Assembly: GCF_000620085.1 (NCBI RefSeq)
Contig: NZ_KK211064.1
Span: forward strand, 62,001 to 126,000
Source of the DNA: Marinobacterium jannaschii DSM 6295
Lineage (GTDB): Bacteria; Pseudomonadota; Gammaproteobacteria; Pseudomonadales; Balneatricaceae
Reading direction: 5' to 3'
Length of the DNA: 64,000 nt
Shown here: piece after piece, positions 1 through 64,000 of the stretch
How positions within the stretch are numbered: the first letter of the stretch is position 1
How the letters are laid out: each line of letters begins with the position of its first letter
The notes under the pieces: generated by a model
What the model saw: only the letters and a program-made list of their open reading frames with translations
Databases searched by the model: none
Told to the model about the DNA's origin: nothing
Program-made: the position numbers and the translations under genes

Positions 1-1
1 C

Positions 2-571
2 TATCCGGCGCGTAACCGCCTGCTGGCGCAACAGATTCTGGAAACCGGAGGCTGTTGGCTGTCGGAGTTGCTACCCGGGACACCCCCGCTGGCCCAGCAC
101 TTTCCGCGCCGAAACCGGATTATCAGTGGTCTCAGTGCCGGCGTGCTGGTGGTTGAGGCTGCCCCCCGCAGCGGTTCGCTGATCACCGCCCGTCTGGCCC
201 TGGAGCAGGGACGGGAGGTGTTCGCGATACCCGGCGCCCTGAATAATCCCATGAGTCACGGTTGTCATACACTGATTCGCGAAGGCGCGGTGCTGGTGCA
301 GTCAGTACAGGATATTGTCGATCAGCTCGGTGCCTTGCTGGGCAGTTACCTGCCAGCGCCAGCGCCGCCGGTCGCCGTTGCAGATCCGCTGCCGGAACTG
401 GCCGCTGGCGAGCGCGCAGTGCTGGATGCGATGGGCTATGAGTTGATCTCGCTGGAGCAGCTGCTGCAGGTGACCGGGCTGCAAGTGCCGGAGCTAAGCA
501 GGCAGCTGGTGGTGTTAGAGCTCAAGGGCTGTATCGAAGCGGCGGGCAGTGGCTACCTGCGCCTGAAGTAA
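2..571 (+). CDS. dprA: DNA-processing protein DprA, C-terminal part (5' end outside window)
   Basis: DprA binds single-stranded DNA and loads RecA during natural transformation. The reading frame is open from base 2, so the gene starts upstream of the window. The visible part covers the end of the Rossmann-like domain, with the family stretches PRRNRIISGLS, VVEA and SGSLITARLALEQGREVFAIPG, followed by a proline- and alanine-rich linker and a C-terminal winged-helix-like segment of about 60 residues. The next gene is tsaC after a 219-base gap; dprA next to tsaC/sua5 is a common gammaproteobacterial order. The assignment is firm from the core motifs. The missing N-terminus means that overall integrity cannot be judged. 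Confidence 0.93.
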   Translation, partial: YPARNRLLAQQILETGGCWLSELLPGTPPLAQHFPRRNRIISGLSAGVLVVEAAPRSGSLITARLALEQGREVFAIPGALNNPMSHGCHTLIREGAVLVQSVQDIVDQLGALLGSYLPAPAPPVAVADPLPELAAGERAVLDAMGYELISLEQLLQVTGLQVPELSRQLVVLELKGCIEAAGSGYLRLK

Positions 572-790
572 GCCTCTGTCGGTTTATAACCCTATGCTTA
601 CTGTGGCGAAAACGCAGTTAATTGCTGATAAAATTTGGAAAAAGTGGGTCGAAGGCAGCCGCGCTTAGCGGGCTGAGCTGCCTGAGGGTAGCTGGCTGAA
701 GATTACAGCTAAAATCAGGCTGGATTCTAGCCGCCGCTGGCCACGACGCACAACCCGATAAAAGAAGCTGCGTAGAAAGGCTGAAAATCA

Positions 791-1360
791 ATGAACACCG
801 ATAATCAAAGCGGCCCGGTCCGGCAGGCTGTTCAGGCAATGCGTGAAGGTGGCGTCATCGCCTATCCCACCGAGGCTGTCTGGGGCCTGGGTTGTGATCC
901 CTTTAACCATCAGGCTGTCGAGCGCCTGCTGGCCCTGAAGTCCCGCCCGGTTGAAAAGGGCGTCATCCTGATCGCCGCCGAGCTGCAGCAGGTCGAGTTC
1001 TTGCTGGCGGCACTATCCGACGATGACCGCAAACGGGTCACCGCCGACTGGCCAGGCCCCGTCACCTGGGTGCTGCCCGATCCGCAGAAACAGATTCCCG
1101 ACTGGATCAAAGGCCAGCATAGCGGTGTTGCGGTAAGAGTGAGCGCTCACACCAAGGTCCAGGAGCTCTGCCTCGCCTTCGGCGGACCGCTGGTGTCGAC
1201 TTCGGCGAACCCGGCGGGTGAGGAGCCGGCCAGGAGCCAATCTCAGGTCGATAGTTACTTCAATGGTCGTCTTGATGCGGTGGTTCCGGGTAAACTTGGC
1301 GATCTGGCTCAACCGACCCAGATTCGCGATCTGAAAAACGATCGCGTACTGCGTACTTAA
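791..1360 (+). CDS. tsaC: threonylcarbamoyl-AMP synthase TsaC (YrdC/Sua5 family)
   Basis: This cytoplasmic enzyme makes threonylcarbamoyl-AMP from threonine, bicarbonate and ATP, the first step of the t6A37 modification of ANN-decoding tRNAs. The 189-residue length matches the short TsaC type, which lacks the extra Sua5 domain. Family signatures are GGVIAYPTEAVWGLGCDP near residue 20, LKSRP near 50, WPGPVTWVLP near 90 and the STSAN motif near 137. The ATG follows AAAGG at a suitable distance. The gene lies 27 bases ahead of hemF and is probably co-transcribed with hemF and aroE. I see no oddities, and the assignment is firm. Confidence 0.96.
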   Translation: MNTDNQSGPVRQAVQAMREGGVIAYPTEAVWGLGCDPFNHQAVERLLALKSRPVEKGVILIAAELQQVEFLLAALSDDDRKRVTADWPGPVTWVLPDPQKQIPDWIKGQHSGVAVRVSAHTKVQELCLAFGGPLVSTSANPAGEEPARSQSQVDSYFNGRLDAVVPGKLGDLAQPTQIRDLKNDRVLRT

Positions 1361-2302
<942 letters not shown>

Positions 2303-2304
2303 GC

Positions 2305-3132
2305 ATGAGCGATCGTTATGCCGTATTTGGCAACCCGATCAAACACAGCAAGTCGCCCTCGATCCATCAGGCGTTTGCGGCGGATACCGGCGAACAGCTG
2401 AGCTACGAGGCGATCTGTGTACCCGAAGACCGGTTTGACACCTATGTTGCTGATTTCCTGCAGGATAGCGGCAAGGGCCTGAATATCACCATTCCGTTCA
2501 AGCAGCAGGCCTGGGCGATGGCGGAGGTCCGATCACCCCGCGCCGAACTGGCGGGAGCGGTTAACACCCTCTACCGCGACGGCGAGGGCCGGCTCTGTGG
2601 TGATAACACCGATGGCGTGGGCATGGTGCAGGATATCGTTGCCAACAACGGCGGTGAGATCGCCGGTAAACGGGTGCTGGTCCTGGGTGCCGGTGGCGCG
2701 GTGCGTGGCGTATTGCAGCCACTGCTGGCGCAGCAGCCGGCGCTGCTGGTGATTGCTAACCGTACCGCCTCCAAAGCCGTGGAGCTGGCCGAGCTGTTTG
2801 CCGCCGAGGGTGAAATCAGTGGTTGTGGCTACGATGCCCTGCCCGGTCAGCAGTTCGATCTGGTGATCAACGGTACCGCCGCCAGCCTGCAGGGCGAAGT
2901 ACCGCCCTTGCCGGATGACCTGCTGGCGGAAAATGCCTGGTGCTACGATATGATGTACGCGGCTGAGCCCACTGCCTTTAACCGCTGGGCGGTTGCTCAG
3001 GGTGCCGAAAAGGCGATCGACGGACTGGGTATGCTGGTGGAGCAGGCGGCGGAATCTTTCCGTATCTGGCGTGGCGTCAAACCTGCTACCGGAGCTGTGA
3101 TCGCGTCCATTCGCAACCAGATAACTGGTTGA
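2305..3132 (+). CDS. aroE: shikimate dehydrogenase AroE
   Basis: AroE reduces 3-dehydroshikimate to shikimate with NADPH in the aromatic amino acid pathway. The 275-residue protein shows the N-terminal substrate site (VFGNPIKHSKSPSIH, with serines that hold the shikimate carboxylate), the catalytic lysine in NITIPFKQQA, the NTDG motif, and the nucleotide-binding loop VLGAGGAVRGV followed by NRTASKA, typical of an NADP-preferring enzyme. It starts two bases after hemF and ends the tsaC-hemF-aroE unit. No strong terminator is visible downstream; the next 168 bases are the leader of the Lon-like gene. Confidence 0.97.
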   Translation: MSDRYAVFGNPIKHSKSPSIHQAFAADTGEQLSYEAICVPEDRFDTYVADFLQDSGKGLNITIPFKQQAWAMAEVRSPRAELAGAVNTLYRDGEGRLCGDNTDGVGMVQDIVANNGGEIAGKRVLVLGAGGAVRGVLQPLLAQQPALLVIANRTASKAVELAELFAAEGEISGCGYDALPGQQFDLVINGTAASLQGEVPPLPDDLLAENAWCYDMMYAAEPTAFNRWAVAQGAEKAIDGLGMLVEQAAESFRIWRGVKPATGAVIASIRNQITG

Positions 3133-3224
3133 TTTTTAAACAGCAAAATCGGATTTGTTTTCTCGGGGCTTAACTTGCGTGGCTGAGAATCAGGGCGTAT
3201 AACTTTATAGACCGTCTCTGAAAA

Positions 3225-3275
3225 GCATCCCGTCAGAGGCGGCCTTCACGCCCACCGCGGCGAGCGGTGGGATGC
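3225..3275 (+). promoter_or_regulatory. structured leader with mutually exclusive hairpins upstream of the Lon-like gene
   Basis: CCCACCGC at 3251-3258 pairs perfectly with GCGGTGGG at 3264-3271 over a 5-base loop. GCATCCC at 3225-3231 is also fully complementary to GGGATGC at 3269-3275. The two stems share the GGG at 3269-3271, so they compete. The ribosome binding site GGGAG at about 3288-3292 follows directly. The complementarity is visible in the sequence; a regulatory role, such as temperature-dependent or translational control of a protease gene, is inference. Confidence 0.35.
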
Positions 3276-3300
3276 CCCGGACATCTGTGGGAGTAGCCCG

Positions 3301-5670
3301 ATGGAAAAGGACACCCGACTCGCCCCTTCACAGCTGTATCGTGTCTGCGATACCGAGCTGTTGCCATTCAAAACAACCGAAAATCTTGAAAATTTCAGCG
3401 GTTTCTTTGGTCAGGAAAGGGCCATTGAGGCGATGGAATTTGGTGTGGGGATGCACCGACCCGGTTACAACCTGTTTGTGATGGGCAATCCTCATACCGG
3501 ACGCTTCTCCTTTGCCATGGACAGTCTGAAAAGCGTGGCGAAAAAGCAGCGCAAGCCCCATGACTGGGTTTACCTCAATAATCTGGATGACAGCCGTCAC
3601 CCTATCTCTGTCAGACTGCCTGCCGGTAAAGCCGGCCAGCTGCGGCGTGATATCAAGCACTTGCTGGAAAGTATATTAGTCGAGCTGCCTGCGGCATTTG
3701 AAAACCCTGCCTACCAGCGTCAGAAGCTGAAGCTCGAACGTAATTTCACCCGCCTCTACGATAAAGCCATTGAAGATGTTGAGCGTCAGGCCCGTGAACA
3801 CAGTATCGCCCTCTACCGCGATTCCGGCAGTATCGGCTTTACCCCGGTGTCCGAAGGCCAGGCGATCGACGAGGCGGTGTTCTCCCAGCTGCCCGAAGAC
3901 GTGCGGGACGCCTTCAACCAGGCCATCGCCTATCTGGAGGAAGTGCTGAATGACTCCCTTACCGAGATGCCCCAGTGGCGTCGCGAGGCCGCCGAGAAGC
4001 TGAAGCAGCTCGACCGTGATACCGCCCGCACGGCCGTGACGCCGTTGTTCCTGCCACTACGGGATAAATACGCCAACATCAATGGCGTCCCGGACTATCT
4101 GACGAAGATGGAAACCTCGCTGGTGAAATCGGCTGTGGACCTGGTGGGGGAAGAGAAGACCCTCGAAAGCAGTTTCGAGAGCCAGCGCCGCTCGATGGTG
4201 GAGACCGAATACAGCGTTAACCTGCTGGTGGATAACCGCAAGACCAAAGGCTCACCGGTGATCTATGAAGCCCATCCAAGCTACGAAAATCTCTTCGGCC
4301 GGGTGGAATACACCTCGGAGATGGGGGCACTGGTCACCAACCACCGCCTGATCCGCCCCGGTGCCCTGCATCAGGCCAACGGTGGTTACCTGGTGCTGGA
4401 GTCGGAAAAACTGCTGGAACAGCCGTTTGTCTACTCCGCCCTGAAGCGTGCCCTGAAGTCTCATCAGATCCGCATCGAGAGTCCGGCCAGCGAATTCGGT
4501 ATCAGTACCATTACGCTGGACCCGGAACCGGTACCGCTGAAGGTGAAGGTGATCCTGATCGGCAGCCGCCAGACCTACTACCTGCTGCAGGAGCTGGATC
4601 ACGACTTCGAGAAGATGTTCCGCGTGGTGGTGGATTTTGATGAAGATGTGCAGCGAACGCCGGCATCGATCCGCAATTATGCCCGGCTGATGAAGACCCT
4701 GGCTGACGAAGAGGGACTGGCGCCGCTGACCCGCGCCGCGGTGGCGCGGCTGGTGGAGCACAGCTCGCGCCTGGCGGAAGACCAGGATCTGCTGTCGGCC
4801 CATATCGGCGAACTGGTGGACCTGCTCTGTGAAGCGGACTTCCGCCGTATTCGTGCCGATGGCGACTATATCGATGCCGGGCATGTAGAGTTGGCGCTGG
4901 GGGCCAAGGAACGTCGCACCTCGCGCATGTCGGAGAAGATTCAGGAAAGTATCCTCAACGAAACGGTGCTGATCGATACCGAAGGCCAGGCGGTGGGGAA
5001 ATCCAATGGCCTGACGGTGCTGCAGGTGGGCGATGTCGCCTTCGGTACCCCGGCCCGCATTACCGCCACGGTGCATCCGGGTAACCGCGGCATCGTCGAT
5101 ATCGAGCGAGAAGTCGCGCTGGGCCAGCCGATCCACTCCAAGGGGGTACTGATCCTGTCCGGTTACCTCGGCCACCAGTATGCCCAGGACTTTCCGCTCA
5201 CCCTGTCGGCCTCGATCGCGCTGGAGCAGTCCTACGGTTATGTCGATGGCGACAGCGCCTCGCTGGCGGAGATCTGCACCCTGATCTCGGCCCTGACCCA
5301 TATCCCGATCCTGCAGCGCTATGCGATTACCGGTTCGATCAACCAGTACGGCGAGGTGCAGGCGATCGGCGGGGTGAACGAGAAGATCGAGGGCTTCTTC
5401 CACCTTTGCCAGACCCGGGGCCTGACCGGCAAGCAGGGCGCAGTGATCCCTAAAGCCAATGTCCGTAACCTGATGCTGAAGTCGGAAGTCGTGGCCGCTG
5501 TCGAGGCCGGTGAATTTCATATCCATGCCGTGGCAACAGTCGATGAATGTCTGGAGATCCTGATGGATCGCAAGGCCGGGCATCGCAAGGAGGATGGCAA
5601 CTACACCCAGCGCAGCGTCAACCACAAGGTAGTGCTGCGGCTGCGCGAACTGGCTAAGGCCAAGGCCTGA
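3301..5670 (+). CDS. Lon-like AAA+ protease (YcbZ/LonH type)
   Basis: This is a 789-residue Lon-related protein with an N-terminal AAA-type region and a C-terminal S16 protease domain. The catalytic dyad is visible as Ser652 in GDSAS and Lys695 in GGVNEKIEG, 43 residues apart as in Lon. The P-loop is degenerate (GNPHTGRFS near residue 61, arginine in place of the usual lysine), which I recall as normal for YcbZ-like proteins; ATP hydrolysis may therefore be weak or absent. There is no Lon N-terminal substrate domain. The ATG is chosen because GGGAG lies eight bases upstream and the family N-terminus begins there. It converges with the P-type ATPase gene across a strong terminator. Confidence 0.9.
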   Translation: MEKDTRLAPSQLYRVCDTELLPFKTTENLENFSGFFGQERAIEAMEFGVGMHRPGYNLFVMGNPHTGRFSFAMDSLKSVAKKQRKPHDWVYLNNLDDSRHPISVRLPAGKAGQLRRDIKHLLESILVELPAAFENPAYQRQKLKLERNFTRLYDKAIEDVERQAREHSIALYRDSGSIGFTPVSEGQAIDEAVFSQLPEDVRDAFNQAIAYLEEVLNDSLTEMPQWRREAAEKLKQLDRDTARTAVTPLFLPLRDKYANINGVPDYLTKMETSLVKSAVDLVGEEKTLESSFESQRRSMVETEYSVNLLVDNRKTKGSPVIYEAHPSYENLFGRVEYTSEMGALVTNHRLIRPGALHQANGGYLVLESEKLLEQPFVYSALKRALKSHQIRIESPASEFGISTITLDPEPVPLKVKVILIGSRQTYYLLQELDHDFEKMFRVVVDFDEDVQRTPASIRNYARLMKTLADEEGLAPLTRAAVARLVEHSSRLAEDQDLLSAHIGELVDLLCEADFRRIRADGDYIDAGHVELALGAKERRTSRMSEKIQESILNETVLIDTEGQAVGKSNGLTVLQVGDVAFGTPARITATVHPGNRGIVDIEREVALGQPIHSKGVLILSGYLGHQYAQDFPLTLSASIALEQSYGYVDGDSASLAEICTLISALTHIPILQRYAITGSINQYGEVQAIGGVNEKIEGFFHLCQTRGLTGKQGAVIPKANVRNLMLKSEVVAAVEAGEFHIHAVATVDECLEILMDRKAGHRKEDGNYTQRSVNHKVVLRLRELAKAKA

Positions 5671-5697
5671 GCACGGGGCTGAGCACGGGGCTGAGCA
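5668..5697. repeat. 12-bp direct repeat spanning the stop codon of the Lon-like gene
   Basis: The unit TGAGCACGGGGC occurs at 5668-5679 and 5680-5691, followed by TGAGCA. The first TGA is the stop codon, so the duplication creates further in-line TGA triplets just after the gene. This looks like a small slippage product. Similar short repeats follow stop codons elsewhere in the window. Confidence 0.7.
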
Positions 5698-5702
5698 AAA
5701 CA

Positions 5703-5747
5703 GCTGAATAAAAAGGGGAACGTTTAACGTTCCCCTTTTTATTCAGC
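5703..5747. terminator. bidirectional intrinsic terminator between convergent genes
   Basis: The 22 bases 5703-5724 and 5726-5747 are perfect reverse complements around a single central base. The inner stem is GGGGAACGTT/AACGTTCCCC, flanked by A5 on the left and T5 on the right, so either strand gives a GC stem followed by a U tract. It sits between the Lon-like gene (ends 5670) and the P-type ATPase gene (ends 5785), which converge. Confidence 0.93.
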
Positions 5748-5784
5748 GCATGGCTTGACGCCCTTGGCTTTCAGCTTTTCTCGA

Positions 5785-8457
5785 CTATCGCCGCCGGCTA
5801 AAGTGCTTCTCGATCTCCACCAGGAACAGCACCGAAGAGGCCACCAGCGTCAGGATGGCCCACTGGGTCAGGCTGATCGGCGCGGTGCCGAACAGGGTCT
5901 GCAGTGGTGCCAGGTAGGTGAAGGCCAGCTGGGCGAGCAGCAACAGGCACACCGCCAGCAGCAGGTAGCGGTTGCCCAGCATCCCCTCGCGGTTCAGTAC
6001 CGGGGCGAGGATATAGCGGGCGTTAAACAGGTAGAAGATCTCGAACATCACCAGGCTGTTGACCGCCACCGTACGGGCTTCGGCCACGCTGCTACCCTGG
6101 GATAGCTGCCAGCTGAAGAGGCCAAAGGTGCCGATGGTCATCACCAGCGCGACAAAGCCGATGCGCCACAGGAACAGCGGCGGCAGCAGCGACTCCCGCG
6201 CCGGTCGCGGCGGGCGTTGCATAATATCGCGCTCGCCGGGTTCGAACGCCAGCGCCAGTGCCAGGGTGACGGCGGTGATCATATTGACCCAGAGGATCTG
6301 TACCGGCGTCAGCGGGATCTGGCTGTAACCCAGCAGGATTGCGGTCAGGATGCACAGCGCCTCGCCGCCATTGGTGGGCAGGATAAACAGGATCGCCTTG
6401 CGGATATTGTCATAGACGGTCCTGCCCTCCTCCATCGCCGCCGTGATAGAGGCGAAGTTGTCGTCCGCCAGTACCATCTCTGCCGCTTCCTTGGCCGCCT
6501 CGGTGCCTTTTAGCCCCATCGCCGTGCCGACATCGGCCTGCTTCAGTGCCGGGGCATCATTGACCCCATCGCCGGTCATCGCCACGATACGTCGCCTGGA
6601 CTGCAGGCTCCGCACCAGCCGCAGCTTATCCCCCGGGCTAACCCGGGCGTAGATATCCGCCTCGGTGACCTTTGCTGCCAGCTGCTGATCGTCCAGGCTC
6701 TCCAGCGCCTGCCCCGTCAGTACCTGGTCGCAGTGCTTCAGGCCAACCTGACGGGCGATCGCCTGGGCGGTGGTGGCATGGTCTCCGGTGATCATCATCA
6801 CCCGGATACCGGCGCTGTGGCAGCGTCTGATCGCCTCCACCGCCTCGGGACGGGGCGGATCGATCAGCCCGAACAGGCCCAACAGGGTCATGCCATCCAG
6901 GTGATCAAACGCCAGCTCCTGCTGGCAGTGCCCCACCTCCTTGCGGGCGATGGCCAGTACCCGCTGGCCCCGGGCCGCCATCGCTTCCACCTTAAGTTGC
7001 CAGTGTTGCCGTGCCAGAGGCTCCCTCCCCTTCGGGCCCTGTTGATAGCGACACAGCTCCAGCACCTTTTCCGGCGCCCCTTTGAGGCAGATAAAGGCGC
7101 TCTGCTGGTGGCTGTGGTGCAGACTGGCCATAAAGCGGTGCTGAGACTCGAAGGGGATCAGGTCGCGGCGTGGGTAGTGATGACTCTCAGCCTGTGGTGC
7201 CAGGCCGCCCTTGACGGCCGCGACCAGCAGCGCCGCCTCCATCGGATCGCCATTGACCCGGGGGCCGGTCTCAGTGGTTTGCAGCGAGGCATCGTTGCAG
7301 AGCACGCCTGCCTGCAGCAGCGCTGCCAGTAGGGGGGCTTCCTCGGCTCCCAGTTCCTGCCCGTCGCGGCTGATCGCGCCGTGGGAATCATAGCCGCTGC
7401 CGCTCAGCTCAAAGTCACCATCCGGGGTGGCAATAGTGCGAACCGTCATCTCGTTGCAGGTCAGGGTGCCGGTCTTGTCGCTGCAGATCACACTGACGGC
7501 TCCGAGGGTTTCCACTGCTGGCAGGCGGCGGATAATGGCGTTGCGCTGCGCCATCCGCCGTACCCCGATTGCCAGGGTGATGGTGATAATCGCCGGTAGC
7601 CCCTCCGGAATCGCTGCCACGGCCAGTCCGACGGCGGCCAGGAACATATCGCTGCTGGGGTAGTCGCGCAACAGGATACCGAAGGCGAAGGTGGCTACGG
7701 CCAGGCTGAGGATAGTGGCGGTGAGGCGGTTGGCCAGGCGATCGATCTGTCGCAGCAAGGGCGTGCTGATCTTCTCGACGGCGGCAACCAGGACGCTGAT
7801 GCGGCCGATCTCGGTCTGCTCGCCGGTGGCCACCACCAGCCCCCTGCCCTGGCCGCAGGTGATCAGGGTGCCGGAATAGGCCATGCAGCTGCGATCGGCC
7901 AGGTTAATATGTTCCGGCAGTGGCGCGGTGGACTTCTCGACCGCCAGAGATTCGCCGGTCAGTACCGCTTCCTGCGCCTGCAGTCCCCTGAGCTGAAACA
8001 GCCGCAGGTCGGCCGGTACCCGGTCGCCGGACTGCAGCAGCACGACATCGCCCGGCACCAGTTCGGTGGCGGCAATCCGGCTGCGCTGGTGATCGCGCAG
8101 TACCGTCGCCTGGGGCGAGAGCATTCGCCGGATCGCCTGCAGCGCGTCCTCCGCCTTACCCTCCTGGATAAAGCCGATCAGGGCGTTGAGCAGCACCACT
8201 CCCAGGATCACGCCGCTGTCCAGGTAGTGGCCCAGCATCAGCGTGACAGCGGCGGCGGCCAGCAGGACATAGATCAGGACATTGTTAAGTTGCGACAGAA
8301 AGCGCTTCCAGGGCGGACGTGGTGGTGCGGCGGCCAGTTGGTTGGCGCCGTATTGCTGCAGCCGGGACCGGGCCTGCTGGCTGTCGAGTCCCTGCGGGCT
8401 GGCATCGAGCTGGGTGAAGCACTGCTCGCTGCTGCGGGCATGCCAGTCTGAATTCAT
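5785..8457 (-). CDS. type II cation-transporting P-type ATPase
   Basis: This is an 890-residue inner-membrane pump. Visible hallmarks are the actuator TGES at 167-170, PEGLPA in the fourth membrane helix at 284-289, the phosphorylated Asp327 in DKTGTLT, MITGDH and GDGVNDAP in the P domain, and a C-terminal membrane bundle. The N-terminus is a typical cation ATPase N domain. The helix M6 region reads NMITAVTLALAL, where SERCA-type calcium pumps have a VTDGLPA-like stretch with an aspartate, so calcium should not be assumed; PMA1-like bacterial pumps of unclear ion choice are the closest group I can recall. AGGAGGA lies seven bases before the ATG. No metal regulator is adjacent. Confidence 0.92.
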   Translation of the reverse strand: MNSDWHARSSEQCFTQLDASPQGLDSQQARSRLQQYGANQLAAAPPRPPWKRFLSQLNNVLIYVLLAAAAVTLMLGHYLDSGVILGVVLLNALIGFIQEGKAEDALQAIRRMLSPQATVLRDHQRSRIAATELVPGDVVLLQSGDRVPADLRLFQLRGLQAQEAVLTGESLAVEKSTAPLPEHINLADRSCMAYSGTLITCGQGRGLVVATGEQTEIGRISVLVAAVEKISTPLLRQIDRLANRLTATILSLAVATFAFGILLRDYPSSDMFLAAVGLAVAAIPEGLPAIITITLAIGVRRMAQRNAIIRRLPAVETLGAVSVICSDKTGTLTCNEMTVRTIATPDGDFELSGSGYDSHGAISRDGQELGAEEAPLLAALLQAGVLCNDASLQTTETGPRVNGDPMEAALLVAAVKGGLAPQAESHHYPRRDLIPFESQHRFMASLHHSHQQSAFICLKGAPEKVLELCRYQQGPKGREPLARQHWQLKVEAMAARGQRVLAIARKEVGHCQQELAFDHLDGMTLLGLFGLIDPPRPEAVEAIRRCHSAGIRVMMITGDHATTAQAIARQVGLKHCDQVLTGQALESLDDQQLAAKVTEADIYARVSPGDKLRLVRSLQSRRRIVAMTGDGVNDAPALKQADVGTAMGLKGTEAAKEAAEMVLADDNFASITAAMEEGRTVYDNIRKAILFILPTNGGEALCILTAILLGYSQIPLTPVQILWVNMITAVTLALALAFEPGERDIMQRPPRPARESLLPPLFLWRIGFVALVMTIGTFGLFSWQLSQGSSVAEARTVAVNSLVMFEIFYLFNARYILAPVLNREGMLGNRYLLLAVCLLLLAQLAFTYLAPLQTLFGTAPISLTQWAILTLVASSVLFLVEIEKHFSRRR

Positions 8458-8595
8458 CGCCGGCTCCTCCTGCCGGGGCTGCCAGGCCGGGAATCCTGAT
8501 TGTCGCCTGGCCAGCCTTTTGGTCTAGCACCAAGTGTAGACCTTGACGCAGCAGATGCCCCCGGCGATGGCGGGAGAAGCAGAGCCGCTGGCGGC

Positions 8596-9714
8596 TCAGA
8601 CCAGGGTCATATGGTTGTCCCAGCTGACCGGTTGCTGCAGTTGCAACGGCTGTAACTGCTTATCGCCGCGCAGCAGGTCGTAGTGGTAGGCCTTGCCCCG
8701 GCCACTGGTGACCAGGAACTCACCGGCCCGGCCGGTGGCGCTGAGGGCACAGCCGTCGCGGACGCGGGACTGGCTGATATAGCGGCCATCCCGGCTGTCC
8801 CAGAAGGTGATCAGGTCACCCCGGGGGGAGGAAACTGCGGCATAGCGGCCACTGCGATCGAAGCGTGCGCTGCCGCAATACTGCTTCATCTGGCGGTTCA
8901 CCCCGGCCGGGGCGCGCAGCAGTTGCAGCGGCTGGCCGGGACGATGCAGTGCCACCAGCGGCACATCGTCCCAGGCATCGCCCTGGTATTGCAGGGCGAT
9001 AATCACCTCATTACGGGCATTAACGTCCAGGTGGCGGATACTGAGCTGGTGCAGCGACGGCGGCATAAACTGCTGCTCCAGCAGCTCGCCGCTGTGCAGG
9101 TCGATAATCGCCAGCGAAGGCTGCATGCTGTCCAGGTTGAGCTTGTCGCGACCCTTGTCCGGGTGGGTCAGGATACCGCCGTTGGCGATTGCCAGCTGGC
9201 TGCCGCCGGCCAGCAGCGCAATCTCATGGGGACCGATCCCGTAGCTGGGATGGTCGGCGACAATGGCATAGCCTTGCTGGCTGTCGCGCAGGGTGATGCG
9301 GCCACTGCCGTCGCTGAGGCGGTTCTCGCTGCTGATCAGGTAGCGGCCATCGCCGGAGAAGATCGCATGGCCGTAGAAATGGCGTCCCTCGCCCGCGTCG
9401 ATCCGCTGCAGCAAGTGTTTATCGCGGAAGTCGACCAGGTCGATAAAGCGCTCCGGACGCCGGGCGACGGCGGCCAGCAGCGGTTGCTGCGGATGGCAGG
9501 CGACATGGTGGGCACGGCCTGGCAGCGGGTGCTGCAATACCTCGTTGCCCTCCTCATCCACCAACAGCAGCAAGTGCCGTCCATCCCGGCTTTTGCAGGC
9601 GGAGGCAAACAGCATCCCGGGCCGCTCTGCCGTGCCAGCCTGGAGTGGCAAGCTGGTGGCGAAGAGGCCCCCGGCCAGCACCTGGCTGAAGCGGCGGCGA
9701 TTAATCCCCGTCAC
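8596..9714 (-). CDS. DUF1513 family protein, Tat-exported
   Basis: This 372-residue protein begins with a twin-arginine signal (NRRRFSQVLAGG near residues 5-16), indicating folded export to the periplasm. The rest is repetitive beta-rich sequence resembling a propeller, with blocks such as GAGEGRHFYGHAIFSGDGRYL and GIGPHEIALL. The family has no settled function. The start is GTG and overlaps the upstream imelysin gene by 14 bases, implying coupling. It is the last gene of the imelysin/di-heme cluster, which in Pseudomonas is, as I recall, iron-regulated. An electron-transfer or metal-related periplasmic role is inference from context. Confidence 0.85.
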   Translation of the reverse strand: MTGINRRRFSQVLAGGLFATSLPLQAGTAERPGMLFASACKSRDGRHLLLLVDEEGNEVLQHPLPGRAHHVACHPQQPLLAAVARRPERFIDLVDFRDKHLLQRIDAGEGRHFYGHAIFSGDGRYLISSENRLSDGSGRITLRDSQQGYAIVADHPSYGIGPHEIALLAGGSQLAIANGGILTHPDKGRDKLNLDSMQPSLAIIDLHSGELLEQQFMPPSLHQLSIRHLDVNARNEVIIALQYQGDAWDDVPLVALHRPGQPLQLLRAPAGVNRQMKQYCGSARFDRSGRYAAVSSPRGDLITFWDSRDGRYISQSRVRDGCALSATGRAGEFLVTSGRGKAYHYDLLRGDKQLQPLQLQQPVSWDNHMTLV

Positions 9715-10789
9715 GGCTGTTAAACCCCAGCTGGATATTCAGCGGCTGCATTGCCGCTTCCAGGTTGCCATGCAGCTGCTTGAGCTGATCGCTGAGCTGT
9801 TTCAGTGCGGCGTAGCCCTGCGGATTGCGTAATTGAGTAGCGATCGGGTCCCGCAAGTCGGCCAGCTGCTGTTTGACCGCTGCAAAATCACTATCGATCT
9901 GTTTCGCCCGGGTCGGATCTTCCGCCTGCAGCAGGCTGGCCACAGACACCTTACCGGTATCGCGGTAGAGCGCGTCGAGGGTTTCGATATTGATGCGGAT
10001 ATTGCGCAGGCTGCGCTCGCTGCGCCAGGACTCGGCGCGGCGCGGCTTGGGTGAGCTGGCGGATTTATTCAGCGGCCGCAGCAGCTTGTTATCGCGTACC
10101 ACTTCCACCGGTTCGACCAGCGACTTCATCAGGTCGGTGGCGGCTTCGGTGTTGTCTTCGTAGTAGCCGTTGCCGTCGATGGCGACAAACTCCTGGCCGT
10201 ACTGCTGCCACTCCTGCGCGGTTTCCTGCCCCATGCCGGCGACATAGCCGGCAATCGATGCGCTCAGCTGGCAGGCAAAGGGTTCGGCCATGACTTTGGC
10301 CTGCGCCTTGCCGAACAGCAGGCGCTCCAGCGCAGGCAGGCCCTTGACGCCGATACTGGCCGCGCGGAAATACTCGTCGTCCAGTGTCTGGTGATCCTTG
10401 GCATTGAGCAGGCTGTTGAGCTGCTTGCCGCCGAGGTTTTTCTTATCCGGCCAGAACTGCATGCTGAAGTTGCGCATCAGGGTGGTGATCGGGCCGAACT
10501 GTACGTGCTGGATTCCCTGCCAGGCATCCATCGTGGAGTGGAAGGCCTGTTGTGCCGCTGCCAGTGTCGCTTCTGAAGGGGCTGCGCAGAGCTGGCTGGT
10601 GGCCGTCTTCAGGCTGGCACTGGCGCTGGCCAGGGCCTGATAGCGCGGCACTATATGCTGCTCGGCGATAGCGCGGTTCAGTTCGGCCCATTGCTGTTCC
10701 GAGGGAGCCGCGAGGCCTGGCTTGCTGATCACCAGCAGCGGCAGCAGGGCGATCAGGCCGGCCCGGGAAAACAGAGAGGTCTTATCCAT
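9701..10789 (-). CDS. imelysin family periplasmic protein
   Basis: This 362-residue protein has a Sec signal peptide (hydrophobic LIALLPLLVI, cleavage probably after GLAA) and an all-helical imelysin domain. The imelysin GxHxxE motif is altered here: the equivalent stretch reads GLPALE, with proline in place of the histidine, whereas the sister protein at 12328-13623 keeps GYHAIE. Metal binding may thus be lost or changed in this copy. The ATG overlaps the stop of the di-heme gene (TGATG), and the 3' end overlaps the DUF1513 gene by 14 bases. Imelysins have been linked to iron and haem handling, but the biochemical role is unsettled. Confidence 0.88.
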   Translation of the reverse strand: MDKTSLFSRAGLIALLPLLVISKPGLAAPSEQQWAELNRAIAEQHIVPRYQALASASASLKTATSQLCAAPSEATLAAAQQAFHSTMDAWQGIQHVQFGPITTLMRNFSMQFWPDKKNLGGKQLNSLLNAKDHQTLDDEYFRAASIGVKGLPALERLLFGKAQAKVMAEPFACQLSASIAGYVAGMGQETAQEWQQYGQEFVAIDGNGYYEDNTEAATDLMKSLVEPVEVVRDNKLLRPLNKSASSPKPRRAESWRSERSLRNIRINIETLDALYRDTGKVSVASLLQAEDPTRAKQIDSDFAAVKQQLADLRDPIATQLRNPQGYAALKQLSDQLKQLHGNLEAAMQPLNIQLGFNSRDGD

Positions 10790-12258
10790 CAGAGGGACTC
10801 CAGAAAACGTATCAGGTTTTGGCGGTCTGCCTTCGGCATCGTGATAACCGCCTGTTTGCTCGCTTCAGCTTCGCCGCCGTGCCAGAGCATGGCTTCCAGC
10901 AGGTTGCGGGCGCGACCGTCATGCAGATAGTAGCTGTGACCACTGACGGTCTCGGTCAGGCCGATACCCCACAGTGGTGGCGTGCGCCACTCGCGACCGC
11001 TGGCCGCAAACTCGGGACGATTATCCGCCAGTCCCTCACCCATGTCATGCAGTAACAGGTCGCTGTAGGGCCAGATTTTCTGCCGGCTGAGCTGCGGCAA
11101 GTCCGGGTTATCGGCCGTGGTAAAGCTTGGCTGGTGGCATTGCTGGCAGCCGGCCTGGTAAAACGCCTGCTTGCCTGCCAGTACCTGCGGGTCTTTAACC
11201 TTGCGCCGGGTGGGCACAGCTATATTGCGGGTGTAGAGCAGCAACAGGTCGGTCATGATCCGGCTTGCCTCGACACCATCGTGCAGTTCGCTATTGCCGT
11301 CGGGCATCTGCAGACAGCGACTTTGCTGTGCCGTGCAATCCCCTGCGGCACGGGGAATGTCCGGGGTGGAGATGCCGATATCGCCATTGAAGGCGCTGAC
11401 ATTCTGCTGGTTCAGGGTCGGCATCCCGGCTTTCCAGCCAAAGCGCCCGAGTTCGAGCTGTCCGCTGTGCGGGTTCCAGACCCGGTTGGGGCGGCCGGAG
11501 ATTCCATCACCATCGTCGTCTTCCGGGTCGGCCGCCGCTTCGATGGCGCGGGCCGGGATCTGCTCCAGCAGGCCGAGGCCGATCATGGCCGGCGTGACCC
11601 GGGGCGAGAGCATCACCTGCGGGTGCATCGGGCCGTAATTGAGGTCGCCGACACTGTACTGCGGCACCCGCAGCGAGGCGCTTTCGCCTTCGGACAGTGC
11701 AACGCTGATTTCACGGTAACTGATCTGCATCCGGCCTTCGCCTTTCAGGCCACGTACCGCAGTATCCTGCAGCTGGGTGCCGTAGGTGGGTTCGGGGATA
11801 ACGCCGATCCGTCCGGCGGCCAGCTGCTGCTTCTGCTGTGCGTTCTGCGGCGGGATGCTCAGGCGCAGGAACATCGAAACGGCGCTGTCGTCGCTGTCCT
11901 TTGGCGGATGGCCGCGACCGTTGCCGATATGACAGCGGGCACAGGAGCGGGCGTTGTACAGAGGCCCCAGGCCATCGTTGGCAGTGGTGGAGCTGGGAGA
12001 ACTGACCCAGATCTTCTTGAAAACGCCATTGCCGACACGAAAATCCAGCCGCTGTTCGAACGGCATATTGCCATTGGGGTGGGAGAAGGCACGCCGGTTG
12101 TGCGCCTTACTGTGACTGGCAGCGCCACCCGGCAAGGCTTCGCCCGGTTGCGGCTGACTGAAGTCGATATCGCCGGCCGTAGAGGGCGGCGCCGCCATGA
12201 TCAGCAGGGAGGCCAGCAGGGACGTCAGTGATCCGGGGAAAAGGGAGCGAGGATGCAT
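10789..12258 (-). CDS. di-heme oxidoreductase (DHOR/thiol oxidoreductase family)
   Basis: This is an exported c-type cytochrome of 489 residues. Two haem-attachment motifs are visible: CARCH at 106-110 and CQQCH at 371-375. An N-terminal hydrophobic signal (LTSLLASLLIMA) sends it to the periplasm. The family resembles di-heme peroxidases; its true substrate is unknown to me. A TTG codon nine residues further upstream is possible, but the ATG at 12258 puts the signal peptide in a normal position. It lies between two imelysin genes; the hairpin 12287-12308 separates it from the upstream one, and its stop overlaps the next start by one base. Fur-type regulation is inferred for the whole cluster. 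Confidence 0.9.
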   Translation of the reverse strand: MHPRSLFPGSLTSLLASLLIMAAPPSTAGDIDFSQPQPGEALPGGAASHSKAHNRRAFSHPNGNMPFEQRLDFRVGNGVFKKIWVSSPSSTTANDGLGPLYNARSCARCHIGNGRGHPPKDSDDSAVSMFLRLSIPPQNAQQKQQLAAGRIGVIPEPTYGTQLQDTAVRGLKGEGRMQISYREISVALSEGESASLRVPQYSVGDLNYGPMHPQVMLSPRVTPAMIGLGLLEQIPARAIEAAADPEDDDGDGISGRPNRVWNPHSGQLELGRFGWKAGMPTLNQQNVSAFNGDIGISTPDIPRAAGDCTAQQSRCLQMPDGNSELHDGVEASRIMTDLLLLYTRNIAVPTRRKVKDPQVLAGKQAFYQAGCQQCHQPSFTTADNPDLPQLSRQKIWPYSDLLLHDMGEGLADNRPEFAASGREWRTPPLWGIGLTETVSGHSYYLHDGRARNLLEAMLWHGGEAEASKQAVITMPKADRQNLIRFLESL

Positions 12259-12286
12259 AATGTGGTTACTTCTTAATAAACGCAAA

Positions 12287-12308
12287 AGGCCGACTAAAAA
12301 GTCGGCCT
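12287..12308 (-). terminator. intercistronic terminator or attenuator
   Basis: On the minus strand AGGCCGACT and AGTCGGCCT form a perfect 9-bp stem with a TTTT loop, followed by TTT. It lies 19 bases after the imelysin lipoprotein gene and before the di-heme gene. It probably gives partial termination, so that the lipoprotein is made in excess over the downstream products. Confidence 0.72.
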
Positions 12309-12327
12309 GTATTCCGTGCTGTCTGGC

Positions 12328-13623
12328 TTACTCGGCCACGACCGCCTGCGGATTGTCCAGACTGTCAGAACCTTCCAGCTCGATTCCGTCCAGCTTCAGC
12401 AGGGTGATGGCCTGCTCGATGCTGCGGGTTTCGGTGGTCAGGGAGTCAACGAAAGTCTGCACCAGCTGGTTGCCCTGAGGGTTATTGGCTCCAATCAGCA
12501 CGTCGAAGGTTGCGCCCTGGCGTGCCGCATTAACCATCGCCTGGGCCGCCTGCTGGGTGCTGTTCAGCTCGCCGCGCAGCTTGCTGTCAACGGCTGGAGA
12601 AGCCGCTTTAACCAGTGCGGACAGGCTGGCACCTTTCACGACAGAACCGTCAACACGGGTATATTCGCCCAGGTAGACGTTCTGGATACCCTTGGCATCG
12701 TAGAAGTGGGACCAGTGGGTATTGTCGGCGAAGCAGTCATGCTCCTCTTCCGGGTCATGCAGCATCAGGCCCAGCTTGGTGCGCTCACCCGCCAGTTCGC
12801 CGTAGGCCAGCGAACCCATGCCGGTCAGCATCGTTGCCAGGCCGCCTTTGTCTCCCTTGGCAAACAGTTCCTGACGGCCCGCGCCGTTATCAGCCCAGGC
12901 AGCAACCATCTCTTCCAGGTCGTCGATCAGCAGCTCGGTCGCCACCGTCAGGTACTGGGCGCGACGGGCGCAGCTGCCATTGCTGCAGTTGGCGGTATCG
13001 AAGTCAGACGCTGGGCGGTTGCCGGCACCCGGACGGGTACCGTTCAGGTCCTGACCCCAGAGCAGGAATTCGATGGCGTGGTAGCCGGTCGCAACGTTAG
13101 CTTCAACGTCGTCGATCTCGTGCAGGTCCTGCAGCAGTTGCTTGGTGATAACGCTGGCATCAACTTCCTGACCGGCGATGTTCAGGCGTGGGTTAGCGAT
13201 GATATTGGCGCTGTAGAACGGGTTTTCGTCCGACTCAACACCGTAATCGGTAGCAACGTAATCGATCAGGCCCTCATCCAGTGGCCAGGCGTTGACCTTG
13301 CCTTCCCAGTCATCAACGATGGCGTTACCGAAGCGGTAGGCTTCGGACTGCTGGTAAGGAACACGTGCCGCGACCCAGGCTTCGCGAGCAGCCGCAAGAG
13401 TGGCTTCGGTTGGATTGCTAACCAGCGCATTGATCGCTTTCTGCATCGCTTTGGCAGTGATCAGAGAGTCTTCATAGGTTGCGTGAGCGATGTCAGCGTA
13501 GTTTACCAGTACCGCCTGCGGCGTTACTTCAACGGCAGCGACAGGCTTAGTGTCAGCGGAATTGCAACCGGTCAGTGCCGCAGCGGTCAGCGCCACAGCG
13601 ATCAGCGTCTTGCGGAAAGTCAT
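12328..13623 (-). CDS. imelysin family lipoprotein (IrpA/IcmP-like)
   Basis: The N-terminus is a lipoprotein signal: FRKTLIAVALTAAALTGC with a lipobox ending at Cys18. The mature part is an imelysin domain carrying the family motif GYHAIEFLLWGQ and two Cys in ANCSNGSCA. Members include the cyanobacterial iron-regulated protein IrpA and the Pseudomonas protein IcmP; a periplasmic or outer-membrane role in iron or haem acquisition is likely. The ATG at 13623 is chosen for the short basic n-region, but in-frame starts at 13629 (ATG) and 13632 (GTG) are possible. A Fur-like box lies about 50 bases upstream. It is the first gene of the four-gene cluster. Confidence 0.88.
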   Translation of the reverse strand: MTFRKTLIAVALTAAALTGCNSADTKPVAAVEVTPQAVLVNYADIAHATYEDSLITAKAMQKAINALVSNPTEATLAAAREAWVAARVPYQQSEAYRFGNAIVDDWEGKVNAWPLDEGLIDYVATDYGVESDENPFYSANIIANPRLNIAGQEVDASVITKQLLQDLHEIDDVEANVATGYHAIEFLLWGQDLNGTRPGAGNRPASDFDTANCSNGSCARRAQYLTVATELLIDDLEEMVAAWADNGAGRQELFAKGDKGGLATMLTGMGSLAYGELAGERTKLGLMLHDPEEEHDCFADNTHWSHFYDAKGIQNVYLGEYTRVDGSVVKGASLSALVKAASPAVDSKLRGELNSTQQAAQAMVNAARQGATFDVLIGANNPQGNQLVQTFVDSLTTETRSIEQAITLLKLDGIELEGSDSLDNPQAVVAE

Positions 13624-13671
13624 TATCATCACACCCTGAAAAATAAATGAATGCGCACAATCTAAACAAAA

Positions 13672-13686
13672 TGCGAATTATTATCA
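13672..13686 (-). promoter_or_regulatory. putative Fur box
   Basis: Read on the minus strand the site is TGATAATAATTCGCA. Compared with the 7-1-7 Fur core TGATAAT-N-ATTATCA the left arm matches fully and the right arm matches five of seven. It lies upstream of the imelysin lipoprotein gene in an AT-rich stretch. Fur control fits what I recall of this cluster in Pseudomonas, but binding has not been shown here. Confidence 0.6.
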
Positions 13687-13828
13687 ATACCGTTAACGGT
13701 GTGTTTTTGGTTATTTTAACAGCAGCTGATGCAGATCAAGGCGGGGCGGGCTGCAGGACTAATCTGTCAGCCGGCTCCGCCGTGAAGACTGCGAAGCGGC
13801 TGTTCAGGTACTGGCCCCGGGACAGGCT

Positions 13829-14377
13829 TCAATCCTGTCGGGCATACTCTTCCAGCAGGTGCTGGTCTTTCAGTTTGACGTAGTTGGCGGCGGTATAGCG
13901 GAAGAACTCCCGCTCCTTGTCGCTGATCGGGCGGACCTGCTTGGCGGGCCGTCCGACATAGAGGTGACCGCTTGCAAGCGTCTTACCCGGCGGTACCAGC
14001 GAACCGGCGCCGATGATCACTTCGTCTTCCACCACGGCGCCGTCCATCACCATGGCACCCATTCCCACCAGTATCCGGCTGCCAATAGTGCAGCCATGCA
14101 GCATCGCCTGATGGCCGACCGTGACATCATCACCGATGATCAGCGGAAAACCGTCCGGATTAAAGGGACCTGCATGAGTGATATGCAACACCGAACCATC
14201 CTGGATACTGCTGCGGGCACCGATGCGGATACGGTGCATATCGCCGCGAATGACCGTCAGTGGCCAGACCGAGCTGTCATCGCCCAGCTCTACATCGCCC
14301 AGCACCACCGCGCTGGGATCGACAAAGACCCGTTCACCCAGTTGTGGGCTGTTGCCCTGATAACTTCTTAGCTTCAT
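13829..14377 (-). CDS. gamma-class carbonic anhydrase family protein (YrdA-like)
   Basis: This 182-residue protein is a left-handed beta-helix built from hexapeptide repeats (SAVVLGDVELGDDSSVWP, IGDDVTVGHQAMLHGCTIG). The metal-site histidines expected in gamma carbonic anhydrases are seen in VLHITHAG and VGHQAMLHG. It may hydrate CO2 or act as a related, perhaps inactive, metal-binding trimer; activity cannot be predicted. The start at 14377 is chosen because the upstream extension does not resemble the family and GGAGAG precedes this ATG. In Pseudomonas a homologue likewise sits near prlC. Confidence 0.92.
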   Translation of the reverse strand: MKLRSYQGNSPQLGERVFVDPSAVVLGDVELGDDSSVWPLTVIRGDMHRIRIGARSSIQDGSVLHITHAGPFNPDGFPLIIGDDVTVGHQAMLHGCTIGSRILVGMGAMVMDGAVVEDEVIIGAGSLVPPGKTLASGHLYVGRPAKQVRPISDKEREFFRYTAANYVKLKDQHLLEEYARQD

Positions 14378-14527
14378 GAGGTACTCTCCGGTCGGGAACC
14401 CTGTGGACGCTCCGGTGGTCACACTGTTCCACCGGGTTGATGGGCGACAAGCTTAACATCTCCCCGAACGCTTGCCTGTAGACCAAAGGCTGCCATATCC
14501 CGCTTTTAATGATCGAAGGAATATCCG

Positions 14528-15026
14528 ATGACCCATCCTCTGCCCCGCCCACTGCGCCGACCTTCGGGCGGCGTTGGAAAACGTTCTGGAGAAGGAGAGC
14601 GAATTGTCTCCGGGCTACCGCTATGCCATCGCCCTGGCCGCCGCTTCGGCCTGCCGTAATCGCGAGCTGATTATGCGCTTGAAAGCGGCGCTGAATAACC
14701 AGGCTGAAGCGCAGAGCGTGCTGCTGGCAGCGAGCCGCATGGGCATGACCAATCCCTACTTCCAGGCCCGTATGGTGGCGGATATCCCGGCTGGCGGCTC
14801 GCTGGAATCCCTTGCCCTACGGCCTTTGGCGCAGACCGGGGTGGCGGACGAGACTGCCTACCACTACTACTGTATCGCGATCTCCACGATCAACAACGGC
14901 ATGCCCTGCTTCCGCAGTCATCTGATGGCGCTGTTTAACGGCGGTGAAAGCCCGGCCGCGGTCGATCAGGCGCTGCGCATTACCGCCGCGATTCACAGTC
15001 TCGATCAGGTCATGGCCTGGGCCTGA
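14528..15026 (+). CDS. AhpD/carboxymuconolactone-decarboxylase-like protein with apparent N-terminal frameshift
   Basis: The body (from about base 14553) aligns with AhpD-type helical proteins: LSPGYRYAIALAAASACRN, MGMTNPYFQ and AISTINNGMPCFRSH. This frame has no ATG; the only start is TTG at 14574, with no ribosome binding site, and it would drop the family N-terminus. A well-placed ATG at 14528 has AAGGA seven bases upstream but lies in another frame. Removing one C from the CCCC run at about 14543-14546 joins the two into MTHPLPAHCADLRAALENVL. This is either a real frameshift or a sequence error. The family CxxC is GMPC here, so only one of the two redox cysteines remains, with the following histidine. 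Confidence 0.65.
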
Positions 15027-15033
15027 CATTGAA

Positions 15034-15061
15034 TTGGCAGCACTGTCACCCCATCTATACT
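15034..15061 (+). promoter_or_regulatory. putative sigma-70 promoter for prlC
   Basis: TTGGCA at 15034-15039 and TATACT at 15056-15061 are separated by 16 bases, about 90 bases before the prlC start. The -10 is a good match and the -35 is moderate. No experimental support. Confidence 0.45.
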
Positions 15062-15149
15062 GGAAAGATCTGATCTGTCCGCTGTAGCACCGCCCCGGAC
15101 CGCGGCTGCATCCCGGCAGACCCCAAAGGACTTATAAGAGAAAAATGCT

Positions 15150-17183
15150 ATGAGCAATCCATTGCTGGAAACCCATCTGTTACCGCCCTTCAGCCAGATC
15201 CGGCCCGAGCAGATCGAAGCGGCTGTGGATCAGCTGCTGGCCGATAACCGTGCGGCGATTGAAAAACTGGTGGCTGAGGTAACAGAGCCGGACTGGGATA
15301 ACCTGATTGCCCCGCTGGAGGCGATGAATGATCGCCTGTCGCAGGCCTGGTCGCCGGTCTCCCATATGAACTCGGTGGTCAATTCCGATGCGCTGCGTGA
15401 CGCTTACAATGCGGCCCTGCCCAAACTGTCCCAGTACTGGACCGAGCTGGGCCAGAACCAGGGCCTGTTCAGGGCGGTGGAAAAGCTGGCCAACGGCCCG
15501 CAGTATCAGGCCCTGAACGAAGCTCAGCGTAAGGTGATCGATAACCACCTGCGTGATTTCCGTCTCTCCGGTATCGCCCTGCCGGAAGCGCAGCAGAAGC
15601 GCTTCGCCGGCATCGCCCAGCGCCTGTCTGAGCTGGGTACCCGGTTTTCCAACAATGTGCTGGATGCCACCGGCGGCTGGACCAAACTGATCGAAACGGA
15701 ATCTGAGCTGGCCGGACTGCCGCCGATGGCGCTGGCCGCCGCGAAGCAGCTGGCGGAAGCGAAAGACCAGCAGGGCTGGCTGCTGACACTGGATTTCCCC
15801 TCCTACTTTGCCGTGATGACCCATGCCGATAACCGTGAGCTGCGCCGTGAAGTCTATGAAGCCTTTGCCACCCGCGCCTCCGACCAGGGACCCGATGCCG
15901 GAAAGTGGGATAACTCCGGGATTATGCAGGAACTGCTGAGCCTGCGGCTGGAGAAAGCGCAGTTGCTGGGCTTCGACAGCTATGCCGAGTACAGCCTGGC
16001 GACCAAGATGGCGGAGACGCCGGATCAGGTGGTGGGCTTCCTCACTGACCTGGCGGAGAAAAGCCTGCCGCAGGCTCAGAAGGAGTATCAGGAGCTGCGC
16101 GACTTTGCCGCCGGGCAGGGACTGGACGACCTGCAGGCCTGGGATGTGACCTACTACGGCGAGAAGCTGAAACAGGCCCGCTACGCCATCTCCCAGGAGG
16201 AGCTGCGCCCTTACTTCCCTTATAACAAGGTGAAGTCCGGCCTGTTTGCGGTGGCCAACAAGCTGTTCAATATCGATATCGAGCAGGTCGCCGATTTCGA
16301 CAGCTGGCATAAAGATGCCGAGCTGTATCAGATCAGCCGCGCTGGCGAGCTGATCGCCCGCTTCTACCTCGATCCGTTTGCCCGCGAGAAGAAGCGCGGT
16401 GGCGCCTGGATGGATGAATGCCGGGTGCGCCGTCGCCTCGACGACGGAGCCCTGCAGCTGCCGGTGGCCTACCTGGTGTGTAACTTTAACCCGCCGGTGG
16501 GCGATGACCCGGCGCTGCTGACGCACAACGAAGTCACCACCCTGTTCCACGAGTTCGGTCACGGCCTGCACCATATGCTGACCCGGATCGACAGCGCCGA
16601 CGTCAGCGGTATTAACGGCGTGGCCTGGGATGCCGTAGAGCTGCCATCACAGTTTATGGAAAACTGGTGCTTCGAGCCGGAAGCGCTGGCGCTGATCTCC
16701 GGCCATTACCAGACCGCAGAGCCGCTGCCCCAGGCACTGCTCGATAAGATGCTGGCGGCGAAGAACTTCCAGTCCGGCATGATGATGGTACGGCAGCTGG
16801 AATTCTCCCTGTTCGACTTCCTGCTGCACCGCGAATTCCAGCCAGGTGAAACCGATATCCAGCAGCTGCTGGACCGGGTCCGCAGCCAGGTCGCGGTCGT
16901 GACCCCGCCGGCGTTCAACCGCTTCCAGCACAGCTTCAGCCATATCTTTGCCGGTGGCTATGCGGCGGGCTATTACAGCTACAAATGGGCCGAGGTGCTG
17001 TCGGCGGATGCGTTCTCCCGTTTCGAGGAGGAAGGGATCTTCAATACCGAAACCGGCCGCTCTTTCCTGAATAACGTGCTGGAAATGGGCGGTTCGCGTG
17101 ACGCGATGGCGCTGTTTAAAGCATTCCGCGGCCGTGAGCCTAAGGTTGATGCCCTGCTACGTCACAGCGGTATCGCTGCCTGA
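15150..17183 (+). CDS. prlC: oligopeptidase A PrlC (M3 metallopeptidase)
   Basis: This 677-residue cytoplasmic zinc peptidase degrades short peptides, including cleaved signal peptides. The zinc motif HEFGH lies at residues 467-471, with the downstream glutamate expected in the following helix (NGVAWDAVELPSQFMENW). Length and the C-terminal block FNRFQHSFSHIFAGGYAAGYYSYKWAEVLS-type sequence match PrlC rather than Dcp; I cite it only by key words: HIFAGGYAAGYYSY, SADAFSRF. It is followed by yheV after a GC hairpin, the same order I recall in Pseudomonas. Confidence 0.96.
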   Translation: MSNPLLETHLLPPFSQIRPEQIEAAVDQLLADNRAAIEKLVAEVTEPDWDNLIAPLEAMNDRLSQAWSPVSHMNSVVNSDALRDAYNAALPKLSQYWTELGQNQGLFRAVEKLANGPQYQALNEAQRKVIDNHLRDFRLSGIALPEAQQKRFAGIAQRLSELGTRFSNNVLDATGGWTKLIETESELAGLPPMALAAAKQLAEAKDQQGWLLTLDFPSYFAVMTHADNRELRREVYEAFATRASDQGPDAGKWDNSGIMQELLSLRLEKAQLLGFDSYAEYSLATKMAETPDQVVGFLTDLAEKSLPQAQKEYQELRDFAAGQGLDDLQAWDVTYYGEKLKQARYAISQEELRPYFPYNKVKSGLFAVANKLFNIDIEQVADFDSWHKDAELYQISRAGELIARFYLDPFAREKKRGGAWMDECRVRRRLDDGALQLPVAYLVCNFNPPVGDDPALLTHNEVTTLFHEFGHGLHHMLTRIDSADVSGINGVAWDAVELPSQFMENWCFEPEALALISGHYQTAEPLPQALLDKMLAAKNFQSGMMMVRQLEFSLFDFLLHREFQPGETDIQQLLDRVRSQVAVVTPPAFNRFQHSFSHIFAGGYAAGYYSYKWAEVLSADAFSRFEEEGIFNTETGRSFLNNVLEMGGSRDAMALFKAFRGREPKVDALLRHSGIAA

Positions 17184-17195
17184 CACCGGCTGTTT

Positions 17196-17216
17196 GCCCC
17201 TGTGCTGAACAGGGGC
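17196..17216 (+). terminator. GC hairpin after prlC
   Basis: GCCCCTG at 17196-17202 pairs perfectly with CAGGGGC at 17210-17216 across a 7-base loop, 12 bases after the prlC stop. There is no U tract after it, so it may stabilise the 3' end or cause partial termination before yheV. Confidence 0.4.
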
Positions 17217-17312
17217 CAGCCCCCTCTCCGACTGGCGGATAATAGCGAATTATCTGCCAGTCTTTATAATGGGCTTACTGTTCGTTCTTTTACTGCAAGT
17301 GAGTGGTTACTT

Positions 17313-17567
17313 ATGTCTGTGATTAAACGCTTCATCGCCGGTGCTGTCTGCCCACGCTGTGCCGAACTGGATACCCTGCGCATGTATCGCGATGAGGAGC
17401 GCGAGCACCGTGAATGTGTGCGCTGTGATTTCACCGACTCGATGCGCCTCGATGGCGAACCGGACCCCCGGGAGCTGGAAACCCGCGTCAACAAGGCGCC
17501 TAAGTCAGAACCCGTCCAGGCTCAGCCGATCAAGTTTTTCCCCAACCCCTCGTCCAAGAAGCACTAA
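17313..17567 (+). CDS. yheV: YheV-like zinc-ribbon protein
   Basis: This small protein of 84 residues has two CxxC pairs, CPRC near residue 13 and CVRC near residue 36, forming a zinc ribbon, followed by a flexible basic C-terminus (KFFPNPSSKKH). It matches the YheV/DUF2387 family of unknown function. The ATG at 17313 is selected because the conserved N-terminus MSVIKRFIAGAVCPRC begins there; upstream sequence is not coding-like. It lies 129 bases after prlC and is probably expressed with it. Confidence 0.9.
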   Translation: MSVIKRFIAGAVCPRCAELDTLRMYRDEEREHRECVRCDFTDSMRLDGEPDPRELETRVNKAPKSEPVQAQPIKFFPNPSSKKH

Positions 17568-17681
17568 GCAGCAGTACTCAGAAAATTGGCTCAGGTAGAA
17601 CAGATTTTACGATTTGCCTAATTCGATGTTGTTACTAGCTGATGAATTTTTGGTCTGAAAAATTCTAAAAACACTATAAAC

Positions 17682-17695
17682 TTGACCTTAGTCAA
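17682..17695. promoter_or_regulatory. short palindrome TTGAC-N4-GTCAA
   Basis: TTGAC at 17682-17686 and GTCAA at 17691-17695 are perfect inverted repeats in the AT-rich non-coding stretch after yheV. TTGACC could also serve as a -35 element for the fold-back element downstream, but the spacing to the best -10-like sequence is short. The role is unknown. Confidence 0.3.
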
Positions 17696-17730
17696 TGTGC
17701 TTTAATGGAATCACCTGCTCGCCCCCGTAG

Positions 17731-17804
17731 GGGGTGTTCAGGATTTGAGAAAGGCGCGCATCGCGTAATTTTTCGCGCGTTGTGCGTCTTTTTTCAAACA
17801 CCCC
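17731..17804 (+). other. 74-nt fold-back element in the yheV/PQQ-dehydrogenase intergenic region
   Basis: GGGGTG at 17731-17736 pairs with CACCCC at 17799-17804. Inside, TTTGAGAAAGGCGCGCATCG-type sequence (17744-17765) pairs with 17774-17798, with G-U wobbles, one T-T mismatch and small bulges, leaving an AT-rich loop around TAATTTTT. The RNA would be one long hairpin. No reading frame covers it convincingly. Possibilities are a small RNA, a terminator-like structure or a miniature repeat element. It fills part of the 333-base gap 17568-17900, which otherwise holds only the palindrome and the 7-bp tandem repeat. Confidence 0.5.
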
Positions 17805-17836
17805 GTTTGATCTCCTCTGGCACCGCCGCCACACTC

Positions 17837-17906
17837 CTTACCGCTTACCGCTTACCGCTTACCGCTTACCGCTTACCGCTTACCGCTTACCGCTTACCGC
17901 TTACCG
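17837..17906. repeat. 7-bp tandem repeat, ten perfect copies
   Basis: The unit CTTACCG is repeated ten times without error from 17837 to 17906. The last copy overlaps the stop codon of the minus-strand PQQ dehydrogenase gene (TAA at 17903-17901). A unit length that is not a multiple of three, placed at the very end of a gene, would be free to vary in copy number without damaging the protein. Confidence 0.95.
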
Positions 17907-19001
17907 GCACAGCCGATAGATCACCCCGGCATGGTCGTCTGAGATCAGTAAAGTACCGTCGAGGTCTTCGATAATATCCACCGGGCGTCCCCAGTGGCGT
18001 TGTCCCTGCAGCCAGCCATCGATCAGTACCGTCTGACTGACCACCTCCGTGCCGTTAACCTGCAGTTGCACCACCCGGTAACCGACCTTGCGGCTGCGGT
18101 TCCAGGAGCCGTGCTCGGCAACCAGCAGGCTGTTGCGGTCCAGTCCCGCCAGACTGCCGTTGCGGTAGAAGTGGATGCCCAGCGGGGCCACATGGGCACC
18201 CAGCAGGGCCTTAGGAGGCTGGTAGCGGCTCAGACGGCCGCTGCGCTTGCCGAAGATCGGGTCTTTCAGGTTATCGGCATGAAGAAAGGGATAGCCAAAA
18301 TGCTGTCCCGGCTGGCCGAGCCGGTTTAGTTCATCATCCGGGCGGTCATCGCCCCAGTGGTCGCGGCCATTGTCGCTGAACCAGAGCGAGCCGTGGCGAT
18401 CCCAGTCAAAGCCGACGCTGTTCCTGACGCCGTGGGCGATAATTTCCGCCTCACCACCGCTGAGCGGCAGGCGCACGATGGAGGCATAGAGCGGATTCTG
18501 CGACAGGCAGATATTGCAGGGCGCGCCGATATTGAAATAGAGCCAGCCGTCCGGCCCCACCCTGAGGTATTTCCAGCCATGGTGACTGTCATCCGGCAGC
18601 CGCACCGGCAGCGTTTCAGGTTCGGGGGGCGATGCCAGCTGGCTAAGAATGTCAGGCAGGCGCAGAATTTGGCCGATATCGGCGATATAGAGCGTTCCCT
18701 GATGAAAGGCGATCCCGCTGGGCATACCCAGTCCGGACGCCAGCAGGTAGCGCTGTTCGTACTGGCCATCGCGGTCAGTATCCTGCAGCGCCCAGACCTT
18801 ACCCGCGCGCCGGGTACCGACAAACAGGGTGCCATCCGGCGCCAAAGCCATCTGCCGGGCGTTGTTAACCTGAGCCGCCTGGCTGAGGGCAAGCTGGTCG
18901 GCGTGGGGGCCGTGAATTGTCAGCTGCTGCAGTGGCAGTGCGGTGGCCGGCCCGCTTCCTGCCAGTACTGAAATCAGCAGCGGCAGGAAAAGTCGGTTCA
19001 T
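17901..19001 (-). CDS. PQQ-dependent sugar dehydrogenase-like (sorbosone dehydrogenase family) periplasmic protein
   Basis: This 366-residue protein has a Sec signal peptide (FLPLLISVLAGSGPATA) and a beta-propeller typical of soluble PQQ sugar dehydrogenases: MALAPDGTLFVGTRRAGKVWAL, LGMPSGIAFHQGTLYIAD, HGVRNSVGFDW, NGRDHWGDDRPDDELN and EHGSWNRS. A CNIC pair occurs in IGAPCNIC, as in sorbosone dehydrogenase relatives. It would oxidise an aldose or similar substrate in the periplasm if PQQ is available; no PQQ synthesis genes are in the window. The ATG overlaps the MATE gene stop by four bases, making it the last gene of the zur-initiated chain. The substrate is unknown. Confidence 0.87.
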   Translation of the reverse strand: MNRLFLPLLISVLAGSGPATALPLQQLTIHGPHADQLALSQAAQVNNARQMALAPDGTLFVGTRRAGKVWALQDTDRDGQYEQRYLLASGLGMPSGIAFHQGTLYIADIGQILRLPDILSQLASPPEPETLPVRLPDDSHHGWKYLRVGPDGWLYFNIGAPCNICLSQNPLYASIVRLPLSGGEAEIIAHGVRNSVGFDWDRHGSLWFSDNGRDHWGDDRPDDELNRLGQPGQHFGYPFLHADNLKDPIFGKRSGRLSRYQPPKALLGAHVAPLGIHFYRNGSLAGLDRNSLLVAEHGSWNRSRKVGYRVVQLQVNGTEVVSQTVLIDGWLQGQRHWGRPVDIIEDLDGTLLISDDHAGVIYRLCR

Positions 19002-20332
19002 GCGATCCAGCGCTGTTGTTTACTGAGTGTGTAGTAAACATAGCCGCCGCTGATGGCGCGGGCCAGAAACAGGCTGATAAAGGCCAGCCAGAGGCCGTGA
19101 TTGCCCAGTGGCTGGGTCAGCCACCACAGCGGCAGATAGACCAGAAACACCGAGAACAGCATGGTGTTCTGCATCGCTTTGACCTGAGTAGTGCCGACGA
19201 AGATGCCGTCGAGCAGGAAACTCCAGACTCCGATCAGTGGCAGCAGCCAGATCCAGGGCAGGTAGCTGATGGCGATCTGCCTCACCGCCTCGATATCGGT
19301 CAGCAGGTAGATGATCCCCTCACCGGCGATAAAGAACAGCAGGGTGAAAGCCAGCGCGGTGATCAGCGACCAGATCAGCGCGGTAGCGGCGGTATCGTAG
19401 AAGGCACGCAGGTTACGCTGGCCGACGGTGCGCCCTGCCAGTGCCTCGGTGGCGTGGGCAAAGCCGTCCAGGCCGTTGGAGATCAGCAGCAGGAAATTCA
19501 GCAGCACCGCGTTGGCCGACAGGATATCGGTGCCCTGGCGTGCGCCCTGGGTAGTAAAGAAGGCGATGGCAAACAGGATCGACAGGGTACGCACGAACAG
19601 GTAACGGTTGAGCATAATCAGGTCGGTATAGTCCGACCAGCGCCATAGCCGCGTCCTGTCGAGCTGGCCGCCGGTACGGCGCAATACCCGGCGGCAGAGC
19701 CACAACCCCAGTCCCAGCGACAGGTACTCGGAGATCACCGTCGCCAGTGCTACGCCGTCGGCGTGCATTCCCAGGCCGTAGACCGCCACTACATCCAGCA
19801 GCATATTGCTGATATTGGTTGCCAGCAGCAGTACCAGCGGGATGCGGCTGTTCTGGTTGCCGAGGAACCAGCCCAGCAGGGCATAGTTGCAGAGCACGGC
19901 CGGCGCGCCGAGGATCCGGATCGCAGCATACTTCTCCGCCTCGGCGGTCACTTCCGGCGCGGCATCGACCAGCTGCAGTGCCAGGGCGATCAGCGGGCTG
20001 TGCAGCAGCCACAGCATCAATCCGATAGCGCCGCCCAGGATCAGCGACTGGACCAGCAGCAGGCGGTTGCGCTGTCCATCCTCCTCACCATAGGCCTGTG
20101 CCGTCAGGCCGGTGGTGCCCATGCGCAGGAAACCAAAGGCCCAGTAGAGGATGGAGAAGATCATCGCCGCCACCGCCACCGCAGCCAGGTGCCTGCCGTC
20201 CGGCAGATGACCGATTACGGCGGTGTCCACCAGTCCCAGCAGCGGTACCGTGATATTGGAGAGGATCATCGGCCACGCCAGCTGCCAGACCTGGCGGTGG
20301 CGGGCCTTATCGAACCAGTTGATGCCGCTCAT
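18998..20332 (-). CDS. MATE family efflux transporter (DinF-like)
   Basis: This 444-residue inner-membrane protein has about twelve hydrophobic segments and MATE family blocks such as QLAWPMILSNITVPLLGLVDTA near the N-terminus and MGTTGLTAQAYG near residue 75. MATE pumps export cationic drugs or metabolites using sodium or proton gradients; the DinF branch is the best fit, the substrate unknown. It overlaps znuB by four bases upstream and the sugar dehydrogenase by four bases downstream, so it is translated as part of the zinc operon. Confidence 0.92.
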   Translation of the reverse strand: MSGINWFDKARHRQVWQLAWPMILSNITVPLLGLVDTAVIGHLPDGRHLAAVAVAAMIFSILYWAFGFLRMGTTGLTAQAYGEEDGQRNRLLLVQSLILGGAIGLMLWLLHSPLIALALQLVDAAPEVTAEAEKYAAIRILGAPAVLCNYALLGWFLGNQNSRIPLVLLLATNISNMLLDVVAVYGLGMHADGVALATVISEYLSLGLGLWLCRRVLRRTGGQLDRTRLWRWSDYTDLIMLNRYLFVRTLSILFAIAFFTTQGARQGTDILSANAVLLNFLLLISNGLDGFAHATEALAGRTVGQRNLRAFYDTAATALIWSLITALAFTLLFFIAGEGIIYLLTDIEAVRQIAISYLPWIWLLPLIGVWSFLLDGIFVGTTQVKAMQNTMLFSVFLVYLPLWWLTQPLGNHGLWLAFISLFLARAISGGYVYYTLSKQQRWIA

Positions 20333-21120
20333 CGATTGCGGCTGAGCGGCAGGCTATAAAGCAGCAGGAAGCAGATCAGGGCGGCCACCACCACGGAGGG
20401 GCCGGCGGGGGTATCCAGGTGCCAGGAGAGTGCCAGTCCGGCACCGACTGAGATACAGCCCAGCACGGCGGCACCGACCGCCATCTGCTCGGGCGATGCC
20501 GCCAGGCGTCTGGCGGCCGCCGCCGGGATAATCAGCAGCGAGGAGATCAGCAGGATGCCGACGATCTTCATGGCGATGGCGATCACCACCGCGATCAGCA
20601 GCATCAGCGCCAGCCGCACCTGGGTGACCGGCACCCCTTCGACCTGGGCCAGTTCCTCATTGATGGTGATCGCCAGCAGCGGTTCCCACAGGTACCAGAG
20701 CAGCGCCAGTACCAGCACGCCGCCGCCAAAAACCCAGTAAAGATCGGTGCTGCTGATCGCCAGCAGGTCGCCGAACAGGTAGGCCAGCAGGTCGACCCGC
20801 ACATCCTCCAGCAGGGAGATCGCCACCAGGCCCAGGGAGAGGGCGCTGTGGGCCATAATCCCCAGCAGGGTATCGGTGGCGACCAGGCGCTGGCGTTGCA
20901 GGGTGACCAGGCTGATCGCCAGGATCACGCAGCAGGCGACCACCGCCAGGTTCATATTGATATCGAGCAGGAAGCCCAGCGAGACCCCCAGCAGGGCGGA
21001 ATGGGCCAGGGTGTCGCCAAAGTAGGCCATGCGGCGCCAGACCACAAAAGCCCCCAGTGGGCCGGCAATCGCGGCGACCCCCAGGCCGCCGAGCAGGGCG
21101 CGAAGCAGAAAATCAGCCAT
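20329..21120 (-). CDS. znuB: zinc ABC transporter permease ZnuB
   Basis: This 263-residue membrane protein has seven to eight helices and belongs to the ABC-3 metal permease family (GLGVAAIAGPLGAFVVWRRMAYFGDTLAHSALLG near the N-terminus, shown only in part here; key words RRMAYFGDTLAHS and ISSLLIIPAAAAR). It carries zinc across the inner membrane with ZnuC and ZnuA. It overlaps znuC by eight bases and the MATE gene by four. Confidence 0.96.
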   Translation of the reverse strand: MADFLLRALLGGLGVAAIAGPLGAFVVWRRMAYFGDTLAHSALLGVSLGFLLDINMNLAVVACCVILAISLVTLQRQRLVATDTLLGIMAHSALSLGLVAISLLEDVRVDLLAYLFGDLLAISSTDLYWVFGGGVLVLALLWYLWEPLLAITINEELAQVEGVPVTQVRLALMLLIAVVIAIAMKIVGILLISSLLIIPAAAARRLAASPEQMAVGAAVLGCISVGAGLALSWHLDTPAGPSVVVAALICFLLLYSLPLSRNR

Positions 21121-21880
21121 GGTTGCAGTTATTTCTCTCTGGAATCACATCGCCGTGGGCGCTGTGGCGGTGGTTATGGTGGTGGCTGTAGACCGCTAGT
21201 GCCTCGGCGCCCTTAACCCCGAACAACTCGGTAAAGGACGGATCCTGGGTGACATGGGCCGGGTGACCGGAGCAGCAGACATGCTGGTTCATACAGATCA
21301 CATGATCCGTAGCAGACATCACCAGGTGCAGGTCGTGGCTGATCATCAGCACGCCGCACTTGCGCTGCTGGCGGATCCGGCTGATCAGGTCGTATAGTTC
21401 GATCTGGCCGTTGATATCCACCCCCTGCACCGGCTCGTCCAGCACCAGCAGGTTGGGATCGCGCAGCAGGGCCCGGGCCAGCAGGATGCGCTGGGTTTCG
21501 CCGCCGGACAGGTTATGGATCGACTGGCTCAGCAGGTGGCCGGCGCCGACCTCATCCAGTGCCTGCTGCATCTGCTGCTTATCCTTGCACTGGGTGGTCT
21601 GGAGGAAACGTTGCACGGTCAATGGAAAGGTCTGGTCGATCTGCAGCTTCTGTGGCATATAGCCGATGCGCAGTCCCGCTTCACGCCATACATTGCCGGT
21701 GGACGCTTTGTTAAGGCCCAGCACGATCCTAACCACCGAGGTCTTACCGGCACCGTTGGGACCGATCAGAGTGGTGATACAGTCACGGTGTACCTCAAGG
21801 TTGATGTTCTTCAGCACTTCGCGTGCGCCATACCTCAGGCCCACATGCTGCAGTTTCACCAACGCATGGTGTGTACTCAT
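21113..21880 (-). CDS. znuC: zinc ABC transporter ATP-binding protein ZnuC
   Basis: This 255-residue ATPase has Walker A GPNGAGKT at 40-47, signature NLSGGETQR, Walker B LLVLDEP and a switch histidine in MISHDLH. The histidine-rich C-terminus (HHHNHRHSAHG) fits a zinc-linked protein. It overlaps zur by four bases and znuB by eight, consistent with tight coupling. Confidence 0.96.
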   Translation of the reverse strand: MSTHHALVKLQHVGLRYGAREVLKNINLEVHRDCITTLIGPNGAGKTSVVRIVLGLNKASTGNVWREAGLRIGYMPQKLQIDQTFPLTVQRFLQTTQCKDKQQMQQALDEVGAGHLLSQSIHNLSGGETQRILLARALLRDPNLLVLDEPVQGVDINGQIELYDLISRIRQQRKCGVLMISHDLHLVMSATDHVICMNQHVCCSGHPAHVTQDPSFTELFGVKGAEALAVYSHHHNHRHSAHGDVIPERNNCNHG

Positions 21881-22368
21881 CGCTCTTCACCTTTCTGGCA
21901 GTTGGGACAGATTCCCAGGACTTCCAGCATCTGTTGTTGGGGCTTGAAGCCCAGCGCCTCGGCCTTGGCATTGATCTGGGCGGCGGCTTCGTCGATCTCG
22001 ATCTCCTGTGCCGTATTGCAGAGGCTGCAGATCAGGAACGATCCCTGGTGCTGGTGCTCTGGATGGGGGCAGCCGATAAAGGCATTCAGGCTGGCGATAC
22101 GGTGCACCAGACCCTGCTCCTGCAGGAAATCCAGTGCCCGGTACACGGTGGGCGGGGCTGAATTAAAGCCTGCCTCGGCCAATGTTGGCAGAATCTCATA
22201 AGCCCCCAGCGGTTTGTGGCTCTGCCAGATCAGCTTCAGTACCAGCTCGCGGATTGGCGTCAGGCGTTGTTTACGGGCACGACACAGCGTGCGCGCTTCC
22301 TGAAGCGCGGTATCGATGCAGTGCTGGTGGTTATGGTCGGAATGAAACGCGATCTGGTCGGAATGCAT
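21877..22368 (-). CDS. zur: zinc uptake regulator Zur (Fur family)
   Basis: This 163-residue Fur-family repressor has a winged helix (RKQRLTPIRELVLKLI, SAPPTVYRALDFL) and zinc-coordinating residues in CPHPEHQHQG, ICSLC and ICPNCQ. With zinc bound it represses zinc-import genes. It is encoded first in the leftward chain zur-znuC-znuB-MATE-PQQ dehydrogenase and diverges from znuA; the Zur box in between would allow autoregulation. The histidine-rich N-terminus (HSDQIAFHSDHNHQHC) is somewhat unusual. Fur and other paralogues are less likely given the context. Confidence 0.95.
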   Translation of the reverse strand: MHSDQIAFHSDHNHQHCIDTALQEARTLCRARKQRLTPIRELVLKLIWQSHKPLGAYEILPTLAEAGFNSAPPTVYRALDFLQEQGLVHRIASLNAFIGCPHPEHQHQGSFLICSLCNTAQEIEIDEAAAQINAKAEALGFKPQQQMLEVLGICPNCQKGEER

Positions 22369-22389
22369 AGCGTTTAGTTTTGGCTGTTT

Positions 22390-22402
22390 GTTATATTATA
22401 AC
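22390..22402. promoter_or_regulatory. Zur operator between zur and znuA
   Basis: GTTATATTATAAC at 22390-22402 is a perfect 6-1-6 palindrome and matches the core of the gammaproteobacterial Zur box (GTTATAATATAAC). It lies 22 bases from the zur start and 31 from the znuA start, so one site can control both divergent units. Confidence 0.88.
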
Positions 22403-22432
22403 GAATCAAATTGGCACAGGATCTGATGATCG

Positions 22433-23410
22433 ATGAAATTTAGAGTTTTTTCCACCCTGATACTCGGCCTGCTACCGACGATTGCTGTGGCAGACAAGTT
22501 AAGCGTCGTAACCAGTATTAAACCGTTGCAGCTGATCGCCGACGAAATTGTCGGTGAACAGGGGGAAACCAGCGCCCTGATCCCGCCAGGTGCTTCACCT
22601 CACCACTATGCCATGAAACCTTCCGATCGTCGCAAACTGGCGGCTGCAGACCTGGTGGTTTGGGTGGGCCCGTCACTGGAAACCTTCCTTGAACGCCCGC
22701 TGGCTGATAACAATGCACCGGTGCTGCAGTTGCTGGCGAGTGCCGAGGATGCAGAGCACGAAGGTCACGACGAGCACAAAGGTCATGACGAGCACAAAGG
22801 TCATGATGAGCATGAAGGTCATGACGAACACAAAGGTCATGACGAACACAAAGGTCATGATGAGCATGCAGGTCATGACGAACATGACCATGGCGATGTT
22901 GATCCCCACCTCTGGCTTGATCCCTTCCTGGCACTGGAGATGGCCGGCAAAATCCGTGACCAGCTGAAAGCGGTGGCGCCAGAACAGGCCGCCGCCTTCG
23001 AGCAGAACTACCAGACTTTCGCTGCCCGCCTGGTGAAGGCGGACAAGGCGATGCGTCAGCAGCTAAGTGCGGTCGAGGATAAGGGCTTCTTCGTCTTCCA
23101 CGATGCCTATGGCCACTTTGTCGATCACTATCATATGAAACAGCTTGGCTACTTCACGGTTGATCCGGGTCGCCAGCCGGGGGCCCGTCACCTGGCGGAG
23201 ATCCGCGAACAGCTGGAAAACAACGCCGCGGTCTGTGTCTTCAGCGAGCCGCAGTTTAAGGCGGCGGTGGTAGAGGCGATTACCGAAGGGGTCGAAGTGG
23301 GCCATGGCGTGCTGGATCCACTGGCGCGGGACCAGAAACCGGGGGCCGGTGCCTATCTGAGCTACCTGCAGGGACTGGCCGATCAGCTGACCGGTTGCCT
23401 GTCACGCTGA
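22433..23410 (+). CDS. znuA: zinc ABC transporter substrate-binding protein ZnuA
   Basis: This 325-residue periplasmic protein has a signal peptide (FSTLILGLLPTIAVA). It binds zinc and delivers it to ZnuBC. Cluster 9 blocks are visible: VVTSIKPLQLIADEIVGE, SPHHYAMKPSDRRKL, the HLWLDPFLALEM block after the loop, FHDAYGHFVDHY and VFSEPQFK. Between residues 111 and 152 is a charged loop of seven GHDEHx units, longer and more regular than in many ZnuA proteins. The 3' end overlaps the opposite-strand receiver gene by 28 bases. Confidence 0.95.
   Translation: MKFRVFSTLILGLLPTIAVADKLSVVTSIKPLQLIADEIVGEQGETSALIPPGASPHHYAMKPSDRRKLAAADLVVWVGPSLETFLERPLADNNAPVLQLLASAEDAEHEGHDEHKGHDEHKGHDEHEGHDEHKGHDEHKGHDEHAGHDEHDHGDVDPHLWLDPFLALEMAGKIRDQLKAVAPEQAAAFEQNYQTFAARLVKADKAMRQQLSAVEDKGFFVFHDAYGHFVDHYHMKQLGYFTVDPGRQPGARHLAEIREQLENNAAVCVFSEPQFKAAVVEAITEGVEVGHGVLDPLARDQKPGAGAYLSYLQGLADQLTGCLSR
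22763..22888 (+). repeat. 18-bp tandem repeat encoding the ZnuA histidine loop
   Basis: Seven in-frame copies of an 18-bp unit encode GHDEHK with K, E, A or D at the last position. Copies differ mainly by third-base changes (GAC/GAT, GAG/GAA). The unit is a multiple of three, so copy number can change without a frameshift, altering the number of metal-binding histidines. Confidence 0.93.
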
Positions 23411-23790
23411 GCCAGCTGGGCGCTGATCTTGTCGCTCAGTGCCTTGGGCTGAAACGGCTTGACCACGAAATCACTGACACCGGCCTTGATGCACTGCCTC
23501 ACCATATCGGTAGAGGCATGGCCGGTGAGCATCAGAAAAGGCAGCTGCTGCAGCCTTTCCTCCTCCGACTGGCGGAGATGCTGCAGCAGAGTCAGGCCGT
23601 CCATCTCGGGCATATCCCAGTCACAGATAATCAGGTCAAAGTGCTCTTCGCGCAGGCGTTTCCAGGCGATATAGCCGTTGGGACACTCTGTGATCTGACG
23701 AATACCCAGGTGTTGCAGGACTGAGCGGGTGAGCATCCTGATTGCCTGCATATCATCAGCAACCATTACGTGAAGCTTTTGATATTCCAT
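23383..23790 (-). CDS. single-domain response regulator (CheY-like receiver)
   Basis: This 135-residue protein is a receiver domain alone. The acidic pocket is seen in VADD near residue 11, the phosphoacceptor aspartate in IICDWDMPEMDG near residue 57, the conserved Thr in LMLTGH and Lys in VVKPF. There is no output domain, so it must act on a partner protein. No histidine kinase lies nearby. It converges with znuA and the two genes overlap by 28 bases at their 3' ends. Confidence 0.9.
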   Translation of the reverse strand: MEYQKLHVMVADDMQAIRMLTRSVLQHLGIRQITECPNGYIAWKRLREEHFDLIICDWDMPEMDGLTLLQHLRQSEEERLQQLPFLMLTGHASTDMVRQCIKAGVSDFVVKPFQPKALSDKISAQLAQRDRQPVS

Positions 23791-23905
23791 AAGATAATGT
23801 TCATCGTGCTACGGCTGAAAGCCGGCATTTTATTAGAAAATCCGGCGCTGAACAGTCGACTTTATGCGGCCTGAGTAAAAAAATTAATTTTTTTGAAAAA
23901 AGGCC

Positions 23906-23934
23906 TTTACAGCTTCCGGAAGCCTGCTTAGAAT
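23906..23934 (+). promoter_or_regulatory. sigma-70 promoter for the tRNA-Leu genes
   Basis: TTTACA at 23906-23911 and TAGAAT at 23929-23934 are 17 bases apart. The following discriminator ACGCCCC is GC-rich, as in stringently controlled stable-RNA promoters. The first tRNA begins 17 bases after the -10. Confidence 0.75.
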
Positions 23935-23950
23935 ACGCCCCACTTTCAGC

Positions 23951-24037
23951 GCAGATGTGGTGGAATTGGTAGACACGCTAGCTTCAGGTGCTAGTGCTCG
24001 CAAGGGCGTGGGAGTTCGAGTCTCCCCATCTGCACCA
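23951..24037 (+). tRNA. tRNA-Leu (anticodon CAG), copy 1
   Basis: The 87-base gene has acceptor arms GCAGATG and CATCTGC and an encoded ACCA end. The anticodon stem CTAGC/GCTAG closes a 7-base loop TTCAGGT, giving anticodon CAG, which reads CUG. The long variable arm (TGCTCGCAAGGGCG) is the class II feature of leucine tRNAs, and the T arm contains GTTCGAGTC. Confidence 0.97.
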
Positions 24038-24135
24038 AATCTATCGCTTATACTTAGGCATAGATGCGGTGCAACGAAAGTGAAAATTCAGCTTGTAAGA
24101 GCTGCCGGAGGCGACCGGAAAAACGCAACGACAGC

Positions 24136-24222
24136 GCAGATGTGGTGGAATTGGTAGACACGCTAGCTTCAGGTGCTAGTGCTCGCAAGGGCGTGGGAGT
24201 TCGAGTCTCCCCATCTGCACCA
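24136..24222 (+). tRNA. tRNA-Leu (anticodon CAG), copy 2
   Basis: This is identical over all 87 bases to the copy at 23951-24037, including the encoded CCA. A 98-base spacer separates the two, and no separate promoter is obvious there, so they are probably processed from one transcript. Two copies fit heavy use of CUG leucine codons in this GC-rich genome. Confidence 0.97.
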
Positions 24223-24253
24223 ATCGTTCTTCGATTGGTGCCGCTTCAAAGAG

Positions 24254-24277
24254 AATCACCTTCGGGTGATTTTTTTA
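24254..24277 (+). terminator. intrinsic terminator after the tRNA-Leu pair
   Basis: AATCACC at 24254-24260 and GGTGATT at 24265-24271 form a stem with a UUCG tetraloop, followed by a run of T. A second hairpin (ACCAATCG/CGATTGGT) lies just after the CCA of copy 2. Confidence 0.9.
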
Positions 24278-24348
24278 TGCCTGTAATTCGGGAATCTTTC
24301 CCTCAAGGCTGACTCCAAGCTGATATCTCTCCAGCTTCGGGCCGACCT

Positions 24349-25314
24349 ATGCTCTCTCGCTTACTGCTATTTATTACCCTCGCCTTGTTGCTGCTCAGCC
24401 ACTCTCTGTTTCTTTCGGCCGCCAGCCTGAATGGCTTTAACCTCGATAACAGCCGTATTGCCCACACTGAGATCTATCAGGGCGGGCCGCCGCGTGATGG
24501 TATTCCCTCGATAGACCAGCCGCGATTTGAAGCCGCTGCCATCGCCGTGCGCTGGCTGGGCGATGATGCCCTGGTACTGGGGCTTGAGATCGGTGGCGAG
24601 GCGCGTGCCTACCCGCTGGCGATTATGAACTGGCATGAAGTGGTCAATGACCGTATTGCCGACCGCGCGGTGGCAATCACCTATTGCCCGCTCTGTGGCA
24701 GCGGCATGGCATTCGATGCGGCGGTGGCTGAGGATAACCTGCAGTTCGGGGTCTCTGGCCTGCTCTACAACAGTGATGTGTTGCTGTACGACCGCCAGAG
24801 TGAGTCGCTCTGGTCGCAGTTGCGCTCCGAAGCGATCAGCGGGCCTCTGGCGGGAACCCGGCTGACCTCGTTGCCGCTGCAGCAGATGACGCTGGGCGAG
24901 TGGCGCCGCCTCCACCCCGACAGCCAGGTGCTGTCCCGCCAGACCGGTCACCAGCGTAATTACAGTCGCAATCCCTACGCCGGTTATGACAGCAGTGAAG
25001 GGCTGTATTTTCCGGTGGCCTTTAGCAGCCAGAAGTATCATCCGAAAGAACGGGTACTGGGAATCAGCCTGGGCGGCAAGCACAAAGCCTATCCCTACAG
25101 TGAACTGAGCCGCAGCGGCCTGACGGAGATCCGCGATCAGCTTGGCGGGCAACAGCTGCTGGTGAGGTATAACCCGGTCACCGCCTCTGCCACGGCATTT
25201 GACCCGGCCGGACAGCCATTGCCTGCCGTCACCGTCTTCTGGTTTGCCTGGTACGCCTTTTATCCTGATGCAGCCCTTTATAAGGCGGACGAATCGCCGG
25301 CCCGGCAAGACTGA
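24349..25314 (+). CDS. DUF3179 domain-containing exported protein
   Basis: This 321-residue protein has a hydrophobic N-terminus (LLLFITLALLLLSHSLFLSA) that is a signal peptide or anchor. The DUF3179 domain is recognised by ALVLGLEIGGEARAYPLAIMNWHEVVND, cited only in part, together with the cysteine pair in TYCPLCGSG, NSDVLLYDR and LWSQL. The CPLC motif could be redox-active or bind metal, but the function of the family is unknown. No ribosome binding site is obvious before the ATG. A tandem repeat starts seven bases after the stop. Confidence 0.88.
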   Translation: MLSRLLLFITLALLLLSHSLFLSAASLNGFNLDNSRIAHTEIYQGGPPRDGIPSIDQPRFEAAAIAVRWLGDDALVLGLEIGGEARAYPLAIMNWHEVVNDRIADRAVAITYCPLCGSGMAFDAAVAEDNLQFGVSGLLYNSDVLLYDRQSESLWSQLRSEAISGPLAGTRLTSLPLQQMTLGEWRRLHPDSQVLSRQTGHQRNYSRNPYAGYDSSEGLYFPVAFSSQKYHPKERVLGISLGGKHKAYPYSELSRSGLTEIRDQLGGQQLLVRYNPVTASATAFDPAGQPLPAVTVFWFAWYAFYPDAALYKADESPARQD

Positions 25315-25320
25315 CTGTAT

Positions 25321-25416
25321 TGTCCCTCTGTCCCTCTGTCCCTCTGTCCCTCTGTCCCTCTGTCCCTCTGTCCCTCTGTCCCTCTGTCCCTCTGTCCCTG
25401 CGTCCCTGCGTCCCTG
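25321..25416. repeat. 8-bp tandem repeat, nine perfect and three variant copies
   Basis: TGTCCCTC is repeated nine times from 25321 to 25392, followed by TGTCCCTG and two CGTCCCTG units. It begins seven bases after the DUF3179 stop and lies in the 271-base gap before the amidohydrolase gene. Reading frames through it translate to simple repeats and are not genes. Nothing else is recognisable in the gap apart from the amidohydrolase ribosome binding site. Confidence 0.95.
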
Positions 25417-25585
25417 CTTCCTGTGCGTTGCCGTGCCGCTATGCTGCCCTGAGATCTGCTAACGGCAGCGCTTTGAGCGGATAGTCTCAGGCAGGCCGGT
25501 GTTGCTATCCGGATATCTGATACTGAGTATTTGTACCGCGCTATCCGGACTGAGTAGCATAGCGGCTGGATCAGGAGACAGAATA

Positions 25586-27262
25586 ATGGCAAAACTTAAA
25601 TCACTGCTGGCGGCGCTGGCTGTAACAGCTCTACCGGCCCTGGCGGCCGGCCCGGCGGACCGGGTGCTGCTGGATGGCGTGATCTATACCGCGGATCAAC
25701 AGGACCGGGTGGTGCAGGCACTGGCGATGCAGGGCGGAAAGCTGCTGTATGTCGGCAGCAATGCGGGCGCAGAAGCCTATATCGGCGCGGCTACCGAGGT
25801 AATCGAACTGGATGGCCGGATGGTGCTGCCGGGGATCCATGACAGCCATATCCATGCACTGGAGGGGGGCAGCGAGGTCGGTGGCAACTGCTCGCTGGAG
25901 ACCGTAGAGTCCGTACAAGACTATGCGCGCCAGCTGCGCGACTGTGCCGACCGGGCCGAGGGCAGTGACTGGTTGCTGGCCTATGGTCACTCGCTGGAGA
26001 TGCTGCTGGAACTGGAAGAGAGCCCGCGCGCGGTGCTCGATCGTATGCTGCCCGGGCAGCCGGTGGCGATTATGGAGCAGAGCTCCCACTCGGCCTGGGT
26101 GAACAGCGCGGCGCTGCGGCAGGCCGGGATTGATGCCGATACGCCTGATCCTCAGGGCGGTGTGATACTGCATGATGGCGCAGGCCAGCCCAACGGTATC
26201 CTGCTCGATGCGGCGGCAGAACAGGTATTCAACCTTGCACTCAAGCCCAACCCGCTGGCGGCGGAGATCAACTATGAGGGGTTACGCTATACCCTGGAAG
26301 AGGTGGCCGCCAACGGCATCACCTCGTTCTGTGATGCCCGGGTCTACTGGCAGCGCGGCTGGCTGGAGGTGTGGCAGCGTGCCGAGGCGGAAGGCCTGCT
26401 TAATGCGCGGGTCAACCTGGGCCTCTGGGCCTATCCGGATATGGACGATGAGCTGCAGCTGAAGACCCTGAAACGGCTCTATCAGCGCAATCCCGACAGC
26501 CTGCTGCAGGTTAACCAGGTCAAGCTGTACAGCGATGGCATCGTGCACAATACCACGGCGGCGCTGCTGCAGCCCTACCGCGAAAGCCTGCCCCGGGTGC
26601 CGTCACGGGGACTGAACTATTTCACTCAGGCGCGGATGCAGCGCTATATCGAAGCGCTGGGGCCGGTCGGCTTTGATTTTCATATCCATGCCATCGGTGA
26701 CCGCGGGGTGCGCGAGTCGCTGGATGCAATCGAGACGGCGCAGCGGCAATCTGCCCAGCAGGATCGCCGGCACCGCCTGACCCATGTCGAGATGGTGGCC
26801 GACAGTGATCTGCCACGCTTCGCCGGGCTGGGCGTGATCGCCGATATGCAGGTGGCCGGGACCTTTACCCTGCCCGGCTACTCACACTGGCAGCGGCCCT
26901 ATGTCGGACACCGGGCAGAAAAAATGTACCGCCTGAAGGACCTGCAGGATGCCGGTGCCACGGTGGTGCTGAGCAGTGACTGGACCGTCAGCCCGATGTC
27001 GCCCTTTATCGGCGTCCAGCATGCCCTGCAGCGGGGATCCCAGAGCCTCAGCCTGACCCAGGCCCTGCGTGCTTATACCATTAATGCGGCCTACCTGATG
27101 GGACAGGACGCGCTGACCGGTTCGCTGGAAGCGGGTAAGGCGGCGGATCTGGTGGTGCTCGACCGGGATCTGTTCAGCACCCCGGTGAGCAAGATCAGCC
27201 AGACCCGGGTACTGCTGACATTGCTGGCGGGAGAGGAAACCTGGCGCGCCGAAGCGCTGTAG
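25586..27262 (+). CDS. exported amidohydrolase (YtcJ-like, amidohydrolase 3 family)
   Basis: This 558-residue metal-dependent hydrolase has a signal peptide (SLLAALAVTALPALA). The metal site is seen in HDSHIHALEGG near residue 93, HIHAIGDRG in the central part, and SSDWTVSPMSP near the C-terminus. The VYTADQQDRVVQALAMQGGK-type N-terminal strand is typical of YtcJ-like proteins, which have unknown amide or related substrates. The ATG at 25586 follows AGGAGA and begins the signal peptide; the longer frame upstream is not coding-like. It converges with the LysR gene, leaving 18 bases. Confidence 0.9.
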   Translation: MAKLKSLLAALAVTALPALAAGPADRVLLDGVIYTADQQDRVVQALAMQGGKLLYVGSNAGAEAYIGAATEVIELDGRMVLPGIHDSHIHALEGGSEVGGNCSLETVESVQDYARQLRDCADRAEGSDWLLAYGHSLEMLLELEESPRAVLDRMLPGQPVAIMEQSSHSAWVNSAALRQAGIDADTPDPQGGVILHDGAGQPNGILLDAAAEQVFNLALKPNPLAAEINYEGLRYTLEEVAANGITSFCDARVYWQRGWLEVWQRAEAEGLLNARVNLGLWAYPDMDDELQLKTLKRLYQRNPDSLLQVNQVKLYSDGIVHNTTAALLQPYRESLPRVPSRGLNYFTQARMQRYIEALGPVGFDFHIHAIGDRGVRESLDAIETAQRQSAQQDRRHRLTHVEMVADSDLPRFAGLGVIADMQVAGTFTLPGYSHWQRPYVGHRAEKMYRLKDLQDAGATVVLSSDWTVSPMSPFIGVQHALQRGSQSLSLTQALRAYTINAAYLMGQDALTGSLEAGKAADLVVLDRDLFSTPVSKISQTRVLLTLLAGEETWRAEAL

Positions 27263-27280
27263 TCGTTGCGGCCTGTGCGG

Positions 27281-28165
27281 CTAAAGGGTGCGGAACTGAT
27301 GCTGTTCCCGGATCAGCTGCAGCAACTGCTGTACCACCTGGCTCTGCTCCAGCTCCTGCCGCCACAGCAGCTCGACCCGGCGTAGCATCGCGGCCGGCTC
27401 GAAGGCGATCTGGAGCAGCACCAGGTCGCCAGCGGCCAGCGGCGCCGCAATGCTCTCCTTGGGCAGCATGGCATAACCGCATCCGGACTTCAGCAGTGAC
27501 AGCAGCAGCGGCATATCGCTGATCGCCGCGAAACAGCTGCCATAGCCCTGCTCCTGACTATCCTCGTCCCCTTCCTGACTCAGCACCAGTTCGCGGTGCT
27601 GTACCAGCTGCTCCGGCTGCAGGTTGCTGATACCGGCAAGGGCAAAATCCGGCGCGGCGACCAGGCAGTCCTCGTAGACGCCGATGCGGCTGTAGCGGAT
27701 GCCCGGGAGGTGAATCTGCTCTTCCGTTGCCAGTGCCAGCTGTAACTCGCCTGACGTCAGGCGTTGCAGCAGTTCCTGGCGCGGATAGCGTTGCAGGCTG
27801 ATGCAGAGCTCCGGATGGGCCTGCAGGAAGTGTGACAGTGCCGCCGTAACCGGCTGTTGTGGCAGCCAGTCATCCAGGCCAATCGCCAGATGCAGCGGCT
27901 CGCCCCGGCTCAGCTGTGTCGCCGCCCCGGCCAGCTGACCGGCCTGCGTGATCAGTTGGCGCGCCTGGGGCAGCAGCTGTTCACCGGCAGCAGAGAGTTG
28001 GCAGCGGTTACCACTGCGGACCAGCAGTGGCACGCCGAGATCGGCCTCAAGGTCAGCCAGCCACTGGCTCAGCAGTGGCTGGCCCTTACCCAGCCGCCGG
28101 GCGGCGGCCGAGACCGAACCCAGCTCGGCGGTGAGGCAGAAGGCCTGCAGATGTTTCAGCTCCAT
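27281..28165 (-). CDS. LysR family transcriptional regulator
   Basis: This 294-residue protein has an N-terminal winged helix-turn-helix (ELKHLQAFCLTAELGSVSAAARRLGKGQPLLSQ region; key words SVSAAARRLGKGQ) and a periplasmic-binding-like effector domain. The ATG at 28165 has GGAG five bases upstream and is preferred over a TTG further upstream. It lies 71 bases downstream of the FAD dehydrogenase gene on the same strand and may be part of, or regulate, that cluster. The effector is unknown. Confidence 0.9.
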   Translation of the reverse strand: MELKHLQAFCLTAELGSVSAAARRLGKGQPLLSQWLADLEADLGVPLLVRSGNRCQLSAAGEQLLPQARQLITQAGQLAGAATQLSRGEPLHLAIGLDDWLPQQPVTAALSHFLQAHPELCISLQRYPRQELLQRLTSGELQLALATEEQIHLPGIRYSRIGVYEDCLVAAPDFALAGISNLQPEQLVQHRELVLSQEGDEDSQEQGYGSCFAAISDMPLLLSLLKSGCGYAMLPKESIAAPLAAGDLVLLQIAFEPAAMLRRVELLWRQELEQSQVVQQLLQLIREQHQFRTL

Positions 28166-28236
28166 TAATGCTCCGGGCAAGGGCCCCTGATAATAAATGG
28201 CGCTGAGGATAGCACTACTGCCGGATTGCGTCTGGC

Positions 28237-29490
28237 CTAAAAGCGATCGATGCGATAGGGCGACAAATCCAGCTCACAGTCACCGCGGCTGACCAGATCG
28301 GCAATAATATGGCCGGTACGCGGCGCCATGCTCAGCCCCATATGCTGGTGACCGAAGGCATAGTAGACATTATCGTGCCGCGGGCACTGGCCAATCACCG
28401 GCAGGCTGTCGCTGACCGAGGGCCGGTGGCCCATCCACTTAATCGCCTGCCGGGTATTAATACCCGGAAACAGGGTCCTGGCATGGTGCAGCAGGCGGTC
28501 ACAGAAGTCGTAATCGGGATCGGCCTTGAGGCCGCCGAACTCGACCAGCCCGGCGAGGCGGATACCGCCCTCCATCGGCGTCGCCACCAGCTTGCCGGCG
28601 CTGAACATGATCGGTGCTTTCAGTTCGACACCGGGATCGCTCAGCTCCACATGGTAGCCGCGCTCTGATTCCAGCGGTACCTTGTGACCCAGCTGCTCCG
28701 CCAGTCGGGCGGACCAGGCGCCGCCAGCGATCACCACCTTATTCAGTGGATAGATACCGCGGTCGGTGATGACGCTGTCCGGCCGGCCGTCGCTGATCGC
28801 AAACTTCACCACTTCGCCGGTGATCAGCTCGCCACCCTGGCGCACGAAGTGTTCGGCCAGCGCTTTGACCAGCTGTCCCGGGTTCGGGCTGAAGCCGTGG
28901 TGCTTCAGCGCCACCGCCAGGTTGAACTGATCCGAGATCGCCTCTTCGCGGCTGTGCAGCGCTTCGCCCTGCAACATCTCGTACTCGATACCGAAGCTGC
29001 GCCGGGTATCCCAGGCCAGTTTATCGGCCTCGTAGGCAGCCTGGTCCTTATACAGGTAGTAGTAAGGTGAGGCTTTGGCCCACTGTTCGGCGCCGGCCAT
29101 CTGCGCCTGTTGCAGATGCAGCTCGGTGGCATTCTCCAGCAGCGGATTCAGTGCGCTACTGATATGGCGAAAGCGCTCCATCCGGGTATTGAGGGCAAAC
29201 TTAGTGCCCCAGCCGGCCAGCTTCGGCAGGTAGTTCAGTGGCAGTGACAGCGGTCCCAGCGGGTCCAGCAGCAGACGGGGTACTGTCCACAGGAAACCCG
29301 GTGTCGCCACCGGAATACAGCCGCAGACGGCAAATACCCCGGCATTGCCGTGGGAGGTGGTATCGCCGGGGGCCAGTTTATCGATTACCGCCACCCGCAG
29401 GCCTCTGGCCTGCAGCTGAACGGCGCAGGAGATACCGATAATTCCGGCGCCAATGACCGTAATATCGGGTGCCTGATCTCTGTCCATCAT
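28237..29490 (-). CDS. FAD-dependent amino-acid dehydrogenase (DadA-like, DAO family)
   Basis: This 417-residue flavoprotein oxidatively deaminates an amino acid or amine. The FAD-binding motif VIGAGIIGIS lies near residue 12, followed by an acidic residue region (VAVIDK) and the DAO block TTSHGNAGV. The C-terminal half has GHRPSVSDSLPVIG and FGHQHMGLSMAP, as in D-amino acid dehydrogenase DadA. GGAG lies six bases before the ATG at 29490. It is downstream of a TRAP transporter and ridA; RidA hydrolyses the imines that such enzymes make, so the group looks like one catabolic unit. The substrate could be a D-amino acid, a proline analogue or sarcosine-like amine. Confidence 0.9.
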   Translation of the reverse strand: MMDRDQAPDITVIGAGIIGISCAVQLQARGLRVAVIDKLAPGDTTSHGNAGVFAVCGCIPVATPGFLWTVPRLLLDPLGPLSLPLNYLPKLAGWGTKFALNTRMERFRHISSALNPLLENATELHLQQAQMAGAEQWAKASPYYYLYKDQAAYEADKLAWDTRRSFGIEYEMLQGEALHSREEAISDQFNLAVALKHHGFSPNPGQLVKALAEHFVRQGGELITGEVVKFAISDGRPDSVITDRGIYPLNKVVIAGGAWSARLAEQLGHKVPLESERGYHVELSDPGVELKAPIMFSAGKLVATPMEGGIRLAGLVEFGGLKADPDYDFCDRLLHHARTLFPGINTRQAIKWMGHRPSVSDSLPVIGQCPRHDNVYYAFGHQHMGLSMAPRTGHIIADLVSRGDCELDLSPYRIDRF

Positions 29491-29523
29491 CAAAATCTCC
29501 GCTATTTAGCGCGCAGGAGCCCG

Positions 29524-29547
29524 CGGCGGTTGCCGGAGCAACCGCCG
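29524..29547 (-). other. 10-bp hairpin between TRAP permease and FAD dehydrogenase genes
   Basis: CGGCGGTTGC at 29524-29533 and GCAACCGCCG at 29538-29547 pair perfectly around a 4-base loop, between genes transcribed leftward. There is no U tract. It may stabilise the upstream mRNA segment after processing or slow transcription. Confidence 0.5.
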
Positions 29548-29589
29548 TCAGGCGTTGGATCTAGTGGGTTTTCCGGGAGTCGCCGGGGC

Positions 29590-30900
29590 TTAGCCCGGCG
29601 TTTGTCGCATGTTTTCCGGCAGGTAGGTGGCCAGTTCAGGGAACAGGATCAGTACCCCGACCATCAGCACCATCAGCAGGAACATCGGAAACGCGGTCTT
29701 AGCGATATAGCCGATCGGTTTCTTGGTCATGCCCTGCATCACGAACAGGTTGAAGCCGATCGGTGGCGTGATCTGTGCCATCTCCACCACGACTACGATG
29801 AAGATACCGAACCAGAGCAGGTCGATACCGGCCTGACGCACCATCGGCTCGACCACCGCCATGGTCAGGACCACCGAGGAGATGCCGTCGAGGAACATGC
29901 CGATAATGATGTAGAAGCACATCAGCGCGAAGATCAGCGTCAGCGGTGACAGTTCCAGTGAGCCGATATATTCCGCGACCGTAGATGGCAGGCCAGTAAA
30001 GCCCATCGCCAGCGCAAGGAAGGCGGCACCGGCCAGAATCAGCGCAATCATGCAGGAGGTACGGGTTGCGCCCAGCAGGCTTTCGATCAGTGCCTCTTTG
30101 GTCAGCGAGCGCTGGCCGGCCGCCAGGGCCAGGGCGCCGAGGACGCCAAAGGCGGCGGATTCGGTGGCGGTGGCAACACCGGTATAGATAGTACCGATCA
30201 CCAGGCCGATCAGCAGGATCACCGGAATCAGGAAGCGCGAGTTATACAGCCGCTCGGCAAAGCTCATCTTCGGCTCGGCCGGAGGCACCTGATCGCGGCG
30301 CAGGAAGGACCAGCCGGCGATATAGCTCATAAAGATCCCCGCCAGTACCAGTCCCGGCAGTACACCGGCCATAAACAGCTTGGAGATCGATTCGTTGATG
30401 GTGACACCGTAGACGATCAGGGTCAGCGACGGTGGAATCATCAGGCCCAGGGTCGATGAGCCGACCAGGGTGCCGAAGATCATAAAGTCGGGGTAGCCAC
30501 GGCGCTTCAGCTCCGGGATCGACATCTTGCCGACGGTGGTCAGGGTCGCGGCCGAGGAGCCGGATACCGCCGCAAAGATGGTGCAGCCGACCACATTGGT
30601 ATGCAGCAGGCGGCCCGGCAGCGGTGCCATCCAGGGGGCCAGGCCGCGGAACATATCTTCCGACAGCCGGGTACGGAACAGGATCTCGCCCATCCAGATA
30701 AACAGCGGTAGCGCCGTCAGCGACCAGCTGGAGGAAGCCGACCAGACGGTGGTAAACATGGCATCGCCCACCGGGCGGCTGGTAAACAGCTCCATGCCGA
30801 CAAAGGCCACGCCCATCAGGGCCAGGCCGATCCAGATACCGGAGCCGAGCAGGAAAAACAGGGTGATCAGAAAGATCCCCGTCAACAGATAGTGGTCCAT
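29590..30900 (-). CDS. TRAP transporter large permease (DctM family)
   Basis: This 436-residue membrane protein has about twelve to thirteen helices and is the ion-coupled translocating subunit of a TRAP transporter. Family marks include the N-terminal LIGLALMGVAFVGMELF-like helix, SVPTLAI-type stretches, GSSAATLTTVGKMSIPEL, LGLMIPPSLTLIVYG and TPPIGFNLFVMQG near the C-terminus. The start overlaps the dctQ stop by one base. It works with the small permease and the binding protein encoded just upstream. Confidence 0.94.
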   Translation of the reverse strand: MDHYLLTGIFLITLFFLLGSGIWIGLALMGVAFVGMELFTSRPVGDAMFTTVWSASSSWSLTALPLFIWMGEILFRTRLSEDMFRGLAPWMAPLPGRLLHTNVVGCTIFAAVSGSSAATLTTVGKMSIPELKRRGYPDFMIFGTLVGSSTLGLMIPPSLTLIVYGVTINESISKLFMAGVLPGLVLAGIFMSYIAGWSFLRRDQVPPAEPKMSFAERLYNSRFLIPVILLIGLVIGTIYTGVATATESAAFGVLGALALAAGQRSLTKEALIESLLGATRTSCMIALILAGAAFLALAMGFTGLPSTVAEYIGSLELSPLTLIFALMCFYIIIGMFLDGISSVVLTMAVVEPMVRQAGIDLLWFGIFIVVVVEMAQITPPIGFNLFVMQGMTKKPIGYIAKTAFPMFLLMVLMVGVLILFPELATYLPENMRQTPG

Positions 30901-31469
30901 CAGAACTCCTCCCCTTCTACATGCTGGGTATCGTCAAAGGTATGATCAGCATTCATCAGGGTGCGGATCAGGTGGTCGAGCAGGGCAATAGTGAAGATCA
31001 CCGAGCCGATCGCCAGCGCCAGCTGCGGAATCCACAGCGGGGTGGCATCCTGGCCCTGAGAGATATCGTGAATCAGCTGTGACAGCTGCACATTGCGGAT
31101 GCAGTACCAGGCCAGATAGCCCGCCAGCAGGGTGGAGACGCCGAGGCACCAGATATCGGCCAGGTGACGTACCCGTCCCTTGAGGTGGGAGAGGATCAGG
31201 CTGACGCGGATATGGGCGTTATTGTTCAGGGTGTATGCAAGGGCAAAAAAGGATGAGGCAGCCATGCAGTAACCTGCATATTCTGCCGAACCGGGAAACT
31301 GGATACCAAGCCAGCGCGACGCCATCTGAGCCACGATGATCAGCAGGATGGCGACCAGAAACAGGGCACCAACCAGACCAGACAGCGTGTAAAGCCCATC
31401 CAGGCATTTGCGCAGCAGCACCAGCACAGGAGATCCTTTCTGCGCCTGAGTCATGGTTTTGCTATTCAT
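30900..31469 (-). CDS. TRAP transporter small permease (DctQ family)
   Basis: This 189-residue protein has four hydrophobic helices (LVGALFLVAILLIIVAQM, AASSFFALAYTL, LAGYLAWYCI and ALAIGSVIFTIALLDHLI regions), the layout of DctQ subunits. It pairs with the large permease. It is encoded 107 bases after the binding-protein gene, with a terminator-like hairpin in that gap, and overlaps the next gene by one base. Confidence 0.92.
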   Translation of the reverse strand: MNSKTMTQAQKGSPVLVLLRKCLDGLYTLSGLVGALFLVAILLIIVAQMASRWLGIQFPGSAEYAGYCMAASSFFALAYTLNNNAHIRVSLILSHLKGRVRHLADIWCLGVSTLLAGYLAWYCIRNVQLSQLIHDISQGQDATPLWIPQLALAIGSVIFTIALLDHLIRTLMNADHTFDDTQHVEGEEF

Positions 31470-31510
31470 ATTGAAGTACGTCGTAGGATTAAGTGTAAAC
31501 CGTGGCGCGG

Positions 31511-31543
31511 AAAAAGCTGGCGGAGGCTGTTGCCATCCGCCAG
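31511..31543 (-). terminator. terminator-like attenuator between TRAP binding protein and permease genes
   Basis: On the minus strand CTGGCGGA (31543-31536) and TCCGCCAG (31524-31517) form a perfect 8-bp stem with an 11-base loop, followed by C and five T. It should give partial termination so that the periplasmic binding protein is made in excess over the membrane subunits. Confidence 0.78.
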
Positions 31544-31576
31544 AAAATATCCGGGTTGGGGAGCGCTGAACGGGGC

Positions 31577-32572
31577 TTACTTGTTGTAAGCGTTCAGGAT
31601 TGCCTGACCGTCAGCACCGGCCTGGGACAGCCATTCCTTGGTCATAGTGTCACCGATCTGTTTGAAATCAGCTGCCAGCTTTTCACCCGCCGGCGCGACT
31701 TTCATGCCGTGGGCGGACAGCTGCTCGATATACCAGCCGGCCAGCTGCTCAGAGCGTGCCGCACCGGCTTTCTCTGCCATCAGTGCCAGACCCTTAACGA
31801 TGTTCTGGGTGTTTTCGTCCAGACCGTTCCAGGCCTGCTTGTTGACGAAGACATAGTTGCGCGGCAGCCATACCTTGACGTCATACCAGTGAGTCAGGTG
31901 CTCCCAGACCTTACGGTCATAGCCGGTGGCACCGGAGGAGATAAAGGACTCAGCCACGCCGGTGGACAGCGCCTGGCTCAGCTCGGAAGCTTCAACCTGT
32001 ACCGGAACGGCACCGGACAGCTCGGCCATGCGCGCGGTGGCGCTGTTATAGGAGCGGAATTTCACCCCTTTCAGGTCAGCACCGCTGTCGAGGGCTTTCT
32101 TGGCATAGAAACCACCCGGAGGCCATGGCACGGAGTACAGCAGCACCAGGTTGTGCTTATCCAGCAGCTTCTCCAGTGTCGGACGGGCCGCAGTCATCAG
32201 CTTTTCGGATTCCTCGAAGGAGGTGGCCAGGAACGGCACTGAATCGAAGGCGAACACCGGGCTCTCATTGGCATGGGCGGAAAGGATTCGCTCGCCGATC
32301 TGGGCCTGGCCGGTCTGTACCGCACGTTTGATTTCGCCGCCCTTAAACAGTGAGCCACCGCCATGTACCTTGATCTCCAGCTCACCGCCGGTAGCAATCT
32401 TCACCGCCTCGGCAAACGCCTTGGCGTTCTGGGTATGGAAGTTACTGTCGGTATAGGCCATCGGCATATCCCACTTCTCGCCGGCGATGCTCAGGCTGCT
32501 GACAGTAGCCAGGGTGGTAATTGCGGCGGCCTTGGCAACGGCTTTGGCAACGGTGCGCAGGGTAAAAGTCAT
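31577..32572 (-). CDS. TRAP transporter substrate-binding protein (DctP family)
   Basis: This 331-residue periplasmic protein has a signal peptide (KAVAKAAAITTLATVSSLSIA, first part basic, cleavage near IAGEKW). DctP-type blocks are ALDSGADLKGVKFRSYN and WEHLTHWYDVKVWLPRNYVFVN, cited by key words KGVKFRSYN and NYVFVNKQAW; the arginine in the first normally anchors the ligand carboxylate. The ligand is therefore probably a carboxylate or amino-acid-like compound. It is the second gene of the ridA-dctPQM-FAD dehydrogenase unit. Confidence 0.93.
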   Translation of the reverse strand: MTFTLRTVAKAVAKAAAITTLATVSSLSIAGEKWDMPMAYTDSNFHTQNAKAFAEAVKIATGGELEIKVHGGGSLFKGGEIKRAVQTGQAQIGERILSAHANESPVFAFDSVPFLATSFEESEKLMTAARPTLEKLLDKHNLVLLYSVPWPPGGFYAKKALDSGADLKGVKFRSYNSATARMAELSGAVPVQVEASELSQALSTGVAESFISSGATGYDRKVWEHLTHWYDVKVWLPRNYVFVNKQAWNGLDENTQNIVKGLALMAEKAGAARSEQLAGWYIEQLSAHGMKVAPAGEKLAADFKQIGDTMTKEWLSQAGADGQAILNAYNK

Positions 32573-32670
32573 ATTGTCTTTCCTCGGTTTATTTTTATAG
32601 TTTACCCGGTGTATCGGCAGGCTACCGCATACCGGGGCAGTTCAGTGTCAGTTACAGCCCGGGCTGCGGC

Positions 32671-33018
32671 TCAGACTGCTGCGATTGCAGAGATCTCGAC
32701 CAGCAGGGACGGACGTGCCATACGGGCTTCAACACAGGCGCGGGCCGGTGCGGCACCTGATTCGATCCAGCTATCCCAGACCTCGTTCATCGCCGCAAAA
32801 TCCTTCATATCCCGCACGTAAACGGTGGCGGACAGCAGTTTGGATTTGTCGCTGCCGACCTCGGCCAGCAGGGCATCGATCTTGGCCAGCGTGGAGGCGG
32901 TCTGCTCGCGGATATCCTGCGTTTCGTCTGCCGGGACCTGGCCGCAGAAGTAGGCGGTGTTGTTATGGATCACGGCGCGGCTCATACGGCTGCCGCTGTC
33001 TAGACGTTCAATGCTCAT
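32671..33018 (-). CDS. RidA family protein (enamine/imine deaminase-like)
   Basis: This 115-residue protein belongs to the YjgF/YER057c/RidA family, which hydrolyses reactive enamines and imines formed by amino-acid-metabolising enzymes. Visible marks are [33 protein letters not shown] and the arginine in APARACVEA that contacts the substrate carboxylate. The ATG at 33018 has GGAG seven bases upstream; a longer frame upstream has no family resemblance. It is the first gene of the leftward catabolic unit and diverges from a LysR regulator. Linkage to a flavin dehydrogenase supports a detoxifying or pathway role. Confidence 0.92.
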
Positions 33019-33168
33019 GCAGGATCTCCATTGGTTGGGGTGGGACAAAATTGAGAACGCGGCCCTGTGTGCTTCTCGTGGATTCATTATCATTGGCGCA
33101 AGCGCATAACATCCAATACAATTTTTTCAACGATCTATACAAAAAGCTGATAGCTATGGGGTAACTGC

Positions 33169-34098
33169 ATGAATGCGAAGCAATTAACGGCGTTCCGGGC
33201 GGTGATGCTGGCGGGCTCGATGAGCGAGGCCTCACAGATGCTCTATGTCTCGCAACCGGCGGTCAGCCGTCTGATCAAGGACCTGGAAGAATCGCTCGGC
33301 TTTACCCTGTTTGAGCGCCGCAGCAGCCGCCTCTACCCGACCCCGGAGGCGCATGCCTTCTTCGTCGAGGTCCGGCGTCACTTCATCGGTATGGATAACC
33401 TGGCCCAGGCCGCCGATCAGATCCGGATGAACAAACGCGGCCGGCTGCGTATTGCGGCGATGCCGGCGCTGGCGTTCAGTTGCCTGCCGCAGGTGATCGG
33501 GGAATTCATGCAGGGGCGTGAAGGGGTTTCGATCAACCTGGCACCACATAATACGGTCGAGGTGACCAACCTGCTGGGGGCGCAGCAAGCCGATCTGGGG
33601 GTGATTATGCTGCCGGTGGAGAGCAGCGAGATCAGTTTCGGTCCCTGTTACGAAGTGGAATGCCGCTGTATTGCCCCGGCCGGACATCCTTTTGCCGGGC
33701 AGGCCCAGGTCGACGCCCCGGCACTGGATAATGAAGCCTTTATCGCCATCGGCGAACTTAACACCGTGACCCGGTTCCGTATCGACGCGGCGCTGAAGGC
33801 GGCGCTGGTGAAGCCGGACCAGCATATCGAAACCCAGCTGTTTATCACGGTGCAGGCGTTTGTCGAGCAGGGGCTGGGGGTCTCGGTGATCGACCCCTTT
33901 ACCGCCGAACTGCATGCGCGGCGCGGCGGCGTCAGCCGGCCATTTTCGCCCTCGATTCCGTTCTATTTCGGCTTTATCACCCCGCTCAACCGTCCCCTGA
34001 CCGGGCTGGCGCAGGAGTTTATCACCTGCTTCGAGCAGTTTGCCCGCCAGCGGCTGGAGCTGAAGGAGGTAGACCCGGCCTCGGTACGGATCACCTGA
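33169..34098 (+). CDS. LysR family transcriptional regulator divergent from the ridA-TRAP unit
   Basis: This 309-residue regulator has an N-terminal helix-turn-helix (AFRAVMLAGSMSEASQMLYVSQPAVSRL region; key words SMSEASQMLYVSQPAVS) and an effector domain with QQADLGVIMLPV. It is transcribed away from ridA across 150 bases of AT-rich sequence, the usual place for LysR operators, so it probably controls the ridA-dctPQM-dehydrogenase unit. The N-terminal type resembles opine and amino-acid catabolism regulators such as NocR/OccR, an inference only. Confidence 0.92.
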   Translation: MNAKQLTAFRAVMLAGSMSEASQMLYVSQPAVSRLIKDLEESLGFTLFERRSSRLYPTPEAHAFFVEVRRHFIGMDNLAQAADQIRMNKRGRLRIAAMPALAFSCLPQVIGEFMQGREGVSINLAPHNTVEVTNLLGAQQADLGVIMLPVESSEISFGPCYEVECRCIAPAGHPFAGQAQVDAPALDNEAFIAIGELNTVTRFRIDAALKAALVKPDQHIETQLFITVQAFVEQGLGVSVIDPFTAELHARRGGVSRPFSPSIPFYFGFITPLNRPLTGLAQEFITCFEQFARQRLELKEVDPASVRIT

Positions 34099-34179
34099 GT
34101 GGTGCTGTCCATCCTGCGGTAAGCGGCGTATGATCGGCCGGCCCCTGTGTCTTCTCTCCAGACCACGGAGAGACTAACG

Positions 34180-35094
34180 ATGAAACATTCTGATCCCCGC
34201 CTCAGCGGTGTCGGCTACGGCCTGCTGGCGGCACTGATCTGGAGCGGTCATACCACCGCTTCCAGCTTCGGCCTGCGGGCCGGACTCAATCCCTACGACC
34301 TGGTCAGCCTGCGCATTCTGGTGGGGGCGCTACTGTTGTTGCCGCTGCTGTGGCGCTATGCTGCGACCTTCCGCCAGCTGGGCTGGTGGCGTTTGCTGGT
34401 GCTCTGCTGTGCCGCCGGCGCTCCCTTCAGCCTGATCAATATCTCCGGCCTGCAGTACGCACCGGTGGCGCACTCCGGGGTGCTGAGCCTCGGCCTGGTG
34501 CCGTTATTCGCCCTGATACTGAACTGGCTCTGGCTACGGCGCCGGCCCTCACCCCGTGCCTTTGCCGGCCTGGCGGTGATGCTGGCCGGACTGGGGCTGT
34601 TTGCGTCGGGTGCCGCCAGCCAGCCGCTGGGCGAACAGTTCTGGCTTGGAGAGCTGGCGTTCTGTACCTCCGCCCTGCTCTGGGCAACTTATGCCGTCTG
34701 CGCCGCGCGCTGGCAGGTACCGGCCCTGCCCGGTGTTGCCATCACCTGTATCGGTTCCCTGCCGCTGCTACCGCTGCTGTACTGGATCTCGCCCTGGCCT
34801 GCCGACGTGGCAGCCGGGCAGTGGCTGTTCCAGGGCTTTTATCAGGGCCTGCTGGTGGCGGTGGTGGCGGTATTTGCCTATGGCCGTTCGGTGATCCGGC
34901 TGGGGCCGGAAAAAGGCGCGCTGTTCAGTGCCCTGGCACCGGGCGGTGCGGCACTGGCGGCCCTGCTGCTACTGGCGCAGCCGGTGGTGCTGTTGCAGTG
35001 GGCGGGTATCGGCTTGGTGAGTCTAGGTATGATCGTGGCGTTGCGCGCGCCAGCGGCACCGCCGCCTCAGTCGGAAAGCGTGCGGCAGGCCTGA
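34180..35094 (+). CDS. EamA/DMT family transporter
   Basis: This 304-residue inner-membrane protein has ten predicted helices in two EamA repeats: the first begins GLLAALIWSGHTTASSFGLR, the second near residue 155 (LAFCTSALLWATYAVCAARW). Such proteins export metabolites such as amino acids or drugs; the substrate is unknown. The ATG at 34180 follows GGAGAG. It may be read through from the LysR gene 81 bases upstream. The downstream terminator at 35105-35127 is oriented for the opposite strand. Confidence 0.92.
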   Translation: MKHSDPRLSGVGYGLLAALIWSGHTTASSFGLRAGLNPYDLVSLRILVGALLLLPLLWRYAATFRQLGWWRLLVLCCAAGAPFSLINISGLQYAPVAHSGVLSLGLVPLFALILNWLWLRRRPSPRAFAGLAVMLAGLGLFASGAASQPLGEQFWLGELAFCTSALLWATYAVCAARWQVPALPGVAITCIGSLPLLPLLYWISPWPADVAAGQWLFQGFYQGLLVAVVAVFAYGRSVIRLGPEKGALFSALAPGGAALAALLLLAQPVVLLQWAGIGLVSLGMIVALRAPAAPPPQSESVRQA

Positions 35095-35104
35095 ACGGCA
35101 CTGT

Positions 35105-35127
35105 AAAAAAGGCCCCGGTTGGGGCCT
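35105..35127 (-). terminator. intrinsic terminator for the small membrane protein transcript
   Basis: On the minus strand AGGCCCC, loop AACC and GGGGCCT form a perfect stem followed by six T (35110-35105). The only gene it can serve is the 43-residue protein at 35294-35425 upstream on the same strand. Confidence 0.85.
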
Positions 35128-35223
35128 GAAGGGTCGAAGCTTAGGCTAGAGGCTTGGATCAGGGACTTAGATCAGGGTGTGACATAGAGGCTTGGGCCGG
35201 AAGCCGGGACAGGAAAATGGCGA

Positions 35224-35248
35224 TCAGGCCTCTGTGTCAGAGGCCTGA
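35224..35248 (-). other. 11-bp perfect hairpin in the 3' region of the small membrane protein transcript
   Basis: TCAGGCCTCTG at 35224-35234 and CAGAGGCCTGA at 35238-35248 are exact reverse complements around a 3-base spacer. It lies between the small gene stop and its terminator, giving a structured 3' untranslated region of about 190 bases. The rest of 35095-35293 holds loosely repeated TAGAGGCTTGG words and nothing else recognisable. Confidence 0.65.
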
Positions 35249-35293
35249 GGGGGACATCCGTTCAGCCAGTCTGCGGCGCCGGATGGGCCGGAC

Positions 35294-35425
35294 TCAGTTG
35301 CCGATCAGTAAATACAGCTGCACGAGCGCCGGAAAAATGGCGACCAGCAGACCTGCTAGCACCATCAGTACGGATGGGACAATACCGATTACTTCAACAC
35401 CTTCTTCATCATGTGTATGTGCCAT
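35294..35425 (-). CDS. small single-pass membrane protein, 43 residues
   Basis: This frame is too short for usual gene finding but has a good ATG at 35425 with GGAG nine bases upstream, a stop at 35294 and its own downstream terminator. It begins with MAHTHDEEGVEVIGIVPS, a polar acidic segment with two histidines, followed by a hydrophobic helix of about 24 residues (VLMVLAGLLVAIFPALVQLY) ending LLIGN. It looks like a regulatory or accessory membrane peptide. I do not recognise a family. The gap 35426-35646 on the other side holds no gene I can see and probably contains its promoter. Confidence 0.7.
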   Translation of the reverse strand: MAHTHDEEGVEVIGIVPSVLMVLAGLLVAIFPALVQLYLLIGN

Positions 35426-35646
35426 GGCTGGAATCTCCGTTTATAGCGTTGGGTTAACCAGATATAGCAACAGCGATGCCAGCTTTGGGGAACGGTGTCT
35501 AAGGGTATGATCTAGAAGGGTTTATATTGTGACAAGGTGGGCTCAGGCACAGCCTGTCACCGGGCTTGCTGATGATCCTGACCTGTCGTCAATGGCATGA
35601 CTGACAAATATGGCAGTCGGTTCTTAGGGCCTGGCGCCGGACTTCG

Positions 35647-36012
35647 TCACTCCTGCCGTGTCCAGCGGCCATAACGCAGCCGGCGTAACAGCATGGCGGC
35701 GCCCCAGCCCAGCACGATGCCGAGAGTATTGGCGATCACATCGAGACCGCTGAACTGGCGCTTGGGAATCAGCTGCTGGGCATACTCGATCGCCACTCCC
35801 CAGAACAATAGCAACAGCAGGATGCGCCAGCCGGCGCGGGGGAACAGGGTGAAGCCGACCAGCGCTGCGCTGCCCCAGGCGATAAAGTGGCTCTGCTTAT
35901 CGGTAAAGCCGGTTTTTTCCGGCAGACCGGCGATCGGTAACAGGCTGAGGACGGTGATTCCCAGCAGGATCAGGACCAGAGGCATAGCTCGGTGGCGCGG
36001 GTTGAAAGGCAT
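35647..36012 (-). CDS. VanZ-like membrane protein
   Basis: This 121-residue protein has four hydrophobic segments and the VanZ-like pattern: LPEKTGFTDKQSHFIAWGSAALVG region with DKQSHF, then GVAIEYAQQLIPKRQFSGLDVIANTLGIVLG region with the conserved E-Q and D-N-G residues. The function of standalone VanZ proteins is unclear; teicoplanin resistance is known only for some. A start eight codons downstream (MPLVLILLG) is possible. It precedes nothing obvious in an operon. Confidence 0.82.
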   Translation of the reverse strand: MPFNPRHRAMPLVLILLGITVLSLLPIAGLPEKTGFTDKQSHFIAWGSAALVGFTLFPRAGWRILLLLLFWGVAIEYAQQLIPKRQFSGLDVIANTLGIVLGWGAAMLLRRLRYGRWTRQE

Positions 36013-36121
36013 CGGTAATTAACTGTTCGCTGGCTGCTTTGGTGATGGAGTGCGCAGGGTACCGTTTCGTCGTGACCGAACCAATCGGTATCGGGCGCTA
36101 TTTGACTATTTACCCTGTCTT

Positions 36122-38473
36122 TTAATGCACTTCGATGGCGATCCGGTCGATATTGCCGCTTTCGTCGGTTACCAGCAGTTGCAACGGCCCGCGTTGACTC
36201 AGGGGATGCAGCAGCACCTGATCCGGCGGGCCCTGGTAGCGATAGCGGCCATTGATATACCAGAAGCGTTGTCCGCTGCCGCCGCTGGCGGTCAGTGTCA
36301 GTTGCGGCCGGTCACTGAGACGGTAGTGGCTGCCAGCCTGCAGCTCGCTGATCCGTAACGGTGCTGTATCCGGTGCCCGGTGGCTGCAGCGCGCTGACAG
36401 CGGCGGAATCTGCTGTGCGCGATGCCAGCGGGGCGGTAACCAGGGCTCCAGTGCCTGGGGCCAGAGCGCGACGTCCCGCTGTACCTTAGTGTCCGTGATG
36501 CAGCCGGGAAGTAAGCGCTCACCTGTCTTGCTGTCCTGCCAGAAGCGAACCCGGCTGCCCTGCCCGGGGTTTTGCCCGTGGGGCTGCCAGCTGGGCGGTA
36601 TCTGCTGGTGCAACAGCCAGGCCTGACGGCGCCTGTGGCACTGTGCCGCCGGAGTTTCTGCGACACTCAAGCCTTCCGGCCAGCAGATGGCAGCACGACT
36701 GACGGTATCGGGGGCCGCAGACAGTACAGACTCGTCCTGTAGCCGGTCGTAGAGGGTAAACAGCAATGGCCCGGCGGTGATACGGCCATAGTGACCGGGT
36801 AGCGGGCTGCCATCCGGGCGGCCGACCCAGACGCCGATGCTGTAGCGCTGGCTGACGCCGATCGCCCAGGCATCGCGAAAGCCGTAGCTGGTGCCGGTCT
36901 TCCAGGCCAGCCCCGGGCGGGCCTGCAGGCTGCTGTGGCGCAGCGGGGCGCCGGGGCGGCGGATTCGGGACAGGATCTGACGGCTGATCCAGGCCGCTCC
37001 GGGGGCCATCAGGTAGCGTGGTATTGCCGGTTTAACTCCCATGACCGGGGGCGTCAGCTGCAGCGGATAGACCAGGCCTTCTGTGCTCAGTGAGGAGTAA
37101 AGGCTAACTAACTGTTCCAGCGTGGTCCCTGCGCCTCCGAGAATCACTGCCAGTCCGGCACGGTCGCCGGGGATGCTGAGCGGCGCGCCGGCGTTGGCCA
37201 GCCGGGCGGCGAAGCGGGCGCTGCCAAAGCGCTGCAGCAGGCTCACCGCGGGGATATTCAGCGAGCGTTGCAGGGCCTCGGAGGCGGAGACCGGGCCGGA
37301 AAAGCCGCTGCTGAAGTTATCGGGCCGGTAGCTGCCACTGACCAGCGGCAGATCGCTCAGCAGGGATTCGGAATGGACCAGCCCCTCCTCGATCGCCATG
37401 CCGTAGAGGAAGGGTTTCAGGGTCGAGCCGGGCGAGCGGATCGCCTGCACCATATCCACATGGCCGCTGCGGGCGGCGTCGCCAAAGACGGCGCTACCGG
37501 CATAGGCCAGCACACTGTGATCCTGGTTATCGACAAGCAGCGCCGCGGCCGAGCTGTGTGGCGGCAGGCGACGGATATAGTAGGCCAGATAATCCTGCAG
37601 CGCCTGCTGTAGCTGGCGGTCGATGCTGGAGCGGATCAGGCGCTGGTGCGGGTACTGGCGGATCAGACGGCGGGCCAGCAGCGGTGCCAGGTTGGGCTGC
37701 TCTGGCCGGAACGCCGCCACGGGCTCCTGCATTGCCCTCCGGCTGACTGTCGGTGGCCAGATCTCCAGTGTGGCCAGGCGCTGTAATACTTTATCCCGCG
37801 CCTGCTGTGCCCGTGCCGGGGCACGATCGGGACGTAGCCGGGTCGGTGCCTGCGGCAGTACTGCCAGCAGGGCGGCTTCGGCATGGCTCAGTTCTGCCGC
37901 CGACTTACCCAGGTAGCTGTAGCTGGCGGCCTGCACCCCTTCCAGAGTGCCGCCAAAGGGCGCCAGGTTGAGGTATAACTCAAGGATCTGCTGTTTGCTC
38001 AGGTGCCATTCCAGCTGCAGGGTGCGCAGCATCTGCTGGAGCTTGCCGCCGAGACTGCGACGGTGCGGATGCAGCAAGCGGGCGACCTGCATCGACAGGG
38101 TGGAACCGCCGGAGATGATCCGTCCGGCGCGCAGGTTCTGCCAGGCGGCGCGGACCAGCGCCAGCGGGTTGATGCCCGGGTGCCGGTAGAACCAGCGATC
38201 CTCGTAGCCCAGCAGGGCCTGCAGGTAGAGTGGTGAGACCTGATCGGCGCTCACCGGGTAGCGCCAGACACCGCGGGCATCGGCAAAGGCGCGCAACGGT
38301 TCGCCCTGGCGGTCGGTCACGACCCGGGCAAACAGCTGTTCCGATTGTGGCAGCCTGAGCGGATAGCGCCAGTCCAGCAGCAGGGCGGTCAGCCCGATCG
38401 TCAACACGACCAGCAGCAGGGCCGCCGCCGGGCGCCGTATCCCCTTGCTGTCCGGCAGTTTAAGGCGTGCCAC
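36122..38473 (-). CDS. pbpC: penicillin-binding protein 1C (PbpC)
   Basis: This bifunctional peptidoglycan synthase of about 783 residues has an N-terminal membrane anchor, a glycosyltransferase GT51 domain (ALLGYEDRWFYRHPGINP, ISGGSTLSMQVARLL) and a transpeptidase domain with SxxK in RSPGSTLKPFLYG, SLN in LQRSLNIPAV and KTGTSYG. A C-terminal PBP1C-type domain follows. No ATG is available at the start; GTG at 38473 is chosen, TTG at 38488 being an alternative, so the exact N-terminus is uncertain. It overlaps the alpha-2-macroglobulin gene upstream, the pairing seen in many Gram-negatives where the two proteins work in the periplasm. Confidence 0.95.
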   Translation of the reverse strand: MARLKLPDSKGIRRPAAALLLVVLTIGLTALLLDWRYPLRLPQSEQLFARVVTDRQGEPLRAFADARGVWRYPVSADQVSPLYLQALLGYEDRWFYRHPGINPLALVRAAWQNLRAGRIISGGSTLSMQVARLLHPHRRSLGGKLQQMLRTLQLEWHLSKQQILELYLNLAPFGGTLEGVQAASYSYLGKSAAELSHAEAALLAVLPQAPTRLRPDRAPARAQQARDKVLQRLATLEIWPPTVSRRAMQEPVAAFRPEQPNLAPLLARRLIRQYPHQRLIRSSIDRQLQQALQDYLAYYIRRLPPHSSAAALLVDNQDHSVLAYAGSAVFGDAARSGHVDMVQAIRSPGSTLKPFLYGMAIEEGLVHSESLLSDLPLVSGSYRPDNFSSGFSGPVSASEALQRSLNIPAVSLLQRFGSARFAARLANAGAPLSIPGDRAGLAVILGGAGTTLEQLVSLYSSLSTEGLVYPLQLTPPVMGVKPAIPRYLMAPGAAWISRQILSRIRRPGAPLRHSSLQARPGLAWKTGTSYGFRDAWAIGVSQRYSIGVWVGRPDGSPLPGHYGRITAGPLLFTLYDRLQDESVLSAAPDTVSRAAICWPEGLSVAETPAAQCHRRRQAWLLHQQIPPSWQPHGQNPGQGSRVRFWQDSKTGERLLPGCITDTKVQRDVALWPQALEPWLPPRWHRAQQIPPLSARCSHRAPDTAPLRISELQAGSHYRLSDRPQLTLTASGGSGQRFWYINGRYRYQGPPDQVLLHPLSQRGPLQLLVTDESGNIDRIAIEVH

Positions 38474-41400
38474 CGGGGCTGATCTCAATCGTGACCGGGG
38501 TATCCGAAACGGCGCGGATCTGCGGCCGGTACATATCCTCGGCCAGTGTCGCGGGCAGGCTGTAACGTCCCGGCGTGACCGCCCGTATCAGGTAGATCAG
38601 GTCGGCACCCTGCCAGGGCGTGACTTCCAGCGCAGCCACATAGCGGTCGTCGCGGTACTCCTGATGCTTCAGCCGGGTATCGGCCAGCAGCTCGCTGATG
38701 CTGCGGCCATCGATGCTGAGCGACTCCAGGTCGGCCGCATGGGCCAGGTTCTGGTTCTCCAGTTCGAAACCGGCCGCTAGCAGGTCGACCAGCAGCACAT
38801 CCGGCAGCCGCTCCTGACTGCGCAGGCGCAGGTGGACCAGCAACTGATCGCCGCTGCGCACGCGGGCCGGTGAGACCGGCTCGCCTTTGAGGTTAAACCA
38901 CTGGCGTTCGATACTGATTCCCTGACTGATCGCAGCCGGTGGCTGGTCACCATAGCCCGACAGCTGCAGGTTCAGGAACAGCGGCTGCTCACCGCTGTTG
39001 GTCAGGCTGAGCGCCCTGCCCTGCTCTGTAGCCCGTGCAGGGCCGCTGATATCCGAGCCATCGAGCGCACGCTGCAGGCTCTGGCTGCCACTCAGGGTTT
39101 GTTCTGACTCACCCAGCCTTAACTGCGCCTGCCAGGGCGCGCCCCCGAACTGCTCCAGTGCCAGCCCGGCGAGGAACAGCGCATTGCGTTCCTGGGTACT
39201 GAGCCAGCGCTGGCCTTGCAACTCTGTCGCCAGTTGCTGGGCCAGCATCAGGGCCGGGGCTTTATCGCTGATCAGCTGATGTTTCAGCAGCAGGTGGATC
39301 ATCATGGCCCGGTCGCGGATTGCGCTGCCGTAGTCACCCAGATAGCCCTGGCCGCGGCGGATTTTCAGGGCTTCAGCCAGTGCCTGCTGGGCCCGGATAC
39401 GGTCACCGGCCTGATGCAGGGCCAGGGCCAGGTGCAACAGTGACAGGCCACTGCGGGCATGCTGGCGCTGGCGATCAAACAGCAGGCGCAGGTTGCCGAG
39501 CGAGGCCTGATTGCTGCGTGATAATACATAAGCGGCATAGGCCTTGTAGGCAAAGCGGTAGTGCTGGCTGTTGTCGCTCCAGCGTTCATCGAAAAAGCCG
39601 CCGCGCCGCTGGCCATACTGCTGCAGCCGGGTCAGGGCCTTCTCCAGCACACCCTGCGGCAGGCTATAACCCTGTGCACGGGCGCTGAGCATAAAATCGG
39701 CCACATAGGCGCCGAGCCAGTGCTCCTCGTCGGAGCGGTTATCCCAGAGGCCAAAGCCGCCATCACGGCGCTGCAGGGCGGTGATGCGGTCCAGCGCCGC
39801 CTCGACCTGCTGACGGCGTTGCTGCTGGTCGAGTTGCTTGAGGTCGAACAGCTGCTGCGCCTGCGGATCGGCAAAGATCAGCGGCCAGGCCCGGCTGCCG
39901 GTCTGTTCCAGGCAACCATAGGGATACTGCAGCAGGCCATCCAGCTGAGCCGCCAGGTTCAGGTCGGGGCTGGATGAGAGGCTCAGGCGGGCGGCCAGGG
40001 TCTCAGGCCGCAGGCCCTGCAGCAGGGCCGGTGCCGGGCTGTATTGGTCGCCGGGGGAAAGCAGCTGCTGATCCTGACGCTGCAGCGCCGGCCAGGGAGG
40101 GCGTACACCGAGTGTCCAGTGGCGCTCGATCGGTTGCTGCAGATGCTCGCCCTTCAGGGTCAGGCGGATCTCTGCACGACCGCTGTAACCGCTGGCAATC
40201 ACCGGCAGGCGCAGGCTGTGGCGCTCGCCATCGTCCAGCGAGAGCAACTGGTCGGGCAGGGCTTCAGCTGCCAGCTCGACCGGGCCGCTGATCGCCAGTT
40301 CGGCGGTCAGCAGCTGCGACTGTCCACTGAGGTTGGTCAGGTCCAGCTGTAATACTGACTGGTCGCCACTGGCCAGGAAACGGGGCTTGGAGAGCTGGGT
40401 GACCAGCGGTGAAGCCACCGTCAGCTCGGCCTCGCCGCTGCCGTAGCTGTGATCGCTGAAGGCCAGTGCCATCAGCTGCAGGCGGCCGTTAAACTGCGGG
40501 ATAGCCAGCTCGACCCGGGCAATGCCATCGCTGTCCACGTCGACCGCCTCGCTGAACAGCGACACGATCTGTACATCGGAGGCAGGCTCCGCCCCGCCCC
40601 GAGCCAGGTCGGCATCGCCACCGAAGCGCAGCCGGGCATTGGCGGCCTGCGAGACCTCGATCACCTTATGGTAGAGATCTCGGCTCTCGACCGCGTAGCG
40701 GCGCTGGCCAAAAAAGCCCTCAAAGGGGTCGGGTGTCTCAAAGCGACTCAGGCTGAGTACGCCCACATCCACGGCGGCCAGGGTGACCCGGGCATTCTGT
40801 GGCAGCGGCTCGCCAGAGGGGCTGCTGAGGCGGATTTCGGCCTGCAGGGTGCGGTTCGGTTCGATCTTCTCCGGTGCCTGCAGTTCAACCCCGAGGCGAC
40901 GGGATTGGCGTGACAGGGGCAGGTGGATCAGTCCCAGCGCCCGTTTCGGTGTGCGCCGGGCAGCCTGCTGCACTGTGGCATCGGCCCGGCCCGGTTGCAG
41001 CAGCAGGGCGCTGATATAGAGATCGTGACGTTGCCAGGCCGGATCGACCGGGATCTGCAGTTGCATCCCTTCCGCCGGTACCTGGATACGCTTGATCCAC
41101 AGTGGCTGGTCGCCCTCCACCATCAGCAATAGCTCGCCGGCCGCCGGCGGATCGATCTGCAACCTGGCCGTATCGCCGGACTGATAGGCGGCCTTGTCCA
41201 GGCTCAGCCCCACCTGATCGGGGCGGGCCGCGCTGCCACCCTGCTGTGCCCGCTGCCAGCGCTCGTACCAGTCCTCACCGGCGCGAAAGCGCAGGCTGCT
41301 GAGCAGGCCGCTGGCCGGCTCGGAGACCTCCAGCCGGTAGCGGCCCCACTCCACCTCAAAGCTGACCGCTTGCGGCTGCTGGCCATCCAGCGCCAGGTTC

Positions 41401-43553
41401 TGCACGGCGACCGGATACTCTTTGTCGCTCCATTCGTAATGCCAGCCGCGATGTTCGTTGTAGACCCAGAAATAACTGCGATCTTCGCGGATCAGGCGGA
41501 TATCCAGCGGCTTACTGGGGTGCAGGCTGCCATCGATATCTGCTTTGACCAGGGCAAACTCTACCCGGCTGTTTTGTGGTGGGTTGAGGTCACCAAAGGC
41601 CGGACGAATCCCCAGCTGGGCCGGGCCGGGCCAGACTTCGGCCTGATAGCTGCGCTGCACCGGCCGGCCGCCGCTTTCATACAGGCTGGCGCTGATATTC
41701 AGCCGTAGCGGCGATCGGGCCTTGGCCCAGTGAGCGGGGGATTGAATCGTGCCCTGACCCTGCTGATCCAGCCGGATATCGCTCAGCTCGATCGGCTGTA
41801 GTGGTGCCGTTTCGCGGATATCGCCAAACTGGAACTGCGCCAGCGCGGCCACCGGATGTCGCCACTGGCTTACCTGTATGCGGCTGCTGAGACGGTTGCC
41901 CGCGGCCGGTGCGCCGTAGAGGTAGGCCCCGCTGACCGGCAGTTGCAGCGCCTGCCCGGGTGTCAGGCGCAGGGGCTGGCTGTTGCCGGAGTTGAACTGC
42001 AACTCCATTCGTTCAGGCAGGAACTGCTCGACCTGAAACGGATAGCTGACCGGTTGTGACAGGGCGGCACCGCTCAGCACCAGCTCCCAGCGCCCGCGCA
42101 TGGCGTTGTCGGGGATCGGCCACTGCTGGCGGTAGTAAGCGCCGTTGTCCGGCTGCCAGCGGAAGCTTTTCGCCACAGTGCCGTCGGGGCGGCGCAGCTG
42201 GGCGTCCAGCAGTGGTGACTGGCTGATACGGCCATCGCCATCCCTGAGCAGGGCGGCGAAGTCGGCCTGTTCGCCGGGGCGGTAGAGGTCGCGCGGGCCA
42301 TAGACAAAGAGTTCGTATGGCCGCTGTGGCCGCTGGCCCAGGTCGTAGGCTGACAGGTCCAGTGCCGGGCTTTTCAGCGGCAACAGGGCAAAGTGGTTGC
42401 CCTGCCGGGCCAGCGCCAGCGTGGCCTTCTCCGGCAGTGGTTGGAAGCGGCTGCGGCCTTCGGGCCCGCTCGCTTGCCGCGCCAGCACCTTACCGCCCTT
42501 ATCCAATAGCTCGACCTCAACTGCCTGTCGTGCCTTACCACTGGCCAGCGAGCTGGCGTAGATATCCAGCTGTCCGTTGTAAAAGCGTGCGTGCAGGCCG
42601 ATATCGGTGATACTGAACCAGCTGACCTGCTTCTGCCCGTACTGGCCCTGAGGCAGCATTACCGCCAGGTAAAGTCCGGCGGGCTGCAGCGCGTCGATCC
42701 CTTCGACGTTGATAGTGCGCTGGCTGCGCTTATTGGCTTCCGGGTCGAGGTCGTAGCGGCCGCTGTAGACCAGTTCGCCCCACTGGGTCAGGTTCTCGAC
42801 CCCCCACAGGGACCGGCCACCGTACTGCACCTCGCGCAGGAAGCGCGGCAGCTTGTCGGGGCGGATACGGAAAAAGTCGATATTCACCGCCGCCACATTT
42901 ACCGTGCTGACCGACAACCCGCGTCCCAGTCCCTGAGTGAGCAGCAGGCCGTCGGAGTCGAAACTGACGCTGGCATTGAGGTGGCGGCTGCGGATCTCTG
43001 CCTGTGATTCAGCCGTCAACAGGGCACCATTGGCGGCCTTCAGGCCGCGTCTGACGCTGATCTGGTAAGTGGTATCGGGCTGGGTGGCGGGAAACCAGAG
43101 CGTCTTACCCGCCTGATCCAGCACCCAGTCGCCATCGACGGCAACCGTTGCGCTGCTATCGGCCGCTTTGGCGCTGATATCGATAAAGTCCTGCAGTTTC
43201 TGGCGTGGGTCGAGCGGGATTGAGAAACGGATCGCCACTTCGTTGCGGCCGTCATGGTTGCGCTCGCTGATATCCAGCAGGGTCAGCGGATCTGTGGCCC
43301 CGGCCCCGGCCGTGGCTTCAGAGGTGGTCGCTACAGCGCTATCCGCACCGGAATTCGCCTGCACTACCGCGGTGTCGGCAGCGACAGCCGGGACTTGCGT
43401 TGTGGGAGCCGCCGTGTCACCTGTGGTTTCGGCAGGCGTGGCCACAGGGGCCTGATCGGCAGGGTCAGACTGCCCGGCCTGGTCGCAGGCGCTGAGCAGT
43501 GAGAGACAGAACAGCAGTGCCAGTGTTCGGCGCAGAGTATGCAGCGGCATCAT
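38460..43553 (-). CDS. bacterial alpha-2-macroglobulin lipoprotein (YfhM-like)
   Basis: This very large (1697-residue) protein starts with a lipoprotein signal ending at the lipobox cysteine in LLSACDQ. The N-terminal part has macroglobulin-type beta domains; the thioester motif CLEQ begins at Cys1214 (YPYGCLEQ), so it can trap proteases covalently after bait cleavage. The C-terminal part has the alpha-helical complement-like repeats and a receptor-domain-like end. A threonine/alanine-rich linker follows the lipobox. Encoded directly before pbpC with overlap, it is thought to guard the periplasm when the wall is damaged. Confidence 0.95.
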   Translation of the reverse strand: MMPLHTLRRTLALLFCLSLLSACDQAGQSDPADQAPVATPAETTGDTAAPTTQVPAVAADTAVVQANSGADSAVATTSEATAGAGATDPLTLLDISERNHDGRNEVAIRFSIPLDPRQKLQDFIDISAKAADSSATVAVDGDWVLDQAGKTLWFPATQPDTTYQISVRRGLKAANGALLTAESQAEIRSRHLNASVSFDSDGLLLTQGLGRGLSVSTVNVAAVNIDFFRIRPDKLPRFLREVQYGGRSLWGVENLTQWGELVYSGRYDLDPEANKRSQRTINVEGIDALQPAGLYLAVMLPQGQYGQKQVSWFSITDIGLHARFYNGQLDIYASSLASGKARQAVEVELLDKGGKVLARQASGPEGRSRFQPLPEKATLALARQGNHFALLPLKSPALDLSAYDLGQRPQRPYELFVYGPRDLYRPGEQADFAALLRDGDGRISQSPLLDAQLRRPDGTVAKSFRWQPDNGAYYRQQWPIPDNAMRGRWELVLSGAALSQPVSYPFQVEQFLPERMELQFNSGNSQPLRLTPGQALQLPVSGAYLYGAPAAGNRLSSRIQVSQWRHPVAALAQFQFGDIRETAPLQPIELSDIRLDQQGQGTIQSPAHWAKARSPLRLNISASLYESGGRPVQRSYQAEVWPGPAQLGIRPAFGDLNPPQNSRVEFALVKADIDGSLHPSKPLDIRLIREDRSYFWVYNEHRGWHYEWSDKEYPVAVQNLALDGQQPQAVSFEVEWGRYRLEVSEPASGLLSSLRFRAGEDWYERWQRAQQGGSAARPDQVGLSLDKAAYQSGDTARLQIDPPAAGELLLMVEGDQPLWIKRIQVPAEGMQLQIPVDPAWQRHDLYISALLLQPGRADATVQQAARRTPKRALGLIHLPLSRQSRRLGVELQAPEKIEPNRTLQAEIRLSSPSGEPLPQNARVTLAAVDVGVLSLSRFETPDPFEGFFGQRRYAVESRDLYHKVIEVSQAANARLRFGGDADLARGGAEPASDVQIVSLFSEAVDVDSDGIARVELAIPQFNGRLQLMALAFSDHSYGSGEAELTVASPLVTQLSKPRFLASGDQSVLQLDLTNLSGQSQLLTAELAISGPVELAAEALPDQLLSLDDGERHSLRLPVIASGYSGRAEIRLTLKGEHLQQPIERHWTLGVRPPWPALQRQDQQLLSPGDQYSPAPALLQGLRPETLAARLSLSSSPDLNLAAQLDGLLQYPYGCLEQTGSRAWPLIFADPQAQQLFDLKQLDQQQRRQQVEAALDRITALQRRDGGFGLWDNRSDEEHWLGAYVADFMLSARAQGYSLPQGVLEKALTRLQQYGQRRGGFFDERWSDNSQHYRFAYKAYAAYVLSRSNQASLGNLRLLFDRQRQHARSGLSLLHLALALHQAGDRIRAQQALAEALKIRRGQGYLGDYGSAIRDRAMMIHLLLKHQLISDKAPALMLAQQLATELQGQRWLSTQERNALFLAGLALEQFGGAPWQAQLRLGESEQTLSGSQSLQRALDGSDISGPARATEQGRALSLTNSGEQPLFLNLQLSGYGDQPPAAISQGISIERQWFNLKGEPVSPARVRSGDQLLVHLRLRSQERLPDVLLVDLLAAGFELENQNLAHAADLESLSIDGRSISELLADTRLKHQEYRDDRYVAALEVTPWQGADLIYLIRAVTPGRYSLPATLAEDMYRPQIRAVSDTPVTIEISPGGTP

Positions 43554-43694
43554 AATCGCTTCCCTGAAGTAGCCCGTTGCGGAGAATCCCGAACGACAGA
43601 CTATCCTCAGCCAGCTTGCCGTTCGCTGAACCTGCAGTATGGCAGGCCCGGATCAAAGGCTAAAGGCTGATCCGCTGCGTCTCAGCGCGTGTGG

Positions 43695-46304
43695 TCAGTG
43701 TTCCGGGGCCGCTTCCAGTGATGCCTCCGGCGGCTCCGCAGCGGCCAGGCTTGTCTGGCGCAGCAATGCGGGCAGGTCGGTGTTGGGGCGGCCGATATGG
43801 TAGCCTTGGGCATAGTCGATACCGCAGCTGCTGACCATCTCCAGTACCTCCTGGCTTTCGACAAACTCGGCAATGGTCTCCAGTTTCAGCTCCTGCGACA
43901 GCTTGGCAATGCTGCTGACAAAGGCCATATCGCGGTTATCGCTGGCCATATTGGCGATAAACTCGCCCTCGATTTTGACGTAGTCAATCGGCAGGTGCTT
44001 GAGGTAGTGGAACGAGGAGAAGCCGGAACCAAAGTCATCGATCGCCAGTTTGTAGCCGTGGCTGCGCAGGTTGCCGACAAAGCGCTCCAGCACGCTGATA
44101 TTCTTGATGGTGTCACGCTCGGTGATCTCAAACACGATCTGGGTCGGGTTCAGCTGGTGCTTGGCGGTGAGCATCTTCACCTCGCTGAGGAAGTCGCTGA
44201 TGATCACCGCGCGCGGTGACATATTGACGAACAGCAGGCCCTGATAGTTTTCGGCCCGGGCGGCGGCGAAGGCCTTATCCATCACGATATAGTCGAGCAG
44301 GTGGATCTTACCCATCGATTCGGCAATTTCGATAAACTCGGCGGCGCTCATCAGGGTCTCATCCGGCAGCTGGATGCGGCTCAGCACCTCCAGCGCGCGG
44401 ATTTCGCCGCTGTCGGTATGCATAATCGGCTGGAATGCCGGAATCAGGGTGCGTTGCTCGATCGCCCGCGTCACCAGCATGGTCTTCTCGTTCATATCCT
44501 TGAAGATATTCACCAGTTCACTTTCGCTGGCGATGCAGAGGCGGTTCTTGCCATCCTGCTTGGCGCGGTACATCAGGTTATCGACGAACATGAACAGCTC
44601 TTTCTTGTTGCTGGCATGGTCGGGATAGAGGCCGATTCCGATTGAGGCGGTCAGTTGCAGCGGATTGCCGCTGTCATGCATCACGCTGAATTCGCGGATC
44701 TTGTTCAGCAACGCCTGGCCGGTACTCTCGGCATGCTCCAGCGAGCTCCCCGGCAGCATAATGACAAATTCATCGCCGCCGTAGCGGGCCACCATGTCGC
44801 CGCTGCGCATCTCGCCCTGCAGCAGCTCGGCAAAGCTGGCCAGCAGGCGATCGCCCCAGCTGTGGCCGTAGCCGTCGTTGATGGTCTTGAAGTTGTCCAG
44901 GTCGATCATCAGTACCGCCAGCTTCTCGTCATGGCGCGAGCAACGGTCCAGTTCGTAGTCCAGCAGCTCCCAGAACATACGCTGGTTGTAGAGGTTGGTC
45001 AGCGGGTCGCGGGTGGCGTAATACTCCAGATCCTTGGTGTACTTGTAGATCGCGCGGACCGAACCGACCACGTTGAGCAGGGTCGAGAGGATACTCTCCA
45101 GCACCAGCATCTTGGTCTGGTCCTGGATGATGTCGGACTGCACGCCGATACCGACGATGCCGCCGATCTTCGGCGCTTCCACCAGCAGCGACTTACACTG
45201 CAGTTCGATGCTGTCCTGGTCCAGCTCGATGGTCTGCTGATCGCTGTTGGCAATATTGTGGCGCACAGTGATATCCAGCATGCAGAACTGACTGTCACTG
45301 TGGCGCAGGCGGCGCAGGATCGCCTTTTCCATCGAGTCGCGGGTCTCGTCAGTGGGGCGGTGCAGCCAGAAGATCTCCAGGTCGAATACCTCATCATCGA
45401 TCTTGAAGATCGAGAACAGGGTATGTGCGACGATAATCTGGTTGATATCGATCAGCAGGTAGTTGATGTATTCGCGCCAGTCGCGCACCACTTCCGAGGT
45501 AATGACGAACTTCTCCAGCAGGCGGATCTCAAACTCCAGCAGCTCCTTATCGACCGCTACTTCGCGCAGTTTGGACGACAGCTGGCTGACCTGGCGGAAG
45601 ATAGTCGCCAGTTCCTGAAACGACTGCTTATCCTGCTCTTTTTCCAGCAGTTTCAGGTCGGACAGGCTGTCCACCCGGCTGATACTCTGGCCCAGCTGAT
45701 CGATAGAGCGGTTGAAGCGGCCGGTCAGGCTGCGTACGGCGAGAAAGCCCAGTAACAGCGGTAGCGGGGCCAGCAGAAACATATTCAGAATCAGGCGCCG
45801 GTTGGCACCGTCCACTGCCGCTTCGATATCCTGCTGTACGTCGATAATGCCGAGGCTGTCGCCGACACTGGCGTTGACGTGGCACTGCAGGCAGACCTCG
45901 CTGGCAATCAGCGGGTAGGTAAAGCGCACGCCGTGGTCGCTGGTGAGGGTCTGGCTGTCGCCGCTTTGCAGGCCCTGCAGCAGTACCTTGTCCATCGCCG
46001 GCTGATTGATGGGGCCGAACAACTCCTCTACCACCGGTCCCCGGTAAACGCTGACTTTCAGGTCATCATTCAGGTTGTCGGCTTCCATCTGCTGGATAAA
46101 ACGCTCCAGTTGCTGGCGGTCCCAGCCCTGACTCATCACCAGATACATGGAATTAAACGTCTGGTGGGCGACCCGTTCGGCAACATTGGAGGCATTTTCG
46201 CGAATACTCTGGTTGTAAACCTGACTGGCGAGGACGAAAATAACCAGAAAGCCCAGAACCGAAAATAGGATGGTGCGCTGAAGCAGGTATTTTTTGATGG
46301 TCAT
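43695..46304 (-). CDS. GGDEF-EAL c-di-GMP enzyme with periplasmic haem-c motif
   Basis: This 869-residue membrane sensor has a helix near residues 9-30, a periplasmic domain of about 140 residues, and a second helix near 180. The periplasmic part ends with CLQCH at 138-142, a CxxCH haem-c attachment motif, followed by a HAMP-like segment and a long middle domain (IIVAHTLFSIFKIDDEVFD) of unknown fold. The GGDEF motif at 509-513 is intact, and the EAL domain has EVL, NMSPRA, DDFGSGFSS and ETIAEFVE, so both cyclase and phosphodiesterase activity are possible. The ATG at 46304 lacks a clear ribosome binding site. It likely senses redox state, oxygen or NO. It diverges from a LysR gene. Confidence 0.92.
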   Translation of the reverse strand: MTIKKYLLQRTILFSVLGFLVIFVLASQVYNQSIRENASNVAERVAHQTFNSMYLVMSQGWDRQQLERFIQQMEADNLNDDLKVSVYRGPVVEELFGPINQPAMDKVLLQGLQSGDSQTLTSDHGVRFTYPLIASEVCLQCHVNASVGDSLGIIDVQQDIEAAVDGANRRLILNMFLLAPLPLLLGFLAVRSLTGRFNRSIDQLGQSISRVDSLSDLKLLEKEQDKQSFQELATIFRQVSQLSSKLREVAVDKELLEFEIRLLEKFVITSEVVRDWREYINYLLIDINQIIVAHTLFSIFKIDDEVFDLEIFWLHRPTDETRDSMEKAILRRLRHSDSQFCMLDITVRHNIANSDQQTIELDQDSIELQCKSLLVEAPKIGGIVGIGVQSDIIQDQTKMLVLESILSTLLNVVGSVRAIYKYTKDLEYYATRDPLTNLYNQRMFWELLDYELDRCSRHDEKLAVLMIDLDNFKTINDGYGHSWGDRLLASFAELLQGEMRSGDMVARYGGDEFVIMLPGSSLEHAESTGQALLNKIREFSVMHDSGNPLQLTASIGIGLYPDHASNKKELFMFVDNLMYRAKQDGKNRLCIASESELVNIFKDMNEKTMLVTRAIEQRTLIPAFQPIMHTDSGEIRALEVLSRIQLPDETLMSAAEFIEIAESMGKIHLLDYIVMDKAFAAARAENYQGLLFVNMSPRAVIISDFLSEVKMLTAKHQLNPTQIVFEITERDTIKNISVLERFVGNLRSHGYKLAIDDFGSGFSSFHYLKHLPIDYVKIEGEFIANMASDNRDMAFVSSIAKLSQELKLETIAEFVESQEVLEMVSSCGIDYAQGYHIGRPNTDLPALLRQTSLAAAEPPEASLEAAPEH

Positions 46305-46515
46305 AGGGAGTTGCAAATCCAGCCGCTGTTTAAATGCGATTAAGGCCTGTTTATATGCGCACCAGATTATTGTTTTTCATGAAATTTTCTTATGATTTGA
46401 ATCAAGTTAACGGCTTTTCGGTTTATTTGGCATATTGCCCTGTTTGATCTGAGCCGATCCTTGTTTGAACCCCTGTGAGTGCTGAGCTGTTTCCGTAATT
46501 CCTGATGAGAACGCT

Positions 46516-47430
46516 ATGAAATTCCGCAACCTGTCGCTGAAATCGATTCGCACTTTTGAGGCGGCAGCCCGGTTGGGTAGCTTTAAACATGCCGCCGAAG
46601 AGCTGTTCGTCACGCCGCAGGCGGTCAGTATCCAGATGAAATTGCTGGAGGACCGGCTGCAGGTGCCGCTGTACCGGCGCAATGCCAAGGGCATTGAGCT
46701 GACTGATGCCGGCCGCACCCTGCTGGAACATGTGCAGCAGGCGTTTGAGCTGATCGAAAGCGGTATCAACAGCATCAGTTCGCAGCAGCAGGCGACCCAG
46801 CTGCAGGTCAGCTCCTCGCCCTTCTTTGTCGTCCATTATCTGCTGCCGCATCTGGCGGACTTCGAGCGGCAGCACCCGGATATCCGGGTAAACCTCAATG
46901 CTGCGCTGAAGCTGTCGCAGGAGAACGATGCGGTGGATGTGGCGATTAAATGGGGCTTCGGTGACTGGCCGCATGCGCATAAACGGCTGCTGCTGCGCGA
47001 TGACAAGCTGCTGGTCTGCTCCCCGGCCCTGCTGCAACAGCATCCCCTGAAACAGCCCCAGGACCTGGCTCAGCTGCGCCTGCTCTGCACCGAGCTGTCG
47101 GTTAACCTGTGGGAGCGCTTTGCCCAGCAGCTGGGGGTGAATATGGATGTGGCGCGGCAGGTATTCTGCCTCGACAGCCATGCTTCGATGCTGGAAGCCG
47201 CTATCGCCGGGCTGGGCATCGCCCTGATCAGTGAGAGCGAGGCCCGCGCCGCCTGTCAGGCCGGTACCCTGGTGATGCCGCTGGGTGACTGGAGCATCAG
47301 CGACCTGAACCCGGCCCTGACTCCGGGCTACTGGCTGCTGTGCCGTGACTACAGCCACCGCCGCGAAGTCCGCTGCTTTGCCGACTGGGTGGTGAAGATC
47401 AGCGAAGCGGCGGCACAGCAGGCGGATTAG
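46516..47430 (+). CDS. LysR family regulator (GcvA-like)
   Basis: This 304-residue protein has the GcvA-type N-terminus (LKSIRTFEAAARLGSFKHAAEELFVTPQAVS region; key words GSFKHAAEELFVTPQAVS) and effector domain features VDVAIKWGFGDWP. It is divergent from the c-di-GMP gene over 211 bases of AT-rich sequence, and 138 bases upstream of the DUF1338 gene on the same strand, which is a plausible target. The effector is unknown. Confidence 0.9.
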   Translation: MKFRNLSLKSIRTFEAAARLGSFKHAAEELFVTPQAVSIQMKLLEDRLQVPLYRRNAKGIELTDAGRTLLEHVQQAFELIESGINSISSQQQATQLQVSSSPFFVVHYLLPHLADFERQHPDIRVNLNAALKLSQENDAVDVAIKWGFGDWPHAHKRLLLRDDKLLVCSPALLQQHPLKQPQDLAQLRLLCTELSVNLWERFAQQLGVNMDVARQVFCLDSHASMLEAAIAGLGIALISESEARAACQAGTLVMPLGDWSISDLNPALTPGYWLLCRDYSHRREVRCFADWVVKISEAAAQQAD

Positions 47431-47568
47431 GCCGCTGCAATTATATTTACCTGCCAAGGTAAAATTTACTTGTTTGCCGTATGGGCAGCATAAAACTATG
47501 GTTTTCAGCATCTAATAAAGCGTCGGCGCCGGGTTCGCTTAAGGCCGGCCGCGAACAGAACAATAACG

Positions 47569-48378
47569 ATGGTGAATATGATGCAGCCGAAAGAATTCTT
47601 CTCCTCACTCTGGCAGGACTACATCGAGGTAACTCCGCAGGCGGAACAGATCCGCCAGCTGTTCCTGCAGACTGATCCGCAGGTGATCAACGATCACGTC
47701 GCCTTCCGTACCTTCTCCGATACCCCGCTCTGCCTGGCGCAGCTGCAGCCGCTGATTCTGGCGATGGGCTATGAGATACAGGCGGATTACAACTTCGAAG
47801 CCAAGAAACTGCGTGCGATCAGCTTTATCCATCCGGACCCGACGGTGCCGAAGGTGTTTATCTCCGAGCTGGAGCGTCACAAGCTGAGCGAACAGGCGCA
47901 GGCCATCCTGCAGCCTTACTGCGACCAGATCGAAGCAAAAGAGCTGGAACAGAGCGTGTTCTGGTCGGGCCGCCACTGGAATATGCCGAGCTGGGAGCAC
48001 TACCAGACCCTGCTGGAAGAGAGCGAATACGCCGCCTGGCTGCTGGTGATGGGCATCCGTGTCAACCACTTCACCGTCAGCGTCGACCTGCTGGAATCCA
48101 CCGACTGCATCCGCGAGGTGCTGCAACGGGTTGAGGATGCCGGTTATGCCATCAATGAAGCCGGCGGCCGCGTCAAAGGCGTACCGGCCGATCTGCTGGA
48201 GCAGGGCTCCACTATGGCGGATCGCATCGATGTCACCTTTGCCGGTGGCGACAGCCACAGCGTGGCCAGCTGCTTCTACGAGTTTGCCAAGCGTCATGCC
48301 GACAGCGACGGCCAGCTGTACCAGGGCTTTATCGCCGCCAACGCCGATAAGATCTTCGAATCGACCAACGTAAGCTGA
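47569..48378 (+). CDS. DUF1338 family protein (VOC-like metalloenzyme)
   Basis: This 269-residue protein belongs to DUF1338, whose characterised relatives are iron-dependent dioxygenases of the VOC-like fold (D-2-hydroxyglutarate synthase in lysine catabolism). The expected metal histidines are visible in NDHVAFRTFS near residue 40 and RVNHFTVSV near residue 165, with a glutamate expected further on. This protein is shorter than the hydroxyglutarate synthase type, so the substrate may differ. Alternative ATGs lie at 47578 and 47581. A tandem repeat and terminator follow the stop directly. Confidence 0.85.
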   Translation: MVNMMQPKEFFSSLWQDYIEVTPQAEQIRQLFLQTDPQVINDHVAFRTFSDTPLCLAQLQPLILAMGYEIQADYNFEAKKLRAISFIHPDPTVPKVFISELERHKLSEQAQAILQPYCDQIEAKELEQSVFWSGRHWNMPSWEHYQTLLEESEYAAWLLVMGIRVNHFTVSVDLLESTDCIREVLQRVEDAGYAINEAGGRVKGVPADLLEQGSTMADRIDVTFAGGDSHSVASCFYEFAKRHADSDGQLYQGFIAANADKIFESTNVS

Positions 48379-48410
48379 GCTAAAAGCTAAAAGCTAAAAG
48401 CTAAAAGCTA
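48379..48410. repeat. 7-bp tandem repeat directly after a stop codon
   Basis: GCTAAAA is repeated four times from 48379 to 48406, with a fifth partial copy (GCTA). It begins at the first base after the DUF1338 stop (TGA, 48376-48378) and leads straight into the terminator stem. Confidence 0.92.
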
Positions 48411-48412
48411 AC

Positions 48413-48446
48413 AAGCCGCATTCTGGTGACAGGGTGCGGCTTTTTT
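48413..48446 (+). terminator. intrinsic terminator after the DUF1338 gene
   Basis: AAGCCGCA at 48413-48420 and TGCGGCTT at 48435-48442 form an 8-bp stem with a 14-base loop, ending in a run of six T. It separates the DUF1338 gene from the convergent GlxA-type regulator, whose stop is four bases away. Confidence 0.9.
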
Positions 48447-48450
48447 GTGC

Positions 48451-49476
48451 CTATTCGCTGCCGGAGAGGCTGCGCTGATGCTGCTGCAGGCGTTCTTCGC
48501 GTGGCGTATGGCCGAAGCAGTTGCGGTAGCAGCGGGCAAAGTAGGAGGTGGAGCTGAAGCCGCAGGCGGTACTGATCTGCAGTACAGGCAGGGTCGATTG
48601 CAGCAGCAGGTGGCGGGCTCTTTCCAGGCGCAGGTTCATATAGTGGCTGGCCGGTGTGGTGTCCAGCTGGTCGCGGAACAGCCGCTCCATCTGGCGAGTG
48701 GAAAGGCCGACCATTTCGCCGATATCCTGACAACTCAGCGGCTCTTCGATATTGGCGCGCATCAGCTCCAGCGCCTTCAGCAGCCGCGGGTGGCGGGTCT
48801 GATGCCGCAGTTTCAGTTCCATCCGCTGTTGTTCATGGGCGGGCCGGATTGCCGGGTGGATGCATTGTTCGGCAATATCCTTGGCCAGCGCCTCGCCATG
48901 TTTCATGGCGATCAGGTAGAGCATCATATCCAGCCCGGCCAGACCGCCGGAGCAGGTAAAGATATTCTGGTCGATCTCATACAGCTCGCCGGTGACATTG
49001 AGATCGGGAAACTGCTCCGCCAGGCTGTCGCGGTTCTCCCAGTGGATGGTGCAGGTGCGGTTGCGTAACAATCCGGCCCGGGCCAGCAGCAGGCTGGCGG
49101 TGGAGGTGGCACCGAGGCTGATGCCCCGCCGCAGCAGGCTGCGCAGCCAGCTGAACAGGGCTTCATCTCCGGCCAGATGGGCATCGATGCCGGACACCAC
49201 AAACAGTGAGCTGAGGTCGGCCACATCATGCACCGCCCGGGTCGGGCATACCGGCACGCCATTGCTGGCAAAGGCCGGCTGGTCGTCGACACAGTAGAAA
49301 TGCCACTGATACAGCTCCCGGCCGCTCATCCGGTTAGCTATGCGCAGCGGTTCCAGCGCGGCAGCGAAGGACATCATCGAGAAGTCGTTGATCAGGAAGA
49401 AGCCGATATGTTCGGGACTGCCGCTATCGGAGGACATAGACGGAGTTAACCTGCTGCGGGCGGAAATGACTCCCAT
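48451..49476 (-). CDS. GlxA family transcriptional regulator (DJ-1-like plus AraC domains)
   Basis: This protein of up to 341 residues has an N-terminal DJ-1/PfpI-like sensor domain (IGFFLINDFSMMSFAAALEPLRIANRMSG; key words MMSFAAALEPLRIAN) and a C-terminal AraC helix-turn-helix (LSCQDIGEMVGLSTRQMERLF; DTTPASHYMNLRL; ISTACGFSSTSYFARCYR). Relatives include GbdR and CdhR, which control glycine betaine and carnitine use. An internal ATG at 49437 is an alternative start. It is the last gene of the transporter-nitrilase-PrpD cluster and probably its regulator. A betaine-like effector is inference. Confidence 0.93.
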   Translation of the reverse strand: MGVISARSRLTPSMSSDSGSPEHIGFFLINDFSMMSFAAALEPLRIANRMSGRELYQWHFYCVDDQPAFASNGVPVCPTRAVHDVADLSSLFVVSGIDAHLAGDEALFSWLRSLLRRGISLGATSTASLLLARAGLLRNRTCTIHWENRDSLAEQFPDLNVTGELYEIDQNIFTCSGGLAGLDMMLYLIAMKHGEALAKDIAEQCIHPAIRPAHEQQRMELKLRHQTRHPRLLKALELMRANIEEPLSCQDIGEMVGLSTRQMERLFRDQLDTTPASHYMNLRLERARHLLLQSTLPVLQISTACGFSSTSYFARCYRNCFGHTPREERLQQHQRSLSGSE

Positions 49477-49577
49477 ACTGTCGGACTCGCGCCGCTCTGG
49501 CTAGCCCGGGCGGCGCGCAGAGTACACTGCGGCCGCAGACAGGACTTAATCCGCCGGCTTTGGGTCCGCCTGGCCTG

Positions 49578-50906
49578 TCAGCTGACGGGCGTGGTCAGCA
49601 GTTGCAGAAAGGCCTGCAGGCCGGCGGCGGGCAGTCGCTCGATCGCCAGGCTCTGGCGCCGAATGCTGTCGACTACAGCTGCCGGCAGGCCGGGTGTGGC
49701 CAGGCTCTGATATTTGCGGACCAGCTCCTGCTCGCTGAGCGGGTTTTCCGGGTTGCCGCGGGCGATACAGGGTGCTGAGGTCAGTTCGCGGCCGTCTTGC
49801 AGCACCAGCCGGGCGTGGGCCCAGCGTTCGGCCGGGAAGCGCTCGTTATAGCGCGTCTCTTCATGACAGATCACCCTGGCACTCAGCGCCTGGCGCTGTT
49901 CACAGAACAGCCCCCCGCCATCCTCGGCAATTGCCCCGGTAGTGATCACGTCATTCAACAGGGCGCTGGCGACGGAAAACGGCAGGCTGTACTGCGCCTG
50001 CTCGGTCGTCTCGGGATGCACCGTATGCAGCCGGATCGCTTCATGGAAACTGTGGATATGGATTTCGCACACTTCTGCCGGATCAGGGCTGTGGCCGGCC
50101 CGTATCTGACGGATCGCTTCCACCGCTGGTTGTGCCCAGCGACACACCGGGTAGGCCTTAAAGTACTGTTCGAGGATATACCAGCGCCGCCCCAGGTCGG
50201 CCCAGATCGGTGCCACTGCCTGATCCGACAGGGTCACTGCCGGTGCCCCGGTAAAGCCCGCTGCCGCCAGCAAGGCGCTGCTGACGCCGCCCAGGGCACC
50301 CCAGCCGGAGCCGTCCTTGAGCATGGTGGGATGGTCGATACAGCGCATCATCTGACTGCGCGGACCATAGAACTCGGCGCTGCCGAGGGCCTCGCGGGTC
50401 TGCTCCGGGCTCAGGCCGTTGAGGCGCGCGACCACCGCCGCGACGCCGATGGCGTTCCAGGCCCCCGAGGTGTGGTAGTCGTCGGCCGTGGCATGCAGGG
50501 CGATCCCGGCACGGGTGGCGATCTCATAGCCCAGCACCAGTGCGGTCAGAAAGGCCTTGCCATCGAGATCCTTACCCTGTGCTGCCGCCAGCAGGCCGGG
50601 CAGTACCGCGACCCCGACATGCCCCTTGGTCAGCACCTGGCCGTCATGGGCATCGATACTGTCGATCAGCGTAGCGCCGAACAGGGCGGCCCCGCAGGCG
50701 CTGGCACGGCGGCGGCTGAACAGCAGCGGCACTTCGCCCGGATACTGGCTGCAGACAAAGTCGGCCATAATCCGGCTGAGCCGGGTAGCGTGTCCGGCGG
50801 CGGCCACTCCGAGCAGGTCGAGCAGGCAGATACCGCCCTGTCGCACCACTTCATCAGGCAGGTCGTCAAAACTCAGGTCGTGAATGAAGTCGATAATCTG
50901 TTGCAT
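49578..50906 (-). CDS. MmgE/PrpD family protein
   Basis: This 442-residue protein belongs to the MmgE/PrpD family, which contains 2-methylcitrate dehydratase, cis-aconitate decarboxylase and iminodisuccinate epimerase. Family marks are CLLDLLGVAAAG near residue 28, SIDAHDGQVLTKGHVG near 83, the YHTSGAWNAIGVAAVVARL block near 145 and EQYFKAYPVCRWAQPAVEAI in the C-terminal half (key words KAYPVCRWAQPA). No prpB or prpC neighbours are present, so a propionate role is unlikely. Lying between a nitrilase-family enzyme and a GlxA-type regulator, it probably acts on the compound imported by the neighbouring ABC transporter. Confidence 0.92.
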   Translation of the reverse strand: MQQIIDFIHDLSFDDLPDEVVRQGGICLLDLLGVAAAGHATRLSRIMADFVCSQYPGEVPLLFSRRRASACGAALFGATLIDSIDAHDGQVLTKGHVGVAVLPGLLAAAQGKDLDGKAFLTALVLGYEIATRAGIALHATADDYHTSGAWNAIGVAAVVARLNGLSPEQTREALGSAEFYGPRSQMMRCIDHPTMLKDGSGWGALGGVSSALLAAAGFTGAPAVTLSDQAVAPIWADLGRRWYILEQYFKAYPVCRWAQPAVEAIRQIRAGHSPDPAEVCEIHIHSFHEAIRLHTVHPETTEQAQYSLPFSVASALLNDVITTGAIAEDGGGLFCEQRQALSARVICHEETRYNERFPAERWAHARLVLQDGRELTSAPCIARGNPENPLSEQELVRKYQSLATPGLPAAVVDSIRRQSLAIERLPAAGLQAFLQLLTTPVS

Positions 50907-51031
50907 AGCTCTGTCGTCTGTTGGGTTTATGGTTGTAAGGCAGCGGCGTTGCGGGCTTTTTCAGGCAGCGCCGGGCTGCCGGGCTCGGACGGCAGGCCAG
51001 CAGGGAACTTGAGCCGGGTATAGCCGGGTAT

Positions 51032-51871
51032 TTAGCCGGACTGATCCAGCAGGTGCCTGATCAGTGGCGTATCGGCATCGCGCAGGGTGGGCAGGTCAAA
51101 CCTTGCCGCGCCAATGTCCGTCAGGTTGAGGCGGGCGCTGATCAGGCTTTCGCCCTCCTCCGCTGCCGCCAGCAACTCGCCGCGCGGACCGAGGATACGG
51201 CTGCCGCCCCAGAAGAAGGCATCGCCTTCCGGGCCATAGCGGTTGGCCATCAGTACCGGGACGCCATAGGTCATGGCGTAGAAGCCGATATTGGTCAGCC
51301 AGTTGCGTTCGTTGGAGAATTCCTCGCTGACGATGGCGGAGGCGGAATTGACCGGTGCCAACAGCAGTTCCGGCTTCTGCAGCATGGCGCAGTGCACCAG
51401 CGCCGGGTTCCACAGGTCGGCGCAGATCAGGGTGGAGGCGCGCCAGCCGGGCTTGATTGCGGTCTGGCTCAGCTGGCGGCCGCGGCTGTACCACTTGCCC
51501 TCCTCCAGCCCGCCGTAGGTGGGCAGGTTCAGCTTGCGATGTACCGCCTGCACCGCGCCGTTATGCAGAATGGCGCAGGCATTGTAGTACTCGCCCGGTG
51601 TTGCCTGTTCGACAAAGCCTGCCACTACACAGAGCTCCGGGGCGATCGCCGCCAGCGCCCGAAGCCGTTCGTCATCCGCCGCCATAGCGACCTGCGGCAC
51701 CTCCCGGCCCAGCTGGTAGCCGGTCAGGGACAGTTCCGGAAACAGCAGCAGTTCGGCGCCCTGCTGCCGGGCCTGGCGAATATAGTCGGCATGCTTGGCA
51801 AGGTTGGCTTCCAGTGCCCGCAGCCCGACATTGATCTGGGCGATGCTGACCTGAAGTTGCGCATTCGGCAT
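51032..51871 (-). CDS. nitrilase superfamily carbon-nitrogen hydrolase
   Basis: This 279-residue enzyme has the Glu-Lys-Cys triad of the family: Glu46 in FPELSLTGY, Lys113 in HRKLNLPTYG and Cys150 in LICADLWNP. It should hydrolyse an amide, carbamoyl or similar C-N bond in the cytoplasm. GAGGT precedes the ATG. The start lies 24 bases after the terminator-like hairpin at 51895-51922, too close for a separate promoter, so it depends on read-through from the transporter genes. The substrate cannot be told; NAD synthetase-linked, omega-amidase and N-carbamoyl types are alternatives, and the context favours a catabolic amidase. Confidence 0.93.
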   Translation of the reverse strand: MPNAQLQVSIAQINVGLRALEANLAKHADYIRQARQQGAELLLFPELSLTGYQLGREVPQVAMAADDERLRALAAIAPELCVVAGFVEQATPGEYYNACAILHNGAVQAVHRKLNLPTYGGLEEGKWYSRGRQLSQTAIKPGWRASTLICADLWNPALVHCAMLQKPELLLAPVNSASAIVSEEFSNERNWLTNIGFYAMTYGVPVLMANRYGPEGDAFFWGGSRILGPRGELLAAAEEGESLISARLNLTDIGAARFDLPTLRDADTPLIRHLLDQSG

Positions 51872-51894
51872 GGTGGCTACCTCTGGCGTGGGTT

Positions 51895-51922
51895 AAAAAG
51901 CCGGACAGCGCTGCCGTCCGGC
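51895..51922 (-). terminator. attenuator between osmolyte binding-protein gene and nitrilase gene
   Basis: On the minus strand GCCGGAC (51922-51916) and GTCCGGC (51906-51900) form a perfect 7-bp GC stem followed by TTTTT (51899-51895), 11 bases after the binding-protein stop. It is strong enough to cut most transcripts, giving more transporter than enzyme. Confidence 0.85.
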
Positions 51923-51933
51923 AGTGTGCGGCC

Positions 51934-52821
51934 TCAGTTCAGGCCCTGTTCGGCGAGGAAGTCGGCGGCAACCTTCTCCACCGATTGCTTCTCGACATCG
52001 ACCCGGGCATTCAGTTTCGACATCAGCTGGCCATCCAGCCGGGCTGACAAGCGGTTCATCTGCTCGGCCAGTTTTGGGTTTGCCGACAGGGTGTCTTCAC
52101 GTACCACCGGGGTCAGGGCGTATTCCGGGAAATACTGCTTGTCGTCTTCCAGAACCTTGAAGTTGAACGCCGGGATACGGCCGTCGGTGGCGAAGACCAG
52201 CGCCACATCCACCTGGTTTTCTTTCAGCGCGGTATAGGTCAGGCCCGAGTCCATGCGCTTGATATCCTTGCGCGGAAACTTGAAGCCGTAGGCTTTCTGC
52301 AGCGGCTTGAGGCCATCCTTGCGGGCATAGAATTCGGCATTCACCGCCAGCACCAGGCCGACTTTATCGTTCACCGCCTGGGCCAGGTCGCTCAGCTTGC
52401 TGATACCGCGTTTGTCGGCGTCATCGCTGCGCATCGCCAGGGCGTAAGTGTTGTTGGCGGCTGACGGGTTCAGCCATACCAGGCCTTTCTTGGCATCCAG
52501 CGCTTTCACCCGGCTGTATACCTGATCGGCCGGCACCTTCTCTTTCACTTTGTTGTAGTTCAGCAGCGAGGTACCAGTGTACTCCCAGTACAGGTCGATC
52601 TGGCCGTTCTCCTGGGCTTTGCGCAGCACCGCACTGCCCATACCGGCGCGGCGGTCGATCTCATAGCCCTTAGTGTCCAGGTACTGGGCGGTGATCTCCG
52701 TCAGCAGCTGTTGTTCGGTAAAGTTCTTGCCGCCAATCACCAGCTCGCTGGCCTGGGCTGACAGGGTGAATGACGCGCTCAGCAGGGTTACTGCAGCCAG
52801 TTGAGACATCTGTTTGATCAT
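51934..52821 (-). CDS. osmolyte/quaternary-amine ABC transporter substrate-binding protein (OpuC/OsmF type)
   Basis: This 295-residue periplasmic protein has a signal peptide (MSQLAAVTLLSASFTLSAQA). The OpuAC-type domain begins ELVIGGKNFTEQQLLTEI, with RRAGMGSAVLRKA, YWEYTGTSL and LALVFATDGRIPAF-like blocks (the real sequence is VALVFATDGRIPAF). This is typical of glycine betaine, choline or carnitine binding proteins. AGGAG lies seven bases before the ATG at 52821, which is preferred to a TTG one codon upstream. It is followed by a terminator-like hairpin. Confidence 0.93.
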   Translation of the reverse strand: MIKQMSQLAAVTLLSASFTLSAQASELVIGGKNFTEQQLLTEITAQYLDTKGYEIDRRAGMGSAVLRKAQENGQIDLYWEYTGTSLLNYNKVKEKVPADQVYSRVKALDAKKGLVWLNPSAANNTYALAMRSDDADKRGISKLSDLAQAVNDKVGLVLAVNAEFYARKDGLKPLQKAYGFKFPRKDIKRMDSGLTYTALKENQVDVALVFATDGRIPAFNFKVLEDDKQYFPEYALTPVVREDTLSANPKLAEQMNRLSARLDGQLMSKLNARVDVEKQSVEKVAADFLAEQGLN

Positions 52822-52890
52822 CAAAGTGCTCCTGTTGTTGTTATTTTCAGCTTGTGTTCTTCAGGCGCAGAGGCCTTGGGTTCGCAGGGT

Positions 52891-53619
52891 TTAGCGCAGC
52901 GGGTTAACGCCTTTGGGTACGATCAGGAAGGCCAGCATGGCGATCAGCAGATCCACCACAATCGCCAGCAGTGCTGTCGGTATCGCCCCGGCCAGCATCA
53001 TCACCGGTTCATCCAGGTCAATGCCGGTAAAGATCAGCTCGCCCAGGCCGCCGCCGCCAATCAGGAAGGCCAGCGGTACGGTGCCGACATTGATTGCCAG
53101 CGCGGTACGGATACCGGCAAACATGACAAACAGCGCGTTGGGTATCTCTACCTGCAGCAGCATCTGGCGGGCGGTCATGCCGATACCGGCCGCGGCCTCC
53201 CTGAGGTGTGCCGGGACTTCCAGTAACCCGGTATAGGTATTGCGGACGATCGGCAGCAGCGAGGCGACACAGAGACCGAAGACCGCCGGCAGGGTACCGA
53301 TGCCGAGCAGGCTCATGGACAGCGCCAGTATCGCCAGGGTGGGAATCGTGGTGCCGATATTCAGCCCCTGCATCGCCGTTTCGGCGATATGTGCCAGCCC
53401 GGGACGGCTGAGCAGCACTCCCAGCGGGATGGCGATCAGGATGGCGATACCGCCGGAGATCGCGACCAGTTCGATATGCTGTCCGGTGAGGTAGACCACG
53501 TCCTCCTGATAGCCGAGCATCTCCTCGATAAAGCCGTTGCTCTGCAACTCGGCACCGATAAGAAACATCAGGATCAGGGCAAGGATATAGCTAGCGCGCT
53601 TAAGGGCCGGGCGTAACAT
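52891..53619 (-). CDS. osmolyte ABC transporter permease (OpuBB-type), first copy downstream of ATPase
   Basis: This 242-residue permease has six hydrophobic segments and the typical block AIPLGVLLSRPGLAHIAE near residue 65 (key words IPLGVLLSRPG) and VRNTYTGLLEVPAHLREAAAGIGM, the EAA loop that contacts the ATPase. GGGAG lies six bases before the ATG at 53619. It pairs with the other permease at 54834-55487 to form the channel. Confidence 0.93.
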   Translation of the reverse strand: MLRPALKRASYILALILMFLIGAELQSNGFIEEMLGYQEDVVYLTGQHIELVAISGGIAILIAIPLGVLLSRPGLAHIAETAMQGLNIGTTIPTLAILALSMSLLGIGTLPAVFGLCVASLLPIVRNTYTGLLEVPAHLREAAAGIGMTARQMLLQVEIPNALFVMFAGIRTALAINVGTVPLAFLIGGGGLGELIFTGIDLDEPVMMLAGAIPTALLAIVVDLLIAMLAFLIVPKGVNPLR

Positions 53620-53633
53620 AGACAACTCCCGGC

Positions 53634-54791
53634 TCAGGCCAGCTTCAGGTTATAGGGTGCGGCCTGGCGACCATCCCGTCGGTAGGTGGCCCCCAGATAA
53701 TGGGTGATGCCGCGCTGGGAGATATGCCCTACCAGCCTGCCGCTGTCGTCGACGCAGGGCATCCAGGTGCTGTCATGGGTAAACATCAGCGAGGCGATCT
53801 TACGCAGGTCATCATTGATGTTTGCCAGCCCCTTGAGTCCGACATAATGTTCGCCGCAATAGCCTTTGGTGGTCTGGGCAACCTGCTTGGAGACAAAGCC
53901 GATCGGCTGCTGTTGCTGGTTGACCAGGGTGATGGCATGGGAGTAGCCATGCTCTTCCATCTGCTGCAGCGCGGTCTCCAGCGAGTCCTGCGGTGTGACG
54001 CAGGGGGCCGGTGATTCCATCACCTGGGCTACGTTTACCAGCCGCAGCCGCTTCAGGGCGCGGTCGTCGCCGACAAAGCTTTCGACAAAGCTGTCTTTCG
54101 GATGGGCCAGCAGGTCGTCCGGGGTGTCGTACTGTACCAGCCGACCATCGCGGAAGATGGCGATGCGGTTAGCCATCTTCACCGCTTCGTCGATATCGTG
54201 GCTGACGAACATAATGGTTTTCTTCAGCTCCTGCTGCATCTTCAGGAATTCATCCTGAATCACCTCGCGGTTGATCGGGTCGATCGCCCCGAAGGGTTCG
54301 TCCATCAGCATCACCGGCGGATCGGCCGCCAGCGCCCGGGCCACGCCGATGCGCTGCTGCTGGCCACCGGACAGCTCTTTCGGATAGCGCTTGAGGAACA
54401 CTGCCGGGTCCAGCGCCACCATCTCCAGCAGTTCTGTGGCACGGGCCTTGTAGCGGTTGACGTCCCAGCCCAGCAGGCGCGGCACGGCGGTGATATTTTC
54501 CTCGATGGTCATATTGGGAAACAGGCCGATCTGCTGGATCACGTAGCCGATATTGCGGCGCAGGTCGACGGTATCGAGACCGCTGGTATCTTCGCCGTTG
54601 ATAAATACCCGGCCGGAGGTGGGCGGGATAATGCGGTTGATCATCTTCAGGGTGGTGGTCTTACCACAGCCGGAGGGGCCCAGCAGGACGCAGATCTCCC
54701 CCTGCGGGATCTCCATCTGGATGTTGTCTGCCGCGGTGACCGGGCCGTTCGGCGTATCGAAAATCTTGGTCAGGTTATCGATTTTTATCAT
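53634..54791 (-). CDS. osmolyte ABC transporter ATP-binding protein with two CBS domains
   Basis: This 385-residue ATPase has Walker A GPSGCGKT at 38-45, signature LSGGQQQR, Walker B VMLMDEPFGAID and switch histidine VSHDIDEA. Two CBS-type segments follow the ATPase part (PCVTPQDSLETALQQM; NINDDLRKIASLM), the arrangement of OpuA/OpuC ATPases that sense ionic strength or nucleotides. It sits between the two permease genes. Confidence 0.95.
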   Translation of the reverse strand: MIKIDNLTKIFDTPNGPVTAADNIQMEIPQGEICVLLGPSGCGKTTTLKMINRIIPPTSGRVFINGEDTSGLDTVDLRRNIGYVIQQIGLFPNMTIEENITAVPRLLGWDVNRYKARATELLEMVALDPAVFLKRYPKELSGGQQQRIGVARALAADPPVMLMDEPFGAIDPINREVIQDEFLKMQQELKKTIMFVSHDIDEAVKMANRIAIFRDGRLVQYDTPDDLLAHPKDSFVESFVGDDRALKRLRLVNVAQVMESPAPCVTPQDSLETALQQMEEHGYSHAITLVNQQQQPIGFVSKQVAQTTKGYCGEHYVGLKGLANINDDLRKIASLMFTHDSTWMPCVDDSGRLVGHISQRGITHYLGATYRRDGRQAAPYNLKLA

Positions 54792-54833
54792 TATTCTTAT
54801 CTCGTCAGTAAATCAGCATCGCCTGTCGGTGTG

Positions 54834-55487
54834 TCAGGCTGTTTCCAGCCCGCGCGGCGTCATGCGTTTCTGCAGCCGCAACAGCGCAAAGTCGGCGATA
54901 ATCGCCAGGATACTTACCGCCAGCGCCCCGGCGATCAGCTGCCGCGGATCACTCTGGGAGATGCCGCGGCTGATCAGCACGCCCAGGCCGCCGGCGCCGA
55001 TATAGGCGGCGATCGCCATAACGCCGATATTCATCACCACCGCGGTACGGACTCCGGCCATAATCACCGGGATAGCCAGCGGAATCTCCACCATCCGCAG
55101 CCGCTGCAGCGGGCTCATGCCGATACCCCGGGCCGCCTCGCGCAGGGCCGGATTAACGTTATTAATCGCAGTGTAAGTATTACGGATGATGGGCAGCTGG
55201 GAGTACAGCAGCACGGCGATCACGGCCGGCAGGTAGCCGATGCCCTGGCCGATGGTCGAGAGCAACGGAATCATCAGGCCGAACAGTGCGATCGACGGGA
55301 TGGTGATAATGATGGAGGCGATATAGAGCACCAGGTTGGCGGCGCGCTCGTTCTGGGTAATGGCGATTCCGATCGGGACTCCGGTCAGGGTTGCCAGTCC
55401 GACCGCCACCGCCACCAGCGAGATATGTTCGACGGTCAGTTTTAGCAGGAGGTCCAGGTTTTGTGCCAGGAAATCGATTATTTCCAC
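54834..55487 (-). CDS. osmolyte ABC transporter permease, first gene of the cluster
   Basis: This 217-residue permease has five to six helices, with TGVPIGIAITQNERAANLVLYIA-like and IIRNTYTAINNVNPALREAARGIGM blocks, the second being the EAA loop. The start is GTG with AGAGG six bases upstream. It begins the leftward transporter-nitrilase-PrpD-regulator cluster; 55488-55756 is its promoter region, shared with the divergent thioesterase. Confidence 0.92.
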   Translation of the reverse strand: MEIIDFLAQNLDLLLKLTVEHISLVAVAVGLATLTGVPIGIAITQNERAANLVLYIASIIITIPSIALFGLMIPLLSTIGQGIGYLPAVIAVLLYSQLPIIRNTYTAINNVNPALREAARGIGMSPLQRLRMVEIPLAIPVIMAGVRTAVVMNIGVMAIAAYIGAGGLGVLISRGISQSDPRQLIAGALAVSILAIIADFALLRLQKRMTPRGLETA

Positions 55488-55756
55488 GCGCTGCCTCTCA
55501 ATTCTGATATTTATTTTTATTAGACAGGCCGGGCGCAGTGGGCTGACGCGACGGCAACCCAGTAACAGTATACCGTTGCCCGAATCGGCCTTAAAAGAAA
55601 TACGACATTTTGTATTAAATTTGCGTCATCGCCTGGGCGGCGGCGAGGGGATTCCGGGTTTATAGTGGCCTCGCCAGGCGATCCTTGCTTAAGCAGCATT
55701 GCGTCCCGGAGGTGTAAGGCATAAGTTGGCACTAAAGAAGAAAACAGGGAGTGGTA

Positions 55757-56251
55757 ATGAATACATCGTTCAGTCAAGAGGGGTACCTGCTGACCGCCTA
55801 CGGCGCCATTGCTGAGGAGGCCTGCGATTACAACGGCCATCTGAATGAGGGACATGCGCTGGTGATGCTGTCAAAGGCGACCGACAGCGTACTGGATGCC
55901 ATCCGGCTGGATGCGACCGGGCGTGAGCAACTGAACTTCAGTGCTTTTACGGTACAGAATACCCTCTACTATCTGGCCGAAGGCCAGCTGGGGCAGGAAG
56001 TCGAAGCCTGGAGCCGCCTGCTGACCTTTGATGAAAAGCGCCTGCGGCTGTTTCACCAGCTGCGGGATATAATTACCGGCGAAGTGCTGGTGGAGCTGGA
56101 AACCCTGCTGCTGGGGGTGGATATGAACAGCCGCCGGGCGGCCTGCTGGCCGGCGCCGGTATCGGCTGCGCTGGAACAGCTCAAAGTGCGGCAACAGCGT
56201 CTGCCTCAGTCTGAGAATGTCGGCCGGGCGATTTGCAAACCGGTGATATGA
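55757..56251 (+). CDS. thioesterase-like protein (4HBT hot-dog fold)
   Basis: This 164-residue protein begins with EACDYNGHLNEGHALVMLSKATDS, the hot-dog thioesterase start with the DYNGHLN motif holding the catalytic aspartate. It resembles 4-hydroxybenzoyl-CoA-type acyl-CoA thioesterases, including betainyl-CoA thioesterase of carnitine breakdown in my recollection. The ATG at 55757 follows AGGGAG. It diverges from the osmolyte transporter cluster, so a shared role in using a quaternary amine is possible but only inferred. Confidence 0.8.
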   Translation: MNTSFSQEGYLLTAYGAIAEEACDYNGHLNEGHALVMLSKATDSVLDAIRLDATGREQLNFSAFTVQNTLYYLAEGQLGQEVEAWSRLLTFDEKRLRLFHQLRDIITGEVLVELETLLLGVDMNSRRAACWPAPVSAALEQLKVRQQRLPQSENVGRAICKPVI

Positions 56252-56308
56252 TTTGATTGCACCTGAGGCCGGTACTGGTATCCTTTGTGCCGGACTCAGG
56301 AGTAACCA

Positions 56309-57145
56309 ATGAAGATATGGTCAGGCATAGGGATGATGCTGATCAGCATGTTGTTTTCTGCCACCGCAACGGCGGCCGATATGCGATTGCTGACCAAGAT
56401 GGATTTCCCCCCCTACATTACCGATACCCGTGACGACGGTGGCATTCTGACGCGGATCGTGCGCGCGGCGCTGGATGAGGAACATCTGGATCTGCAGATC
56501 GAGCTGGACAGCTGGAGTTCGGCCTATAAACGGGTCGCCCACCGGCAGGCGCTGGGAACCTATGCCTGGGCCTATCCGCAACGTCCGGAGCAGTTCTATA
56601 TCTCCGCCCCGATCTTCACCAACCGCTGGTATTTCTACAGCAACCGCAGCGTATTACAGCATATTGACGACCTGGACTATGTCGGGCGTACGGCGCGTCT
56701 CTGCCTGCCGCAGGGCTGGAGCCGTGCGCCGCGCGTCAACAGCCTGCTGCGTGATCGCAAGGTCGAACTGGTGGCGGCGAAGGACCTGCGCGGTTGCCTG
56801 CAGTGGCTGCTGGATGGCCGGGTGGATATGATCCGCTCTACCCCGCTGATGCTGGCGTCGGCGGAGGCAATTTTCAGTGAATACCCGGCCAGTGCGGCGC
56901 TGATTGCACGCGGCCTCAACCGGCTGGAGGATACCGTGGTACAGCAGCATTCAGGCTACGTCCTGTTCAGCCGCGACCGCGCCGGCCGGGTGGCGCGCGA
57001 TCGCTTTAACCGTGGCCTGAAGCAGCTGATCAGCAGCGGCCGTTACGAACAGCTGATCCGGGCCGCCATAGTGCCGTTTCGCTACGAATACCGGATGCAG
57101 GTGGTGCAGGCGCTGCAGCATGCCGGTTTTATGCAGCGCCACTAA
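56309..57145 (+). CDS. periplasmic solute-binding protein (SBP_bac_3 family)
   Basis: This 278-residue protein has a signal peptide (GMMLISMLFSATATA) and a bilobed type II binding fold, with KMDFPPYITD at the start of the domain and GTYAWAYPQRPEQFYIS later. No ABC permease is encoded next to it, so it may serve a transporter elsewhere or act as a sensor partner. AGGAG precedes the ATG. The ligand is unknown; polar amino acids are usual. Confidence 0.87.
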   Translation: MKIWSGIGMMLISMLFSATATAADMRLLTKMDFPPYITDTRDDGGILTRIVRAALDEEHLDLQIELDSWSSAYKRVAHRQALGTYAWAYPQRPEQFYISAPIFTNRWYFYSNRSVLQHIDDLDYVGRTARLCLPQGWSRAPRVNSLLRDRKVELVAAKDLRGCLQWLLDGRVDMIRSTPLMLASAEAIFSEYPASAALIARGLNRLEDTVVQQHSGYVLFSRDRAGRVARDRFNRGLKQLISSGRYEQLIRAAIVPFRYEYRMQVVQALQHAGFMQRH

Positions 57146-57147
57146 CG

Positions 57148-57175
57148 GCCGCTGAGCGGGCCGCGCCTCAGCGGC
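57148..57175. terminator. 9-bp hairpin between convergent genes
   Basis: GCCGCTGAG at 57148-57156 and CTCAGCGGC at 57167-57175 pair perfectly with a 10-base loop. The right arm includes the rlmG stop codon. There is no strong U tract on either side, so termination is likely but weak. Confidence 0.5.
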
Positions 57176-58304
57176 TCTTGACCGCTTTCAGGATGACAAA
57201 CTTACGGTTGCTGGCGACCAGTTCGCAGTTGCCGAAGATCTTCTTCAGCTGGCTGTGGTAACCCAGATGGCGGTTACCGATCACCCACAACTCACCGCCC
57301 TTCTTCAGCACTTTTAGCGACTCACGGAACATCTGCAGGGCGATAAAGTCCCCCACCACATTCTGCTGGTGGAACGGAGGGTTATTCAGCACCAGATCGG
57401 CACAGCCCTGCGGTATACCTTTGAGGCAGTCGGTGGCGATATAACGCGCCTTACGGCTGTCGCCGAAGGCCGCCTCGAAGTTCTTCTGCGCCGAGGCCAC
57501 GGCCATATAGGATTCATCGACAAAGGTCACTTCGGCCTCAGGGTTTTTCGCGGCGGCGATCAGTCCCACCACACCGTTACCGCAACCAAGGTCGATAATC
57601 TGCTGCGGATGCAGCGCCTCGGGCAGGTGCTGCAGGAAAAACCGGGTCCCGATATCGAGGCTGTCACGGGAGAATACCCCGGCGTGGTTCCAGATGGTGT
57701 AATCGGTATTTTCCAGCGTATAGGCGCTGGGATATTTATCCTCGGCCGGCTGCAGGCTGCTATCCAGTGTCGGAAAGATCAGCCGGGCCTTCTTCTTCGC
57801 CAGCGAGGTCGTCGTCGGACCGATAATCTTCTCGCACAGTTTCAGGGTGGAGGTGTGGATCGCCTTCGCCATCGCCGCACCGATCACCCGGGTGTCTTCG
57901 CTAAGCAACGGCCGTAGCCGGGTCAGCTGGTCTTCCAGCATCGCCAGGCTTTTCGGAATCTTGATCAGTACCAGATCGAACGGCCCTTGTGGCGTGGCCA
58001 GGCTGTCCAGCTGGGTCAGGTCATCTGTACTGAGACTGTTCTTGCTCAGGTTGTGCTGGGTCGCGCGCGTTGCCAGCCAGGAATCGGTGCTGCTGGTGCA
58101 GTGATAGGAATTCAGTGCCACGGCGAGGGCGCCGAATTGATCGTTGATGATCAGTATCCGGCTCTGCGACGTCAGTCCGTCCTCTTCGGCGACCTGGCTG
58201 AGCAGATATTCATCCGCTGCATCCCAGGCGCGCAGGGTTTCGTTTTTACGGACCGGATAGCGTTGCAGGCAGAATTCGCCCTGCGGCACAGAGAGGGTTT
58301 GCAT
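57168..58304 (-). CDS. rlmG: 23S rRNA (guanine-1835-N2)-methyltransferase RlmG
   Basis: This 378-residue methyltransferase of the RsmC/RlmG class has two related domains; the C-terminal one carries the SAM-binding motif IIDLGCGNGVVGL and the catalytic NNPPFHQ. It methylates G1835 of 23S rRNA. The ATG at 58304 is preferred to a TTG eight codons upstream, although neither has a clear ribosome binding site. It converges with the solute-binding gene and is followed upstream on the same strand by a small hypothetical gene. Confidence 0.93.
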   Translation of the reverse strand: MQTLSVPQGEFCLQRYPVRKNETLRAWDAADEYLLSQVAEEDGLTSQSRILIINDQFGALAVALNSYHCTSSTDSWLATRATQHNLSKNSLSTDDLTQLDSLATPQGPFDLVLIKIPKSLAMLEDQLTRLRPLLSEDTRVIGAAMAKAIHTSTLKLCEKIIGPTTTSLAKKKARLIFPTLDSSLQPAEDKYPSAYTLENTDYTIWNHAGVFSRDSLDIGTRFFLQHLPEALHPQQIIDLGCGNGVVGLIAAAKNPEAEVTFVDESYMAVASAQKNFEAAFGDSRKARYIATDCLKGIPQGCADLVLNNPPFHQQNVVGDFIALQMFRESLKVLKKGGELWVIGNRHLGYHSQLKKIFGNCELVASNRKFVILKAVKSR

Positions 58305-58369
58305 AGGTGTAGACCCGTGACTCGACAATCAGAAAAGAGCCGGCATCTTACCATAAGCGGGCGATTGCT

Positions 58370-58570
58370 TTAGTAGAGGTTGTCATCCACCGGCCTGAAG
58401 CCAAAGCGCTCGGCGTGATCCTCGACGGCATTGACCGGCTTGCTGCAGGCATAGCGTAGCAACCACTCGCGGCGGCTGTAACCCGCCTCGATAATCGAGA
58501 TGCCGTAACGCATGCGCATATAGCGGTCGGCTTCAGCAAACAGCTCGTTTTTCAGGCCCTTTCTGGTCAT
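58370..58570 (-). CDS. small hypothetical protein, 66 residues
   Basis: This frame has an ATG at 58570 with GGAGG just upstream and a stop 65 bases before rlmG on the same strand, so it is probably co-transcribed. The sequence MTRKGLKNELFAEADRYMRM is followed by a charged, mostly helical-looking region with one cysteine (YACSKP) and no membrane segment. I do not recognise a family. Confidence 0.7.
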   Translation of the reverse strand: MTRKGLKNELFAEADRYMRMRYGISIIEAGYSRREWLLRYACSKPVNAVEDHAERFGFRPVDDNLY

Positions 58571-59142
58571 CGCCCCCTCCATCTGCCTTCCCCAAGCATA
58601 GACGCCGCAACTGATATTGCTGTCCCAGAGATGAAACAGTTTTGAGCAGGATTGCTAACTTATTGTTTTATAAAACCCGGAGCATGAATTTACAGGCCTG
58701 AGGTGGCGGCTGTAAGTAAGTTGTAACATCTGCCGCCAGCACAGCGCCATTCGTTACATTCCTGGTGCAATTTCAGGCCGGATACTGCTAATTAATTGAT
58801 ACAAAAGGATTTAATTTTTCAAAAGCTGGACATTTTCGCCTGGCTGACCCGCGCCTGAACAGCGGCTGCGGCGAGGGTGTTCCCTGAGTGGTTTACACTC
58901 GCTGCGGGCCGGACGCGCGAATGAATACAGCTGGATAATAAAAGTTATTTGAAATCAGTGTATTAGCGAGTCGTTGCTTGAATGGTGTGGTTTTTGCTCA
59001 TTGCTCAGAGGGGATGAAGAGAGGGGGCCCGAGCGCCTGCAAACGTCAGGGCACTTTATTCTCACCAAACCTTAATCTGATTGGCCAATGGAGGGGAAAC
59101 AGGGAGGTTACCGCTCTGCGGGCGAGGCAGGGGAACATCCAC
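58571..59142. other. 572-base non-coding region, AT-rich promoter area
   Basis: I find no convincing gene here. It includes AT-rich stretches near 58790-58830 and 58930-58960 and the probable promoters of the di-heme gene to the right and the small gene to the left. An open frame from 58978 runs into the di-heme gene, but its first 55 codons do not look like coding sequence. Confidence 0.6.
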
Positions 59143-61215
59143 ATGAGCAAACTTTCTTTCCATCGTCGTAAACTGGTGAGGGCAGTTGCGGCGAGTACTC
59201 TATTGGCGACCGTGGTTATCGGCTGGCCATACCTTCCCGAACAAACACCACAACAGGATGTATCGGCCATCGGTGATGTCGATGCACTTAAAGATCTCTA
59301 CCAGCGCTGGCAGGATGTCTATGTTCAGACCGGAGGCGATCGCCGCCTGGCGTTACCGCTGGGTTACAGCAAAGGGCTGTCGGCGCAGTTTACCGAGGCA
59401 GCGGGTCAGGCCGCAGTGGATCTGATCGATGGCAGCCTGAAGGTCAGCGTCACCGGGCTGGAGCCACAGCAGCAGTATCAGGTGTGGCTTATCGATAACC
59501 GCCCGGGTGCCGGGCAGAACGTTAAGCCGGAGCAGGCCGATACCCTGTTGATGGTCGGCGAGCTGACACATCAGGATGGCATCGCCACCCTGGAGATGGC
59601 GCTGGACCTGGCCCAGCTTAATGGCATGGAGCTTGACCTGATCAGCGTCACCCGGAAAGGCGTGTCGCCGGTCGAAGCCGGTCTGCTGTACGGGGCGCCG
59701 ACGCTGTTCCAGCGGATGTATCACAGCTCCAGGTCCGCCACCCTGGCACTACGTCAGGACAGTGCGCCTGAAGCTCTGACCGAGTCCGCATCGCCGTTCA
59801 GCTTCCTGGTGCCGAAAGCGCATGCGATTCCGCAAAACAGTGCTGCCTTTGCCAAGCTGGTGCGTGACGGTGAGATCCTCTTCTTCGAAGAGACCTTCGC
59901 CGGCAACGGCCGTACCTGCGGTACCTGTCACCCGGCCGATAATAACTTCACCATCGACCCGAAGTTTGTCGCCAGCCTGCCGCCAAACGATCCGCTGTTT
60001 GTGGCCGAGAACAACCCTGCGCTGGAGGATCTGGAAGTACCGAGCCTGATGCGCGAGCTTGGGCTGATTCTGGAAAATGTTGATGGCTTCGAAAATCCCG
60101 GTGTGATGCGCGGTGTACCCGGCGTGGCGGCGATGGCCGTATCGACCACCCCGGAACCGGGAGCTGACAATCCGACACCGATGTCCAGGCTGGGCTGGGG
60201 CGGCGACGGCGCGCCGGGTGATGGCTCGTTGCGTAGCTTCGCTATTGGTGCCGTGACCCAGCATGCCCCGCAAACACTGGCGCGTATCGAGGGGCAGGAT
60301 TTCCGCCTGCCGACCGAGTATGAGCTGGATGCGATGGAGGCATTCCAGATGTCGCTGGGGTTGCAGCAGGACCTGGACCTGGCGTCGATGACGATGAATG
60401 AGCCTCTGGCCGAGGCCGGTCGACAGTTATTCCTCAACGAGGATGATCAGGGCAATAGCGTCAGAGCGGGTAAATGTCACAGTTGCCACGCCGATGCCGG
60501 CGGTAATGTCAGCCAGGGCTTCCTGAACGTAGCCGGTATCACTCCGCCGGGCGATTACAACCTCAACCTGGATATCGGCTTCCAGGATATTGGCGATACC
60601 CTGGGGCGCATACTTGAGCCGGGCCTGAATCCGCAGGACCAGGGGGTCGGACGTGACCCTCATCCCAGCGGCGTAGGCTTTGGTACCGGGGCGTTCAATA
60701 TTCCGCGTCTGGTGGAAGCGGCGGATAGTGGCCCTTATGGCCATGATAATGCCTTCCTGACACTGGAATCCTTCCTGGGCTTCTATTTTACCCCTGAGTT
60801 TGTCACCTCGCCGGCTGCAGCCATTGTCCAGAATATCGATGGCTCGATTGGTCCGGGCGGCCCGTTTGCCAATACCCTGAACATAAACAACAGTGAGATG
60901 TCTGCCATCGCCGCCTTCCTGCGGGTGCTGAACGCCCGGGAAAACGTGCGCCAGGCAGTCCAGAGTATGGATAACATCTACAAGGTGAAACGCAAGGCTT
61001 CGCATAAGCGTGCCTATAACGCGCTGCTGGCCAATATCGATGATGCTATCGAGGTGCTGGATGCGGCCAAGCTGGGGCCAGACGCCGTACTTTACCTGAA
61101 GAAATGCCGCGACGAAGTAGCGCGCTCAAAAGGTAAGAACAAGCGTCGCCTGAGAAAGGCTAAACAGTATGCTGAGTTTGCCAGTGGATATCTGACTGAG
61201 TTTAAGTACCGCTAG
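59143..61215 (+). CDS. di-heme cytochrome (peroxidase-like) with unusual N-terminal domain
   Basis: This 690-residue protein has a basic N-terminus and a membrane helix (AVAASTLLATVVIGWPYLP), then a beta-sandwich-like region of about 110 residues (key words LKVSVTGLEPQQQYQVWLID, ELDLISVTRKGVSPVEAG) resembling the C-terminal domain of RskA-type anti-sigma factors. A di-heme part follows with CGTCH at 259-263 and CHSCH at 445-449, related to cytochrome c peroxidase/MauG proteins. The last 75 residues are lysine-rich and helical. The ATG at 59143 has AGGGGA eight bases upstream. It appears monocistronic. The combination of domains is, to my knowledge, unusual; the function is unknown. Confidence 0.85.
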   Translation: MSKLSFHRRKLVRAVAASTLLATVVIGWPYLPEQTPQQDVSAIGDVDALKDLYQRWQDVYVQTGGDRRLALPLGYSKGLSAQFTEAAGQAAVDLIDGSLKVSVTGLEPQQQYQVWLIDNRPGAGQNVKPEQADTLLMVGELTHQDGIATLEMALDLAQLNGMELDLISVTRKGVSPVEAGLLYGAPTLFQRMYHSSRSATLALRQDSAPEALTESASPFSFLVPKAHAIPQNSAAFAKLVRDGEILFFEETFAGNGRTCGTCHPADNNFTIDPKFVASLPPNDPLFVAENNPALEDLEVPSLMRELGLILENVDGFENPGVMRGVPGVAAMAVSTTPEPGADNPTPMSRLGWGGDGAPGDGSLRSFAIGAVTQHAPQTLARIEGQDFRLPTEYELDAMEAFQMSLGLQQDLDLASMTMNEPLAEAGRQLFLNEDDQGNSVRAGKCHSCHADAGGNVSQGFLNVAGITPPGDYNLNLDIGFQDIGDTLGRILEPGLNPQDQGVGRDPHPSGVGFGTGAFNIPRLVEAADSGPYGHDNAFLTLESFLGFYFTPEFVTSPAAAIVQNIDGSIGPGGPFANTLNINNSEMSAIAAFLRVLNARENVRQAVQSMDNIYKVKRKASHKRAYNALLANIDDAIEVLDAAKLGPDAVLYLKKCRDEVARSKGKNKRRLRKAKQYAEFASGYLTEFKYR

Positions 61216-61748
61216 CCGGTATTTTTATTCACAGCTCGCTGACACTGCCGCCCACCCGGGCGGCAGCTTCGTTTACAGTGCCTTATGCTGTGGTCTGTTT
61301 GATCCGGCTCAGGCGGGCGCTTGGAGGCTGCTATCTTTAAAGAGGTATAAAGGCGTTTATACACAGCCTGGCTGCGGATATAGCCGGGATAAATCAGGGG
61401 TTAATCTGTGGGTAAGTTGTATTTAAGATGTGCGGCACTGCCTGTGGGCAGATCGGCTGTGCCCACGGCAGACTAAGGGTATGCTGTGGTTAAGTTGTGT
61501 GTATCTTGTGCTGTATAGGGTGTGGGTAAGTTATTGAACGGTATTCAGGATTACAGTTGTTTGAATATCCGGCACAGCCCCCGGCGCAGGTGGATCCCGG
61601 ATTACAGCCTGTTTTAAAACGCCGGTTTAAGGCGATTTTTTTATTTGAACCGCTGCTCTATTAACGTATTGTTACGGGTCTGTATGCTCATTTCCTGAGC
61701 ATATGCTGTCTGCATTTCAGCCCGAATCAGCAAGAAGGAACTTGAATA
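61216..61748. other. 533-base non-coding region with repeated GTGGGTAAGTT words
   Basis: No gene is visible. A perfect 9-bp hairpin (CTGCCGCCC/GGGCGGCAG, 61245-61266) follows the di-heme gene. The words CTGTGGGTAAGTTGT (61406-61420), CTGTGGTTAAGTTGT (61484-61498) and GTGTGGGTAAGTTATT (61520-61535) form a loose repeat; GTGGGCA/TGCCCAC (61444-61450, 61460-61466) is a perfect inverted repeat between them. These are candidate regulatory sites for the EAL-HDOD gene. Confidence 0.5.
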
Positions 61749-62996
61749 GTGATAAGTGGCACAACGCAGGATGACGCTGGACAGGGGCATCAGTACCTGA
61801 TTGCCCGCCAGCCGATTGTTGATCGTGAGTTACGACTTGTTGGCTATGAGTTACTCTACCGCCGTATGGAAGACCAGCCCCATGCGGTCACCGGCCATAT
61901 GGCAACCGCCCAGGTGTTATCCACCAGCCTCAGTGAGGCCAGCCTGAAGGAGCTGACGGGCAACAGCACGGCCTTTATCAATATGACCCGGGAAGCGATC
62001 CTGAATATGGATCAGCTGTCACTGCCGAAAGAGAAGGTGGTGTTTGAGATCCTCGAGCATGTCGAGATCGATCTGCAGCTGCGCGCCAAGATCGAAGAGC
62101 TGGTCGCCGCCGGCTACCGCTTCGCCCTCGACGACTTTAACCTGGACGGACTGCATAACGAACTGGTCGACATCGCCTATGTGGTGAAAGTGGATGTGCT
62201 GGAACTGGGGCGCGAGGCGATCCGCGAGCACGTCGAACGGCTGCGGCAGTTTCCGGTGGTGCTGATCGCCGAGAAGGTGGAATCCTGGGAGGAGTACGAA
62301 TACTGCAAATCCCTCGGCTTCGATCTGTTTCAGGGCTACTTTTTTGCCAAACCCCAGCTGATCAGTGGCCGCAGTGTCTGCCACAACCGCGCCACCACCT
62401 TCCGTCTGGTTGCCCGCCTGAACGACCCCGATATCGAATTCGATGAACTTGAAGCGCTGGTCAGTCAGGACCCGGGGCTGAGCTATAAGCTGTTCCGCTA
62501 TGTGAACTCGGCGCTGGTTGCCGGCAGCCGTACCTTCAGCAACCTGCGCCAGGTGCTGGTGCTGCTGGGGATTATCCGCCTGCGGGCGATCGCCACCATG
62601 TTTGCCATGTGCCGGATGGAGGCGACGCCGCTGGCCCTGGTCCGCACCATGCTACAGCGCGCCCAGCTGTGCCGGCTGATTGCCGAACAGCAGGGCAGGG
62701 AAGACCCGGAGGACTACTTTATTGTCGGTATGTTCTCGCTGCTGGACGCCCTGATGGACTGCTCGATCGAAGAGGCGCTGCAGGAACTGCCATTGCCGCC
62801 GGAACAGGTGGCCGCGATCGTTGATATGGCCGGGCCTCAGGGCGAGATCCTGAGCTGCAGCATCGGCCTGCAACAGCAGAGCTGTGATCAGTGTGAGGAG
62901 TGCATTGCCGAGGGCGATAATATGCTGTTACTGCTGAACGAGGCGACCCGCTGGGCACTGCAGACCAGCCGCATGCTGGAAGAGGATATCGGCTAG
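61749..62996 (+). CDS. EAL-HDOD signalling protein (YuxH-like)
   Basis: This 415-residue protein joins an N-terminal EAL domain (YLIARQPIVDRELRLVGYELLYR, key words RQPIVD and GYELLYR; FEILEHVE; FALDDFNLDG) to a C-terminal HDOD domain (FDELEALVSQDPGLSYKLFRYVNSA region). The EAL signature is ELL, and it is uncertain whether it hydrolyses c-di-GMP or only binds it. The C-terminus has CDQCEEC, a possible metal site. The start is GTG with AAGGAA eight bases upstream. It converges with a GlxA-type regulator, leaving 21 bases. Confidence 0.92.
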   Translation: MISGTTQDDAGQGHQYLIARQPIVDRELRLVGYELLYRRMEDQPHAVTGHMATAQVLSTSLSEASLKELTGNSTAFINMTREAILNMDQLSLPKEKVVFEILEHVEIDLQLRAKIEELVAAGYRFALDDFNLDGLHNELVDIAYVVKVDVLELGREAIREHVERLRQFPVVLIAEKVESWEEYEYCKSLGFDLFQGYFFAKPQLISGRSVCHNRATTFRLVARLNDPDIEFDELEALVSQDPGLSYKLFRYVNSALVAGSRTFSNLRQVLVLLGIIRLRAIATMFAMCRMEATPLALVRTMLQRAQLCRLIAEQQGREDPEDYFIVGMFSLLDALMDCSIEEALQELPLPPEQVAAIVDMAGPQGEILSCSIGLQQQSCDQCEECIAEGDNMLLLLNEATRWALQTSRMLEEDIG

Positions 62997-63017
62997 CGCC
63001 TGTATCGCCGCTGATGA

Positions 63018-64000
63018 TCAGCCGGAACGTACTGCGCGGGAATGACCAAAGCGTGGCGCCAGATCCCGGCTTTCCTGAACCTGCTTCAGGCCACGGCGCT
63101 CTTCACGCGGCGAGATGCCGTAGTGATTGCGGTAGGCGGTGCTGAAATAGCTGGCACTGGCAAAACCGGTCAGGCGACCCACTTCCAGAATCGGATGGTC
63201 ACTGTTGCGCAGCAGGTGACGCGCCTTCTCCAGCCGCAGCTCGAGATAGTGCTGTGATGGCACTGTCTGCAGATGCTTCTTAAACAGCCGCTCCAGATGA
63301 CGGCGCGATACACCGGCCAGCTGGGCCAGGTCATCGCTGCTCAGCGGCTCTTCCAGATTGGCCTCCATCAGCTCCACCGCTTCCACCAGTTTCGGCTGAC
63401 TGGTGCCCAGGCGCGAGCGCAGCGGCACCCGCTGCGGCTCTTCGCTGGAACGCATCCGCTCGCAGACAAACTGCTCTGAGATCTGCGCCGCCAGGTTCAT
63501 ATCGTGCTGCTGGCCGATCAGAAACAGCATCATATCCATCGCCGCCGTACCGCCGCCGCAGGTGAAGCGGTTGCCGTCGATCTCATACAGGTTGTTGCTC
63601 AGGCGGGTGGTGGGAAACTCCTCACGCATGCTTTCCAGGTCACCCCAGTGGATGGTGGCCTTATGCCCCTCCAGCAGACCGGCGCAGGCCATCAGGTAGG
63701 AGCCGGTACCGATACCGCCAATAGTCTGTTTCTGGCGCTTACGCAGCCAGGCGATCACGGCCTCGTTGCCGGTGCGGGCAACCGGACTGGCCCCGCAGAC
63801 AAACAGGGCATCCAGCGGCGGCAGGTTATCGAAACTGTGGTCTACCTGCACCGGCACGCCACCGCTGCTGGTCACCGCTTCGCCGTCACGGCTGACGGTG
63901 AGGGTCTCATAGAGGGTTTCACTGGCGACGATATTAGCCATGCGCAGTGGCTCCAGCGCCGTGGAGAATCCAATCAGTGAGAAATTAGGCACCAGCACAA
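63018..64000 (-). CDS. GlxA family transcriptional regulator, 5' end outside window
   Basis: The visible 327 codons hold most of a DJ-1-like sensor domain (FSLIGFSTALEPLRMANIVAS; key words ALEPLRMAN) and a complete AraC helix-turn-helix (LSSDDLAQLAGVSRRHLERLF; SQHYLELRLEKARHLL; RLTGFASASYFSTAYR). The frame stays open to the window end, so the N-terminus is missing. It is related to the regulator at 48451-49476 and belongs to the group containing GbdR and CdhR. Targets are not visible in the window. Confidence 0.92.
   Translation of the reverse strand, partial: VLVPNFSLIGFSTALEPLRMANIVASETLYETLTVSRDGEAVTSSGGVPVQVDHSFDNLPPLDALFVCGASPVARTGNEAVIAWLRKRQKQTIGGIGTGSYLMACAGLLEGHKATIHWGDLESMREEFPTTRLSNNLYEIDGNRFTCGGGTAAMDMMLFLIGQQHDMNLAAQISEQFVCERMRSSEEPQRVPLRSRLGTSQPKLVEAVELMEANLEEPLSSDDLAQLAGVSRRHLERLFKKHLQTVPSQHYLELRLEKARHLLRNSDHPILEVGRLTGFASASYFSTAYRNHYGISPREERRGLKQVQESRDLAPRFGHSRAVRSG

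Follow-up and report, generated by a model that had tools for sequence, protein, structure and literature searches.

A gene cluster of Marinobacterium jannaschii for the probable uptake and catabolism of an unusual amino-acid betaine

Among the closest described systems are the carnitine (caiX-cdh/cdhR) and glycine betaine (gbcAB/gbdR) clusters of Pseudomonas and the hydroxyproline-betaine/proline-betaine clusters (HpbD type), which combine a betaine importer, a Rieske demethylase and oxidases for a chiral amino-acid betaine. Published excerpts on CdhR describe a binding site of GGTCGC with a 15-bp spacer, very similar to the sites of GbdR, SouR and ArgR. Other excerpts report glutamate betaine from hypersaline cyanobacteria and glutamine betaine from cereals and bread; a breakdown pathway for either compound was not found in open-licence PMC text. 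The same text, queried partly by single parts of the cluster, yielded no characterised pathway with the gene set described here, in agreement with the first-pass annotation of the 64,000-nucleotide stretch of DNA that was analysed (the window).

Seven leftward genes had been proposed to lie packed together, and all seven open reading frames were found on the minus strand, with Pfam domains that match the names given to them. The operon begins with permease A (54837..55487; BPD_transp_1; 91% to Marinobacterium arenosum L010), followed by an ABC ATPase with a CBS domain (53637..54791; ABC_tran and CBS, one CBS stretch being reported by Pfam), permease B (52894..53625; BPD_transp_1), an OsmF/OpuC-type substrate-binding protein (51937..52824; OpuAC, 225.8 bits), a carbon-nitrogen hydrolase (amidase), Nit (51035..51871; CN_hydrolase), an MmgE/PrpD-family enzyme of a distinct subfamily that is proposed to be an epimerase (49581..50906; MmgE_PrpD_N and MmgE_PrpD_C) and a GlxA-type regulator (48454..49476; DJ-1_PfpI and AraC HTH), with intergenic gaps of 8-125 bp. 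The ATPase alone among the cluster proteins exceeded any NCBIfam cut-off, that of the proV subfamily TIGR01186, which is a broad subfamily model (338.6 bits against 326.6). A promoter-like site was not found in a sigma-70 scan. Two flanking genes were considered as members and dropped. The HglS gene (47569-48375), which adjoins the regulator and whose product is presumably a maker of D-2-hydroxyglutarate, looks unrelated; of 37 related genomes, 19 have relatives of it, irrespective of whether the cluster is present, in genome G001 these relatives are found on contigs other than the cluster's, and tblastn gave no match to HglS in the 80 loci of the main sample. A carnitine-dehydrogenase-like thioesterase gene (55751-56248), divergent from permease A, was likewise matched by tblastn in 0 of the 80 loci.

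The main sample comprised the 80 best relatives of the PrpD-like protein, and neighbours within about 10 kb were counted; the 20 control stretches came mostly from genomes represented in an 'extra' set, made up of 25 PrpD loci of which most are more distant. Of the 80 best loci, 57 have a Nit relative near PrpD, 58 have a binding protein of the OsmF type and 30 have a relative of GlxA, each against 0/20 in the controls; in the 'extra' set the counts were 2, 4 and 8 of 25, respectively, which shows that the PrpD subfamily extends beyond the cluster. Because the importer is repeatedly accompanied by the amidase and the PrpD-like protein across Gamma-, Beta- and Alphaproteobacteria, the seven-gene neighbourhood, which was to be sought in other genomes, is not due to chance; the set is common to many salt-loving bacteria. 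Genes of the relatives were called with a codon-usage gene caller from this analysis, which gives approximate starts and misses some genes (e.g. the L064 gene for the binding protein and the L072 gene for the ATPase), and the names of accessory genes k27-k29 and k33-k35, as well as those of some of the DAO and DapA-like genes, come from reading the sequence alone. It is conceivable that a general osmolyte importer lies beside an independent amidase/PrpD pair, and nit-prpD was indeed seen without an OsmF importer, in the stretch examined, at three Kiloniella loci (L076, L078, L084) and in a Rhodospirillales MAG (L068). We consider this highly improbable, given that the gene content is common to 46 of the 51 loci with called importer genes, from several classes, and that one predicted site precedes the whole leftward run.

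The transporter had been taken to be of a quaternary-amine type, and the binding protein bears this out. Across 69 aligned sequences its OpuAC domain largely conserves the aromatic box and anion contacts of OpuC/ProX-type proteins, mapped with what we take to be the roles of the ProX residues: K33 (54/69), Y82 (67/69), T85 (54/69), Y127 (67/69) and R168 (67/69) are kept, F211 (59/69) stands where ProX has Y190, and a counterpart of ProX Y214 was not mapped in this alignment. The score against the OsmF equivalog of NCBIfam was 197.4 bits, below its cut-off of 400. A substrate of the betaine class is, in our judgement, likely.

Nit carries the Glu-Lys-Cys triad of nitrilase superfamily amidases, described as intact in the first pass; its residues, E46, K113 and C150, are each invariant in 68/68 aligned sequences. 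The nearest solved relative is the NAD synthetase glutaminase domain by profile and N-carbamoylputrescine amidohydrolase by fold, and the AguB (N-carbamoylputrescine amidase) equivalog gave 89.3 bits against a cut-off of 410.25. The suggestion of amide cleavage was strengthened by the neighbourhoods, in that an amidase-type gene is present in 51/51 loci with called importer genes: Nit in 46, a distant C-N hydrolase in 4 and a class-I glutamine amidotransferase in 1 (8288-9115 of L017, in G001, where a Nit relative was not found at E <= 1e-20). Since Nit belongs to the nitrilase family, has an invariant triad and is replaced elsewhere by another amidase type, the balance tilts towards an amide hydrolysis step.

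The PrpD-like protein belongs to the MmgE/PrpD family (Pfam domains at 139.7 and 96.2 bits against a gathering score of 32.1), and its subfamily is marked by the motifs DAHDG...KGH, DYHTSGAW, KDGSGWGA and CRWAQP across an alignment of 106 rows, three of them repeats of others; within the CRWAQP segment, W257 is present in 106/106 rows and Q259 in 96/106. It scored 19.1 bits against the 2-methylcitrate dehydratase (PrpD) equivalog of NCBIfam (cut-off 950), and on this score true propionate metabolism was dropped, as the first reading had it; propionate genes were not found among the ten window proteins scanned by Pfam. By profile, the protein is closer to IRG1 and iminodisuccinate (IDS) epimerase than to methylcitrate dehydratase (102 bits for IDS-epimerase versus at most 39 for methylcitrate dehydratases), and IRG1 and decarboxylases match its profile and its structure model (pLDDT 93) at least as well as IDS-epimerase does. 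Lyase, isomerase or epimerase chemistry had been suggested; none of the three is established, but an epimerase is favoured, and we propose this function tentatively. For the same substrate class, a lyase or (de)hydratase that, for example, releases trimethylamine or water by elimination from an acid derived from a betaine is rather unlikely. The best-known MmgE/PrpD members are dehydratases and decarboxylases and cis-aconitate decarboxylases match both model and profile well, yet methylcitrate dehydratases are the most distant by profile and the decarboxylase motifs differ, with KGH replacing ATH and CRWAQP at the C-terminal segment of the active-site histidine (presumably H277 in the human enzyme), a reading on which cis-aconitate decarboxylation was dropped. 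In L025 and L035, prpD and nit are separated by an SDR gene, as a lyase or (de)hydratase would lead one to expect because a hydroxyl group would be made and then oxidised, whereas PrpD-like paralogs in L113, L133 and L134 accompany Rieske, DAO, DapA-like and ALDH genes, some named from sequence reading alone, in a setting where an epimerase would be expected.

The regulator had been assigned to the GbdR/CdhR type. With 339.5 bits against a GbdR cut-off of 480 it is a paralog, and the assignment is upheld by a matching predicted site, a TGTCG tandem repeat with a period of 21 bp, which pattern comparison places ahead of the importer operon, about 100 bp before permease A (TGACGCA / TGTCGTA direct repeat; 55587..55628, minus strand). 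Its TCG core and period agree with the CdhR site as given in the published excerpts, and the locus combines the DJ-1/PfpI and AraC HTH domains with the predicted TCG-core direct repeat of 21-bp period that characterise GATR systems in those excerpts. With one mismatch, the site is the only match that good in its own genome, where the pattern scan gave 6 matches versus 9 for a backwards-read control; the five weaker matches have three mismatches each. In rows outside the training set, sites with <=2 mismatches precede PermA in 3/42 and are lacking in 39/42; most Halomonadaceae had no such site before PermA and no GlxA matched nearby. Within the 80 loci they precede the hydrolase operon (k9) in 5/9 rows, the MttB-like gene k39 in 1/5 (one locus) and other genes in 0/675. 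For eight of the 26 matches in relatives, no link was visible at their position; control DNA gave 2 matches in 387 kb. In L010, spacings of 20 bp and 21 bp tied for the best pair at three mismatches and the 21-bp spacing was taken, and the upstream regions of L018 and L020 are near-identical, hence not independent. Together, the predicted site and the new comparison point to quaternary-amine catabolism.

Glycine-betaine-type demethylation genes had been reported as lacking nearby, which holds inside the window, but a GbcAB-like pair (G000:C1:126945-129339) starts 945 bp past its end. GbcA of this pair scores 531.1 bits against an equivalog cut-off of 670 (the genome's other copy, on C4, reaches 702), and the pair has its own GlxA (63021..64000, minus strand, extending beyond the end of the window; 44% to the cluster's GlxA; 380.6 bits against 480 for the GbdR model), whose link to the cluster is unproven. 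The predicted site before the GbcA-like gene is not secure because it is one of the five three-mismatch matches; a possible link between pair and cluster is suggested by their distance, by this weak site and by a copy in Ancylobacter at 62% identity. The pair was dropped as a widely conserved partner, a relative of >50% identity being found in none of 36 other related genomes. MttB-like, Rieske, SoxAB-like, hydrolase and ydiJ genes are found in a subset of the relatives. MttB-like genes occur near 10/80 PrpD loci versus 0/20 controls, and any demethylase gene within 10 kb of 18/80, a count that is weak by itself because the controls gave 3/20. The gene ydiJ (D-2-hydroxyglutarate dehydrogenase), above its equivalog cut-off, lies beside the cluster in 4/80 loci, in four genera, and was not seen in 76/80; in Vibrio it directly follows the hydrolase genes k9-k8, behind a predicted site of the kind described above. 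Since accessory sets vary so strongly among lineages, the substrates may differ too.

The accessory genes also bear on another cationic or betaine-like solute, such as a carnitine or gamma-butyrobetaine amide, a trimethyllysine-derived compound or pyridinium betaines, with the D-2-hydroxyglutarate genes as a lineage-specific side branch. Between nit and prpD, loci L054, L055, L063, L072, L073 and L074 carry acyl-CoA dehydrogenase, acyl-CoA ligase and enoyl-CoA hydratase genes (read from sequence), a trio that resembles pathways of the carnitine type. Genes that bring to mind the trimethyllysine route occur in varied combinations in L013, L053, L068 and L089: threonine-aldolase-like, BADH-like and AspH-like ones, the last at 22.5 bits in Pfam, just below the cut-off of 22.6. 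We nevertheless hold such a solute to be improbable, in view of the ydiJ genes that adjoin the cluster and of the glutamine-amidotransferase-type protein replacing Nit, which points to a glutamine-like amide. The trimethyllysine and homarine readings were not adopted and are kept as rivals only; no usable gene set for homarine was found in open-licence PMC text.

Our best explanation as a whole, to which we give not quite even confidence, is a GATR-regulated cassette of the GlxA type for an N-methylated amino acid with a glutamine-like carboxamide; glutamine betaine or glutamate betaine is the best fit, albeit a doubtful one. As judged from sequence comparison and models, the OsmF-type ABC system would import the betaine and Nit would cleave its primary amide to give an N-methylated amino-dicarboxylate, from which the PrpD-like enzyme would take the alpha-proton, most likely as an epimerase like iminodisuccinate epimerase. 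The product may then lose methyl groups, with the GbcAB-like pair as a possible demethylase in this genome and MttB-like or Rieske and SoxAB-like genes in some relatives, or, in some gammaproteobacterial relatives, be converted by hydrolases through D-2-hydroxyglutarate to 2-oxoglutarate (k9, k8, ydiJ). The GlxA protein would turn on the operon via two TGTCG half-sites 21 bp apart. Joined into one reading, these steps might constitute the first recognised glutamine/glutamate betaine catabolic pathway in one GlxA-type regulon, although we think it unlikely that every part holds: glutamine betaine would be imported, Nit (in Pontibacterium granulatum, a protein of the class-I amidotransferase type) would convert it into glutamate betaine by deamidation, and this would be epimerised by a new MmgE/PrpD betaine-epimerase subfamily and then demethylated or passed via D-2-hydroxyglutarate (k9, k8) to 2-oxoglutarate (YdiJ). 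As a stereochemical counterpoint, epimerisation of an L-betaine and displacement of trimethylamine with inversion would yield L-, not D-2-hydroxyglutarate. If true, the reading would provide a new catabolic route for amino-acid betaines that published excerpts describe solely as compatible solutes or as components of food, a function for a large unnamed MmgE/PrpD subfamily, and a regulon whose site and genes are directly testable in culturable halophiles.

Like the Pseudomonas GATR-controlled clusters, as described in published excerpts, the locus has a GlxA/AraC-type regulator beside catabolic genes and a predicted direct-repeat site of 21-bp period; it differs in having an amidase and a PrpD-like protein as its own enzymes and a regulator under the GbdR equivalog cut-off. 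Nit shares the C-N hydrolase fold and triad with N-carbamoylputrescine amidohydrolase and the NAD synthetase glutaminase domain, but at about 25% identity and far under the equivalog cut-offs. PrpD-like paralogs occur in sets of the HpbD type, to which we take the gene sets of L113, L133 and L134 to be comparable, whereas an amidase is present in the window cluster, which is without DapA-like or aldehyde dehydrogenase genes. With 2-methylcitrate dehydratase PrpD/MmgE the PrpD-like protein has its Pfam family in common, but it is set apart by the equivalog score and the propionate gene search given above. The model has a fold like that of iminodisuccinate epimerase (MmgE/PrpD family; 2hp0, 2hp3), with a TM-score of 0.84-0.85 by query length and an alignable catalytic region, whereas identity in the fold match is 18%, with CRWAQP and KGHxG in the corresponding segments; by fold and profile similarity the protein is a candidate for the iminodisuccinate-type epimerases, whose reaction is the epimerisation of an N-substituted amino-dicarboxylate.

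The cluster is a real, widely conserved and apparently uncharacterised variant of the quaternary-amine catabolic clusters, and it brings with it a new regulon, predicted here, and a proposed substrate that can be tested. It comprises seven genes, all on the minus strand, at 48451-55487 of the window, within a Marinobacterium jannaschii genome of 39 contigs and 5.18 Mb. Pfam returned the same domain names for the seven genes as the first-pass annotation had given. Against NCBIfam, scores fell below the cut-offs for the binding protein (51937-52824; OsmF, 197 bits, cut-off 400), the regulator (48454-49476; GbdR, 339.5 bits, cut-off 480), the carbon-nitrogen hydrolase Nit (51035-51871; AguB, 89 bits, cut-off 410) and the PrpD-like protein (49581-50906; PrpD, 19 bits, cut-off 950); the ATPase was the sole cluster protein above a cut-off, that of a broad-subfamily model. 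The seven proteins are none of NCBIfam's characterised proteins.

The gene adjoining the regulator (47569-48375; HglS family, 2-oxoadipate dioxygenase/decarboxylase) was rejected as a member, having no link to the cluster and being frequent in related genomes. A terminator-like hairpin with a T run (51900-51922) separates the binding-protein and nitrilase genes; over the whole scan, terminator-like sites were no commoner than expected. Elsewhere in the window, two tRNA-Leu (CAG) genes lie side by side (23951-24222).

Querying genome contigs with the PrpD-like protein gave 341 relatives, and the best 80 of these 341 were compared with 20 control stretches by tblastn with seed proteins over approximately 10 kb around the PrpD-like gene. 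Near that gene were found a Nit relative (57/80 loci), an OsmF-type binding protein (58/80), GlxA (30/80), a CocE/NonD hydrolase (19/80), amidohydrolase-2 and MttB-like genes (10/80 each), the alpha/beta hydrolase k9 (9/80) and YdiJ (4/80), each against 0/20 controls. A GbcA-like Rieske gene was present at 7/80 loci against 1/20 controls and an FAD N-methyl-amino-acid dehydrogenase-like gene at 15/80 against 3/20; demethylation genes of any type (18/80 against 3/20) are not telling alone. The hosts include Marinobacterium, Nitrincola, Zobellella, Vibrio and many Halomonadaceae, together with Alcaligenaceae, Pandoraea, Roseovarius, Ancylobacter, Bosea, Neorhizobium and Kiloniella. In 25 extra, mostly more distant PrpD loci, Nit occurred twice, the binding protein four times and any demethylation gene nine times, so the PrpD-like subfamily is wider than the cluster.

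Genes for a DddP-like M24 protein and a HalD-like oxygenase recur near the cluster (loci L021, L028, L033, L042, L052 and L064). At L013, L053, L068 and L089, AspH-like oxygenase, threonine-aldolase-like and/or BADH-like genes lie near PrpD, a combination that recalls the route from trimethyllysine to butyrobetaine.

By our own gene calls, OsmF-type importer genes accompany PrpD at 51/80 loci, 46 of which have a Nit relative; the remaining five are four Ancylobacter loci and Pontibacterium granulatum. The Ancylobacter loci carry, 3′ of the binding-protein gene, a Nit-cluster gene with approximately 30% identity to the window Nit (CN_hydrolase, 168 bits, in the one locus of four checked). In P. 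granulatum, a class-I glutamine amidotransferase/C26-type gene (L017:8288-9115) takes the nitrilase's place between binding protein and PrpD; its product scores 59.9 bits with PF00117 and 88.7 bits with PRK09065 (cut-off 205), and the genome yielded no Nit relative at E ≤ 1e-20. Among solved structures, profile comparison places the NAD synthetase glutaminase domain closest to Nit, and fold comparison places N-carbamoylputrescine amidohydrolase closest. That one cluster shows three amidase types argues for an enzyme that would hydrolyse a primary, glutamine-like carboxamide.

All 106 aligned rows of the PrpD-like enzyme share D82, D85, H87, H96, Y144, H145, K250, C255 and W257; at residue 197, the closer rows displayed have Lys, whereas several more distant rows have Arg or His. 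The decarboxylase histidine (H277) of the segment matching CRWAQP is not conserved in the PrpD-like proteins. A 20-row profile scored B. subtilis IRG1 at 126 bits, iminodisuccinate epimerase at 102, cis-aconitate decarboxylase at 94 or less and methylcitrate dehydratases at 39 or less. For the structure model (pLDDT 93), TM-scores by query length were 0.82-0.85, much the same for the epimerase as for IRG1/decarboxylases, and therefore the fold alone decides for neither. We favour reading the enzyme as an epimerase, from the gene context of its paralogs. These are 38-40% identical (L112, L113, L133 and L134), and at L113, L133 and L134, which belong to G006 and to two genomes from the same order, the paralog adjoins a betaine-type importer and Rieske, DAO, DapA-like and aldehyde dehydrogenase genes, the neighbours being named in part by sequence reading. 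Such genes are the set expected for hydroxyproline-betaine degradation, in which an epimerase is required. The three sets look like that system with a PrpD-like paralog inside, which is possibly a non-homologous betaine epimerase.

In a quick tree of 103 rows, the window protein grouped with Marinobacterium rows and more widely with Halomonadaceae rows; the set of 49 rows had an SH-aLRT support of 96. The window's own genome has a hydroxyproline-betaine-like set resembling that of L113 (L116, G000:C14:5001-25000), with two SDR-like genes at the place of the PrpD-like gene.

Cluster-adjacent YdiJ proteins of Zobellella, Vibrio, Billgrantia and a Thioclava MAG score 1577.9, 1620, 1495.4 and 1450.5 bits, each above the 1350-bit cut-off for D-2-hydroxyglutarate dehydrogenase. 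Directly 5′ of the Zobellella ydiJ is an amidohydrolase-2 domain that shares a reading frame with a GntR/FCD domain. This suggests a five-carbon 2-substituted dicarboxylate in the ydiJ-bearing lineages. The window's genome has no good k9 relative (best E 4.1e-4) and, on another contig, a relative of the accessory hydrolase k8 (52% identity). There, demethylation may instead be supplied by a GbcAB-like Rieske oxygenase and reductase pair just outside the window (G000:C1:126945-129339, window coordinates 64945-67339; L109, L166). The pair is 62% and 51% identical to Ancylobacter copies sited in the cluster, and next to it lie a HalD-like gene and a GlxA gene of its own; its GbcA-like protein scores 531 bits against a GbcA cut-off of 670 (702 for the copy on contig C4), and 36 other related genomes held no relative above 50% identity.

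The substrate is likely a quaternary amine of the betaine class. Glutamine or glutamate betaine is our tentative proposal. It agrees with the amide, with a PrpD family of dicarboxylate type, with D-2-hydroxyglutarate and with the large number of halophilic hosts; the stereochemistry has no simple fit, and genes of other lineages suggest other betaines. Hypersaline cyanobacteria are reported to use glutamate betaine as a compatible solute (PMC4390839, PMC7824335). Cereals and bread are reported to contain glutamine betaine (PMC5920414, PMC5890289), which a mass-spectrometry review also lists in a table (PMC12706699); searches of open-licence PMC text showed no account of bacterial breakdown of either.

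Ten gammaproteobacterial clusters share two TGTCGNAWWT-like half-sites, 21 bp apart, upstream of permease A, and half-site comparison across them places the predicted regulator site of the window at 55587-55628. Among rows outside these ten training clusters, sites with up to two mismatches preceded permease A in 3/42, k9 in 5/9 and the MttB-like gene k39 in 1/5 cases, against 0/675 other genes of the 80 loci; allowing three mismatches gave 5/42, 7/9, 1/5 and 4/675. At that threshold, spacings of 18, 19, 20 and 22 bp gave no match before permease A, k9, PrpD or k39, while 23 bp gave two before k9 and 24 bp one before permease A. Scanned with a weight matrix, the 80 loci returned 26 matches above 17 bits (10 before permease A, 7 before k9, 1 before k39, 8 elsewhere), against 2 in 387 kb of control DNA. 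In Vibrio diabolicus a predicted site lies 5′ of the run of k9, k8 and ydiJ, consecutive genes with gaps of approximately 60 bp, and at L013, where the stretch examined showed neither Nit nor importer, one lies 5′ of the MttB-like gene; in Neorhizobium (L067), sites precede permease A (one mismatch) and a Rieske gene (four). A pattern scan of the window's own genome gave six matches. The best, with a single mismatch, lies before the importer operon; the other five have three mismatches each, and of these one precedes the GbcA-like gene and four lie near genes without visible link or outside called genes. Because a backwards-read control gave nine matches, only the importer-operon match is secure there. 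PMC5806209 reports GGTCGC half-sites with a 15-bp spacer in the CdhR footprint and calls the site very similar to those of GbdR, SouR and ArgR; these half-sites and spacer give the published CdhR site a period of 21 bp, the same as that of the site predicted for the cluster.
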